A stretch of DNA of 45,343 nt, from positions 1-45,343 of the forward strand of contig JABWAK010000010.1 of the NCBI GenBank assembly GCA_013361065.1, read 5' to 3'. A model generated the notes under the pieces. It was not told where the DNA came from. It saw only the letters and a list, made by a program, of their open reading frames with translations, and did no database searches. Shown here piece after piece: positions 1 through 45,343 of the stretch; within the stretch, counting starts at the first letter, position 1; every line of letters starts with the position of its first letter. The position numbers and the translations under genes were made by a program. Source of the DNA: Bacteroidota bacterium. Its GTDB lineage: Bacteria; Bacteroidota; Ignavibacteria; UBA10030; UBA8401.

Positions 1-216
1 GGCGGCAACTCCGGCAGTCCGGTGCTCAACGCCAAAGGGGAACTGATCGGCGTCAATTTCGACCGGGCATTCGAAGCAACGATCAATGACTATGCCTGGG
101 ACCAGAGTTACAGCCGTTCCATCGCTGTGGACATCCGCTATGTGCTGTGGAATGTGGAGAAGGTGGGAGAAGCGGGATTCCTGCTGGAGGAGATGGGGAT
201 CCCGAAGAGCAATTAA
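1..216 (+). CDS. S46 family dipeptidyl-peptidase (DPP11-like), 3' end only
   Basis: This is the C-terminal 71 residues of an S46 serine dipeptidyl-peptidase; the frame is open to the window's left edge, so the gene is 5'-truncated by the window. The visible part opens with GGNSGSPV, the nucleophile motif of the family, and continues to the conserved VDIRYVLW helix. S46 enzymes remove dipeptides from peptide N-termini in the periplasm and feed amino-acid fermentation or uptake in Bacteroidota. Eighteen residues after the catalytic serine lies Arg (NFDR), the position that separates acidic-P1 DPP11 (Arg) from hydrophobic-P1 DPP7 (Gly), so Asp/Glu preference is inferred. The stop at 214-216 is followed by a short heptamer repeat and a bidirectional terminator. 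Confidence 0.9.
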   Translation, partial: GGNSGSPVLNAKGELIGVNFDRAFEATINDYAWDQSYSRSIAVDIRYVLWNVEKVGEAGFLLEEMGIPKSN

Positions 217-234
217 CAATTAACAATGAACAAT
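211..234. repeat. Short tandem heptamer repeat (AATTAAC)3
   Basis: Three heptamers, AATTAAC AATTAAC AATGAAC, plus AAT overlap the stop codon of the S46 gene. The third unit differs by one base. Short tandem heptamers of this kind sit between genes in many bacteria. No coding role is visible. Confidence 0.7.
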
Positions 235-329
235 AGAAGACCGCATATCCGAAGTCAGGTGTGATGCACTGTGGGTATAGCAGCGCCGGAGGAGGAATTC
301 CAGACAGACACGGTGTGAACGAGGAAGGT

Positions 330-369
330 AAAACAAAACGCCCCGCAGAGCTGCGGGGCGTTTTGTTTT
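330..369. terminator. Bidirectional intrinsic terminator between S46 gene and mdh
   Basis: The arm AAAACAAAACGCCCCGCAG (330-348) pairs perfectly with its complement at 351-369. The G+C-rich core is flanked by A and T tracts on either side, so it can end transcription from the peptidase gene (+) and from mdh (-). Confidence 0.9.
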
Positions 370-387
370 TTGGAACGGTGCGGTGGA

Positions 388-1697
<1,310 letters not shown>

Positions 1698-1724
1698 GGT
1701 TCAAACTCCTCTAAATCAGTAGAC

Positions 1725-2033
1725 TTAATTGATTGACGTGATTTCGATCTGCGTGTACTGCTGACGGTGACCCCGTTTCACGCGATACCCTTTGCGGCGT
1801 TTCTTCTTGAACACGATCACTTTGTCGTCCTTGCTGTGCGCCAGCACCTTCGCCACGACCGTCGCGCCCTTCACGACCGGATTGCCGACCGTGACCTTCT
1901 TATCGTCCGCACGAAGCAGCACTTTATCGAACGTCACGACGCTGTCCACGGCACTGTCGAGTTTCGACACGTACAGCTTTTCCGCCGGATTCACTCTGTA
2001 TTGCTGTCCTGCAATTTCCACTACTGCGTACAT
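1725..2033 (-). CDS. rplU: 50S ribosomal protein L21
   Basis: L21, 102 aa, binds 23S rRNA in the large subunit. The N-terminus MYAVVEIAGQQYRV and the basic C-terminal block KKKRRKGYRVKRGHRQQYT are diagnostic. It is the first gene of the rplU-rpmA operon; a housekeeping-type promoter lies at 2088-2118, giving a leader of about 50 nt. Confidence 0.98.
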   Translation of the reverse strand: MYAVVEIAGQQYRVNPAEKLYVSKLDSAVDSVVTFDKVLLRADDKKVTVGNPVVKGATVVAKVLAHSKDDKVIVFKKKRRKGYRVKRGHRQQYTQIEITSIN

Positions 2034-2087
2034 TGTTCCTGTTCCTTCCGTTTATTCCGTGTGTCTCTGTGGTTCAAATTTGGACTA

Positions 2088-2118
2088 CAAAAATACGAAA
2101 AAGGGGTGCACAAGTCAA
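2088..2118 (-). promoter_or_regulatory. Promoter of rplU-rpmA (TTGACT-17-TATTTTTG)
   Basis: On the minus strand, TTGACT (2118-2113) is followed after 17 bp by TATTTTTG (2095-2088). This fits both the sigma-70 spacing and the Bacteroidota TAnnTTTG -7 box. The same layout occurs upstream of mreD. Confidence 0.7.
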
Positions 2119-2168
2119 CAAAAACATCTATGTCCGTTATATACAAAAAGGAGGCCGCTGCGGGTCAG

Positions 2169-2495
2169 TCAGCGCCGGACCGGCAGACGGCGGAGCATCC
2201 AACTCAGCATCCCGCCGGAGAGATCGCCGATGTTCGTGTAGCCTGCTTCGGCGAACTGACGGGCGGCGGCGGCGGACCGGGCACCGGTCTGGCAGACGAT
2301 GATGATGAGTGCTTCCCGGTCGGGAGGGGTGTGCTGCAGGAACTGTGCGATCCCCTGCTGCGCGATGGAGATCGAACCGTCGATCCAGCCGAAGGATGAC
2401 CGCTCGTTCTCCGTCCGCACATCGATGATGAGCGGACGAGGTTCCGCAGCGTTCATGGCGGAGAGTTCATTGGGGGAAACGGAACGGACAGGCAT
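2169..2495 (-). CDS. Rhodanese-like domain protein, cytosolic
   Basis: Single-domain rhodanese of 108 aa with no signal peptide or membrane segment, so probably cytosolic. LIIDVRTENE marks the start of the fold, and the six-residue active-site loop after the catalytic cysteine reads CQTGARS. Rhodaneses carry sulfane sulfur as a cysteine persulfide. It is the last gene of the nine-gene minus-strand redox/sulfur operon, 12 bp after the DUF302 gene. Substrate and partner cannot be read from the sequence; persulfide relay with the neighbouring thioredoxin and OsmC proteins is an inference. Its ATG has only a weak ribosome-binding site, consistent with translational coupling. Confidence 0.9.
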   Translation of the reverse strand: MPVRSVSPNELSAMNAAEPRPLIIDVRTENERSSFGWIDGSISIAQQGIAQFLQHTPPDREALIIIVCQTGARSAAAARQFAEAGYTNIGDLSGGMLSWMLRRLPVRR

Positions 2496-2507
2496 CGCGG
2501 AGCAAGG

Positions 2508-2891
2508 TCAGAGTGCGGCGATGACGTTGCGAAGGCGCTGCTGCACATCGCGGGAGAGGGTGTGCAGTGCGTCGTTCGGGATGACGGCATCGATCACGGA
2601 GGGATCGAACGCGGAAACGGTGACACCCGCTCCGTCCTCATACACGATCACATTGCAGGGAAGGAAGAGTCCGATCTCCTGCTCGGCCTTCAGCGCATTG
2701 TTGGCGAACTGCGGGTTGCAGGCGCCGAGGATGGTGTAGCGTCCGATCTCCACGCCGAGCTTCTTGTGCAGCGTCTCCTTCATGTCGATGGACGTCAGCA
2801 CGCCGAACCCTTCCTTCTTCAGTTCCTCGGTGACCCGTTCGACCGCTTGTTCGAAGGAATAGGAGGTCGTCGTACGTATTCCGTACTGCAT
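2508..2891 (-). CDS. DUF302 domain protein
   Basis: This 127-aa protein matches the DUF302 family, recognised from the pattern FEQAVERVTEELKKEGFGV, then GRYTILGACNPQFANNAL, GLFLPCNVIVYE and a C-terminal helix. DUF302 proteins are small alpha/beta proteins of unknown biochemical function, often next to rhodaneses and sulfur-carrier genes, as here. Two cysteines (in GACNP and LPCNV) are family-typical. The ORF track begins 30 codons upstream; the ATG at 2891 is preferred because the family N-terminus begins there and the extension overlaps osmC. It lies 26 bp downstream of the osmC-like gene in the same operon. Confidence 0.85.
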   Translation of the reverse strand: MQYGIRTTTSYSFEQAVERVTEELKKEGFGVLTSIDMKETLHKKLGVEIGRYTILGACNPQFANNALKAEQEIGLFLPCNVIVYEDGAGVTVSAFDPSVIDAVIPNDALHTLSRDVQQRLRNVIAAL

Positions 2892-2917
2892 AGTGTTCCC
2901 TGATGTATGTTCTGTGA

Positions 2918-3379
2918 TCATTCGATGATGATGGTCGGCTCCACGGTGACCGTGGCAGTGATGGAGTTGCCGATCAGGCAATGATCATGAGCAGTGTGCA
3001 CCAAGCCGTCGACCTGTTCTTTCGTCCAGCCGCTGCCGACGGTGATGACCGGACGGATGGTGATAGAGGTGAACCGGTAGTTCCCGTCCACGAACTCGAG
3101 CGTCCCTTCGGCAGCGCTCACGTAGGAGCGGAGCGGCAGTTCCTTCCGTGCACCGAAGGATAGGAAGGTGGACATCTGACAGATCTCAACGGCGGCAACG
3201 AACAAATCCTCCGGTGTCCAGACACCCGGGATCCCTTTGAATTCCGGCGGACTGGAGACCTCGAGCTGCGGTTTACCGTCGGCGCGCAGCGTGCCCTGAC
3301 GGTCCGACGTCCACGCCACGTTGGTGTGATAGGTGAAACTCTTATACTTTTTGATCGGCTGCTGTGGAGTCTGTTCCAT
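2918..3379 (-). CDS. OsmC family protein
   Basis: OsmC/Ohr-superfamily protein, 153 aa. Family proteins reduce organic hydroperoxides through a pair of reactive cysteines and protect thiols. The visible OsmC features are PEDLFVAAVEICQMSTFL, carrying the first cysteine, and HDHCLIGNSI, carrying the second. The start at 3379 is preferred over the longer ORF because GGAAGGGA lies just upstream. It overlaps the end of the DUF6132 gene by 38 bp, showing tight operon packing. Its presence beside thioredoxin and rhodaneses under an RsrA-like regulator fits a thiol or peroxide stress response. The exact substrate is unknown; it could equally act on sulfane sulfur. Confidence 0.88.
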   Translation of the reverse strand: MEQTPQQPIKKYKSFTYHTNVAWTSDRQGTLRADGKPQLEVSSPPEFKGIPGVWTPEDLFVAAVEICQMSTFLSFGARKELPLRSYVSAAEGTLEFVDGNYRFTSITIRPVITVGSGWTKEQVDGLVHTAHDHCLIGNSITATVTVEPTIIIE

Positions 3380-3590
3380 TGTCGTTCCCTTCCGTCGTCC
3401 GTTTCTTCCCGTCGATGAGCAGCGCTGCTGCCGCCATGCCGTACAGGGTGGAGATGTACGGGTTGCTGGTGATGGCACAGGTGCCGTTGACGCAGCCGAT
3501 ATAATAGTAGTAAGTGTATCCGGCGATCCCGCCGAGCACGGCAGCGATACCGCGTTTCTGCCAGACGTTCAGCCGCTTCAGTAATTCCAT
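3342..3590 (-). CDS. DUF6132 small membrane protein
   Basis: An 82-aa protein resembling DUF6132, recognised by YYYYIGCVNGTCAITSNPY followed by a hydrophobic segment. Two membrane spans are visible (about residues 14-32 and 45-62), with the Cys pair GCVNGTC between them. The function is unknown. In Bacteroidota such genes commonly accompany rhodanese and YgaP-like genes, exactly as here. The start overlaps the membrane rhodanese stop by 13 bp, and the 3' end overlaps the osmC start. Confidence 0.8.
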   Translation of the reverse strand: MELLKRLNVWQKRGIAAVLGGIAGYTYYYYIGCVNGTCAITSNPYISTLYGMAAAALLIDGKKRTTEGNDNGTDSTAADQKV

Positions 3591-3949
3591 GATGCGATCC
3601 CTCCCGTCAAATTCCCCACGGTGAATCCCGCCTTCTTCAGTTTGATACCGGCATTCACGCTGCGCGATCCGCTGGCGCAGTAACAGATGATCTCCTTCCC
3701 TTTGTGCTTCTCCAGTTCCTTCATCCGCGAGGAGAGTTCATGCAGCGGGATGTGGAGGGAGTTCGGCAGGGAGACCGAGCGCCGCTCCTGCGCGGTGCGC
3801 ACATCCAGCAGGATGCTGCCGCTCTTCATCTTCTCCCGCGCTTCCGTACCGGAATACTGGTTCAGCGAGCGCGCCAGCAGCTGCTTGCGGATATAGAAGA
3901 CGGCCATGATGCCGAGCAGGGCATAGAGGAAGATCTGGTCCGGACTCAT
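3578..3949 (-). CDS. Membrane-anchored rhodanese-like protein
   Basis: A 123-aa protein with one N-terminal membrane segment (FLYALLGIMAVFYI) and a C-terminal rhodanese domain: SILLDVRTAQERRS, then active-site loop CYCASGSRS. The catalytic residue is the second cysteine of CYC. The ATG at 3949 follows GGAGGTG and overlaps the previous stop as ATGA, so it is chosen over the ORF-track start at 3991. It is one of three rhodaneses in this operon, each placed in a different compartment. The charged residues after the span suggest the domain faces the cytosol, but topology is not certain. Confidence 0.88.
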   Translation of the reverse strand: MSPDQIFLYALLGIMAVFYIRKQLLARSLNQYSGTEAREKMKSGSILLDVRTAQERRSVSLPNSLHIPLHELSSRMKELEKHKGKEIICYCASGSRSVNAGIKLKKAGFTVGNLTGGIASWNY

Positions 3950-4356
3950 CGCACACCTCCGCTGATGGTCGGGAACCGGTTCGCTTTCCACCGGAGGATG
4001 CCCCCCTCCATATTGAGCGCATTGTAGCCGTACTCCCGGAGGATCTCCACGGCCAGTTCGCTCCGGTTGCCGGAATGACAGTAGACAATGATCTTCTTCT
4101 TCTTGTACCGTTCCAGCTCATTGATCTTCCGCTCCAGGAACTGCAGCGGCATGAGCGGCGTATTCGCGATCCGTTCGTCGTTGTACTCCCGCGGCGAACG
4201 GACATCCAGGACGATGACGTTGGTGTCCTTCATCATCATGGTGCGCGCCGTGGCAGCGGAGATGTTGGTGTTCACCATGCCGGTCTGCGGCGGAGCGCCG
4301 AAGGCGGTCAGGGTGAAGAGCAGGAAAAGAACAGCGGTCAGGGCAGTTTGTCTCAT
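3946..4356 (-). CDS. Exported rhodanese-like protein
   Basis: A 136-aa rhodanese with a clear Sec signal peptide (MRQTALTAVLFLLFTLTAFGA, cleavage near residue 21), so periplasmic. The fold motifs are VIVLDVRSPREY and the active-site loop CHSGNRS. It begins 1 bp after the FmdB gene and ends in an ATGA overlap with the membrane rhodanese, indicating translational coupling. It may handle sulfane sulfur outside the cytoplasm, but the substrate is an inference. Confidence 0.88.
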   Translation of the reverse strand: MRQTALTAVLFLLFTLTAFGAPPQTGMVNTNISAATARTMMMKDTNVIVLDVRSPREYNDERIANTPLMPLQFLERKINELERYKKKKIIVYCHSGNRSELAVEILREYGYNALNMEGGILRWKANRFPTISGGVR

Positions 4357-4357
4357 A

Positions 4358-4597
4358 TCAATTGACGGCGCACGAACCGCCGCAGCAGCTTCCGCTGCCG
4401 CAGCTGTCGGCGGATGATGTGGATGATGCAGAGGAGGAACCGTACCCGCTCATGGACATTCCGGTCAGCGACATCAGCCGCTGATGGGAGGGTGAGCCGC
4501 AAGCGGGACAGATGACATCGCTTTCCACCTCACGGACTTTATGGAAGATCTCGTACTGGCCGCTGCATTCCGTGCAGCGGTACTCATAGGTCGGCAT
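4358..4597 (-). CDS. FmdB-type zinc ribbon protein
   Basis: A 79-aa FmdB-family zinc ribbon. The start MPTYEYRCTECSGQYE and the second knuckle CPACGSPSHQRLMS give two CxxC pairs for one zinc. The C-terminus is a low-complexity Ser/Gly tail ending CGSGSCCGGSCAVN, rich in cysteine. FmdB proteins are widespread putative regulatory or metal-binding proteins without an established general function. It sits between thioredoxin (14 bp) and the exported rhodanese (1 bp). The Cys-rich tail could bind metal or respond to redox state, which is inference. Confidence 0.9.
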   Translation of the reverse strand: MPTYEYRCTECSGQYEIFHKVREVESDVICPACGSPSHQRLMSLTGMSMSGYGSSSASSTSSADSCGSGSCCGGSCAVN

Positions 4598-4611
4598 GGT
4601 GCATCCTTCCG

Positions 4612-4986
4612 TTACGACAGTGTGATGATCTTCTTGGCGAGCAGGTTCTCGTTGATCACTTTCACAAGCTCGTTCTTCGGCAGTGCGCCGGCCGCCATCA
4701 TCGGTTTCCCTTCCTTCGGGATGAAGAGCAGGGAGGGGATGGAGCGGATGCCGAACACACCGGCCAGTTCCTGTTCCTCGTCCGTATTCACTTTATAGAA
4801 CTGCACCTGTCCTTTCATCTCCTCGGAGAGCTCATCGATGATCGGGCTGAGGAACCGGCACGGTCCGCACCACGGGGCCCAGAAATCGACCACCGCGGGG
4901 AGTTCCCCGTCGTACTTCCATTCCTTATGCAGTTCGTAGTTGAAGACCTTCGCTTTGAAGGTATCGTTCGTGAGTACTTCTGTCAT
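4612..4986 (-). CDS. Thioredoxin family protein
   Basis: A 124-aa thioredoxin with active site WAPWCGPCRFL and the cis-proline in IRSIPSLLF. It lacks a signal peptide, so it should act in the cytosol, reducing protein disulfides with electrons from thioredoxin reductase (not in the window). It has a slightly longer N-terminal helix (about 10 residues) than E. coli TrxA. It lies in the operon preceded by the ECF-type promoter at 5292-5322, which parallels the SigR-RsrA control of thioredoxin in actinomycetes. Confidence 0.95.
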   Translation of the reverse strand: MTEVLTNDTFKAKVFNYELHKEWKYDGELPAVVDFWAPWCGPCRFLSPIIDELSEEMKGQVQFYKVNTDEEQELAGVFGIRSIPSLLFIPKEGKPMMAAGALPKNELVKVINENLLAKKIITLS

Positions 4987-5029
4987 TGTCGTGCCTTTGT
5001 CCGTTGATGAGTAATGGAGCGCAGGGAAC

Positions 5030-5236
5030 CTATTTCAATTTCTCCGTTTCGATCTTCGCATTGGTGTTCACGCCGAGCACGTGCCAGATGGGGCAGTACC
5101 GCATGAATCCGGTCGCGACGAAGATGAGTCCTGCATATGCCCAGGGAGTTTCCGGACCCCAGAATGCCAGGGAGGTGACGAACAGCCCGAGGGCGATGCG
5201 GATGGGACGTTCGACGGAGCCGATGTTGTTCTTCAT
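5030..5236 (-). CDS. DUF2892 (YgaP-like) inner membrane protein
   Basis: A 68-aa membrane protein matching DUF2892, the membrane module found fused to rhodanese in E. coli YgaP. It starts MKNNIGSVERPIRIALG, has two hydrophobic helices, and carries the typical YCPIWHVLGV near the C-terminus. Here the module is encoded separately from, but in the same operon as, three rhodaneses. It is the first gene of the operon after the 5292-5322 promoter, with a leader of about 50 nt. The function is probably a membrane anchor or transport partner for sulfur chemistry, an inference from YgaP. Confidence 0.88.
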   Translation of the reverse strand: MKNNIGSVERPIRIALGLFVTSLAFWGPETPWAYAGLIFVATGFMRYCPIWHVLGVNTNAKIETEKLK

Positions 5237-5291
5237 GGTGCGATCCTCTCAAAATAATGGTTGGATGAACAGGGAGATGGACTGTCTGTGA

Positions 5292-5322
5292 ATAGGATGC
5301 AGCGGTCCGGTAAAAGGATTCA
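5292..5322 (-). promoter_or_regulatory. Putative ECF promoter of the redox/sulfur operon
   Basis: On the minus strand, TGAATCCTTTT, 12 bp, then CATCCTAT. The same two blocks with identical spacing lie immediately before the ECF sigma gene (6200-6230). The TGA of the -35 block is also the stop codon of the anti-sigma gene. The repeated motif strongly suggests recognition by the adjacent sigma factor. Confidence 0.75.
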
Positions 5323-5607
5323 GCGGGCGGAGGATTTTTTCTGTCCGTCCAGCTTGATCACGGCGAACAGCTTATGGCGGCTCCTAGAGGGGAGCTTGGG
5401 AGCAGGGTATTTCTTATAGAGGAAAACCGTCTTTTTGAGCGAATCCAGTAAAGCGGAGCAGTTGGTGCACCCCTTGATATGCGCCTTGATCCGCCGGCAG
5501 GAGGCGGAGTCCAGCTTCGCATCCATGTTCTCGCACAGGTGTTCATACACCTTCCCGCAGGAGAGGGTGTGGACATGGATCTTGGTATGGGGTTGGGTCC
5601 GTTTCAT
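5320..5607 (-). CDS. Zinc-binding anti-sigma factor, RsrA-like (ZAS)
   Basis: A 95-aa soluble protein without membrane segments. It has the zinc anti-sigma signature H43-x3-C47-x2-C50 (HIKGCTNC), and C17 lies 26 residues before H43, the same spacing as the zinc ligands C11/H37/C41/C44 of RsrA. Extra cysteines C25 and C37 could take part in disulfide switching. In the RsrA family, oxidation expels zinc and releases the sigma factor. The gene overlaps the sigma gene by 4 nt, the usual sigma/anti-sigma coupling. The C-terminal half is basic and unlike RsrA, and overall similarity to known anti-sigmas is low, so the redox-sensing role is inferred from the ligands and the operon content. Confidence 0.82.
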   Translation of the reverse strand: MKRTQPHTKIHVHTLSCGKVYEHLCENMDAKLDSASCRRIKAHIKGCTNCSALLDSLKKTVFLYKKYPAPKLPSRSRHKLFAVIKLDGQKKSSAR

Positions 5608-6197
5608 GCTGCCATCAGGTCGTGTAATTTATGCCGCAGGAAGATCCGGGAGCGGCGCAGCCGGGATTTCACCGCCGGCACGGAGAGTTTCAGGATCTTC
5701 GCTGTTTCTTCGGCCGTCCGGTCCTCCAGGTCCCGCAGGACGAACACCACGCGGTACTCGTCCGGAAGTTCCTGGATCGCTTCATCCATCCGTGCACGCA
5801 GTTCCTTGTTCATCACCGTGTGGATGGGGGAATCGTCCCATGCCGCGAGCTGTTTCTGTACGGATTCGTTCTCCGGATCCGGCGCTTCATCGTACGATTC
5901 CATCAGACCGTCCAGCTTCCGCTTCCGGCGGTGCATCAGACAGTTGTTCGCAACGATCGTATACAGCCAGGTGGAGAACTTGGCACGGGCATCGAACTGG
6001 CCGATCTTCCGGTAGACGTTGATGAAGGTATCCTGGAACGATTCCTCCGCCTTCTCCTTGTCCCGGCACAGTTTGAATGCGAATCCCCAGACGGTCTGCT
6101 CGTACCGTTTCACCAGTGCGGTGAACGCACGCTCATCCCCCTGTTTCACCCGGGAGATCAGTGCTGCGTCGGTCAGTGGTTCCGTCTGTTGCTTCAT
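5604..6197 (-). CDS. ECF RNA polymerase sigma factor
   Basis: A 197-aa sigma-70 family factor of the ECF type. Region 2 spans about residues 14-85 (VKQGDERAFTALVKRY through KFSTWLYTIVANNC), and region 4 spans about residues 135-190, ending in a helix-turn-helix (TAEETAKILKLSVPAVKSRLRRSR). There is no region 1 or 3. It is followed by an overlapping RsrA-like anti-sigma gene. The motif TGAATCCTTTT-12-CATCCTAT ends only 2 nt before the ATG, which implies autoregulation and a leaderless or very short-leader mRNA. Inferred targets are this pair and the thioredoxin/rhodanese/OsmC operon downstream. Confidence 0.95.
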   Translation of the reverse strand: MKQQTEPLTDAALISRVKQGDERAFTALVKRYEQTVWGFAFKLCRDKEKAEESFQDTFINVYRKIGQFDARAKFSTWLYTIVANNCLMHRRKRKLDGLMESYDEAPDPENESVQKQLAAWDDSPIHTVMNKELRARMDEAIQELPDEYRVVFVLRDLEDRTAEETAKILKLSVPAVKSRLRRSRIFLRHKLHDLMAA

Positions 6198-6199
6198 GG

Positions 6200-6230
6200 A
6201 TAGGATGCCGGTGGTCGGGAAAAGGATTCA
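6200..6230 (-). promoter_or_regulatory. Putative autoregulatory ECF promoter of the sigma gene
   Basis: TGAATCCTTTT-12 bp-CATCCTAT on the minus strand, identical in block sequence and spacing to 5292-5322. The -10 block ends 2 nt before the sigma ATG, so transcription would start at or next to the A of ATG. Confidence 0.7.
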
Positions 6231-6345
6231 ACGATCGAAGAATAGAGAAAAAAGAGTGTGAATTCAATACAATAATCGATGCAACATCCCTCCGGAGAAT
6301 CCGTTGATACGGATACTGTGTCTGTCAATGAACATCGCCGTCCGC

Positions 6346-6375
6346 TTGCACTTGATAGGATTTCCTTCATACTTT
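6346..6375 (+). promoter_or_regulatory. Possible promoter of the MBL-fold gene
   Basis: TTGCAC (6346-6351), 17-18 bp, then ATACTTTG, which ends 4 nt before the ATG at 6381. This is close to the housekeeping pattern seen at rplU and mreD, and would give a leaderless transcript. Confidence 0.4.
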
Positions 6376-6380
6376 GAAGC

Positions 6381-7421
6381 ATGGATCGCCGCTCACTTCT
6401 TAAAAAACTACTGGTGACACCGCTGATGCTCCCGTCAATGACTGCTTTCGGACAGTCCGGATCATCCCTTCCGCAGCATCACGGCGAGAACGGGTTCATC
6501 AATACCGACCCCGATTTCGCCGAGGCCGGTTTCTCGGAGATGGCGCCGTGGATCCTGAAGAAACTGCCGGGCACGTTCGCGGACGGGGAGAAGGCGGAGA
6601 TCGCGCGCGAGGTGAACGACGGTACGCTCATTGGCAGCGGCAAGCCGTACACCGCCACATGGATCGGTCACTCCACCGTGCTGGTGCAGATGGAAGGGAA
6701 GACCTTCCTCACCGATCCGGTCTGGTCCTCGCGTGTCGGTCCGTTCAAATGGGCCGGCTCGCCCCGCATCTCCGAGCCGGGCATGCCGATCGAGAAACTC
6801 CCTCCCATCGATTTCATCCTGATCTCCCATAACCATTACGACCACCTGGACGAAGCGAGCATCGAAGAACTGGTCGACCGGAATCCGAACGTGAAGTTCT
6901 TCGTACCGCTGCGGGTGCGCGACTGGTTCGAAGAGCGCGGCATCCGGTCGGTGGAGGAACTCGACTGGTGGGAAGGGGCATCGTTCGGGGGACTGAAGAT
7001 CGTCTGCACTCCGGCGCAGCATTTCTCCGGCCGCTGGCTGGGGGACCGGAATCAGACCCTCTGGTGCTCGTGGAGCGTCCTGGGAACGAAGCGGCTCTAT
7101 TTTGCCGGCGACTCCGGATACTGCTCCCATTTTGCGAACATCGGCAAGCGGTTCGGTCCGTTCGATCTCACGCTCATCCCTATCGGCGCCTATGAACCGC
7201 GGAAACTGATGCGTCCTGTTCACATGGACCCGGCGGAAGCACTGATGACCCATAGGGATGTGCGCGGGAGGAAGCTGCTCGGTATCCACTGGGGCACGTT
7301 CATCCTGACCGACGAACCGGCGGACGATCCGCCGAAACGGATGTACGAAGCTGCCGCCCGGATGCAGCTGCCCAAGGATGATCTCTGGGCGCTGAAACTG
7401 GGCGAAAGCAGGGAATGGTGA
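6381..7421 (+). CDS. MBL-fold metallohydrolase (UlaG/NAPE-PLD-like), exported
   Basis: A 346-aa metallo-beta-lactamase-fold hydrolase. The metal-binding motif H150-N-H152-Y-D154-H155 is present, followed by further ligand candidates in PAQHFSGRW, FAGDSGY and IHWGTF. The pattern TATWIGHSTVLVQMEG...LTDPVWS and the WWE segment resemble the NAPE-phospholipase D/UlaG-like branch, so a phosphodiester or lactone substrate is likely but not known. The N-terminus MDRRSLLKKLLVTPLMLPSMTAFG resembles a signal peptide with a twin-arginine start, suggesting export. It is divergent from the ECF sigma gene and has no clear Shine-Dalgarno sequence. It is followed by a strong hairpin at 7432-7460. Confidence 0.88.
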   Translation: MDRRSLLKKLLVTPLMLPSMTAFGQSGSSLPQHHGENGFINTDPDFAEAGFSEMAPWILKKLPGTFADGEKAEIAREVNDGTLIGSGKPYTATWIGHSTVLVQMEGKTFLTDPVWSSRVGPFKWAGSPRISEPGMPIEKLPPIDFILISHNHYDHLDEASIEELVDRNPNVKFFVPLRVRDWFEERGIRSVEELDWWEGASFGGLKIVCTPAQHFSGRWLGDRNQTLWCSWSVLGTKRLYFAGDSGYCSHFANIGKRFGPFDLTLIPIGAYEPRKLMRPVHMDPAEALMTHRDVRGRKLLGIHWGTFILTDEPADDPPKRMYEAAARMQLPKDDLWALKLGESREW

Positions 7422-7431
7422 TCGGAATACG

Positions 7432-7465
7432 GAACGGCCGCAAAGAACACGCGGCCGTTCTTCGT
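7432..7465. terminator. Intrinsic terminator between convergent MBL gene and rodA
   Basis: GAACGGCCGC (7432-7441) and GCGGCCGTTC (7451-7460) form a perfect 10-bp stem with a 9-nt loop, followed by TTCGTT. It can serve both converging transcripts. Confidence 0.8.
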
Positions 7466-7490
7466 TATGGGAGGTGCCGTCCCCGGACGG

Positions 7491-8711
7491 TCAGTATTCC
7501 TTGCGGTTGGCGTACACGTTCATCATCAGTCCGGCGATCATCATGTATGAGACTAGCGAAGAGCCGCCGTAACTGAGGAACGGCAGGGGGATACCGATGA
7601 CCGGCATCAGGCCGACCGACATGCCGATGTTGACGAACACATGGAAGGTGAAGAGCGCCGTGAACCCGATGGCCAGCAGCGAACCGAAGCGGTTCTTGGC
7701 GATGGAGGCGAGCCGGACGCCGTGGAAGAGCAGGATAGCGAAGAGTCCCAGCACCACGATCCCTCCCAGGAACCCGAACTCCTCCCCCGGAACGCAGAAG
7801 ATGAAGTCGGTCCACTGTTTCGGGATGAAACTGAGCTGCGTCTGCGTCCCCCGCATGAATCCCTTCCCCCACAGTCCGCCCGAACCGATCGCCACCTTCG
7901 CCTGAATGACGTTGTAGCCGGCGCCGAGCGGGTCGTTGTTCGGGTCGAGGAAGGTCGCGACGCGCTTCTGCTGGTAGAGCGGGAGCTTCTCGTACAGGAT
8001 CTGCACCACGAATCCGATCGCCACATTCACGCCGAAGACGACCGTGGCGAGGAACTGGTTCTCCGCGCGGAGCATGAACAGGCCGATACCGAGCAGCAGC
8101 AGGACGATGAGGAACGGTGTGGTGCCGAAGATGGACGCGGCGGCGACGAACGCCGGCGCGATGATGATGATGATGAGGAACTTCGAGGCGCCGGCCCAGT
8201 ACAGCACCGGAATGAACATGGCGATGTAGGTGAGGGAGGTGCCGAAATCCGGCTGGAGCATGATGAGTCCGATCGGGAGCGCCACGAGCAGACTCGTTTT
8301 GACCAGGTCCTTCAGATTGGTCGCCTTCACGTCGCTCCGGCTGAGGAACGCCGCGAGCGCGAGCATGGTGGTGATCTTGACGAACTCGGAAGGCTGGATG
8401 CCGAGACCGCTGAACCCGAGCCAGCTCTGGGAACCGTAGACGCGTTTCCCCATGATGAGCACCAGCACCAGCAGACCGAGCGAGGCGAAGAAGATGCGGA
8501 GTGCGTTGCGCTGCAGCCAGCGCAGCGGCAGGAGCATCATGGAGATCATGGCGACGAAACCGACGCCGACCCAGAGCAGCTGCCGGAAGAAGTCGCGTCC
8601 TTCATACGCATCGTACGTGGCGCTGTAGATGGAGAGCAGACCGATCCCGGCGAGCGCGAGCACGGTGAAGAAGATGGTCCGGTCGAAATATTCCTTGAAG
8701 AATGAGTTCAT
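7491..8711 (-). CDS. rodA: Peptidoglycan glycosyltransferase RodA
   Basis: RodA of the SEDS family, 406 aa, about ten membrane spans. It polymerises lipid II into glycan strands during lateral wall growth, working with the PBP2 encoded directly upstream. Recognisable SEDS segments include LQPDFGTSLTYIAMFIPVLYWAG, then WTDFIFCVPGEEFGFLG, and near the C-terminus MPVIGIPLPFLSYGGSSL. It begins 6 bp after mrdA, consistent with one operon. It ends at the 7432-7460 terminator. Confidence 0.97.
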   Translation of the reverse strand: MNSFFKEYFDRTIFFTVLALAGIGLLSIYSATYDAYEGRDFFRQLLWVGVGFVAMISMMLLPLRWLQRNALRIFFASLGLLVLVLIMGKRVYGSQSWLGFSGLGIQPSEFVKITTMLALAAFLSRSDVKATNLKDLVKTSLLVALPIGLIMLQPDFGTSLTYIAMFIPVLYWAGASKFLIIIIIAPAFVAAASIFGTTPFLIVLLLLGIGLFMLRAENQFLATVVFGVNVAIGFVVQILYEKLPLYQQKRVATFLDPNNDPLGAGYNVIQAKVAIGSGGLWGKGFMRGTQTQLSFIPKQWTDFIFCVPGEEFGFLGGIVVLGLFAILLFHGVRLASIAKNRFGSLLAIGFTALFTFHVFVNIGMSVGLMPVIGIPLPFLSYGGSSLVSYMMIAGLMMNVYANRKEY

Positions 8712-8717
8712 CGTCGG

Positions 8718-10544
8718 TCAGTTGGCAGCTACGGATTCCTCGTCCGGTTCGTTCGGTTCCAGCGGCATGGGACTCTTGCTGTAGCGGATGATCTCGCCGT
8801 AGAGGTACTCCTCCATGCAGAAGCCGGCGATGGGGGCGGCGAAGGCGCCGCCGTAGCCGACGTTCTCCACCATCACGCAGATGGCGATCTTCGGTTCATC
8901 GAACGGCGCGAAGCCCATGAACCAGGCGTGGGACTTCCCGTGCGGGTTCTGCGCCGTGCCGGTCTTGCCCGCCACCTGGATGCCCGGCACCTTCGCGGCC
9001 CGGCCGGTACCGCCCGCCTCCATCACAACGCGGCGCATCCCTTCGCGGACGAGCGTCCAGGTGTGCTCGGAGAGTTTCACCTCGCGCTGTTCCACGTTCG
9101 GCGTGCGGACCTCCTTCGTCCGTTTGTTGACGATGGAACTGACCGCATGCGGCTGATGGTACTTCCCTTTGTTCGCCAGCATCGCGGCGTAGTTGGCCAT
9201 CTGCAGCGGCGTGACGCCGACCTCGCCCTGGCCGATACCGAGGCTGATCAGATATCCCTGCGTCCATTTCCCTTTGCCGTGGATACGGTCATAGTAATTC
9301 CGGTCCGGCATCAGTCCGGAGTTCTCCTCCGTGATGTCCACTTTCGTCTGTTTCCCGAAGCCGAACCGTTTCCCCATGTCGCTCCATTCGTCCAGTCCCA
9401 CCTTCAGCATCAGCTGGTAGAAGAAGACGTTGCACGATTTGTGGATCGCTTCGACGACGGCGACGCGTCCGTGCACATGTTCGCATTTGAAGGTCTTGTT
9501 GCCGTACCGGTACGCACCGACGCAGGTGACGCTCCAGTTCTCGTCGATGATCCGTTTCTCCAGCGCCGTCAGCGCCAGGAGCATCTTGAAGGTGGAGCCG
9601 GGAGGATAGCGGGTGAGCGTCGCTCTGTTATAGAGCGGGATCCCTTCGTCGTTGTTCAGTGCGCGCCAGACATCGGGCGGGGTGGTGCCGCTGAGCAGGG
9701 AGAGGTCGTAATCCGGTTTGCTGACCAGGGCGATAATGCCGCCGGTGCGGGGGTCGATGGCGACCACGGCGCCGCGCTTGTCGGCCAGGAGCGATTCGGC
9801 CATCGCCTGCACATCGCCGTCGATGGAGAGATGCAGGTCCAGTCCGTCCACCGGCGGGATATCGTGCTTCCCGTTGTCGAACGTGCCGATGATCTGTCCT
9901 TTCGCATTCTGCGAGATGAACTCGAATCCCTTCACGCCGCGGAGGAACTGTTCGTACTTCGCTTCGATGCCGGTGCTGCCGATGATGTCGCCGGGCTGGT
10001 AGTCCTGTTTCTGCTTCTCCAGCTGTGCATCGGAGATCTCCTTCGCATAGCCGAACAGGTGGCTGCCGCGCGCATCCGTCGGGTAGTGGCGTTTGGATTC
10101 CATCTGGATCTCCACGCCGTACAGTTTGTCCTTGTGCTCCTCGAGCATGGAGAGCTCGGCGAACGAGATGTCGCGCTTGATGCGGGTGGGGATGAAGGCA
10201 TTGTACTTCCGGCCGCGGTTGATCTTCTCCTGCACGGTGGCGACCGGCATGGAGAGGATGGAGCCGAGGAGCGGCAGCTGCCGTTTGTCGAAGTCGACTG
10301 GGGTGAGCATCACGGTGTACGAGGGACGGTTATCCACGAGCAGCTTCCCGTTCCGGTCGTAGACGTAGCCGCGGATAGCGACCTTCGGCACGTTGCGAAT
10401 GGAGTTCTCCTCCGCTTCCTTGCCGTACAGTTCCGCATTGATGTACTGCAGCTGGAAGAGCCGTCCGAGCAGGATGGCGAATCCGGCAAGGAGCACGATC
10501 CTGATCACCAGCCGCCGTTCGGCGGATGCAAAATCATCAATCAT
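8718..10544 (-). CDS. mrdA: Penicillin-binding protein 2 (transpeptidase)
   Basis: A class B PBP of 608 aa that cross-links peptidoglycan for rod elongation. An N-terminal membrane anchor (about residues 11-30) is followed by the pedestal domain (RGYVYDRNGKLLVDN, PTDARGSHLFGYAKEI) and the transpeptidase domain. Active-site motifs are S317-T-F-K320 (YPPGSTFK), SCN in HKSCNVFF, and KTGTA. It lies 14 bp after mreD and 6 bp before rodA, the standard elongasome order. The acidic C-terminal tail after EYLYGEIIRY is lineage-specific. Confidence 0.97.
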   Translation of the reverse strand: MIDDFASAERRLVIRIVLLAGFAILLGRLFQLQYINAELYGKEAEENSIRNVPKVAIRGYVYDRNGKLLVDNRPSYTVMLTPVDFDKRQLPLLGSILSMPVATVQEKINRGRKYNAFIPTRIKRDISFAELSMLEEHKDKLYGVEIQMESKRHYPTDARGSHLFGYAKEISDAQLEKQKQDYQPGDIIGSTGIEAKYEQFLRGVKGFEFISQNAKGQIIGTFDNGKHDIPPVDGLDLHLSIDGDVQAMAESLLADKRGAVVAIDPRTGGIIALVSKPDYDLSLLSGTTPPDVWRALNNDEGIPLYNRATLTRYPPGSTFKMLLALTALEKRIIDENWSVTCVGAYRYGNKTFKCEHVHGRVAVVEAIHKSCNVFFYQLMLKVGLDEWSDMGKRFGFGKQTKVDITEENSGLMPDRNYYDRIHGKGKWTQGYLISLGIGQGEVGVTPLQMANYAAMLANKGKYHQPHAVSSIVNKRTKEVRTPNVEQREVKLSEHTWTLVREGMRRVVMEAGGTGRAAKVPGIQVAGKTGTAQNPHGKSHAWFMGFAPFDEPKIAICVMVENVGYGGAFAAPIAGFCMEEYLYGEIIRYSKSPMPLEPNEPDEESVAAN

Positions 10545-10558
10545 AGCGGTGCAAGCTC

Positions 10559-11047
10559 TCAGCGATACATCGGTTTACGGGCGTTGATGAACATGGGGAT
10601 CGCCGCAATGAATGTGGTGTAGAGTGTGGAGAAGAGACCGAACCGGAACACCGCGGTGAAGAGGTCCACATCGCTCCCTTGAGTGAAGATGATGAAGTAG
10701 ATCAGATTGTGTGCGAACGCGGCGGTGCCGGTGAAGATCAGGAACTGGTAGTTCGCCAGGTTGATGCCGATCTTGTTCTCGTGGTAGAAGTACCCCGCCA
10801 GGAATCCCGCCACCGTTTTGGAAAGGGCGGAGAGGCCGAGGAACTGGCCGCTCACCAGGTCCAGCACAAGTCCGATGCCGAAGCCGTAGACCGTCGCCGG
10901 GATCTGTCCCTGCGTCACGGCGATCGTCACGATCCAGATCAGCATCACATCCGGGATGATGTTCGCGATGGAGGTGAAACTGACGATCGTGGTTTGCAGC
11001 GTGATGAGAACGAGCGTGATGAGGAGAAGACGTACGTGTTTCGGCAT
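10559..11047 (-). CDS. mreD: Rod shape-determining protein MreD
   Basis: MreD-like integral membrane protein, 163 aa, with about five or six hydrophobic spans (LLLITLVLITLQTTIVSF at the N-terminus). MreD belongs to the rod-elongation complex. Sequence conservation in this family is low; identity rests on size, hydropathy (PDVMLIWIVTIAVTQG, YGFGIGLVLDLVSGQFLGL) and its position before mrdA and rodA. The ORF track extends 42 codons upstream, but that stretch contains the promoter, so the ATG at 11047 is used. No mreB or mreC lies upstream: this mreD has its own promoter and a divergent unrelated neighbour. Confidence 0.88.
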   Translation of the reverse strand: MPKHVRLLLITLVLITLQTTIVSFTSIANIIPDVMLIWIVTIAVTQGQIPATVYGFGIGLVLDLVSGQFLGLSALSKTVAGFLAGYFYHENKIGINLANYQFLIFTGTAAFAHNLIYFIIFTQGSDVDLFTAVFRFGLFSTLYTTFIAAIPMFINARKPMYR

Positions 11048-11072
11048 CGATCCGGGAATGGTTAGTGTTCCC

Positions 11073-11103
11073 CAAAGGTACTTCAAACGGGGACGAAAGT
11101 CAA
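11073..11103 (-). promoter_or_regulatory. Promoter of mreD-mrdA-rodA (TTGACT-17-TACCTTTG)
   Basis: On the minus strand, TTGACT (11103-11098), 17 bp, TACCTTTG (11080-11073). It has the same -35 hexamer, spacing and TAnnTTTG box as the rplU promoter. The leader to the MreD ATG is about 20 nt. Confidence 0.72.
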
Positions 11104-11199
11104 AGAACGAAGCAGCGGCAGCGGTCTGTTGTAAGAGTCCGAAAATTTCATTACTCTGGGACAGTTCCGGCATTCACCCATCACTCCTGAAAGGATCCC

Positions 11200-12543
11200 A
11201 TGACCGTCCGCCTCCTCACACTGCTCCTGACCGTTACGCTGGCTTCGGCCCAGCAGCCGGGAACGTGGAAGAAGACCAATTTCAATTATACGGCCTATGC
11301 CTCCCGCATCAATGATAATTTCTTCCTGAATGCGGACCGGGGGTGGGCGGTGAACGGCATCGGCCAGATCCACCGGACGACGGACGGCGGGGTGACCTGG
11401 ACGAAGCAGCTGGACAAGACCAGCAAGACCCATTTCCGGTCGGTGGGGTTCTTCGACAGCCTGAACGGATATGCCGGAGCGCTCGGCTGGGGGGATCCGA
11501 ACAATACCGGGGCGACCGATACCGTCATACTCTATAAGACAACGGACGGCGGACTCAACTGGTCGCCGGAGCATCAGCTGAGCAGCAAGACCATCGAACG
11601 GGGATTCTGCGGGATGCATGTCTTCAATGATTCGGTCATCTACGGCGTGGGACGGGTGCGGGGGCCGGCGACCTTCTATAAGACGACCGACCGCGGGAAG
11701 AGCTGGACCGCCAAGAATATGAATGCGTATGCCGCCGGACTCATCGATGTGCGGTTCTTCACGAAGGATTCCGGCATCACCGTAGGGCTCACCGATACTA
11801 CCCATACCAGTTCGCGGGCCATCATCCTGATGACCGCGGACGGCGGCGAGACGTGGGATACCGTCCATACCACCCCGCGCAACAACGAATGGGCCTGGAA
11901 GATCACCTTCCCGTCCCGCCGGACCGGGTATGTGAGCCTGCAGCGGAACAGCAACGTGGCACCGGTGTACATCCTGAAGACGACCGACGGCGGAATTTCC
12001 TGGAGCGATCGTTTGTTCAGTACGACAGGATACTTCGTGCAGGGACTCGGATTCCTCAACGATACGCTCGGATGGGCAGGAGGAACCTCCCTCTCGCCGA
12101 AGCAGACCACGGACGGCGGCGAGACCTGGACCTCCGTGACGATCGGGAACAGCCTCAACCGGTTCCGCAAGGTGAACGACTCGGTGATGTATGTCTCCGG
12201 TGCCGGCATGTGGAAGTATTCCCCCGGCACGGCCCTGAGCGTGCGGAACGGTGTCGCGGTGCCGGCCGGCCCAATGCTGGAACAGAACTATCCGAATCCG
12301 TTCAATCCGCAGACCACCATCACCTTCACGGTGCCGGAGGACGGATACGCGACCATCTCGATCTATGACATTACCGGTGCATGGGTCCGCACACTGGCGG
12401 CAGGGGAGATGAAGAAGGGGAAGGCGACGGTGTCGTGGGACGGACGGATCGAGAGCGACGAAGAGGCACCGTCCGGTACGTACTTCTACCGGCTGCAGAC
12501 GAAGAATTCCACCGAAACGAAGAAGATGCTGTTGATACGATGA
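11200..12543 (+). CDS. Secreted BNR/YCF48-like repeat protein with T9SS sorting domain
   Basis: A 447-aa secreted protein. A signal peptide (MTVRLLTLLLTVTLASA) is followed by a beta-propeller region with repeated sialidase/BNR-type blocks such as TTDGGVTWT, TTDGGLNWS, TTDRGKSWT, TADGGETWD, TTDGGISWS and TTDGGETWT. The C-terminus (about residues 365-447, from NYPNPFNPQTTITF) is the type A T9SS sorting domain with FlgD-like fold features (ISIYDITGAWVRTL). The protein is thus likely exported by type IX secretion and attached to or released from the surface. The binding target is unknown. AAGGA lies 5 nt before the ATG. The Bax-inhibitor gene follows by 25 bp. Confidence 0.9.
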   Translation: MTVRLLTLLLTVTLASAQQPGTWKKTNFNYTAYASRINDNFFLNADRGWAVNGIGQIHRTTDGGVTWTKQLDKTSKTHFRSVGFFDSLNGYAGALGWGDPNNTGATDTVILYKTTDGGLNWSPEHQLSSKTIERGFCGMHVFNDSVIYGVGRVRGPATFYKTTDRGKSWTAKNMNAYAAGLIDVRFFTKDSGITVGLTDTTHTSSRAIILMTADGGETWDTVHTTPRNNEWAWKITFPSRRTGYVSLQRNSNVAPVYILKTTDGGISWSDRLFSTTGYFVQGLGFLNDTLGWAGGTSLSPKQTTDGGETWTSVTIGNSLNRFRKVNDSVMYVSGAGMWKYSPGTALSVRNGVAVPAGPMLEQNYPNPFNPQTTITFTVPEDGYATISIYDITGAWVRTLAAGEMKKGKATVSWDGRIESDEEAPSGTYFYRLQTKNSTETKKMLLIR

Positions 12544-12568
12544 ACGAACAATCAAGGAGAACACTGTT

Positions 12569-13312
12569 ATGATGAGAACTGCCAATCCCGCACTGAACGA
12601 TAAGACCTTCGAACAACTCCGCTCGTACGGCGCTGCCGATGCCATGACGCTGCAGGGGACGGTCAACAAGACCGCCATGATGCTGTTGCTGCTCGTCGCG
12701 TCCGCCGCGTACACTTGGGGACTTTTCCTGGAGCAGCAGGCCGAGGCGCTGATGATGTGGATGATGGTCGGTGTGATCGGCGGACTGGTCGTGTCGATCG
12801 TGACCGTCTTCAAGAAGGAATGGTCCCCCGTCACCGCCCCGCTCTACGCCGTGCTGGAAGGATTCGCCATCGGCGGTATCTCGGCATTCTTCGAAGCGCG
12901 GTATGAGGGGATCGTCCTACAGGCGGTGTCGCTCACGTTCGGTACCGCCGGCGCACTACTGGTGGCATACAAGTCCGGCGTGATCAAAGCGACGGAGAAT
13001 TTCAAATTGGGGATCTTCGCGGCGACCGGCGGCATCGCGCTGGTGTACCTGGTGAACATGATCATGGGCTTCTTCGGCTCGAACCTGTCGTTCGTCTCCG
13101 GTGCGAGCACGATGGGGATCGTCTTCAGTCTGGTGGTGGTGGTGATCGCGGCGCTGAATCTGGTGCTCGATTTCGACTTCATCGAAAAAGGGGCGGAGCA
13201 GGGGGCGCCGAAGTTCATGGAGTGGTATGCGGCGTTCGGACTGATGGTGACGCTCATCTGGCTCTATATCGAGATCCTGCGCCTGCTCTCCAAACTGAAC
13301 AGCAGGAAGTGA
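12569..13312 (+). CDS. Bax inhibitor-1/YccA family membrane protein
   Basis: A 247-aa BI-1-like protein of the bacterial YccA/DUF4870-adjacent branch, with seven hydrophobic spans after a cytosolic N-terminus. The typical opening (MRTANPALNDKTFEQ) of this subgroup is present, as are YAVLEGFAIGGISAFFEARYEGIVLQA and the C-terminal EWYAAFGLMVTLIWLYIEILRLLS. Family members form pH-sensitive calcium leak channels or regulate membrane proteases; the role here is not known. AAGGAGA precedes the ATG. It ends at the 13347-13370 hairpin. Confidence 0.92.
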   Translation: MMRTANPALNDKTFEQLRSYGAADAMTLQGTVNKTAMMLLLLVASAAYTWGLFLEQQAEALMMWMMVGVIGGLVVSIVTVFKKEWSPVTAPLYAVLEGFAIGGISAFFEARYEGIVLQAVSLTFGTAGALLVAYKSGVIKATENFKLGIFAATGGIALVYLVNMIMGFFGSNLSFVSGASTMGIVFSLVVVVIAALNLVLDFDFIEKGAEQGAPKFMEWYAAFGLMVTLIWLYIEILRLLSKLNSRK

Positions 13313-13346
13313 ACGGACAGGTTCCGGAACACGAGAGCATCCACCG

Positions 13347-13378
13347 CAGCGCGCCTTCCACGGCGCGCTGTCCGTTTT
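13347..13378. terminator. Intrinsic terminator between convergent BI-1 and TauE genes
   Basis: CAGCGCGCC (13347-13355) pairs with GGCGCGCTG (13362-13370) around a 6-nt loop, followed by TCCGTTTT. The T run overlaps the stop codon of the convergent TauE-like gene. Confidence 0.8.
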
Positions 13379-14150
13379 AAAGGAGGCCGACGCCCAGGCC
13401 GAGCGCGATCAGGATGAGCATCACCGCAACGATCCGCTGCACGGTCCGGTGGGTGATCTTGGTCAGCATTGTACTGCCGAGGTACGCTCCGGCAAAAGCG
13501 GAGAGAGTGGCGGTGATCAGTACGGTCCGGTGCTCCAGCAGGTCCGTGCCGAGCATGTTGGAAGCATAGAGGGAGAGCCGCGTGAGATCGACGCAGACCG
13601 CGATCATGATGCCGGTGGCAAGGAACGCTTCCTTGCCGAGACCGTAGCGGATGAGGAAGGCGGACCGGAGCGCCCCCTGGTGTCCGGAGAGTCCGCCGAA
13701 GAATCCGCTCATCAGCCCGCCGACCGGCAGCAGCCGGGCGGACGGAGCCGCGGGCTGGAGGGATGGGATGAGCTCCATCAGCGCGAAGACGATCATCACC
13801 AGGGCAATGACCATCTTCACCGGATGGAAGTGGAACATCATTGGTCCTGCAGTGAGCGAGCCGACGGACGGGAGCAGCGTGAGCGAATGCAGCAGCTGTG
13901 CGCCGAGGAATGCTCCGAGCATGGAAGGTACTCCGAAGCGGAGGAGCGTCGGCCAATGGGTGTGCCGTCCCAGCAGCACCGCTTTGAAGAGATTGTTCAG
14001 CAGATGCACGATGCCGGTGAGTGCGATGGCCGTTTCCAGCGGGAAGAAGAGCAGGAAGACCGGCGTGAGGATCGTCCCGAGACCGAAGCCGGAGAAGAGG
14101 GTGATGAGCGAAGCGGCAGCAGCGACGACGGCGATGAGGAGCAGTTCCAT
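13377..14150 (-). CDS. TauE/SafE family membrane permease
   Basis: A 257-aa polytopic membrane protein with two homologous halves, as in TauE/SafE anion exporters. FSGFGLGTILTPVFLLFFP and GGLMSGFFGGLSGHQGALRSAFLI are the two characteristic half-repeats. Family members export sulfite, sulfoacetate or related anions; the substrate here cannot be assigned. The ORF track starts at 14219, inside the preceding gene; the ATG at 14150 fits the first membrane span. It starts 7 bp after the DUF3267 stop, so the two are probably co-transcribed. Confidence 0.9.
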   Translation of the reverse strand: MELLLIAVVAAAASLITLFSGFGLGTILTPVFLLFFPLETAIALTGIVHLLNNLFKAVLLGRHTHWPTLLRFGVPSMLGAFLGAQLLHSLTLLPSVGSLTAGPMMFHFHPVKMVIALVMIVFALMELIPSLQPAAPSARLLPVGGLMSGFFGGLSGHQGALRSAFLIRYGLGKEAFLATGIMIAVCVDLTRLSLYASNMLGTDLLEHRTVLITATLSAFAGAYLGSTMLTKITHRTVQRIVAVMLILIALGLGVGLL

Positions 14151-14157
14151 GCGGCGG

Positions 14158-14670
14158 TCACTCCTGCGGTGTGTGGACGATGCAGCCGGCATTCTCCGGA
14201 TGGTCCTCCACCATGGCATCCCACGGCACGCGGCGGATCATCCAGACGATGAGGAAGTCGCCGATGGCGGCGAAGGTGAACAGCACGCCGAAGATCAGCA
14301 CCCACCCGTTCGCATTCACCAGGGAGAGCAGGAACGGCATCACCCCCAGCACGAGTGCCGGCATGAGGGTGCCGAACACATAGGCGCTCTTCGGCAGTGG
14401 CACGGTGCAATGGGCGTACGGCGTGAGGGACTTCCACTGGAAGCCGAACCGCATCTGCCGGAAGGAGAGTTTCCCGGCCAGCATCCACGAGAGCCCGTGG
14501 ATGAGTTCATGGACCACGATGCCGGCGATGAAGAGCGGGAAGAAGTACCACGGCAGCAGGATGTCCGCCGCCTCTTTCACCGGTGCGAAACCGTAGAGAG
14601 CGACGAACAGGAGGAGCTCGGCCACTGCGACGACCGCGAACGGCAATCCGGCGGTCTGTGCCTTTGCCAT
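14158..14670 (-). CDS. DUF3267 putative membrane zinc metallopeptidase
   Basis: A 170-aa membrane protein with four hydrophobic segments and the zincin motif HELIH (GIVVHELIHGLSW, about residues 54-58), the hallmark of DUF3267 putative membrane metallopeptidases. The extended pattern, MRFGFQWKSLTPYAHC and PKSAYVFGTLMPALVLG, also fits the family. Substrate unknown. No good Shine-Dalgarno sequence precedes the ATG; the frame stays open 20 codons further upstream without ATG, GTG or TTG, though an ATT behind GGAGAAAAT is visible, so the start is somewhat uncertain. Confidence 0.85.
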   Translation of the reverse strand: MAKAQTAGLPFAVVAVAELLLFVALYGFAPVKEAADILLPWYFFPLFIAGIVVHELIHGLSWMLAGKLSFRQMRFGFQWKSLTPYAHCTVPLPKSAYVFGTLMPALVLGVMPFLLSLVNANGWVLIFGVLFTFAAIGDFLIVWMIRRVPWDAMVEDHPENAGCIVHTPQE

Positions 14671-14903
14671 GGGGATGGAGAGGTCGGTGCGGATGATCTC
14701 CTTCGCTGCAGCTGGGTTCGCGTTAATATTTTCTCCGGATTAGTTGCTGTGAAACGTTGTCACTGTTCAATTATACTTTAACAAACAACTTTTTTATATA
14801 AATGACCCGAACGATCAGAACCGATATCTACAGTCACCAACGAACCCCGAAGGGGTGACAGGCTCTGATGTTTTGTAGTGAGGGATCACCGATTGGGCAA
14901 CTA
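14671..14903. other. AT-rich intergenic region with hairpin
   Basis: No gene is visible. The segment contains a TATAAT (minus strand, about 14772-14777) that may serve the DUF3267 gene, and the hairpin element at 14836-14860. The base composition is more AT-rich than the flanks. Confidence 0.5.
14836..14860. repeat. Hairpin element AACGAACCCC-GAA-GGGGT
   Basis: ACCCC (14844-14848) and GGGGT (14852-14856) form a tight hairpin with a GAA loop, inside CACC...GGTG. The 10-mer AACGAACCCC recurs at about 36393-36402, between the two palindromic repeats there. It looks like a REP-type remnant. Confidence 0.4.
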
Positions 14904-15440
14904 TCAGTGATAGATAATTGTAACATATTGTTTCACAACGTGTCGGTTTGGGATCCGTACCGTTACACGAAGATCTTTTGGTTTCAAAGACAGTATCCTG
15001 TTCAATGATTCTGATCCGTTGAATGTGATGATCAGTGTTCCATTTTCAATTCGGGTAACAACCTTGCCCTCGTTGATCCTTTCACCGGAACCATTGGCGA
15101 CTCGGAAAATACTTGTCTGACCGGATTTTATCAATGAGCTGAAATTCCCGGAACCCGGTTCAGCGTTATTAAACTTAAAATGATAATAACCGAACTCGTA
15201 GCCAATATTGCCAGACTCAATCTTTGCGGTGAACTGGTATTCGATGCCATTATTTCTGGTCTCCGGCAAATTCCATTTCCAGTAAGAGAACTCGGAAGCA
15301 TCATCGATGGGGAATGACACGGATAATTCATTCGCCGTTACATGGGCGGTGAAATCGGGCTGAGACAAAGCAATCGTTGTAAGACAAACAGCGCAAGATA
15401 CAAAGTGTATCAATCTCATATAAAGCCGTTGAGTTGTCAT
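14904..15440 (-). CDS. Hypothetical exported protein
   Basis: A 178-aa protein I do not recognise. An N-terminal hydrophobic stretch (LIHFVSCAVCLTTIALS) looks like a signal peptide, with cleavage near QPDF. The rest is predicted beta-rich and polar (SEFSYWKWNLPETRNNGIEYQFTA is split here by the reader's limit: note SYWKWNLPETRN), which would suit a small periplasmic or secreted beta-sandwich. An alternative ATG at 15419 (MRLIHF) would give a more normal signal peptide. The gene is visibly more AT-rich than its neighbours and stands alone between longer intergenic regions, which may indicate recent acquisition. No function is proposed. Confidence 0.7.
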   Translation of the reverse strand: MTTQRLYMRLIHFVSCAVCLTTIALSQPDFTAHVTANELSVSFPIDDASEFSYWKWNLPETRNNGIEYQFTAKIESGNIGYEFGYYHFKFNNAEPGSGNFSSLIKSGQTSIFRVANGSGERINEGKVVTRIENGTLIITFNGSESLNRILSLKPKDLRVTVRIPNRHVVKQYVTIIYH

Positions 15441-15571
15441 TCCATCAAATGCCTTCTGTTGGCGCTGAGCGGATGTCAGTGAGATCCGCGCGAACGCTTC
15501 AGTGTGTTTTTATACTGCAGGTATTAATCGTTGAATCGGTTTAATACATTGTAACACTTCTGACGCTTTCG

Positions 15572-15619
15572 TCTGTCATCTAACAATCTGCTGTCTGTCA
15601 TCTGTCATCTAACAATCTG
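15572..15619. repeat. 19-bp direct repeat, period 29
   Basis: TCTGTCATCTAACAATCTG occurs at 15572-15590 and exactly again at 15601-15619, with the related CTGTCTGTCA between. It is a simple intergenic tandem array downstream of the acyltransferase gene. Confidence 0.7.
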
Positions 15620-15637
15620 ATATCTGCCATTTGCTCC

Positions 15638-16786
15638 TCACACCTTCACGAAAATCTTCTTCTTATACATCACCCAGACGATCAGATACATCACACTCAC
15701 CCAGACGATGGCGTGCATCAGCGATGCGTTGAGGGGGGAGAAGTACGGTTCGAACAGGTTCTGCGTGAGGATGGTCTTGAGCGGTACATCCTTTATCGTG
15801 CCGTCGCTGAGCGTCACGGTGAACTTCCACAGTCCCATAGCGCGTGCGGCAACGCCGGAGAGGACGAACACGAAGATGGCGTTCATGCCGTACACCACCA
15901 GCGGATGCGCCCAGCGTTTGATCCCTTTGGCGTCGATCAGAAAGTAGAAGATGCCGAAGATGCACATCGCCCAGCCGGCCATGAAGATGCTGTAGGAGAC
16001 GGTCCAGAGACTCTTGTTGATCGGCATCCACATATCCAGCACCGCGCCAAGCAGCAGGAAGAGCGAACCGGCGGTGAACATCCAGGCTGATTTCTCCACC
16101 TTATCGTGCGGGGACTGACGGAGATAATCCCCCAGCAGTGTGCCGAAGAGCGTGGTGGCGATGGCCGGGATCGTACTGATGATCCCTTCCGGGTCCCACG
16201 TTCTTGTTGCGCCCCACATATGTCCGGTCAGGAACATGGAGTCGATGTATGCCGCGAAGTTCCTTCCCTTCTCGAACAGCCCCGCGCCGAATTCCGGCAC
16301 CGGAATGTAGAACATCATCAGCCAGTAAGAGACGAACAGCGCGCCAATGGCGATCACCTGACCGCGCATACTCATCTTAAGATAGATGAGCGATGCGATC
16401 AGATAACAGACCGCGATGCGCTGCAGAACGCCGGGAATGCGGATGGTGCTGAGGTCGAAATTGTGGCTCCAGAGCAGACCGAACGGGAATCCGGCCAGGA
16501 ACAGTCCCAATCCGAAGATGATGGCGGAGCGGCGGAGCACGCCGAGCAGCAGCGCGTTGTCCGAGTCCCCTTTCCCGCGGCGGACGGCGAAGGAGAAGGT
16601 CATGGAAACACCGACGATCCAGAGGAAGAAGGGGAAGATGAAGTCGGTGAAGGTCCAGCCATGCCATGAGGCATGCGCCAACTGAGGATAGATGTGTCCC
16701 CACGAGCCGGGATTGTTCACTAATATCATTCCGGCGATGGTGAATCCGCGGAAGGCGTCGAGCGAGACGAGACGTTCCGGTTTCAT
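15638..16786 (-). CDS. NagX/HGSNAT-like membrane acyltransferase (DUF5009/DUF1624 type)
   Basis: A 382-aa polytopic membrane protein of the acyltransferase family that includes heparan-alpha-glucosaminide N-acetyltransferase and bacterial NagX. The N-terminus ERLVSLDAFRGFTIAGMILVNNPG is diagnostic, followed by HASWHGWTFTDFIFPFFLW with the conserved histidine, and about ten hydrophobic spans. Family proteins move acetyl groups across the membrane to amino sugars; the acceptor here is unknown. It lies 31 bp after the GH13 amylase gene on the same strand, so the two may act together in sugar processing. Full family length. Confidence 0.92.
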   Translation of the reverse strand: MKPERLVSLDAFRGFTIAGMILVNNPGSWGHIYPQLAHASWHGWTFTDFIFPFFLWIVGVSMTFSFAVRRGKGDSDNALLLGVLRRSAIIFGLGLFLAGFPFGLLWSHNFDLSTIRIPGVLQRIAVCYLIASLIYLKMSMRGQVIAIGALFVSYWLMMFYIPVPEFGAGLFEKGRNFAAYIDSMFLTGHMWGATRTWDPEGIISTIPAIATTLFGTLLGDYLRQSPHDKVEKSAWMFTAGSLFLLLGAVLDMWMPINKSLWTVSYSIFMAGWAMCIFGIFYFLIDAKGIKRWAHPLVVYGMNAIFVFVLSGVAARAMGLWKFTVTLSDGTIKDVPLKTILTQNLFEPYFSPLNASLMHAIVWVSVMYLIVWVMYKKKIFVKV

Positions 16787-16817
16787 AGGATACCTTTCAG
16801 CATTCTTCCGGTCCGCA

Positions 16818-18161
16818 TCATTGCGCGACCAGGACGGTGTAGCCGAACTTCGGCAGCGTCACCGTGCGGACCTTTGACATTTTCTTCCCCGTGAATGCGT
16901 CGCGGAATGTCTTCTTGGCGAGATCGGACGGCAGATCCAGCGCAGCGGTCTGTTCACCGTCCGAGAAGTTCAGCACCACCAGCACGCGGTTCTTCCCCTC
17001 GGTGCGGAGGAAGGAATAGACCTTGCCGTTGTTGTCATTCGCGATACTGGTGTAGGAACCGGTGGCAAGCGCCTGGTTCTTCTTCCGCACCGCATAAAGT
17101 TCCTTATAGAACGCCCTCCATTCCTTCCCTTTCTTCCAGTCGATGTTGAACTTCTCGAAGAGCCCCAGCTTCACATCATTGCCGACCTCCTGTCCATTAT
17201 AGAGGAGCGGCACACCGGGGAAGGTGTTGGTCAGGACGGCGGCCAGGCGGGCCCCTTCCGGACCGAACTTCGTCACATCGGGCATGTCCCATGCATTCTC
17301 ATCGTGATTGGAACTGAAACGGAGACGGAGCGAGCCTTTGGGGAAGGAGAGCGATTCGCGGATCAGGACGGAGTCCATTTCAGAGGCCGGTTTCTTGCCG
17401 GCGATGATGTCGGCCATGGTGTGGTACGAATTCCAGCCGTAGGTGACATCGAATGCTTTCAGATGATGTTCGGCGTACATCCCTTCGGAGAGCATGAAGA
17501 CCGGTTTGATGGAATCGAGTGCGGCGCGCGCCTCATCCCAGAAGCTGACCGGCACCATCTCGGAGACGTCGCAGCGGAAACCGTCGATCCCCACATCGCG
17601 CACCCAGTACTTGAGCATCTCGATCATGTACCGGCGCAGGTTCGGGTCGTCGTAGTTCAGGTCCACCACATCGGACCAGTCCGCCACCGGCGGGATGAAC
17701 TTGCCGGAGGAATCCTTCGTGAACCATTCGGGATGTTCCGTGATCATCCGGCTGTCCCAGGCGGTATGGTTCGCCACCAGGTCGATCACGATCCGCATGC
17801 CGAGCTCGTGCGTCCGCTTCACCACGCGCTGGAAGTCCTGTAGCGTGCCGAACTCCGGATTGATGCCGTAGTAATCCTTCACCGAGTATGGACTGCCGAG
17901 CGAGCCTTTCCTCTTCTCCACGCCGAGCGGATGGATCGGCATGATCCAGAGGATGTCAACGCCGAGTTCCTTCAGTTCCGGCAGCCGCTGTTCGAGGGCG
18001 GCGAAGTTCCCTTCCGGGGAGAAGGCGCGGGTATACACTTCATAGATGACAGCGTTCTTCACCCATGCTTCCGACGGCCGGGCATGCTCTTTGGCGTACG
18101 GTGTCGGCGTCTGCGCAGAAAGGGTGAAGGAAAAGACAAGGAGAAGAAGGAGGAGTTTCAT
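16818..18161 (-). CDS. Exported GH13 alpha-amylase family enzyme
   Basis: A 447-aa glycoside hydrolase family 13 enzyme. A signal peptide (MKLLLLLLVFSFTLSA) is followed by the (beta/alpha)8 barrel and a C-terminal beta domain. The four GH13 regions are visible: DLVANH (127-132), GFRCDVSE with nucleophile D198, FMLSEG with acid/base E226, and FSSNHDEN with D287. It should cleave alpha-1,4-linked glucans in the periplasm or outside the cell. The ATG at 18161 is chosen because it starts the signal peptide; the longer ORF adds a non-homologous tail. A promoter lies at 18195-18223. The NagX-like gene follows. Confidence 0.95.
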   Translation of the reverse strand: MKLLLLLLVFSFTLSAQTPTPYAKEHARPSEAWVKNAVIYEVYTRAFSPEGNFAALEQRLPELKELGVDILWIMPIHPLGVEKRKGSLGSPYSVKDYYGINPEFGTLQDFQRVVKRTHELGMRIVIDLVANHTAWDSRMITEHPEWFTKDSSGKFIPPVADWSDVVDLNYDDPNLRRYMIEMLKYWVRDVGIDGFRCDVSEMVPVSFWDEARAALDSIKPVFMLSEGMYAEHHLKAFDVTYGWNSYHTMADIIAGKKPASEMDSVLIRESLSFPKGSLRLRFSSNHDENAWDMPDVTKFGPEGARLAAVLTNTFPGVPLLYNGQEVGNDVKLGLFEKFNIDWKKGKEWRAFYKELYAVRKKNQALATGSYTSIANDNNGKVYSFLRTEGKNRVLVVLNFSDGEQTAALDLPSDLAKKTFRDAFTGKKMSKVRTVTLPKFGYTVLVAQ

Positions 18162-18194
18162 ACGGGTCCGGAGGATTGGTGGATGAATGGGTGA

Positions 18195-18223
18195 AAAGTA
18201 AGCAAAGAACGGGCGCAAAGCAA
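18195..18223 (-). promoter_or_regulatory. Probable promoter of the amylase gene
   Basis: Minus strand TTGCTT (18223-18218), 17 bp, TACTTT (18200-18195), about 33 nt before the ATG. It resembles the other housekeeping promoters in the window. Confidence 0.5.
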
Positions 18224-18268
18224 TCCGACAACATGCGGGAGCGCGGGGCACCGGGAGTAAATTCGCCG

Positions 18269-18297
18269 TTCCTGATGTTATGGAATTATCTTATATT
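18269..18297 (+). promoter_or_regulatory. Possible promoter of the RND efflux genes
   Basis: TTCCTG (18269-18274), 17 bp, TATATT (18292-18297). The leader to the adaptor ATG would be about 55 nt. The -35 match is weak. Confidence 0.4.
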
Positions 18298-18354
18298 GTC
18301 GGACGCTGTCCCTTCGGCAGTACTCAACAATTGTCAACGATCCCGCGTTCACTC

Positions 18355-19401
18355 ATGACCGTATCACGCACCGTTCCGTTCATCATCCTTGCCGTATCGG
18401 CGCTGCTCGTCTCTTCCTGCGGCTCCAAAGCGGAAGAAGCGCCGCGCAGAGGCGCCGCACAGGCGACGCTTACCGTCAACGGCATCATCGTCCAGCCGCA
18501 GCAGCTGGAGAATATCGTCCGCTCCTCCGGTACGGTGCTCGCATCAGAATCGGTGGACCTGGTGGCGGAAGCGGCGGGCAGGATCGAACGGATCGCTTTC
18601 CGCGAAGGGGCGAAGGTACAGAAGGATGAGCTGCTGGTGAAGATCAACGATGACGACCTGCAGGCGCAGCTGAAGAAGACCGACCTGCAGATCCAGCTCG
18701 CGCTGGAGCAGGAGAAGCGGCAGCGGCAGCTCTTCGAGATCAACGGCATCAGCAAGGAACAGTATGATATCGCCCTCAATCAGGTGAACACGCTCAAGGC
18801 GGACAAGGAGAACCTTGTCGCCTCCATCCGCAAACGGGAGATCCGCGCGCCGTTCGAAGGACGCATCGGCCTCCGCTATGTGAGCGAGGGGAGCTACGTC
18901 TCCTCCACGACCCGCATCGCTTCCATCCAGAAGATCAGCCAGCTGAAGGTCGATTTCTCCATCCCGGAGAAGTACGCGGACAAGGTCTCTGTCGGGGATG
19001 CCGTGCAGTTCAGCAGCGAGGAGACCAAACAATCCTTCACCGGGAAACTCTACGCCATCGAACCGAAGATCGATGCCGCCACCCGCACGCTGCAGCTGCG
19101 CGCGCTGTGCGACAACCGTTCCGAATCGATCTTCCCCGGCGCCTATGTGCAGATCGAGCTCAAACTGAAGCGGACGGACGATGCGCTCATGGTGCCGACC
19201 CAGGCGGTCATCCCGGTGCTGAAAGGACAGACGGTCTTCATCGCACGGAACGGCCTGGCAACCACCGTTCCGGTGAAGACCGGCACGCGGACCGCTTCCG
19301 CCATCCAGATCATCGAAGGGGTCGCGCCGGGCGACACCCTCATCATCACCGGACTCATGCAGCTCCGTCCCAACATGCCGGTGAAAGTGGCGGTGCAGTG
19401 A
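18355..19401 (+). CDS. RND efflux periplasmic adaptor lipoprotein (HlyD/AcrA-like)
   Basis: A 348-aa membrane-fusion protein linking an RND pump to an outer-membrane channel. The N-terminus is a lipoprotein signal (IILAVSALLVSSC). The biotinyl-lipoyl half-motifs flank a coiled-coil hairpin (DDLQAQLKKTDLQIQLALEQ region), followed by IRAPFEGRIGLRYVSEG and the beta-barrel and membrane-proximal domains (TLIITGLMQLRPNMPVKV). Start at 18355 is chosen for the lipobox; the ORF track extends 25 codons upstream into a non-signal sequence. The RND permease starts 1 nt after its stop, so both are co-translated. No TolC-like gene is adjacent. Confidence 0.95.
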   Translation: MTVSRTVPFIILAVSALLVSSCGSKAEEAPRRGAAQATLTVNGIIVQPQQLENIVRSSGTVLASESVDLVAEAAGRIERIAFREGAKVQKDELLVKINDDDLQAQLKKTDLQIQLALEQEKRQRQLFEINGISKEQYDIALNQVNTLKADKENLVASIRKREIRAPFEGRIGLRYVSEGSYVSSTTRIASIQKISQLKVDFSIPEKYADKVSVGDAVQFSSEETKQSFTGKLYAIEPKIDAATRTLQLRALCDNRSESIFPGAYVQIELKLKRTDDALMVPTQAVIPVLKGQTVFIARNGLATTVPVKTGTRTASAIQIIEGVAPGDTLIITGLMQLRPNMPVKVAVQ

Positions 19402-19402
19402 T

Positions 19403-22400
19403 ATGAGCCTCTCCTCGCTCAGCATCGACCGGCCCGTGCTGGCGATCGTCATGTCCCTGGCGATCGTCCTCTTCGGCATCATCAGCTTCGACTTCCTCGG
19501 CGTCCGTGAATACCCCGCCATCGATCCGCCGGTGGTGAGCGTCCGCACGAGCTACGCCGGTGCGAACGCGGATGTCATCGAATCGCAGATCACCGAACCG
19601 CTGGAGAAGGCGATCAACGGCATCTCCGGCGTCCGCAACATCTCCTCCAGCAGCAGCCAGAGCGTCAGCAACATCACCGTGGAATTCAATCTGGATGCGG
19701 ACCTGGAAGCGGCCGCGAACGATGTGCGGGACAAAGTGTCGGCCGCCGCACGGCAGCTGCCGCAGGATATCGATTCCCCGCCGGTCGTGACGAAGAGCGA
19801 TGCGAACTCCGATGCCATCATCTCCATGACGGTGCAGAGCGACACGCGCAACCATCTGGAGCTGAGTGACTTCGCCGAGAATGTCATCGCACAGAACATG
19901 CAGACCATCCCGGGCGTCAGTTCCACGCAGATCTGGGGACAGAAGCGGTACGCCATGCGGATCTGGATGAATCCTCCCAGGCTCGCCGCGTACGGTCTCA
20001 CCCCGCTCGATGTTCGCAGCGCCCTGACGCGCGAGAATGTGGAGCTTCCCTCCGGCAAGATCGCCGGCAATGCGACCGAACTCATCGTGAACACAAAAGG
20101 TCGGATGAAGACGGTGGAGGAGTTCAACAACCTCATCATCAAATCGGACGGAACGAAGATCGTCCGGCTGAGCGATATCGGGTTCGCGAACCTCGGTCCG
20201 GAGAACGAGGAGACCGTCCTGAAGCAATCGGGTACGCCGATGGTGGCGGTGGCGATCATCCCGCAGCCCGGCAGCAACTATGTGCAGATCGCCGATGAGT
20301 TCTACCGGCGCTTCGAACAGCTCAAGCGGTCGCTCCCGGAGGACATCCGTGTGGACATCGCGATGGACAACACGCGCTTCATCAAGCTCTCCATCCGCGA
20401 GGTGGAGGAGACCATCCTCATCGCCGTGCTGCTCGTCATTTTCATCATCTATCTCTTTTTCCGGGACTGGCTCATCGCCTTCCGTCCCCTCATCGACATC
20501 CCGGTCTCGCTCATCGGCGCTTTCTTCATCATGTATCTGATGGGATTCTCCATCAACGTGCTGACGCTGCTCGCTATCGTGCTGGCAACGGGACTCGTGG
20601 TGGATGACGGTATCGTCGTCACGGAGAACATCTTCAAGAAGGTGGAGGCCGGTCTGCCGCCGGTGCAGGCGGCGTACATCGGTTCCAAAGAGATCTTCTT
20701 CGCGGTCATCTCCACCTCCGTCACGCTTGCGGCGGTCTTCCTGCCGATCATCTTCCTGCAGGGATTCGTCGGACGGCTCTTCCGGGAGTTCGGTGTGGTG
20801 ATCGCCGGCGCGGTGCTCATCTCCGCCTTCGTCTCCCTCTCGCTCACGCCGATGCTCAATGCACGGCTCATCCGGAAGAACCACAAGCACAGCCGGTTCT
20901 ACGATATGACGGAGCCGTTCTTTCAGAGGATGAACAGTCTCTACGAATCGATGCTGGACCGCTTCATGCAGCGGCGCTGGGTCGCCACCGCCATCGTCCT
21001 CGGGTCGCTCGTGCTGATCGTGCTCGTCGGGTCCCGGCTCCAGTCCGAACTGGCGCCGCTCGATGACCGGAGCTTCATCCGGCTGCAGATCACGGCGCCG
21101 GAAGGGGCATCGTTCGAGTACACCGATGCGTTCATGGACAAGATCATCACCTTCGTCAACGATTCCATCCCCGAGAAGCGGATCGCGCTCAGCGTCACCG
21201 CTCCGGGCTTCGCCGGTTCGGGTGCCGTGAACACCGGGTTCGTCCGGCTGATGCTCGTGGAACCGTCCGAACGGAAACGGTCGCAGCAGCAGGTGGCGGA
21301 TTACATCACAGCCCGCACCCGTCCCATGACCGAGGCGCGCATCTTCGCGTTCCAGGAGCAGACCATCTCTGCCGGCGGCGGCGGGGCGCGCGGCGGGTTC
21401 CCGGTGCAGTACGTGCTGCAGAACCAGCAGTTTGAGAAGATCCGGCAGTTCGTGCCGAAGTTCATGGAAGAGGTGAACAAGAGCAGTGTGTTCGTGGCGG
21501 CAGATGTGAACCTGAAGTTCAACAAGCCGCAGCTGGACCTGACCATCGACCGGGACCGTGCGCGCACGCTCGGCGTCTCCGTGATCGACATCGCCCAGAC
21601 GCTGCAGCTGGCCTTCAGCGGCCAGCGCTTCTCGTACTTCGAGATGAACGGATTCCAGTACCAGGTGATCGGTCAGGTGAACCGTTCGGACCGGGATGAA
21701 CCGCTCGATCTCACCTCCATCTACGTCCGCAACAATGCCGGACAGCTCATCCAGCTGGACAATCTGGTGCAGCTGCGCGAACAGAGCGCGCCGCCGCAGC
21801 TCTATCACTTCAACCGGTTCAAATCGGCCACCGTCTCCGCCGGACTCGCGCCTGGCAAGACGATCGGGGACGGCATCGCAGAGATGGACCGTATCGCGAA
21901 GCTGGTGCTGGATGATACGTTCACCACGGCGCTCAGCGGACCGTCGCGCGACTATGCTGAGAGTTCCTCCAACACCATGTTCGCCTTCTTCCTGGCGCTG
22001 GTGCTCATCTACCTGGTGCTGGCGGCGCAGTTCGAGAGCTTCGTCGACCCGTTCACCATCATGCTCACCGTGCCGCTGGCGCTGGCGGGAGCGGTGCTCT
22101 CGTTGTGGATCTTCGATAAGACGCTCAACATCTTCAGTCAGATCGGCATCATCATGCTCATCGGTCTGGTGACGAAGAACGGCATCCTGATCGTGGAGTT
22201 CGCCAACCAGCAGAAGGGAAAGGGGATGCGGCTGATGGAAGCGGCCAGGACCGCCGCGGCATCGCGGTTCCGTCCCATCCTGATGACCTCGCTCGCCACC
22301 ATGCTCGGCGCGCTTCCCATCGCCCTGGCGCTCGGCGGCGGCGCGAAGAGCCGCGTGTCGATGGGCATCGTCGTCATCGGCGGACTCTTCTTCTCGCTCA

Positions 22401-22516
22401 TCCTGACGCTGTTCGTCATCCCGGCGATGTATACGTTCTTTTCCAAGGAGCACGCCGCTGAACCTGTGACGGAAGAAGGACCGATGGAAACGTCGACCGC
22501 CGATGTTGTGCCGTAG
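19403..22516 (+). CDS. RND multidrug efflux permease (HAE-1, AcrB-like)
   Basis: A 1037-aa inner-membrane proton/drug antiporter of the hydrophobe/amphiphile efflux family, with twelve predicted spans and two large periplasmic loops. Proton-relay residues are visible: the Asp pair in TM4 (GLVVDDGIVVTEN) and the lysine in TM10 (GLVTKNGILIVEF). The N-terminus SIDRPVLAIVMSLAIVLFG and GVREYPAIDPPVVSV are typical, the latter close to the MexB/MdtB branch. The substrate range cannot be predicted. Full family length, no interruption. It is paired with the adaptor upstream; an outer-membrane partner must lie elsewhere. Confidence 0.96.
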   Translation: MSLSSLSIDRPVLAIVMSLAIVLFGIISFDFLGVREYPAIDPPVVSVRTSYAGANADVIESQITEPLEKAINGISGVRNISSSSSQSVSNITVEFNLDADLEAAANDVRDKVSAAARQLPQDIDSPPVVTKSDANSDAIISMTVQSDTRNHLELSDFAENVIAQNMQTIPGVSSTQIWGQKRYAMRIWMNPPRLAAYGLTPLDVRSALTRENVELPSGKIAGNATELIVNTKGRMKTVEEFNNLIIKSDGTKIVRLSDIGFANLGPENEETVLKQSGTPMVAVAIIPQPGSNYVQIADEFYRRFEQLKRSLPEDIRVDIAMDNTRFIKLSIREVEETILIAVLLVIFIIYLFFRDWLIAFRPLIDIPVSLIGAFFIMYLMGFSINVLTLLAIVLATGLVVDDGIVVTENIFKKVEAGLPPVQAAYIGSKEIFFAVISTSVTLAAVFLPIIFLQGFVGRLFREFGVVIAGAVLISAFVSLSLTPMLNARLIRKNHKHSRFYDMTEPFFQRMNSLYESMLDRFMQRRWVATAIVLGSLVLIVLVGSRLQSELAPLDDRSFIRLQITAPEGASFEYTDAFMDKIITFVNDSIPEKRIALSVTAPGFAGSGAVNTGFVRLMLVEPSERKRSQQQVADYITARTRPMTEARIFAFQEQTISAGGGGARGGFPVQYVLQNQQFEKIRQFVPKFMEEVNKSSVFVAADVNLKFNKPQLDLTIDRDRARTLGVSVIDIAQTLQLAFSGQRFSYFEMNGFQYQVIGQVNRSDRDEPLDLTSIYVRNNAGQLIQLDNLVQLREQSAPPQLYHFNRFKSATVSAGLAPGKTIGDGIAEMDRIAKLVLDDTFTTALSGPSRDYAESSSNTMFAFFLALVLIYLVLAAQFESFVDPFTIMLTVPLALAGAVLSLWIFDKTLNIFSQIGIIMLIGLVTKNGILIVEFANQQKGKGMRLMEAARTAAASRFRPILMTSLATMLGALPIALALGGGAKSRVSMGIVVIGGLFFSLILTLFVIPAMYTFFSKEHAAEPVTEEGPMETSTADVVP

Positions 22517-22544
22517 TTGCTGATACATTCCGTATACTGCTGAA

Positions 22545-22568
22545 CCCTCGTCTGTTCTGAGACGAGGG
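22545..22568 (+). terminator. Hairpin after the RND operon
   Basis: CCCTCGTCT (22545-22553) pairs with AGACGAGGG (22560-22568) around a 6-nt loop, 28 bp past the stop. No direct T run follows (a T5 comes about 25 nt later), so termination strength is uncertain. Confidence 0.5.
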
Positions 22569-22736
22569 CTCAACACACCCATCATCACCTCCTCCTTTTT
22601 CCACTCCAATGATTCTATTCGACGGTTTTGCTTACAGCATTTCTTTGATTGCTAACCATTGGAATTTTATATAAATAGTTCTGCGGCTGAATTGCAAACT
22701 AAAGGATCCGGTGGAGTTGTATCTTTTGGATACGGT

Positions 22737-24668
22737 ATGAACAAACGTCACTATCTTTATTTCTTAGTTGTATTTCCCTTGTTCTATTTTGCATCATCCG
22801 GATGCGATCAGAATCCTTCAGGAACAATTGTGATCACGGGAGAGATCATAGGAACTATTTCGTTGTACGATTCAACCGGCAATCAGTTGAAACGTGCCGA
22901 CCTGCAGCGTGGCGTGACCGTTGAGGTCCTTGGAAAAGGGATCTCGACCCAAACAGATGAGAATGCACAGTATATTCTGCGCAACGTCCCTCAGGGTATC
23001 CATACGCTGAAATACAGCAAAGCAGGATTCGCCGATAATTATAGGACCAATGTGATGATCACCGGGGAAGGTCGGACCATCATGAGCACGAAGAGATTGG
23101 TGCAGCCGACCGGTTATACTGTCACATCACTCTCCATTCATTCTGATACACTATTGGACCGTATCCAGTTCACGGGGAGCGTTAGCGGCCGGCCGGCGTT
23201 AAGTCTTGACACCGGCAGCATCATTGTATTGTTCGGCAACAGCAGTTCGGTATCGAAAGAGCGGTATCTTTTCAGTGTTACCACTATAGAGTTCGATAAT
23301 GATCCGTTCAATCGGTTCCGGGGGTATGTATCATACAATGATCTCAGTGCTTTTTTTGGGGCCGGATCGACCGTCTATGCTGTCGGCTATTCGAAGAACC
23401 CGCAGGACGTGGATGGATGGACCGACCCTCAATCTCTTTTGTATCATTACTCATCACTTTCGGGTACATCCTCGTCCCTCGCAACGCTCACCCTTCCTTC
23501 AAATTTTGGCGATGCTCCTGCAGCGCCAAGCGAATTGACGTCGACACTGACTCACTACAGGGTTGAGTTACGGTGGAAGGACAATTCCACGAACGAATCG
23601 GATTTCATCATCGAACGGAAAGAGAAGGACAGTGTTTTCATACCCATCCGATCTTACCCTGCCGTCAAAGGTGGAGGAGGGTATGTGTATGCCTATGACG
23701 GTGGGGTCGTCGGCAACTCGCGCTACACCTATCGTATCAAAGCCCGGAATAGTTTCGGCAGTTCAGCATCGTCCAATGAGGATATGGTCGCCACGCCGAT
23801 CGCTGCGCCGACAGATTTGAAGGTCACGATGAATAGCCACGCAGGAGTATCGATCTCGTGGAAGGATAATGCAACGAATGAGGAATATTACTGGCTTGAA
23901 CGAAGGGTTGGATCGGGGAACTATCAAACTGTTTCACAATACATCTATGGTGCTACCGGCACCGGAAACATGATCTCGTACCAGGATACCAAGGTGCTGT
24001 CATCAACGACCTACTCGTACCGCGTCCGGGCAAGTTATGGCGGCTATATACAATCGGAATATTCCAATGAAGTGACCGTGACCACCGGGATCGTTGCCCA
24101 CATTTCGGAGTATCAGTTTGCATCCTCTCAGGGCATCTATACCCCGCTTGATTCTTCGACCATCCTTATTCCCGGTAATGTCAATGGAATCATGTCGTCA
24201 TATCGTGAAATAGGTTTTGCTTTTAATTTCGGATTGATCGGGTCGCCGTATTTCCAGTTAACGGATGATGGTACGATCTATCTCGGGGGGAGTTATTACC
24301 GGATCAAGCCATTCTTCACCGATCTGGCAACTGCCGAGAACGGATCGGTAGGCTTTTTCGTGAGCGGAACATCACCACATCGGGTCATGACGATCGAATA
24401 CAGGAATATGCGATGGGCGAATATCGTATCAAACGATCGCATGAACTTCCAGGTCCGCCTCCATGAACTGACCGGAACGATCGAATTTATGTATGGAGCA
24501 GGACCATCTTCAATTCTCCAAAATGCGTCGATCGGCCTCAGTGATCAAGAGTTTTATAAGCACCTGCATGTCAAAACAGATGGAACCACGACAACAAGCG
24601 ACACATTCCCCGTCATTACGTCATGGCCGGGGAATGGAAAGGTGTATACCTTTACAAGACCGAAATGA
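22737..24668 (+). CDS. Secreted lipoprotein with carboxypeptidase-like and fibronectin type III domains
   Basis: A 643-aa lipoprotein of unknown role. The lipobox FASSGC (cysteine near residue 23) is followed by a carboxypeptidase-regulatory-like beta-sandwich (GTISLYDSTGNQLKRADL...YILRNVPQGIHTLKYSKAGF) and two tandem fibronectin type III domains (APSELTSTLTHYRVELRWKD and APTDLKVTMNSHAGVSISWKD). The C-terminal 190 residues form another unassigned beta-rich domain. ATG at 22737 is chosen because it begins the signal; 26 upstream codons in the ORF track are not signal-like. The gene is more AT-rich than its flanks. It ends before a strong terminator. A surface adhesion or binding role is inference. 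Confidence 0.82.
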   Translation: MNKRHYLYFLVVFPLFYFASSGCDQNPSGTIVITGEIIGTISLYDSTGNQLKRADLQRGVTVEVLGKGISTQTDENAQYILRNVPQGIHTLKYSKAGFADNYRTNVMITGEGRTIMSTKRLVQPTGYTVTSLSIHSDTLLDRIQFTGSVSGRPALSLDTGSIIVLFGNSSSVSKERYLFSVTTIEFDNDPFNRFRGYVSYNDLSAFFGAGSTVYAVGYSKNPQDVDGWTDPQSLLYHYSSLSGTSSSLATLTLPSNFGDAPAAPSELTSTLTHYRVELRWKDNSTNESDFIIERKEKDSVFIPIRSYPAVKGGGGYVYAYDGGVVGNSRYTYRIKARNSFGSSASSNEDMVATPIAAPTDLKVTMNSHAGVSISWKDNATNEEYYWLERRVGSGNYQTVSQYIYGATGTGNMISYQDTKVLSSTTYSYRVRASYGGYIQSEYSNEVTVTTGIVAHISEYQFASSQGIYTPLDSSTILIPGNVNGIMSSYREIGFAFNFGLIGSPYFQLTDDGTIYLGGSYYRIKPFFTDLATAENGSVGFFVSGTSPHRVMTIEYRNMRWANIVSNDRMNFQVRLHELTGTIEFMYGAGPSSILQNASIGLSDQEFYKHLHVKTDGTTTTSDTFPVITSWPGNGKVYTFTRPK

Positions 24669-24706
24669 CCCGCACAGCGGCAACCCGATTGAAGGATAGA
24701 AACACA

Positions 24707-24737
24707 AAACGCGGACCGTGGTCCGCGTTTGTTGTTT
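24707..24737. terminator. Bidirectional terminator between FN3 lipoprotein and helicase genes
   Basis: AAACGCGGAC (24707-24716) and GTCCGCGTTT (24721-24730) form a 10-bp stem with a CGTG tetraloop, followed by GTTGTTT. A-rich sequence on the left supports use from the minus strand too. Confidence 0.85.
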
Positions 24738-24754
24738 CTGCTATCGTTCTTGTG

Positions 24755-26389
24755 TTACGGGCGCCGTCGTGGTCCGCCGGAACGTCCTCCCGGGCCTCCG
24801 CGCCGTCCGCCGCCGCCGGGACCGCCGCGGCGGAACCCGTCACGCCGGGCACTCTTCTCTTTCTTCTGTTCGTAGCGGGGGAACACTTCTGGGACCGGTG
24901 CGAGCAGCGTCTCGTCCGGATAGATGCATTCGATCTTCCGCTTCATGTACTCTTCCAGTTTCGGGATCTCGTATGAATCCTCCTCGTCCGCAAAGCTGAT
25001 GGAGGTGCCGGTAGCGCCGGCGCGGCCGGTACGGCCGATGCGGTGCACGAACTCCTCCGTATCCTGCGGCAGATTGTAGTTGATCACATGCGAGATGGCG
25101 TCCACATGGATGCCGCGGGAGGCAACGTCCGTTGCCACCAGCACCCGCACACTGCCGTCGCGGAAATTCTCCAGACGCTTGATGCGCTGCCGCTGGTCCA
25201 CATCGCCCGAGAGGACGGTGCAGGAGATGCCGTACGTTTCCAGGCGTTCCTTCAGGTCGCGGCCCACATCGCGGCGGTTGACGAACACCAATACCCGTTC
25301 GAGATGCTTCTGCATCATCAGATTGTAGAGGAGGTTGAACTTCTCATCCTTCGTGGTGATGTAGGTGATCTGTTCGATGGCGGAGACCGCCATCGTGTCC
25401 GGCGTGACGGTCACTTCGATCGCCTGACGCGTCCAGCTCTCGGCAAGACGCCTCACTTCCGAGTTCATCGTGGCGGTGAAGAACATCGTCTGCCGTTCGG
25501 ATTTCTGCGGTGTGCTGAGCACGATGCTGCGCACGGCCGGGATGAAGCCCATGTCGAGCATCCGGTCCGCTTCGTCGATGACGAGGATCTCGGTCTTGCC
25601 GAGGTCGACGAACTTCTGCTTCTTGAAATCGATCAGCCGGCCCGGCGTGGCGACGATGATGTCCACCGTCTCATGCTTCAGGCTCTGCTGCTGTTTGCCG
25701 TAATCGATGCCGCCGACCAGCGACAGCACCGTACAGTTCGTGTACGTGCCGAGCAGGTTGGCATCCTTCTCGATCTGCATCGCCAGTTCGCGTGTCGGGG
25801 CCAGGATGAGCGCCCGCGGCGTCCCTTTCTTCTGGTCCTTCAGGGGGTTCTTCAGGATGTGCGAGAAGATGGTCAGCAGGAACGCGGCGGTCTTGCCGGT
25901 GCCGGTCTGCGCCTGTGCGGTCACATCATCGCCGCGGAGCGAGATGGGAAGCGTCTGCGCCTGCACCTCGGTGCAGTACTGGAAATTGAGGTCCGCAATG
26001 GCGTGCATGATCTCCGGCGGAAGCTCGAAATCCTGGAAGCGGGTCTTCCCGTCCGCTACCGGTACTTTGAAACTGGAGGGGTCCCACGGTTCCGTTGAGA
26101 CGGTCTTTTTGGGGCGGGGTGCCGGGGTCTCCTGTGCGGTCTCCAGCACATTCTGATTCTGCTTCTCCCGGTCCTGCTTCTCATGCCGTGCACGGTACTC
26201 CTCCCGCGTCTCCCGCTTCCTGCCGTCGCGGGGATGGCGGACACCGCCCGGTTTCTCCGAGGATTGCCGACGCTGCGGATGCGGATGCTGTTTGGGGGAC
26301 TCTTTCTGGGGGGAGGGTTTCGGGGGGATGACGCTCTTCGGTTTGGCACCGAGCAGCGATTTTATCTTTGAAACGAGATTCTTGAACAA
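24755..26389 (-). CDS. DEAD-box ATP-dependent RNA helicase
   Basis: A DEAD-box helicase of about 544 aa with a basic, Pro/Lys/Arg-rich N-terminal extension (about 100 residues), the two RecA-like domains and an Arg/Gly-rich C-terminal tail (GGPGGGGRRGGPGG). Motifs: Q-motif region FQYCTEVQAQTLP, motif I AQTGTGKT, motif II DEAD in VIDEADRML, motif III TATM, motif V ATDVASRGIH, motif VI HRIGRTGRAG. It resembles RhlB-type helicases with disordered tails and should remodel RNA or ribosomal complexes. No ATG is available near the N-terminus: the frame starts with TTG at 26440 or TTG at 26389 (LFKNLVSKIKSLL). The latter is chosen because that amphipathic helix is found at the start of similar helicases; the assignment is uncertain. 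Confidence 0.93.
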   Translation of the reverse strand: MFKNLVSKIKSLLGAKPKSVIPPKPSPQKESPKQHPHPQRRQSSEKPGGVRHPRDGRKRETREEYRARHEKQDREKQNQNVLETAQETPAPRPKKTVSTEPWDPSSFKVPVADGKTRFQDFELPPEIMHAIADLNFQYCTEVQAQTLPISLRGDDVTAQAQTGTGKTAAFLLTIFSHILKNPLKDQKKGTPRALILAPTRELAMQIEKDANLLGTYTNCTVLSLVGGIDYGKQQQSLKHETVDIIVATPGRLIDFKKQKFVDLGKTEILVIDEADRMLDMGFIPAVRSIVLSTPQKSERQTMFFTATMNSEVRRLAESWTRQAIEVTVTPDTMAVSAIEQITYITTKDEKFNLLYNLMMQKHLERVLVFVNRRDVGRDLKERLETYGISCTVLSGDVDQRQRIKRLENFRDGSVRVLVATDVASRGIHVDAISHVINYNLPQDTEEFVHRIGRTGRAGATGTSISFADEEDSYEIPKLEEYMKRKIECIYPDETLLAPVPEVFPRYEQKKEKSARRDGFRRGGPGGGGRRGGPGGRSGGPRRRP

Positions 26390-26520
26390 GGTATGATTCC
26401 GATAATGAATCGTGTCGTGAGTTGCTCTATTAATATACAAAATTCACTCATATGGTCATACAACGAAACCGCATTGAAGCAGCGGCGTAACCTGATGTTC
26501 AACGATCCGGGAGGAATGTC

Positions 26521-27363
26521 ATGAAAATGCCTGTATTCATCGCTGCGCTTACCCTTGTCCTGGGGGCCTGCGGTCCGGTCTGGCGGTCGCCGGATTATAT
26601 GACGGAATACGGAACGATGGAATTGAAGGAACCGATCCTGACCATGGAACAATACTCGGAACGTTCCCGGGAGCATCCCCGTCCTTACGTCGTGACGCTG
26701 GGCGATTCACTCGTGCTGTTCGGCGCGGAACATACCAAGGATCCCTCCGATCCGCAGCTCGATTCCATCCGGAGGGTGTGGGAACGGTTGTCGCCTTCCG
26801 TTGCACTGGTCGAGGGCCGGCTGGGATTCCTCTTCCGCTGGACCACGGACCCGGTGGAGAAGTTCGGCGAGAGCGGTCTCGTACACGACCTTGCGCGGCA
26901 GCACGGCATCCCGGTCTATACGTGGGAGCCGCCCATCGACGCCGAGGTCGCGTGGGTCCTCCGTTCCCACTCCGCCAAACGGACAGCACTCTTCTATATC
27001 CTCCGTCCCTATTTCGGTCAGCGCAAGTTCGCCCGGCCGGACGATCCGGACGGGATGGTGGAAGGGACCATCCGTCGGCGGACCGCATGGAAAGGACTGG
27101 AAGGGAGCATCGCATCCGTGGCGGAGATCGATTCGATCTGGAAGGCCGATTTTCCCGGAGCGAAGGACTGGCGGGAGACCGATGACCGGTACGGCTGGCC
27201 GGGGTATCTGGGGACGATCGGCGCAGCATCGAATGCCTTCCGGGACGAGCATTTCGCACGGGTCATCATCCATCTGCTCCGGAACGGCAAAAGGGTCTTC
27301 GCCGTCTGCGGCTCCAGCCACGCCGTGAAACTGGAAGCGGCCCTGCGCGCAACGATACAATGA
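26521..27363 (+). CDS. TraB/GumN (TIKI-like) family lipoprotein
   Basis: A 280-aa lipoprotein (lipobox VLGAC near residue 17). The conserved pattern of the TraB/GumN/TIKI superfamily is visible: VLFGAEHTKDP with Glu and His, SVALVEGR, and the C-terminal VFAVCGSSHAVKLEAAL. Members of this superfamily include putative metal-dependent proteases and pheromone-shutdown proteins; catalysis is unproven here. The gene sits alone between the divergent helicase and the T9SS subtilase. The likely place is the periplasmic face of a membrane. Confidence in the family is moderate, based on motif placement only. Confidence 0.72.
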   Translation: MKMPVFIAALTLVLGACGPVWRSPDYMTEYGTMELKEPILTMEQYSERSREHPRPYVVTLGDSLVLFGAEHTKDPSDPQLDSIRRVWERLSPSVALVEGRLGFLFRWTTDPVEKFGESGLVHDLARQHGIPVYTWEPPIDAEVAWVLRSHSAKRTALFYILRPYFGQRKFARPDDPDGMVEGTIRRRTAWKGLEGSIASVAEIDSIWKADFPGAKDWRETDDRYGWPGYLGTIGAASNAFRDEHFARVIIHLLRNGKRVFAVCGSSHAVKLEAALRATIQ

Positions 27364-27382
27364 TGCCGTTGACAACTGTCAA

Positions 27383-27411
27383 TTGAACGTGAAACGGCAT
27401 TGATGTATATT
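27383..27411 (+). promoter_or_regulatory. Promoter of the subtilase gene (TTGAAC-17-TATATT)
   Basis: TTGAAC (27383-27388), 17 bp, TATATT (27406-27411). The leader to the ATG at 27435 carries AAGGAG at the right distance. Confidence 0.6.
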
Positions 27412-27434
27412 GAGGGGAACAAGGAGTGATTGTT

Positions 27435-29441
27435 ATGAAGGCAGGACGGCTCATCCTGCTCCTCCTGGCGGTTTCGTTCGTCACCGCCGGAGAGCAGACA
27501 GAGAAATATTGGATCTATTTTACGGCGAAGGACCGTTCGGTCCTTTCCAAGCAGGCATCGCCGGCGGAGATCACGGCGGTGACAGGTGTCTCGCCGCGTG
27601 CACTGGCACGCCGCGCGAAGATGGGGCAGACGTCCGTCGCACCGGAGGACCTGCCGGTGGACGCAGCGAGCCTGCAGCGCCTGAAGGAACAGGGAGTGGA
27701 GGTGCAGAACACCTCCCGCTGGTTCAATGCGGCCACAGCGTACCTCACGGCGGCACAGAAGGATGCGGTGATGCGGCTTCCGTTCGTTGTTCGGGTGGAA
27801 CCGGTCGCTCGTTTCCGCAGGGCGGATGCACCGGTGACCGATGCACCGCCGGCAGCGGCATCCAAAGCAGCAGCGAATAAATTCTCCTACGGCAGTTCCC
27901 AGACGCAGATGAATCTGATGAACGCCATTGCGGTGCACAACATCGGCGTCTCCGGGCGCGGTGTGCTCGTCGGCATGCTGGATACCGGCTTCCGCTGGAA
28001 GCTGCATGAAGCGATGAAGAACATGTCGGTCATTGCCGAGTACGACTTCATCCAAAAGGACAGTGTGACGGCGAATGAAGGGAGCGACCGGAGCGATCAG
28101 GATTCCCACGGCACCTCCTGTATGTCCCTGGTGGGCGGATACTTCGACGGGAAACTGGTCAGCCCTGCCTTCAGTGCGCAGTTCATTCTCGGCAAGACGG
28201 AATATGTCCCGACCGAGACGAATGTGGAAGAGGACAACTGGGTCGCCGCCATCGAATGGATGGAAGCGAAGGGTGTGGATGTGGTGAGCAGTTCACTGGG
28301 ATACAAGGTGTTCGATGCAGGACAGAAGAGTTATGTGTACGCCGACATGAACGGCAAGACCGCCACGACCAGCAAAGCGGCGACGATCGCTGCGCGTAAA
28401 GGAGTCGTGGTGGTGAATGCGATGGGCAACGAAGGCTCCACCGGCAATCCGCCCACCATCACCGCACCCGGTGATGCGGACAGCATCATCTCGGTCGGCG
28501 CAGTGACGAGTTCCGGCGTCGTCGCCTCGTTCAGTTCCAACGGTCCCACCAGCGACGGGCGGACGAAGCCCGATGTTGCCACTCAGGGAGTGGCGACCTA
28601 TGCCACAGTGCCGTCCGGCGCCTACTCATCCAATTTCAACGGCACATCGGCGGCGACGCCGCTGGCCGCCGGTGTTGCCGCCATGCTGCTCAGCGCCCGT
28701 CCGGAACTGACGCCGATCCAGGTGCGCGATGCGATGCGTTTAACGGCCGGCAACAAATCGTCGCCGAACAATACGATCGGATGGGGCATCGTGAATGCGT
28801 ACGAAGCACTGCTGTACCACGGGATGGTCATCGGCACCGACCCGGAGGTCTCCGCCGGAACGGCGGGGGCGGTGAACGTGAGCCTCTTCGTCGTCTCGAA
28901 ATCGGTCATCGACCCGGATTCCGTGAAGCTCTATTATTCCGGGAACAACGGCGCCACGTTCACCGCCGTGCCGATGACCATCACCGAAGTGACCGATGCA
29001 GCGACCAACTCGGGCAAGTATACCGCGGTCATTCCTTCTTCCGTCACCGCTCCCAAGTTCTATGTTCGTGCCGTGGATGCCGCGAACAAACCTCGCACGA
29101 GTCCCTATGCAGCACCGGCGGACCTGTATGATGCGAAGAGCGGCACGCTCATTGTCGGACCGAAACAAGGAGTGCCGGCGTCGTTCGTACTCTATGCGAA
29201 CTATCCGAATCCGTTCAATCCCTCCACCATGATCGCGTACGATGTTCCGGCGACCGGCGCCGTCACGCTGAAGGTGTTCGATCTGCTGGGACGTGAGGTG
29301 CGGACGCTCGTACAGGAGGTGCAGAGCCCGCGTCAGTACACCGTCCGCTTCGATGCGGACGGGTTGTCGAGCGGTGTCTATTTGTACCGGCTGCAGTTGG
29401 GGGACCGCGTGCTGACCAACCGGATGGTGCTGCGGAAATAA
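27435..29441 (+). CDS. Secreted subtilisin-like (S8) serine protease with T9SS sorting domain
   Basis: A 668-aa exported subtilase. A signal peptide (MKAGRLILLLLAVSFVTAG) is followed by an I9-like propeptide region (about 20-140) and the S8 domain with triad D183 (GMLDTGF), H225 (DSHGTS) and S405 (NGTSAATP), plus oxyanion N332 (AMGNEG). A beta-rich linker leads to the C-terminal T9SS type A domain (NYPNPFNPSTMIAYDVP...VFDLLGREVRTLV). It is therefore predicted to be exported by type IX secretion. The ATG at 27435 is preferred over GTG 27426 because AAGGAG sits 8 nt upstream of it. Confidence 0.94.
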   Translation: MKAGRLILLLLAVSFVTAGEQTEKYWIYFTAKDRSVLSKQASPAEITAVTGVSPRALARRAKMGQTSVAPEDLPVDAASLQRLKEQGVEVQNTSRWFNAATAYLTAAQKDAVMRLPFVVRVEPVARFRRADAPVTDAPPAAASKAAANKFSYGSSQTQMNLMNAIAVHNIGVSGRGVLVGMLDTGFRWKLHEAMKNMSVIAEYDFIQKDSVTANEGSDRSDQDSHGTSCMSLVGGYFDGKLVSPAFSAQFILGKTEYVPTETNVEEDNWVAAIEWMEAKGVDVVSSSLGYKVFDAGQKSYVYADMNGKTATTSKAATIAARKGVVVVNAMGNEGSTGNPPTITAPGDADSIISVGAVTSSGVVASFSSNGPTSDGRTKPDVATQGVATYATVPSGAYSSNFNGTSAATPLAAGVAAMLLSARPELTPIQVRDAMRLTAGNKSSPNNTIGWGIVNAYEALLYHGMVIGTDPEVSAGTAGAVNVSLFVVSKSVIDPDSVKLYYSGNNGATFTAVPMTITEVTDAATNSGKYTAVIPSSVTAPKFYVRAVDAANKPRTSPYAAPADLYDAKSGTLIVGPKQGVPASFVLYANYPNPFNPSTMIAYDVPATGAVTLKVFDLLGREVRTLVQEVQSPRQYTVRFDADGLSSGVYLYRLQLGDRVLTNRMVLRK

Positions 29442-29476
29442 GGCGCGGCATCCGTCCGGAAGACGGGAGATTTTCC

Positions 29477-29507
29477 ATCCCCGGGACGTTGGTCTTGGGG
29501 ATTTTTA
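29477..29507 (+). terminator. Intrinsic terminator of the subtilase gene
   Basis: ATCCCC (29477-29482) pairs with GGGGAT (29497-29502); an inner GAC/GTC pair tightens the loop, and TTTTATT follows. Confidence 0.6.
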
Positions 29508-29516
29508 TTGTACATT
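29489..29516 (+). promoter_or_regulatory. Possible promoter of the VWA gene
   Basis: TTGGTC, 16 bp, TACATT (29511-29516), 9 nt before the ATG. The stretch TACATTATTCCAC is nearly identical to TACATTCTTCCAC before the zincin gene at 36542. A short or absent leader is implied. Confidence 0.35.
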
Positions 29517-29525
29517 ATTCCACTT

Positions 29526-31676
29526 ATGAGTCTCACGTTCCATACCCCGCTGTTCGTCGTCCTGCTGCTCGTGCTCGCATCGTTCGCCGTTTCGCTGTTC
29601 ATCTACCGGCACACCGTTCCGGTCGTCTCCGCGGCGATGCGCACGCTCCTGGTGATGCTCCGCGGCACCGCCGTCGCACTCATCCTGCTCGCCGTCTGCG
29701 AACCGCTCTTCAGGATCGCCTTCACGGAGGAGGAGCGGCCGGTGATCGCGCTGCTGGCGGACAATTCTCTCAGCATGGCGCAGAAGGATGGATCCGGCGA
29801 TAAAGGGAGGACTCTCACCGGTCTCCTCCGGAGCGATGCCGTGCGGACGCTCGCTGCGTCAGCGGATCTGCGGCAGTTCAGTTTCTCGCACTCCCTCGCA
29901 CCGCTCGGCCCCGACTCGCTCCCGCTCACCGGCGGTTCGACCAATATCTCCGGCGCCCTTCGCTCGGTCACCAGAACGACCGAAGGACTCCGCGGCATCA
30001 TCCTGCTGACGGACGGGAATGACAATGCCGGTTCCAATCCGTTGTACGATGCAGAGAAGAGCCGCATCCCGCTCTTCACCATCGGCATCGGCGATACGAG
30101 CGAACAGAAGGACCTCCTCCTGTCCAAACTGGTCACGAACGCCATCGGCTATGTGGATGCCGCGGCACCGGTCGAGGTTACCCTCCGTTCCTCCGGCATC
30201 GCCGGACGGAGCGTCACCATTACGCTTTCCGAGGATGGACAGAAACTCGACGAACAGCGCATCACCCTGCCGGCGGCAGACGGACCGGCCGAGACGCGCG
30301 CAGCGTTCGTGTATGCACCGAAGAAGGAAGGGACCAGGAAGCTGACCGCATCGGTCACGGCGGTGGAAGGTGAGCTGACGGTGAAGAACAACACCCGTTC
30401 GGTGATGGTGAAGGTGCTGAAGAACCGGATGAACATCGCCGTCATCGCCGGCACCGTCACACCGGACGTTGCCGCTGTGATGCAGACGATGGAAGCCGAT
30501 GCGAACATCGATGCCCATTTGTTCTACCAGCTTCCCGGCGGCGCGTTCCGTCCGCAGACGCCGGGCGAGGAACTCCAGCCCGCGCTCGCGGCTGCCGATG
30601 CGCTCATTCTGATCGGATTCCCGACCGCACAGACGACCCCTGCCGCGCTAGATATCGTGCGGCAGGCGGTGGAATCCCGTTCGCTCTCGCTGCTCTTCAT
30701 CGCCGGACGGCTGATCGATCCGGCGAAACTCCGTACGCTGGAGCCGTTCCTGCCGGTGACCGTCGCCGCAGAACGGATGGATGAACAGATGGTCCTTCCG
30801 TCCATCCCCGAACGCTACCGTCGTCATCAGCTGCTGGGGAATCAGAAGGAGACATGGGACAAACTGCCGCCGCTGTTCTATTCCCTGCCGACGTACGCTG
30901 CCAAACCGGAAGCACAGCCGGTTATCGGCGTGCGCATCCAGAATGTGAACCTCTCCCAGCCGCTCTTCGTGGTCCGCAACATCGGCAGCGCACGCTCCGC
31001 CGCTCTGCTCGGGTACGGACTGAACCGCTGGAAGGTGCTCGCCGGTTCGGCGGATGAGACGAAAGGATTCTTCGTGGACTGGTTCTCGTCGCTCGTCCGC
31101 TGGCTCGCGGTCCGCGAGGAGGACAAGTTCCTCCGCGTGGAGTTCTCCAAAGCGTTCTACGCACAGGGGGAGCAGATAGGGATGACGGCACAGGTGTACA
31201 ACGAGAGTTATCAGCCGGCCGATGATGCCGTGGTGCAGGTGGCGGTGCGTCCGCTCAGCGGGGCGGACCGGTACGAGACCGCACTGACCGGCCGCGGTGC
31301 AGGGGTGTATGAAGGAACGTTCGACGGTCTGACAGAAGGGGAGTATCAATACACCGCGGCTGCGCTGCGCGGCAGCGACACGCTCGGCACGGTGCGCGGC
31401 AGGATCTCGGTCGGCGAACAATCGGTGGAATTCGCGGAGACGAAGATGGACAAGGCGCTGCTCCAGCAGATGGCCTCCGCCTCGGGCGGACTCTATGCTG
31501 ATGCCTCTTCATTCGATGCGCTCATGGAACAGCTCCGCAGCCGTCCCGAACTGCAGGTTCGCGAGCGCGCCCAGCAGAAGGAGTATGAACTCTGGACGCA
31601 GCCGTGGTTCCTCGCCGTTGTCATCCTGCTGCTCTCCGCCGAATGGCTCCTGCGGAAGCGGAGCGGCATGCTCTGA
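29526..31676 (+). CDS. VWA domain membrane protein (BatA-like/glutamine-amidotransferase-like)
   Basis: A 716-aa membrane protein. Two N-terminal spans (PLFVVLLLVLASFAVSLFI and VMLRGTAVALILLAV) precede a von Willebrand A domain whose MIDAS motif is complete: DNSLS, then T in GGSTNIS and D in LLTDGND. After an Ig-like region comes a class I glutamine-amidotransferase-like fold (about residues 300-500) without an obvious catalytic Cys-His pair. A last hydrophobic helix (FLAVVILLLSAEWLL) closes the protein. Such BatA-like proteins are common in Bacteroidota and often accompany MoxR ATPases, not seen here. Function unknown. The start has no Shine-Dalgarno sequence. Confidence 0.85.
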   Translation: MSLTFHTPLFVVLLLVLASFAVSLFIYRHTVPVVSAAMRTLLVMLRGTAVALILLAVCEPLFRIAFTEEERPVIALLADNSLSMAQKDGSGDKGRTLTGLLRSDAVRTLAASADLRQFSFSHSLAPLGPDSLPLTGGSTNISGALRSVTRTTEGLRGIILLTDGNDNAGSNPLYDAEKSRIPLFTIGIGDTSEQKDLLLSKLVTNAIGYVDAAAPVEVTLRSSGIAGRSVTITLSEDGQKLDEQRITLPAADGPAETRAAFVYAPKKEGTRKLTASVTAVEGELTVKNNTRSVMVKVLKNRMNIAVIAGTVTPDVAAVMQTMEADANIDAHLFYQLPGGAFRPQTPGEELQPALAAADALILIGFPTAQTTPAALDIVRQAVESRSLSLLFIAGRLIDPAKLRTLEPFLPVTVAAERMDEQMVLPSIPERYRRHQLLGNQKETWDKLPPLFYSLPTYAAKPEAQPVIGVRIQNVNLSQPLFVVRNIGSARSAALLGYGLNRWKVLAGSADETKGFFVDWFSSLVRWLAVREEDKFLRVEFSKAFYAQGEQIGMTAQVYNESYQPADDAVVQVAVRPLSGADRYETALTGRGAGVYEGTFDGLTEGEYQYTAAALRGSDTLGTVRGRISVGEQSVEFAETKMDKALLQQMASASGGLYADASSFDALMEQLRSRPELQVRERAQQKEYELWTQPWFLAVVILLLSAEWLLRKRSGML

Positions 31677-31690
31677 CCCAAGAACCCACC

Positions 31691-31736
31691 GGTGACAGTC
31701 ACCGATACGCACGCGTACACAATGGTGACTGTCACC
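31691..31736. repeat. Paired 13-bp palindrome element, copy A
   Basis: GGTGACAGTCACC (31691-31703) and GGTGACTGTCACC (31724-31736) are reverse complements of each other, each nearly self-palindromic, 33 bp apart start to start. The same arms with the same spacing occur at 36332 and 36433. Confidence 0.8.
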
Positions 31737-31762
31737 ATCACTACGACTTTTTGAGGCTTACA

Positions 31763-32137
31763 ATGAAACGCTCCCTCCTGATGCTCGGCAGTATGTTCGG
31801 ATTCTTCGGCGTGGCGCTCGGGGCGTTCGGTGCTCACGGACTGAAACAGCTCATCCCGCCCGAAGCGCTGACCGTCTTTGAGACCGGCGTCCGGTACCAC
31901 ATGTACCACACCTTTGCCATCCTGGCCGCTGCGCTGCTGGCGGAGAAGCAGCCCAAGATGGCCGTTGCCGGCCGGCTCTTCGGGATCGGCATCATCCTCT
32001 TCAGCGGCAGTCTCTACGCCCTTGCCGTCACCGGCATCCGCCCCCTTGGCATGATCACCCCGTTCGGCGGCGTCAGCTTCCTGGCCGGCTGGGCCTTCTT
32101 CTTCACCGCCTCCTTTAAAATGCAAAAAGGGGACTGA
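31763..32137 (+). CDS. DUF423 (YgdD-like) membrane protein
   Basis: A 124-aa membrane protein of the DUF423 family with four hydrophobic spans. GVALGAFGAHGLKQLIPPEAL and FETGVRYHMYHTFAIL near the N-terminus and GMITPFGGVSFLAGW near the C-terminus are the family signatures. The molecular function is unknown. The ORF track extends 53 codons upstream through the palindromic repeat; the ATG at 31763 fits the family start. Its stop codon lies inside the loop of the 32124-32152 terminator. Confidence 0.92.
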   Translation: MKRSLLMLGSMFGFFGVALGAFGAHGLKQLIPPEALTVFETGVRYHMYHTFAILAAALLAEKQPKMAVAGRLFGIGIILFSGSLYALAVTGIRPLGMITPFGGVSFLAGWAFFFTASFKMQKGD

Positions 32138-32152
32138 ACCAGTCCCCTTTTT
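32124..32152. terminator. Bidirectional terminator between DUF423 and DUF3332 genes
   Basis: AAAAAGGGGACT (32124-32135) and AGTCCCCTTTTT (32141-32152) pair perfectly around a 5-nt loop that contains the DUF423 stop codon. The A and T runs allow use on both strands. Confidence 0.92.
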
Positions 32153-32172
32153 GTTTCCAGCCGTGATGCCGC

Positions 32173-32676
32173 TTATTTCGCTGCGAGCATCGCTTCGATC
32201 TCGGCAGCGGACTGCTGGGAGATCACTTTTCCGCTCATATCTTTGATGGTGAAGTTGCCGTTCGCATCGGATTCTGCGTAGGCGATCGCGACACCCTGAG
32301 CGTTCTTCATCGTCGCTTTGCCGTCCACCATGGCCACAGAATACTTCTGCGTACCGTAGGTGACGGTCACTTCCTTGGTCTGTTCGTTGAATGCAACGGT
32401 CGCACCGTCGTCCGCGGTCATCGTGCTGGCCATCGGATTCGTGCCGGTCCAGAACTCGATCGAGTTGAGGATGACGGAATCGATGAAGCCGGCCGTGCCG
32501 TACACCGGATAGCTGATCACCAGGTACACGAGTTCGACCACCCATTTATTGCCGAGGCTGCCGTTCCAGGCATGGACCTTCTTGGTCAGCGCGAACGAAC
32601 CGTAGCAGCCGGCCGAAGCAAGCGCCATGGTGGCAACAAGGAACAATACGGTGATCTTCTTGAACAGTTTGTTCAT
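32173..32676 (-). CDS. DUF3332 family lipoprotein
   Basis: A 167-aa lipoprotein (lipobox ALASAGC near residue 24). CYGSFALTKKVHAWNGSLG and FIDSVILNSIEFWTGTNP match DUF3332, a family known from Bacteroidota and Vibrio without assigned function. The C-terminal half is a small beta domain. The ORF track extends far upstream without signal character; the ATG at 32676 is used. A consensus promoter lies at 32729-32757, so the gene is monocistronic and possibly well expressed. Confidence 0.92.
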   Translation of the reverse strand: MNKLFKKITVLFLVATMALASAGCYGSFALTKKVHAWNGSLGNKWVVELVYLVISYPVYGTAGFIDSVILNSIEFWTGTNPMASTMTADDGATVAFNEQTKEVTVTYGTQKYSVAMVDGKATMKNAQGVAIAYAESDANGNFTIKDMSGKVISQQSAAEIEAMLAAK

Positions 32677-32728
32677 GGTAACTCCTGTGATATGGATGTG
32701 GAAGTGTGGTGGATTAGTTGCTGATGCG

Positions 32729-32757
32729 AGTATAACGTATTTTTTTATTGATGGCAA
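32729..32757 (-). promoter_or_regulatory. Sigma-70-type promoter of the DUF3332 gene
   Basis: TTGCCA (32757-32752), 17 bp, TATACT (32734-32729) on the minus strand, with an A/T-rich spacer. The leader is about 45-50 nt. Confidence 0.75.
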
Positions 32758-32815
32758 GGAGTGACATGCTCTTTTCTCCGGAATTTTTGCTGCAGTCTGC
32801 CGGTCAATTCTCCGC

Positions 32816-32843
32816 TTGCATCTTCCCCGAAGATTCCTAACTT
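32816..32843 (+). promoter_or_regulatory. Possible promoter of the ureohydrolase gene
   Basis: TTGCAT (32816-32821), 16 bp, TAACTTTA (32838-32845). The box abuts the first ATG, favouring the second ATG (32855) as a near-leaderless start. Confidence 0.35.
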
Positions 32844-32845
32844 TA

Positions 32846-33829
32846 ATGGACTGCATGGCCACCATCTTTAAATATCTTGCACCGCCGGACGAGAAGCTCT
32901 TCACCCCGCGCGGCGATGCCTCCGATCCACGCATGGGGGACCTCATCCTGCGCGGCGAGAAGAAGTTCACGGATGAGATCGCCGTCGGCATCATCGGTGT
33001 TCCGACCGATGAAGGGGTGAAACGGAACGGCGGCCGTCCCGGCGCCAAGGATGGTCCTGCATCCATCCGCGCGGAACTGTACAGGCGCACGCCCTTCGTG
33101 ATCGGCAAGGAGCGGTCGCCCTCCACCGTGCCGGTGTTCGATTTCGGCGACATCATTCCCGCGAAGACGCTCGAAGCCACGCACGATATGCTCGCGGAAG
33201 TGGTCCATGCCCTCTGCAATGCCGGTATCGTTCCGGTGGTGCTCGGCGGCGGTCACGACATCGCCTATCCGAACTTCGCCGGATTCTCGAAAGGGAGGAA
33301 GCAGGTCGGCGTCATCAACATCGATACGCATCTGGATTACCGGAAACCGATCCCCAAACGGAACAGCGGAACGTCGTTCCGGCAGATGCTGGACCAGCAT
33401 ATGAGCCCGCTCCACGCCATGAATCTGGTGGAGATCGGCATCCAGTCCTTTGCCAATGCGGCGGACCATTACACCGAACTGCTGGAACGGGGAGCGACGA
33501 TCTTCTCCCTGCGCGATGTGCGGCAGGATGGCATCGCAAAAGTGCTGGACCTGGCCTACGAACTCGCCTCTTCTTCCAACGATGCGCTCTATATTAGTTT
33601 CGATCTGGATGCGGTCCACAGCGCCGATGCCCCCGGTGTCAGCGAACCGCTTCCCACCGGTCTCACGCCGGAAGAGTTCCTCACTGCTGCACTCTTCGCC
33701 GGGAAACGGCGCAAGACGAAACTCATCGATATCGTGGAACTGAATCCCAAGTTCGATATCGACAACCGTACGGCCAAGCTCGCTGCCCTCGCCGTGATGT
33801 ACTTCCTGACCGGCTTCGCCAACCGCTGA
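32846..33829 (+). CDS. Arginase/agmatinase superfamily ureohydrolase (formimidoylglutamase HutG-like)
   Basis: A ureohydrolase of about 327 aa. The binuclear manganese ligands are all visible: GGGHD, NIDTHLD and SFDLDAVHSADAPGVS. The last motif (DLDAV...APGVS) resembles formimidoylglutamase (HutG) rather than agmatinase, so hydrolysis of N-formimidoyl-glutamate in histidine breakdown is the best guess; no other hut gene is in the window. Two ATG codons (32846 and 32855) are possible; neither has a Shine-Dalgarno sequence, and a TAACTTTA box directly upstream would favour 32855. It is followed by the convergent DUF4382 gene. Confidence 0.88.
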   Translation: MDCMATIFKYLAPPDEKLFTPRGDASDPRMGDLILRGEKKFTDEIAVGIIGVPTDEGVKRNGGRPGAKDGPASIRAELYRRTPFVIGKERSPSTVPVFDFGDIIPAKTLEATHDMLAEVVHALCNAGIVPVVLGGGHDIAYPNFAGFSKGRKQVGVINIDTHLDYRKPIPKRNSGTSFRQMLDQHMSPLHAMNLVEIGIQSFANAADHYTELLERGATIFSLRDVRQDGIAKVLDLAYELASSSNDALYISFDLDAVHSADAPGVSEPLPTGLTPEEFLTAALFAGKRRKTKLIDIVELNPKFDIDNRTAKLAALAVMYFLTGFANR

Positions 33830-33855
33830 CCGGTTGCGGTATCCCCTGCCACCTC

Positions 33856-33883
33856 AAAAAAAAGGCCGGCACTCCGGCCGGCC
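33856..33883 (-). terminator. Intrinsic terminator of the DUF4382 gene
   Basis: GGCCGGC (33864-33870) pairs with GCCGGCC (33877-33883); on the minus strand the stem is followed by eight T. It lies 25 bp past the DUF4382 stop and may also slow the converging transcript. Confidence 0.85.
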
Positions 33884-33907
33884 CGTCGTACTCCAACGCT
33901 CAACCGC

Positions 33908-34669
33908 TTACAGCTTCGCACGTAACGTGATCATCCCGACATTCGTCGTCTGTCCTGAAACGACGGAGATATTGGTCAGTGTTGTGTCATAGAACATCGC
34001 ATTACCGGAGACGATCGTCAGACTGTAGGTGCCCGGTTTGGCATACATGATCCGGAACGAGTTGTTCGCACCGGTCACCGTTCCCAGCGTATCCCCGTTG
34101 CCGTACGCCGTCACCGAGGAGCGGACGTTCACGATTCCCTGGATGTATCCTGTGGACGAGGTGCTCAGCACTCTGATCACCGGTTTCATCACCAGTCCTG
34201 CGCCGGTCATCACCAGGGAGCGCCCCGCATCGAAATCGAGCACCAGCGATGTGGTGACGTTCGCCGAGAGTTCCGCATGGATGTTCAGGATGATCTGATC
34301 GCCGGGCACTTTCAGGGAGAGCCGCACGCCTCCTGCGTAGACCCAGCACGAATCGGATAGCGTCAGCCGCAGCTGGGAGTAGAGTCCGGTCGAGAGTTTC
34401 GCTTCCCCGATCACCGCTTCCGCTCCGTTCACCAGCGCCAGCAGATTGTACGTCCGCACGCCGCTGCTCAATGTGATCCATCCGCTGGTGTTGCTGTGGA
34501 CGGACACGTCCGTGACTGTGATGATGACGGAATCGTACGAGCTTGCCGGAGCGTCGACCATCCGCACCTGCATGGTCCCCTCGCCGTTCGCGGAGGAGGG
34601 ACCGTCATCCGATGCACACCCGCCCACGGCGAGCAGTGCAAGCAGTGTGAAAAGATTCAGCTGTTTCAT
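33908..34669 (-). CDS. DUF4382 domain lipoprotein
   Basis: A 253-aa lipoprotein (lipobox LLAVGGC). The DUF4382 domain covers about residues 30-170: MQVRMVDAPASSYDSVIITVTDVSVH, then RTYNLLALVNGAEAVIGEA and GLYSQLRLTL. The C-terminal 80 residues form a carboxypeptidase-regulatory-like sandwich (GYIQGIVNVRSSVTAYGNGD). Such proteins are common cell-surface lipoproteins of this phylum and have no known activity. It stands alone on its strand, followed by a strong terminator. Confidence 0.9.
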   Translation of the reverse strand: MKQLNLFTLLALLAVGGCASDDGPSSANGEGTMQVRMVDAPASSYDSVIITVTDVSVHSNTSGWITLSSGVRTYNLLALVNGAEAVIGEAKLSTGLYSQLRLTLSDSCWVYAGGVRLSLKVPGDQIILNIHAELSANVTTSLVLDFDAGRSLVMTGAGLVMKPVIRVLSTSSTGYIQGIVNVRSSVTAYGNGDTLGTVTGANNSFRIMYAKPGTYSLTIVSGNAMFYDTTLTNISVVSGQTTNVGMITLRAKL

Positions 34670-35014
34670 AGGTGGATCCTTCCCGTTGTGAACTGATCGT
34701 TCCGGTTATTCCGGAATCTCTGCCCGCAAGTAAACAGGATCCGCCGCCGGATGCAGTGATGGTCTTCATCAACTCCGTGCATAGTGCCGCGCAGATCCTG
34801 CGCACCGATGGAAGCGCGCTGTTGATGCGGTGAGAAGGACGGTGCGGACAACGGTGAGGGATCGAAGTGACCGCAGGAACGGCGTTACGTTGTGACAACG
34901 AACATCACCGGGAGATGCACCGCAGCGCTCAGGTCTCCGGGCGAAGCCCCCTTCTTATCACAAATAATCGTATCTTCGTGGGAGTGGATCATTGACCATG
35001 AAGAGGAGACCGCC
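34670..35014. other. Intergenic region without recognised gene
   Basis: About 345 bp between divergent genes. ORFs here (for example 34605..34898 minus) look like chance frames with no family resemblance. It should hold the promoters of the DUF4382 gene and of the 35015 gene, but I see no convincing boxes. Confidence 0.5.
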
Positions 35015-35254
35015 ATGCCTGAGCAACAGACCATCGAACTGCGCTGCAGCAAGAATCCGGACGGCAAGTACAACGCACGGACGTTCATCAACGGGAAGGA
35101 AGTGAAGGGGAAGGAGTTCAGTGTGAACCGGGGGGACCAGTTCTCTCTGGTGCTGGTCTACCATCAGATCAAGAAACAGTATGCCGGCGCCGCGGTGCAG
35201 ATCAAAGGGGTGGACAAGAACACCGAGGCAAGCATCCTTCATTCGGAGCTGTGA
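35015..35254 (+). CDS. Small hypothetical protein
   Basis: A 79-aa soluble protein that I do not recognise. It is charged and predicted beta-rich (TIELRCSKNPDGKYNARTFI, QFSLVLVYHQIKKQYAGAAV). It has no signal peptide or membrane span. The ATG at 35015 follows GAGGAGA, which decides this start against the 41-codon upstream extension. It is convergent with the GIY-YIG-like gene. Confidence 0.7.
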   Translation: MPEQQTIELRCSKNPDGKYNARTFINGKEVKGKEFSVNRGDQFSLVLVYHQIKKQYAGAAVQIKGVDKNTEASILHSEL

Positions 35255-35319
35255 CAGGACGGTGCATCCCGGCGGACATGCCGGTATCTGTCCTGCCCCT
35301 GCCGCTCACGGCGATCCGG

Positions 35320-35640
35320 TCATTCATTCCCCGGCGGATTGTAATTGCCGACAAGATCGGACTCGATGTTGAGGCGTTTCTTCTTGTCCTCTTCGAAGTG
35401 AACGCAGATGCAGTTCGCATCGTAGCGGGCCAGCAGATGGTCCTTCACACCGTCGAATTGTTTGCCGAGGTTGTCGGTCTCGCCGACGAAGATATGTTTG
35501 TGGGAGACCTTGTTCATCGCGTCGGTCGTGCGCCGGGTGATGACATACACCGCCGCTTCCTGCCTGAACAAGGTCGTGATCGGATGGATGGCGAACGAAT
35601 ACTTCTTTCCTGACTCTCCGCGGAACGCGATCTGTGCCAT
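35320..35640 (-). CDS. GIY-YIG-like small protein
   Basis: A 106-aa protein resembling small GIY-YIG-fold proteins: AVYVITRRT gives the first strand, HIFVGETDNL the second (YIG position is FVG), and the C-terminus ends with IESDLVGNYNPPGNE, which carries the Glu and Asn positions of the fold. The strict GIY and YIG tyrosines are partly changed, and the catalytic arginine is not obvious, so it may be a non-nuclease binding member. The target is unknown. It overlaps no neighbours and has a modest ribosome-binding site (GGAGAG). Confidence 0.62.
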   Translation of the reverse strand: MAQIAFRGESGKKYSFAIHPITTLFRQEAAVYVITRRTTDAMNKVSHKHIFVGETDNLGKQFDGVKDHLLARYDANCICVHFEEDKKKRLNIESDLVGNYNPPGNE

Positions 35641-35721
35641 AGCTCTCTCCTTGTCCCTCCAATATCGTCATTTTCGCCGCCAATACCTACGACCGCGTTG
35701 CCGGCCCCGCCGTACATGAAG

Positions 35722-35747
35722 GACCCGGCTCATACAGACGCCGGGTC
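35722..35747 (-). terminator. Hairpin after the 35768-36181 gene
   Basis: GACCCGGC (35722-35729) and GCCGGGTC (35740-35747) form an 8-bp stem with a 10-nt loop just past the stop. No T tract follows, so it may be a weak or factor-assisted terminator. Confidence 0.45.
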
Positions 35748-35767
35748 GGTAGGGAATTCGGTCCTGC

Positions 35768-36181
35768 TTACTCGTTCACGCTCAGCAGCTGATGCTGCAT
35801 CCGCCGTGCGGCAGCATGGAAGAACCCTGCTTCATCCGCATCGAGCACATCCCGTTCCTCGGCATACCAGGACGGATTCTCCAGGAAGGAGAGCACCACA
35901 TATGCTTTGTAGCGGGTGGTGCCGGAAGGATGGTTCTCGCGGACCGTTTCCACTTCTTCCGTCAGCACCGTCAGATCCGCCGCGGGATACCGCAGGCGCA
36001 GCAGCGCCGTCATCCGCAGCGCGGATTCCACGGCACCGGTGTTGCCGGAACGGAGGGCGTTGACGAGATTCCCGGCGATCCGGATGCTCTTGGTCTGTTC
36101 GGTGGAAGGATTCGTCTGGGCGTGTGCGGCGGTGAGTGCGATCAGGGCGATGGCGGCGATGGTGATGATCTGCTGTTTCAT
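35768..36181 (-). CDS. Hypothetical exported protein
   Basis: A 137-aa protein with a Sec signal peptide (MKQQIITIAAIALIALTAAHA, cleavage before QTNPS) and a mostly helical mature part (RIAGNLVNALRSGNTGAVES, then ADEAGFFHAAARRMQHQLLS). The mature helices recall small periplasmic HEAT-like or DUF proteins, but I recognise no family. The ATG at 36181 follows GGAGGA at good spacing, so the 16-codon upstream extension is rejected. Confidence 0.78.
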   Translation of the reverse strand: MKQQIITIAAIALIALTAAHAQTNPSTEQTKSIRIAGNLVNALRSGNTGAVESALRMTALLRLRYPAADLTVLTEEVETVRENHPSGTTRYKAYVVLSFLENPSWYAEERDVLDADEAGFFHAAARRMQHQLLSVNE

Positions 36182-36331
36182 GGCGTCCTCCGTTGATGAT
36201 GTCCGGTGCAGCGTGATTTCGTAGCACAAAGAACGTCAAAAACAATGTGGAAGATGTGCCGTTCCCGTCAACAGTTGTAAAAAGATGTCATCATACAGAA
36301 CAAATAGAACCCATCATCGGCAGGTCGGCGT

Positions 36332-36384
36332 GGTGACTGTCTCCGGCATGAAAGCGTAAACAAGGGTGACAGTCACCCTCGGAT
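36332..36384. repeat. Paired 13-bp palindrome element, copy B
   Basis: A 53-bp unit beginning GGTGACTGTCTCC and ending GGTGACAGTCACCCTCGGAT. It is 47/53 identical to copy C and shares arms and 33-bp period with copy A. It lies in the 36182-36541 intergenic region, where no gene is visible. Confidence 0.85.
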
Positions 36385-36432
36385 TGATCCCCAAACGAAC
36401 CCCAAAACATCACAGCAGAGCACGTGCACTCC

Positions 36433-36485
36433 GGTGACTGTCACCGGCACGAAAGAGCAAGCCAGGGTGACAGTCACCCTCGGAT
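36433..36485. repeat. Paired 13-bp palindrome element, copy C
   Basis: GGTGACTGTCACC and, 33 bp later, GGTGACAGTCACC, in a 53-bp unit ending CTCGGAT. The arms can form a 13-bp hairpin. The spacing between copies B and C holds AACGAACCCC, also seen at 14839. Confidence 0.85.
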
Positions 36486-36504
36486 ATGAACGCGCGATTC
36501 CCCA

Positions 36505-36533
36505 TTGTCCGTTCGGTGATTTTCCCCTACATT
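36505..36533 (+). promoter_or_regulatory. Possible promoter of the zincin gene
   Basis: TTGTCC (36505-36510), 17 bp, TACATT (36528-36533), 8 nt before the ATG. No Shine-Dalgarno sequence is present between them. Confidence 0.4.
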
Positions 36534-36541
36534 CTTCCACC

Positions 36542-36946
36542 ATGGCACAACAACGCGGACATATCGAACTGACCCGGGATGCATTCGAAGAGATCGCTCA
36601 GGATGCCTACGATGCCCTGCCGGATGATTTCCACGACACCATCGACAATGTCTACATCGTGGTGGAGGACTATCCGTCCGAAGAGACGCAAAAGAAGATG
36701 CGGGTGAGCCGGGAAGGATTGCTCGGACTCTATGAAGGGGTCCCGCTCACGCAGCGGGGAACGTGGTACGGCAGCACGCCGGTCCTGCCCGACAGGATCA
36801 CGCTCTATCAGAAGAACATCGAAGCGGTCTGCCGGGACGAGGATGAACTGGAACTGCGCATCATGGAAGTGCTCTTCCACGAACTCGGTCATTACTTCGG
36901 CATGGACGAGAAACAGGTCCGCGCTGCCATGAAGAAATTCATGTAA
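36542..36946 (+). CDS. Zincin-like metallopeptidase (Zincin_1/DUF1025 type)
   Basis: A 134-aa cytosolic putative zinc peptidase. The active-site helix reads LFHELGHYFGMDE (HExxH with a downstream acidic residue). The N-terminal pattern FEEIAQDAYDALPDDFHDTIDNV and VEDYPSE, followed by LGLYEGVPLTQR and PDRITLYQKNIE, matches the small Zincin_1 family, mostly about 115-140 aa. Substrates are not known. The ORF track begins 36 codons upstream within the repeat region; ATG 36542 fits the family start. It converges with the cytochrome gene. Confidence 0.88.
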   Translation: MAQQRGHIELTRDAFEEIAQDAYDALPDDFHDTIDNVYIVVEDYPSEETQKKMRVSREGLLGLYEGVPLTQRGTWYGSTPVLPDRITLYQKNIEAVCRDEDELELRIMEVLFHELGHYFGMDEKQVRAAMKKFM

Positions 36947-36960
36947 CAGAACTGCCGGAA

Positions 36961-36993
36961 TTGAATCAATGAATCAATGGATCATTGATTCAA
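36961..36993. repeat. 12-bp inverted repeat with GAATCAAT tandem
   Basis: TTGAATCAATGA (36961-36972) and TCATTGATTCAA (36982-36993) are exact reverse complements around a 9-nt loop, built partly from tandem TGAATCAA. It overlaps the stop of the cytochrome gene and may act as a hairpin between converging genes. Confidence 0.65.
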
Positions 36994-37967
36994 TTACTCT
37001 CCGTCTTCTGAACGACCTTTTCCACTTTATTCTTCACCGGCTCCACCGTCTGCAGATACCGGTAGAGCGCCTTCACTTCCAGCTCACTCATGTTCTTGAA
37101 GGAACCCCACGGCATCGGCGTGCCGGGGATCTGCACGCCCTGACGGAACCGGTGCAGGAAGACCTCTTCCGTCCATTGTGCGATATGCCCCGTCTCCGGA
37201 TCCGGCGTGATGTTCGGTGTGGTGAATGTCAGCTCCGGCATCACATCGGAGGGCATCGAGAACCCGCCGGCGAACGAAGGACCGACGAACGCACCGGTCA
37301 TCAGGTCCCGGTTGGTATGGCAGCCCACGCAGTTCGCAATGGAGTGCGCGATGTACTTGCCGTACGCGGCGGTGGAATCCGGCGTCACACGGCGCGGGGG
37401 GACGGCGCTCGGACCGACCGGCGTGATGAGGAATGCCGAGACCGCCTTGCCCATGAAGTTCACCTCCCGGTTCACCACCGGATTGTGCACCGGGGGCAGG
37501 GTGCGCAGGTACGAGATGACGGCGGTCAGGTCCTCATCGCTCAGATCGTGGAACGGCATGAAATCGAACACGGCGCGGCCGTCCGGGAAGACGCCGTTGC
37601 GCAGCACGCGGGCGATCTCGCCGTCCGTCAGCGCACCGATGCCGGTCGCCTTGTCCGACGTGATGTTCGGGGTGCGGATCACGCCGAACGGCAGCTGGAA
37701 GGCGAATCCTCCTTTCAGCGGCACCTCCTCGCCGGCGGCCGCCTTCGCCATATCCTCCGGCGCGAAGTGGCAGCCGGTGCAGTGGGCGGGTCCGTTCACC
37801 AGATACTTGCCGCGGGCGATCACGGCGCTGTCCGTGCTCGCTGTGATCTTCGGATACGGCGAATCGAAGGTGCGGTCATGACGCGCATAGACCGCGGCCA
37901 CGAACAGCACGATGAGCGACCCGAGCACGATGCCGCTCCATTTCAGGATGGCTTTCAGACGTTCCAT
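36990..37967 (-). CDS. Membrane-anchored diheme cytochrome c
   Basis: A 325-aa c-type cytochrome with one N-terminal membrane anchor (GIVLGSLIVLFVAAVYA) and two class I heme domains: CTGCH (about residue 63) with PNITSD and MPFHDLS following, and CVGCH (about residue 213) with PNITPDPETG and the ligand-type methionine in GTPMPWGSF. It should carry electrons on the periplasmic face. No oxidase or dehydrogenase subunit is adjacent, so the partner is unknown. The gene has a strong promoter with an 18-bp palindrome across the start of transcription, so its expression is probably controlled by a repressor. GGAGGT precedes the ATG closely. Confidence 0.92.
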   Translation of the reverse strand: MERLKAILKWSGIVLGSLIVLFVAAVYARHDRTFDSPYPKITASTDSAVIARGKYLVNGPAHCTGCHFAPEDMAKAAAGEEVPLKGGFAFQLPFGVIRTPNITSDKATGIGALTDGEIARVLRNGVFPDGRAVFDFMPFHDLSDEDLTAVISYLRTLPPVHNPVVNREVNFMGKAVSAFLITPVGPSAVPPRRVTPDSTAAYGKYIAHSIANCVGCHTNRDLMTGAFVGPSFAGGFSMPSDVMPELTFTTPNITPDPETGHIAQWTEEVFLHRFRQGVQIPGTPMPWGSFKNMSELEVKALYRYLQTVEPVKNKVEKVVQKTESN

Positions 37968-37987
37968 AGGACCTCCGGGCTTGTTAA

Positions 37988-38005
37988 TCGGACAAAAGTG
38001 TCCGA
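37988..38005. promoter_or_regulatory. 18-bp palindromic operator TCGGACA-N4-TGTCCGA
   Basis: TCGGACA (37988-37994) and TGTCCGA (37999-38005) are perfect inverted halves separated by AAAG. The site starts right after the -10 box of the cytochrome promoter, where a bound protein would block RNA polymerase. GGACA-N4-TGTCC half-sites recall Rrf2-type regulators, but the factor is not identified. Confidence 0.7.
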
Positions 38006-38034
38006 AATATAGACGGCACAGGGGTGATAGTCAA
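38006..38034 (-). promoter_or_regulatory. Promoter of the cytochrome c gene (TTGACT-17-TATATT)
   Basis: Minus strand TTGACT (38034-38029), 17 bp, TATATT (38011-38006). This is the third use of the exact -35 TTGACT with a 17-bp spacer in the window. The leader is about 30-35 nt and contains the palindrome. Confidence 0.78.
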
Positions 38035-38097
38035 CTCCATTCTATACACGGAGAGGAGCGGAACGCCATTCAGAAGGAAGAATGGATGGGGAGTGTA

Positions 38098-38793
38098 TTA
38101 TGGAGTGAAGAAGATGAAGTTCCCGTTAGAATACTTCACACCGAGCGGTGCGGAGTACTCCGTGATGTTCCGTCCGGTGGTGGCAGTGCCGCGGTAGAGG
38201 TACGTGTGCGGAGCGGTGAGGGTCGAATCGAACACCTGGCGGACCGATGACGGCTCCGCGCGGAAGACTGTGTAGCTGCCGCCGTCCACCGAACGCTCCA
38301 GCGTCCAGCTGCGGAACGGACTGAAGAGATCGATATTGATCCGGACGACCGTCGATGCGGTGAAGGTGCCGCGGAGTCCGGGAGGATAGGCGTTGAACGT
38401 TACCGGGAACGCATTCGTATACCCGGTCACTGCTCCATGCAGCAGGACACCGACGCGGTACCCGAAGAGCTGTCCGATCGGCAGCGTGAGCGAATCCGCA
38501 TAGCGGGTGGTGTTGGGCGGGAGCGTGGCGATCCGCGTGAAGACGCCGGGATTGCCGAGCCGCCGCTCTACCACGAATCCCTCTTCGCCCAGACTCTCAT
38601 CATACCATCCCAGGTTCACCACGGAGTCGAGTCCGGTATTCGCATCGAGTCCGGTGGGGAGCGTCGGAACGTACTGCGCGGAGAACGGATCGTGAAGATT
38701 CAGCAGTGAGACATCCGGCTCCATGTCGCAGCCGTTCAGGAACAGGATCGTCACCGCGGCAGCGATGACAGGCAGTGAGGAGGGAGGCATCAT
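38098..38793 (-). CDS. Hypothetical lipoprotein with fibronectin III-like fold
   Basis: A 231-aa lipoprotein (lipobox ILFLNGC near residue 22). The mature part shows two FN3-like sandwich repeats: DSVVNLGWYDESLGEEGFVV and RSWTLERSVDGGSYTVF, each followed by Tyr-rich strands (TYLYRGTATTG). No catalytic motif is visible. Its ATG overlaps the stop of the PEGA gene by 4 nt (ATGA), so both proteins are co-translated and may act together at the cell envelope. Confidence 0.78.
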   Translation of the reverse strand: MMPPSSLPVIAAAVTILFLNGCDMEPDVSLLNLHDPFSAQYVPTLPTGLDANTGLDSVVNLGWYDESLGEEGFVVERRLGNPGVFTRIATLPPNTTRYADSLTLPIGQLFGYRVGVLLHGAVTGYTNAFPVTFNAYPPGLRGTFTASTVVRINIDLFSPFRSWTLERSVDGGSYTVFRAEPSSVRQVFDSTLTAPHTYLYRGTATTGRNITEYSAPLGVKYSNGNFIFFTP

Positions 38794-39929
38794 AGCGGCA
38801 CCTTCATGGTGGCGGAAGACCAGCCGATCTGATAGCGGTCATTCACGAAGGGGACCGGTCGCACCTCCTCGATCTGCAGCCAGTGGACGAAGGAATGGTC
38901 GATCGCCGCATCGGCGAGCACCAGCGCATAGAGCGCGGCAGCAGCGGAGATCCACAGCGCGCGGGCGCGCCGCGCCGTACCGACGGAGGTGCGGGTATGC
39001 AGCAGCTGCTCCCGGCGGAGCAGGGCCGAGTGCTCGTCCGGCGCCGCGTCGTAGAAGGACTGTGCCACGGAAAGGTCGTGTTCCGCGATCGTCACATTGC
39101 GCACCGCATTCCGTGCGGCGAACGCGGCGGTGATGACCGCGGCACACTGGGCCGTTCCTTCCAGCAGGTGACCGTCGACCACCTGACCGAGTCCCGGCAC
39201 CGCTGCCGAGAAGAGCATCGCCCGCAGGGAGAAAGCGGAAAGGTCGTTGCTGATGCGTGTATGCCGGCCGGGTTCGATCTCGAACGTCCCTTCCACCGGC
39301 AGCGGGAAATCCGGATGCCGTATGCGGAGCGTGTGCTGGCCGGTCGCCAGTTTCACCGGACCAGGCGGAGCGCTGAAAGCGGCAGAGTCGAGCGTGATCT
39401 CCGCGCCGGACGGCGATGCGTGGACGGAGAGGAAGCCGAATGCCGGGACCATCTTCACATACCGGACCACACCGGCGCCGCTGTCGATCGTCACCGTCAG
39501 ATCCCTCGGACGGTATTCATCCAGCCGCAGGGATACCGTATGTTTGCCGGGAGCGAGCGGCAGAGCGATGAGCGGTGTTTCGCCCACCGCAATACTGTCC
39601 ACCATTAAACGGACATGCGAGGGGATGGTGAAGACCGTAAGGCCAGGGAGCGGACGGAGCCGCGTGCCGAAGCGGCGGATGGTATCCACACTCACCGTGA
39701 TGGACTCGGTCCGGTCCTGATAGCCGGGGGAGGAAAGCGTGAGAGTGTACGGTCCGACCGGAAGGCTGTCCTGGAACGGCGTCGTTCCGACGATCTCACC
39801 GTTGATGGCGACGACCGCGCTGTCCGGCGCGCACTCCACGATGAGCAGTCCCAGACGTACGGGATGTTCTGTCTGTGCCGGCAGCAGGAGGGGAAGGAGA
39901 GTGGCTGCTGCAAGAAGGATGCGGAGCAT
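38790..39929 (-). CDS. PEGA domain protein with C-terminal membrane domain
   Basis: A 379-aa exported protein. A signal peptide (MLRILLAAATLLPLLLPA) is followed by three PEGA-like repeats: ECAPDSAVVAINGEIVGTTP, IPSHVRLMVDSIAVGETPL and ASPSGAEITLDSAAFSAPP, each ending in a GxYTLTLSxxGY-type strand. The C-terminal part (about 235-379) has two hydrophobic helices and begins LRAMLFSAAVPGLGQVVDG, resembling DUF5683-type membrane modules. PEGA domains bind surface or wall polymers; the role is unknown. It is the first gene of a two-gene operon and the last gene before the AT-rich island. Confidence 0.85.
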   Translation of the reverse strand: MLRILLAAATLLPLLLPAQTEHPVRLGLLIVECAPDSAVVAINGEIVGTTPFQDSLPVGPYTLTLSSPGYQDRTESITVSVDTIRRFGTRLRPLPGLTVFTIPSHVRLMVDSIAVGETPLIALPLAPGKHTVSLRLDEYRPRDLTVTIDSGAGVVRYVKMVPAFGFLSVHASPSGAEITLDSAAFSAPPGPVKLATGQHTLRIRHPDFPLPVEGTFEIEPGRHTRISNDLSAFSLRAMLFSAAVPGLGQVVDGHLLEGTAQCAAVITAAFAARNAVRNVTIAEHDLSVAQSFYDAAPDEHSALLRREQLLHTRTSVGTARRARALWISAAAALYALVLADAAIDHSFVHWLQIEEVRPVPFVNDRYQIGWSSATMKVPL

Positions 39930-40479
39930 GGTTCGGTTCCCGGAAGAAATTCGTCTGCATGATGATAGAGATTTATTCGGAGGAAAGAAACCGGAGATTT
40001 GTCAACACCGTTTTGACACATAGGCGATGCCCCACGGTATGCACGGAAGGCATGTAGTGTTGCAATGCTCTTTTTTCTGTGGAGAGATGGGAAAATAGAT
40101 ATAAGCGATCTGAGCGGAGGAGGGAGAAATGATTCTACTACTTAGGGAAGAAGTTCATCCAGAAAAGTTCTTTAATTGGTATGGACGATAATAATATTTA
40201 AGGGACAATGAAAAGTTCAAGTAATCTATCGAATGTTTGAACTAAACGCCCCTGTTACCTTATGGATGACTCTTCAAATTCAAGCCATTCTATTTCAAAA
40301 ATATGCCCTTTAATTTCACTTATTAAACTATAATTATGACTCTCAATAAAAAGGACTAGGAAAATTAATACTGTAATACAAATAAATATTGAAACTAAAA
40401 TTTATAGGTCTGAGTTTATTAAAAATAAAAAGGCAGATCAAACTCTATCAAAGATTCGAATCTAAATTTAAATGAAAAC
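39930..40479. other. Island boundary: intergenic region with sharp drop in GC
   Basis: Composition changes from GC-rich to AT-rich at about 40.05-40.12 kb. No tRNA, integrase, transposase or attachment repeat is visible. Two small open frames may be noted: 40129-40191 (+), 20 codons with a strong GGAGGAGGGAG before its ATG, and 40255-40401 (-), 48 codons without ATG/GTG/TTG that encode a membrane-span-like stretch (VSIFICITVLIFLVLFIES). The second lies just downstream of the defence operon and may be a decayed gene. Confidence 0.6.
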
Positions 40480-41709
40480 TTACAAATAGTCTAAAGAAAA
40501 GTAATAAAGGTACTGCGAACTTGTAAAGGAGGCCAACAACTGATAATTATCATTTTTATGATCATCTGCAAAATCACAAACACTTTTTATTGAAAATGCA
40601 ATTGGTTTAGGTCTTGTGCAATTCTCAGATGCAAAATATACGCCATAAGTTTCCATTTCAAGACCCAAAACCTTTCTGCTTTGATGCTGTAAGCGGTTTA
40701 TTATTTTTTTGTTCTGAATAACTGCAGAGCCAGATGCAACAGGACCAACATGAACCGATATTCTTACCGCAACTCCAGATTTTTGCATCCATGAATTCTG
40801 AATATCATCAAGATATTTTCTGTTTCCAGATAATTCAATAAACCTTTCCTTAATGCTGCTATCAAGAGGGATGTATTTTGGATCAGGCAAAAAACTATTT
40901 TCCAATTCCCCGGATACTAATTTCCCGCTATTATAGTCCCAGGTCAAATCAGCGATTAGGATATCACCATAATTGACTCCGGAATCTTTCACTCCAGCAC
41001 AAATACCTATGTTTATAATGTATTTTGGTCGATACTTTGAAATGATTTTCATTGATAGTACAGCGGCGGATGTCATCCCCATCTGGGGTGTAGTTGCAAC
41101 TACTACTTTCAGCCGTTTCTCTCCTCTACTAAAAATTCCGGTGTAAAAGATAGTCGAATCATTCGAATGATTGTTCTCTATCCAATTAGCAGGTAAAGCC
41201 AAAATAGATTCAAGTTCGGGGCTTCTTAAAGCAGTGACAATACCTAAATCAAACAGGTAAGTGTTATCATGACTATCACGAAGAGATTTCTTTGAATTGA
41301 CTAAATACTGAAGCTTTGTCGTTAACACTTTTTGCCAATTATTATTTGTATCATCATATTTTAATATTCTCCAAATTTCTTTGGAAAAAAACTCATCTTC
41401 GGAGTCAATTATGCTGGAATATTCAGTTAAGCCTATGATGTGAAATGGTTTATATAATGAATTGCTTGATTTAAGTTCACGAATAAATTCGGCACCTGCG
41501 GATTTTCTGATCTCATCACCTTCGCGATTTGGCAAGTATAAATCTAGTATTAATAAATCAAAATATTTATTATGTAATAGCTCGCGCGCTCCCGTTAGGT
41601 CAACTGCGATAGAAATATTTTCTCTGACTATATCAGAATTATTTAATATTGCGGAAACGATTTTTTCTACTTTGCGAGAATTATCATCCACAATTATAAT
41701 GCTTATCAT
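40480..41709 (-). CDS. dtcC: Detocs-type effector: receiver domain fused to nucleoside phosphorylase-fold (ATP nucleosidase-like) domain
   Basis: A 409-aa fusion. Residues 1-125 are a response-regulator receiver: acidic pair D8-D9 (IIIVDDNS), phospho-acceptor D56 (LLILDLYLP), T96 (IIGLTEYSS) and K117 (LKYDD). Residues 150-409 are a nucleoside phosphorylase/MTAN-fold domain: FDLGIVTALRSPE, INIGICAGVKD with GDILIAD, the ribose-binding EME (E351-M-E353 in GLEMETYG) and catalytic-type D379 in SVCDFAD. In the Detocs defence family this domain cleaves ATP and dATP into adenine and ribose triphosphate when phage infects. Start 41709 overlaps the previous stop as ATGA; the ORF-track start at 41745 would intrude further into the receiver gene. 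AT-rich, foreign-looking codons. Confidence 0.82.
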   Translation of the reverse strand: MISIIIVDDNSRKVEKIVSAILNNSDIVRENISIAVDLTGARELLHNKYFDLLILDLYLPNREGDEIRKSAGAEFIRELKSSNSLYKPFHIIGLTEYSSIIDSEDEFFSKEIWRILKYDDTNNNWQKVLTTKLQYLVNSKKSLRDSHDNTYLFDLGIVTALRSPELESILALPANWIENNHSNDSTIFYTGIFSRGEKRLKVVVATTPQMGMTSAAVLSMKIISKYRPKYIINIGICAGVKDSGVNYGDILIADLTWDYNSGKLVSGELENSFLPDPKYIPLDSSIKERFIELSGNRKYLDDIQNSWMQKSGVAVRISVHVGPVASGSAVIQNKKIINRLQHQSRKVLGLEMETYGVYFASENCTRPKPIAFSIKSVCDFADDHKNDNYQLLASFTSSQYLYYFSLDYL

Positions 41710-42155
41710 AAAGACTCCATCTTCTGAAGTAACTTTTGCTTCCAATCCGACTGTGCAGGATTATAGTAAATTGTATCGATATAAAATTTGGGGAAATCCC
41801 TTTGCAACATTTGATTAAGTTCATCGAGGCTAATTCTTTCTTGTCCTTCTCCAAATGATTCAAACTGTGTAATAATTATAGTACTTGTAAAAACTGATTT
41901 TCGTTGCATTTCCATCATTATACTTCGACCAGCGAATGCATCAAAATAGTAACCATCTTCATTATCAGTAATGTCATATGTTGGTAAACTCATATCTAAA
42001 AGTAAAATATCCCAAGATTCCGATAAAAGGAACTTTAAGGCGGTTTGGTAAGACTTTACATGTTTAAACTCTAATGAACTTAAGGATGTAATTAAAAATG
42101 CACTAATTCTATCATATTTGTTTTGATCATCTTCGGCTATCAAAATCTTTTTCAT
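41706..42155 (-). CDS. dtcB: Stand-alone receiver domain protein (Detocs DtcB-like)
   Basis: A 149-aa single-domain receiver. The acidic pocket (E8-D9-D10 in LIAEDDQ) and the phospho-acceptor D54 (LLLDMSLP) are present, and T96 (IIITQF) is conserved. The lysine that normally follows at the next strand is missing; the segment reads IYYNPAQSDW. In Detocs the stand-alone receiver is thought to act as a phosphate buffer that prevents effector activation without infection; a changed switch pocket would fit a sink rather than an output regulator. It begins 29 nt inside the kinase gene and ends in a 4-nt ATGA overlap with the effector gene. Confidence 0.82.
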   Translation of the reverse strand: MKKILIAEDDQNKYDRISAFLITSLSSLEFKHVKSYQTALKFLLSESWDILLLDMSLPTYDITDNEDGYYFDAFAGRSIMMEMQRKSVFTSTIIITQFESFGEGQERISLDELNQMLQRDFPKFYIDTIYYNPAQSDWKQKLLQKMESL

Positions 42156-45100
42156 ATAATAGCCCTTTCTTATTTAGTTTTATAGTTAGTCTAAATACAT
42201 TTTCGGTGGGATAAGAAAAGAAAAATTTGTAATCATCAATTTTTAAATCGTATTTAATAATCTTACTGATTTTAGGTAAACCAGTGCCACCTTCTTTGCT
42301 AATAGAGTTTAGTGATACTCCTGATTGAAGCTCTTTAAGACGATTAGAGAGAATTGCAACAGGATCTTTTGAGCGCACCTCGGGTGATATTAGATTATCA
42401 AAACTTAGAGTAAAATACTGTGCATCAAAATGAGTTTTGATATATATATCATTTTTTTTTGCATCAACTCCAGAATGTTTTATAATATTTTCAAGTAAAG
42501 TTCGGAGAATGTCAGCAAAATGGGGCAACATATCTCCATTGATAATAATATTTGACTTAGAGTCAATTTTGGGTGAAATGGGAGAAAGTGAATGAAGATT
42601 ATTAATACTAGATACACAAACCGCGACTAATTCATTAAAATTAAACTGGAAGGGGAGCGTTTTACCGGTAACGTAAAACCAACGTGAAAGCTTATCAATT
42701 TCAATTTGAACGCTTGTCATGCAGATCGTTATGTTGCTTAAAAGTTCAGGCACATCATTATTTGGCAAAAGTAGTTTAATATCATTGTACAGATTGGTTA
42801 ACAAATCATACAACTCTTTCTGCAATTTAGTATTTAAGTATTCTCGGATTTTCTGGAGATTTTCATTGGTTCTTTTCCATAGCACTTGGAAAATATTATC
42901 AATAAAGCTTTCATAATTAGAAATATTTCGGAATGAAAATGTGTATATGCCTAACAAATCAAAATCTTCATAACTATAATCAAACAATCCATCAGGATTT
43001 CGATCTTCTGTCTTAATTTGCAGTAATGTATCTTTTAAGAAAAAAGTAATGTTGTCTATTCGCTCCGAAAATGATTTAAGCTTTTCTTGTACTTGATCCT
43101 TAATAATCTGAGGCTTATATGATAATTTCTCGTTCCAATAAGGATTTGATGTATAAAATTTGGTTTCACTATCAATTTGAGAAATTAAATTAAGCCGTTC
43201 AAATGTGTTTCGAATATGTCCTTGCAAGGTTCCATGTCGAATGCGAACAGAAAGATAAGAGTCTAAACCGTACTCATTGCTTGAAATAAAACGATCTCTG
43301 ATGTCAAAAAACAAGTCTCTAAAAGCTGCATTTAGAGAGATAAACAGTACTTGAAAATCATTATTGCTATCATCTTTTTTTGACTTAAGTGATAAAAACA
43401 TCGTTTTGGTATCCATGATTCGAAATTCTTCAGCACCCTTGTGTGTAGAATATTCTATATATCGAAGATAATTTTCTTTAATTATCTTTTCTCCGGTTCG
43501 CTTTATTCCTTCCTCGTCAACATATATCTTGCTCTCATCAATTTGCCGAACGGTTTGTCTTACCAAGAGTTTTGTATTTATAGACTCAATTTCTTTTAAG
43601 TAGTCTTCCTTGTTCACGGCGTCTAGAACTATTAAGTGTTGACAAATGGCGACTCTTTCTTGCTCTAAAGATATTGTATTTGAAAATTGATATGACGATC
43701 GCATTACATTTAGTGTGCAAATATGCCTTAAAAAATGCAGCATTAATGTCTTATCAAAAATTGCACCCGACGAAATTAATTGCAAGGGTGTTTTTGATTT
43801 ATTTGCATTGAGAAAATTATCGTAAGCAACATAAGTCATTCTATTTTCTTGATGTACGATCGAGTAAATAATTGGTATTTCAATATGCCGCATTAAATCA
43901 TTTCCCAGATTATTTTCAATCTCGGTGATTAATGACTTTAAATCAAAATATTTAACCGAAGCAGCATCAACCAAGTAATGTGAAACGGCAAATTGTGCTG
44001 CTTCTAATATTTTGCCGGTAAAAAGGTAACAACGAAATAGTTTTGGAAGAATATTCTCTAAAAATGGGTATGCCTTGTCTTTCTTTATTTGCAATTCGCT
44101 ATATAATTTATGAAACAGTATGAGAGAATCGGAAAAATTCGATTTCCTAAATTGTGAAATGGCTTTATAGTATGTGCTTCTTGATGGATCAATCTCGGGC
44201 GCGAAAACAATGTCTACATTTGATGAACATAAGCGAATAAAGTCTTCTGTAAATTTAATTGTTAAGCGATGGTGAAAATGATCAACAATTGATTCAATTA
44301 ATTGCAATTGTTTTTCACTGGACTGATGGAAGAAAGCAATTGAGGGGTTTAAGAAATGACAATTTAATTTTGTCAACAGTCGAAGATGATTGACAGCCTT
44401 TCCGTTTTTATTATTAATTATTTTTTTGAGCATCATGCCACTTGCAGTATCGTCTAGCAGCAGCGCTGTTTTATAAATAATTTCTCTCTGTTCTGATCCA
44501 ACAATTTGTCCCTTTGTTTTATTATCTAAGTACGTAAGTATGATATCTGCAAAAGAGCCATCAGGGAAAAGGTGATTATAAGTTTTACTTAAAATCACTG
44601 CCGATTTTATATAAATGTCATACAGTTCAATGATTTCTGGATAATCTTTTAGTAATAATTCACATTTAGAATAGCATGACTCATATCGTCCTGCAGTATA
44701 TTCATCAAGAATATCTAAAAAGGGTTCGCTTTGTTCGGCAAATTGAGTATCAACCCGGCAATTAATTATACATGATAAATTGTAGCACTCAGCTGATTTT
44801 AATTTCTTTGTTCCTAGCAACACATAATCATTAAACCATTCAGGTGGATCCTTCTCTAAAGACAGTTGATGCGCAACGCGGACAAAAGTTAAGTATCGAT
44901 CAATAATTGAATATTTTGAAGATTCAAATAAGATGAAAGGAAGGGATTCAATATTAGGAAGGCTTTCGTTTGCGTTTAGTACGAAACCTAAATAATCTTT
45001 TAGAACGATATCAGTTTGGGGTAATTCAAGCATTTTGCTAAGCTTAATGTTATAATTCTCATAGGAGATTTGTTTTTCGCTTCTAAGCTTAAAAAAATTT

Positions 45101-45343
45101 GAAAAAAAACGTACAAATTGGTCTATTTGTTGTATCCCGTTAATTTCATTAAGTATTTTTGAACTTGCCTCTAAACCTCCCCTAAATTCTTCTACAAGGA
45201 GCATATTCCGAATGCCCCAGATTGAGTACCCATAATCCGCTTGTATTTGCTCCAATGATTGTTTTGCTTCATCAAATTTCCCAAGCATGATTTGTTTGTC
45301 AAAGTGTATTTTCTTTTGAAGAAACGTGTTTATTTCTGTGGAA
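42127..45343 (-). CDS. dtcA: Detocs-type sensor kinase: TPR-like region plus HATPase domain (5'-partial)
   Basis: At least 1072 residues; the frame stays open past the ATG at 45288 to the window edge (upstream codons read STEINTFLQKKIHFDKQI), so the true N-terminus lies outside. The N-terminal about 450 residues are helical with TPR-like blocks (GKFDEAKQSLEQIQADYG; RYESCYSKCELLLKDYPE). A middle region contains RIRHGTLQGHIRNTFE (about 682-696 by ORF numbering). The C-terminus is a GHKL ATPase: N-box LLENIIKHSG (931-940) and G2-box GGTGLPKI; the G1 box is degenerate (FDNLIS, without DxGxG). No canonical H-E/D-x-x-T/P phospho-acceptor box is seen before the ATPase. It likely senses infection through the TPR part and phosphorylates both receivers. 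Confidence 0.82.
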   Translation of the reverse strand, partial: STEINTFLQKKIHFDKQIMLGKFDEAKQSLEQIQADYGYSIWGIRNMLLVEEFRGGLEASSKILNEINGIQQIDQFVRFFSNFFKLRSEKQISYENYNIKLSKMLELPQTDIVLKDYLGFVLNANESLPNIESLPFILFESSKYSIIDRYLTFVRVAHQLSLEKDPPEWFNDYVLLGTKKLKSAECYNLSCIINCRVDTQFAEQSEPFLDILDEYTAGRYESCYSKCELLLKDYPEIIELYDIYIKSAVILSKTYNHLFPDGSFADIILTYLDNKTKGQIVGSEQREIIYKTALLLDDTASGMMLKKIINNKNGKAVNHLRLLTKLNCHFLNPSIAFFHQSSEKQLQLIESIVDHFHHRLTIKFTEDFIRLCSSNVDIVFAPEIDPSRSTYYKAISQFRKSNFSDSLILFHKLYSELQIKKDKAYPFLENILPKLFRCYLFTGKILEAAQFAVSHYLVDAASVKYFDLKSLITEIENNLGNDLMRHIEIPIIYSIVHQENRMTYVAYDNFLNANKSKTPLQLISSGAIFDKTLMLHFLRHICTLNVMRSSYQFSNTISLEQERVAICQHLIVLDAVNKEDYLKEIESINTKLLVRQTVRQIDESKIYVDEEGIKRTGEKIIKENYLRYIEYSTHKGAEEFRIMDTKTMFLSLKSKKDDSNNDFQVLFISLNAAFRDLFFDIRDRFISSNEYGLDSYLSVRIRHGTLQGHIRNTFERLNLISQIDSETKFYTSNPYWNEKLSYKPQIIKDQVQEKLKSFSERIDNITFFLKDTLLQIKTEDRNPDGLFDYSYEDFDLLGIYTFSFRNISNYESFIDNIFQVLWKRTNENLQKIREYLNTKLQKELYDLLTNLYNDIKLLLPNNDVPELLSNITICMTSVQIEIDKLSRWFYVTGKTLPFQFNFNELVAVCVSSINNLHSLSPISPKIDSKSNIIINGDMLPHFADILRTLLENIIKHSGVDAKKNDIYIKTHFDAQYFTLSFDNLISPEVRSKDPVAILSNRLKELQSGVSLNSISKEGGTGLPKISKIIKYDLKIDDYKFFFSYPTENVFRLTIKLNKKGLLYEKDFDSRR

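Follow-up and report, generated by a model that had tools for sequence, protein, structure and literature searches.

A predicted autoregulated ECF sigma/zinc-binding anti-sigma switch for thiol and sulfane-sulfur homeostasis in Ignavibacteria-related bacteria

Overview

Analysis of a 45,343-nt contig of a Bacteroidota bacterium (JABWAK010000010.1; "the window" throughout), together with its relatives, indicates that thiol and sulfane-sulfur homeostasis is very probably controlled by an autoregulated switch made of an ECF sigma factor and a zinc-binding anti-sigma factor. According to the mechanism we propose, the small soluble anti-sigma factor would hold the sigma factor, as long as the cell is reduced, via a fold organised by Zn(Cys17,His43,Cys47,Cys50). 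Oxidation or persulfidation of the anti-sigma cysteines, perhaps with the aid of Cys25 and Cys37, would expel the zinc and free the sigma factor, which would then drive the promoter of its own gene (P1), the promoter (P2) of an operon encoding DUF2892, thioredoxin, FmdB, two rhodaneses, DUF6132, OsmC, DUF302 and a further rhodanese, and, elsewhere in the genome, the genes for a CoA-disulfide reductase and a TonB receptor. The gene products would reduce or move reactive sulfur, so that the anti-sigma fold could re-form and the loop be closed. The P1 transcript would start at the sigma ATG, i.e. be leaderless, which may keep sigma synthesis low relative to that of the anti-sigma factor.

Our literature search found no paper that links an ECF sigma factor to persulfide or rhodanese in a matching way, and no description of a regulon with defined promoter and targets for this largely uncultured class. 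The analysis provides such a regulon, as a prediction, for a little-studied, Ignavibacteria-related group. It suggests that RsrA-like redox wiring exists on a SigW-like sigma factor outside Actinobacteria, and that a sigma factor, in place of a repressor, governs thioredoxin together with sulfane-sulfur enzymes. The system is also a clean natural case in which to ask why redox sigma factors have odd translation starts.

The promoter motif in the window and in its own genome

The motif TGAATCCTTTT-N12-CATCCTAT is present in the window as two exact copies, both on the minus strand, one 5' of the sigma gene and the other at the head of the thiol/sulfur operon (Table 1). A scan of the window that tolerated up to 3 mismatches revealed no third copy (0.01 expected from shuffles), while a scan of the 3.81 Mb genome recovered the same two exact copies and a single 3-mismatch site 5' of the TonB-receptor gene. 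The initial annotation was thus right that the motif occurs exactly twice with equal spacing; the 12-bp spacing itself is identical at both copies in the window, but relatives use 11 or 12 bp, so the exact value is not essential. The placement of P2 before the operon also stands, with the correction that this copy overlaps the end of the anti-sigma gene: bases 1-3 of P2 (5320-5322) double as the anti-sigma stop codon, and the same sharing of a TGA between the stop codon and the operon -35 element TGAATCC is seen in about 12 of 18 family genomes.

Two variant sites in the same genome are probably real as well, judging by the genes behind them and by their counterparts in relatives, although by mismatch count alone neither stands out. 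The site TGAATCCAATT-...-GCATCTTA lies 46 bp 5' of the CoA-disulfide reductase gene and is orthologous to sites in five relatives; it was chosen from relaxed scans (yielding 16 and 7 sites) by its gene and these relatives. The site GGGACCCTTTT-...-GCATCCTAT precedes the TonB receptor gene and has a counterpart before a similar gene in G009. Other relaxed-motif matches in this genome (up to 3 mismatches) fall mostly within reading frames and were dropped. Searches of the region for sigma-70-type promoters and terminators gave nothing above the shuffle level, and no Rfam families were detected there.

Table 1. Features of the sigma/anti-sigma locus and the adjoining operon (positions in the window)
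Feature	Positions	Strand	Basis or remark
Promoter P1, ECF sigma gene	6200..6230	-	exact TGAATCCTTTT-N12-CATCCTAT; place and sequence kept in relatives
Sigma start codon	6195..6197	-	6 nt after GCATC; predicted leaderless (0-2 nt leader)
ECF sigma factor, 197 aa	5604..6197	-	Pfam Sigma70_r2 and r4_2, NCBIfam sigma70-ECF
Soluble zinc-binding anti-sigma factor (putative zinc site), 95 aa	5320..5607	-	zf-HC2; invariant columns; ATGA overlap with sigma gene
Promoter P2, thiol/sulfur operon	5292..5322	-	exact motif; stop/-35 fusion also in relatives
DUF2892 (YgaP-like transmembrane domain) protein	5030..5236	-	PF11127, 65.6 bits
Thioredoxin	4612..4986	-	TIGR01068, 108.9 bits, above cutoff
FmdB-family zinc ribbon protein	4358..4597	-	TIGR02605, above cutoff
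Rhodanese A, N-terminal signal-like segment	3946..4356	-	PF00581; N-terminus read from sequence
Rhodanese B, N-terminal hydrophobic segment	3578..3949	-	PF00581; start set at ATGA overlap
DUF6132-like small membrane protein	3342..3590	-	weak PF19628 match, below cutoff; kept in relatives' operon
OsmC-family protein	2918..3379	-	PF02566
DUF302 protein	2508..2891	-	PF03625
Rhodanese C	2169..2495	-	NCBIfam rhodanese matches; at operon end in L058; probably the last operon gene

Conservation of the motif and of its targets

Both motif copies are kept in the family as TGAATC(C/T)TTTT-N-GCATC(A/C/T)TA, with 11 or 12 bases from TTT to GCATC. The form TGAAYCNTTT-N11/12-GCATC gave 44 sites in 22 family genomes (reversed control: 0) and, over the 98 genomes that represent the order, about 118 (reversed control: 2). 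A stricter form, applied to the other orders of the class (some 295 genomes), added 35 sites, and its control matched only twice across all 391 genomes. We inspected the DNA 3' of nearly all order-level sites and of most others. Far from being scattered at random, most order-level sites lie just 5' of the sigma gene or of thiol/sulfur genes; about 16-17 of the 118 fall within unrelated reading frames and are probably due to chance. On these grounds the motif is a real element with the look of a functional one.

The genes behind the sites encode the ECF sigma factor, DUF2892, thioredoxin, OsmC, FmdB with rhodanese, rhodanese and DUF302 proteins, and in addition thioredoxin reductase (four sites), CoA-disulfide reductase (five), an octaheme tetrathionate-reductase-family cytochrome (two), a type III sulfide:quinone reductase (SQR), a 1-Cys-type peroxiredoxin and QueG; glutaredoxin-like, DsbD-like and ferritin-like proteins were recognised from their translations only. 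By BLAST, 96 of 147 distinct sites could be tied to a reference set of target families, a count to be read with the fact that some of the others precede named target families outside that set. Behind the motif in L113 and L169 there is a conserved small protein (MKHFRVIFTML...) with no NCBIfam match, and two homologous-looking small proteins follow it in L088 (near 9282) and L090 (near 1073); in L090 the next gene resembles a short CxxC-type domain protein.

The two family genomes that lack close homologs of both proteins, G011 and G012, also lack motif sites, in favour of the proposed switch. In G004 and G005 all sites fall within reading frames, yet G004 still carries a sigma factor of 60% identity, the contig stopping just behind its gene. 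The sigma gene of many f2, f4 and f5 genomes has no motif promoter of its own. Conversely, OsmC, trx or FmdB genes are preceded by sites in G053 (99% complete) and other genomes where no close sigma or anti-sigma is detectable; the motif may be recognised by another sigma factor in these cases, or its copies may be relics. This last group is what speaks for a separate repressor or activator binding the motif in place of the ECF sigma factor. Such a regulator nevertheless seems very unlikely to us: the motif consists of two non-palindromic boxes at a nearly fixed distance typical for ECF -35 and -10 elements, it points towards the gene, it stands before the sigma gene itself and it keeps a fixed distance of 33-34 nt from the sigma start codon. 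We infer that the motif is read by the ECF sigma factor.

The sigma factor, the anti-sigma factor and the operon

The sigma protein has the composition of an ECF factor, with regions 2 and 4 only (PF04542, PF08281) and a TIGR02937 score of 109.1 bits against a cutoff of 42.9. The anti-sigma factor scores 23.0 bits with zf-HC2 (cutoff 22.2), and its translation contains no hydrophobic stretch resembling a membrane helix. It combines an HxxxCxxC motif and an upstream ligand with a position adjoining the sigma gene, which assigns it to the zinc-binding anti-sigma (ZAS) proteins with a putative zinc site. The ligands C17, H43, C47 and C50, correctly recognised earlier with the spacing found in RsrA, turned out to be invariant in our alignment, as are C25 and C37. 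This predicted ligand set is CHCC and not HHCC, as expected for RsrA-type redox sensing, since CHCC marks the ZAS proteins that sense redox changes through disulfides (PMC4960319). The AlphaFold model of the anti-sigma factor is of low confidence (pLDDT 62.6) and too uncertain for a fold search; its helices (17-27, 35-45, 50-66 and 74-83) fit the four of RsrA as far as such a model can be trusted.

The anti-sigma factor was found in 18 of 22 family genomes, and the gene order behind it is the same in most of these 18. The previously described succession of sigma factor, anti-sigma factor and DUF2892-thioredoxin-rhodanese-OsmC operon is as reported, and is now extended by FmdB, the second rhodanese, DUF6132, DUF302 and rhodanese C. 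In L067, L171 and several f5 genomes the operon contains a second anti-sigma-like protein, about 700 bp past the first and without a sigma factor of its own; the one from L067 lacks the equivalents of C25 and C37. Divergently from the sigma gene lies a gene of the metallo-beta-lactamase fold (window 6381-7421), whose place is kept in many relatives.

Relationship to SigR-RsrA and other systems

The initial annotation had noted that the layout mirrors SigR-RsrA, and the resemblance is borne out as analogy and not as orthology. As in SigR-RsrA of Streptomyces and in SigH-RshA, an ECF sigma factor is encoded next to a soluble CHCC zinc anti-sigma factor, the sigma gene itself stands behind a promoter of the regulon, and thioredoxin and thioredoxin reductase are among the targets; the reductase stands behind sites in four genomes and thioredoxin in many, while in the genome of the window only thioredoxin was seen. 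The spacing of C17/H43/C47/C50 is identical to that of C11/H37/C41/C44 in RsrA. By spacing, C37 matches C31 of RsrA, and C25 has no known counterpart there. Different from SigR-RsrA are the extra invariant C25, the rhodanese, DUF2892, DUF302 and FmdB targets and the leaderless sigma start. The SigR promoter is GGAAT-GTT; here we find TGAATC-GCATC.

Similarity searches place both proteins outside the SigR-RsrA families. The anti-sigma factor reaches 28.4 bits with the RsrA model TIGR03988 (cutoff 62.5), and its profile search finds RsiW before RsrA; the sigma factor is more similar to SigW (97 bits), the sigma-H/AlgU type (91) and RpoE (80) than to actinobacterial SigH (5zx2, 46). The pair thus seems to work like SigR-RsrA without being a member of that family. 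By sequence, the nearest solved relatives of the two proteins are SigW-RsiW of Bacillus; RsiW, however, is a membrane protein with an HHCC set and is blind to disulfide (PMC4960319), in contrast to the soluble CHCC protein described here. In its targets the regulon resembles the YgaVP, BigR and CstR/YrkD operons, where rhodaneses occur with a YgaP-like transmembrane domain (YgaP) or with thioredoxin (the YrkD cluster), yet those operons are controlled by ArsR- or CsoR-type repressors instead of an ECF sigma factor and a zinc anti-sigma factor.

The start of the sigma gene

P1 stops 2 nt short of the sigma ATG, which leaves essentially no 5' leader. Of 18 distinct sigma genes preceded by the strict motif, 17 have their start codon 6-7 nt after GCATC; the median distance among other targets is about 51 nt, a contrast drawn between related sequences, so that its p-value overstates the case. 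The position is held in several families and orders, with GTG replacing ATG in some genomes. Given the usual distance from a -10 element to the start site, the mRNA 5' end should coincide with the sigma start codon or lie no more than about 2 nt from it. The sigma mRNA therefore seems to be leaderless.

The alternative is that the sigma start is misannotated and that translation begins downstream, on an mRNA with an ordinary leader. In its favour is the rarity of leaderless genes in Bacteroidota, where they account for 5.5% of the mRNAs mapped in F. psychrophilum (PMC9723704) and where 1 of 37 genomes was flagged for them (PMC3160421). Against it are the constancy of the start position in 17 of the 18 genes, the exchange of ATG for GTG at that position in other families, the conserved reading frame and the lack of any conserved in-frame alternative start that we could see, and we consider a downstream start unlikely. 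If the leaderless start is accepted, both systems have an unusual sigma start: sigR of Streptomyces begins with GTC, which is repressed via IF3 and keeps SigR below RsrA (PMC5472188). The predicted leaderless start may serve a similar purpose.

The inducing signal

Taken together, the targets appear to lean to sulfane sulfur and persulfide as much as to disulfide stress. It is thus a serious possibility, which we hold just short of probable, that the motif is the promoter of this ECF sigma factor as proposed, but that the anti-sigma factor senses persulfide or polysulfide and the thioredoxins serve to reduce persulfides. We know of no earlier case of an anti-sigma factor sensing reactive sulfur species. 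The rhodaneses, CoA-disulfide reductase, type III SQR, octaheme tetrathionate-reductase-family cytochrome, DUF2892 and FmdB all fit such a signal; the combination of DUF2892 with rhodanese resembles YgaP, whose operon is regulated by sulfide through YgaV (PMC9774250), and a sulfane-sulfur cluster of B. licheniformis likewise couples rhodanese with thioredoxin (PMC9918477). On the other hand, the targets extend to trxB, peroxiredoxin and OsmC in some genomes, we noticed no ETHE1-like persulfide dioxygenase behind the motif, and disulfide stress is what the CHCC proteins characterised to date respond to. The switch proposed above accommodates either signal. Tentative, and on balance doubtful, is the broadest form of the proposal, in which a class-wide ECF sigma/CHCC anti-sigma pair would sense persulfide or polysulfide and in which the abutting promoter would yield a leaderless sigma mRNA whose translation limits the switch, as with SigR.

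Other genes in the window

Near the far end of the window, and judged from translations only, a receiver domain is apparently fused to a nucleoside-phosphorylase-like domain (40480-41745). The adjoining gene (42127-45288) encodes a very long protein whose C-terminal end is histidine-kinase-like, which makes for an unusual pairing.
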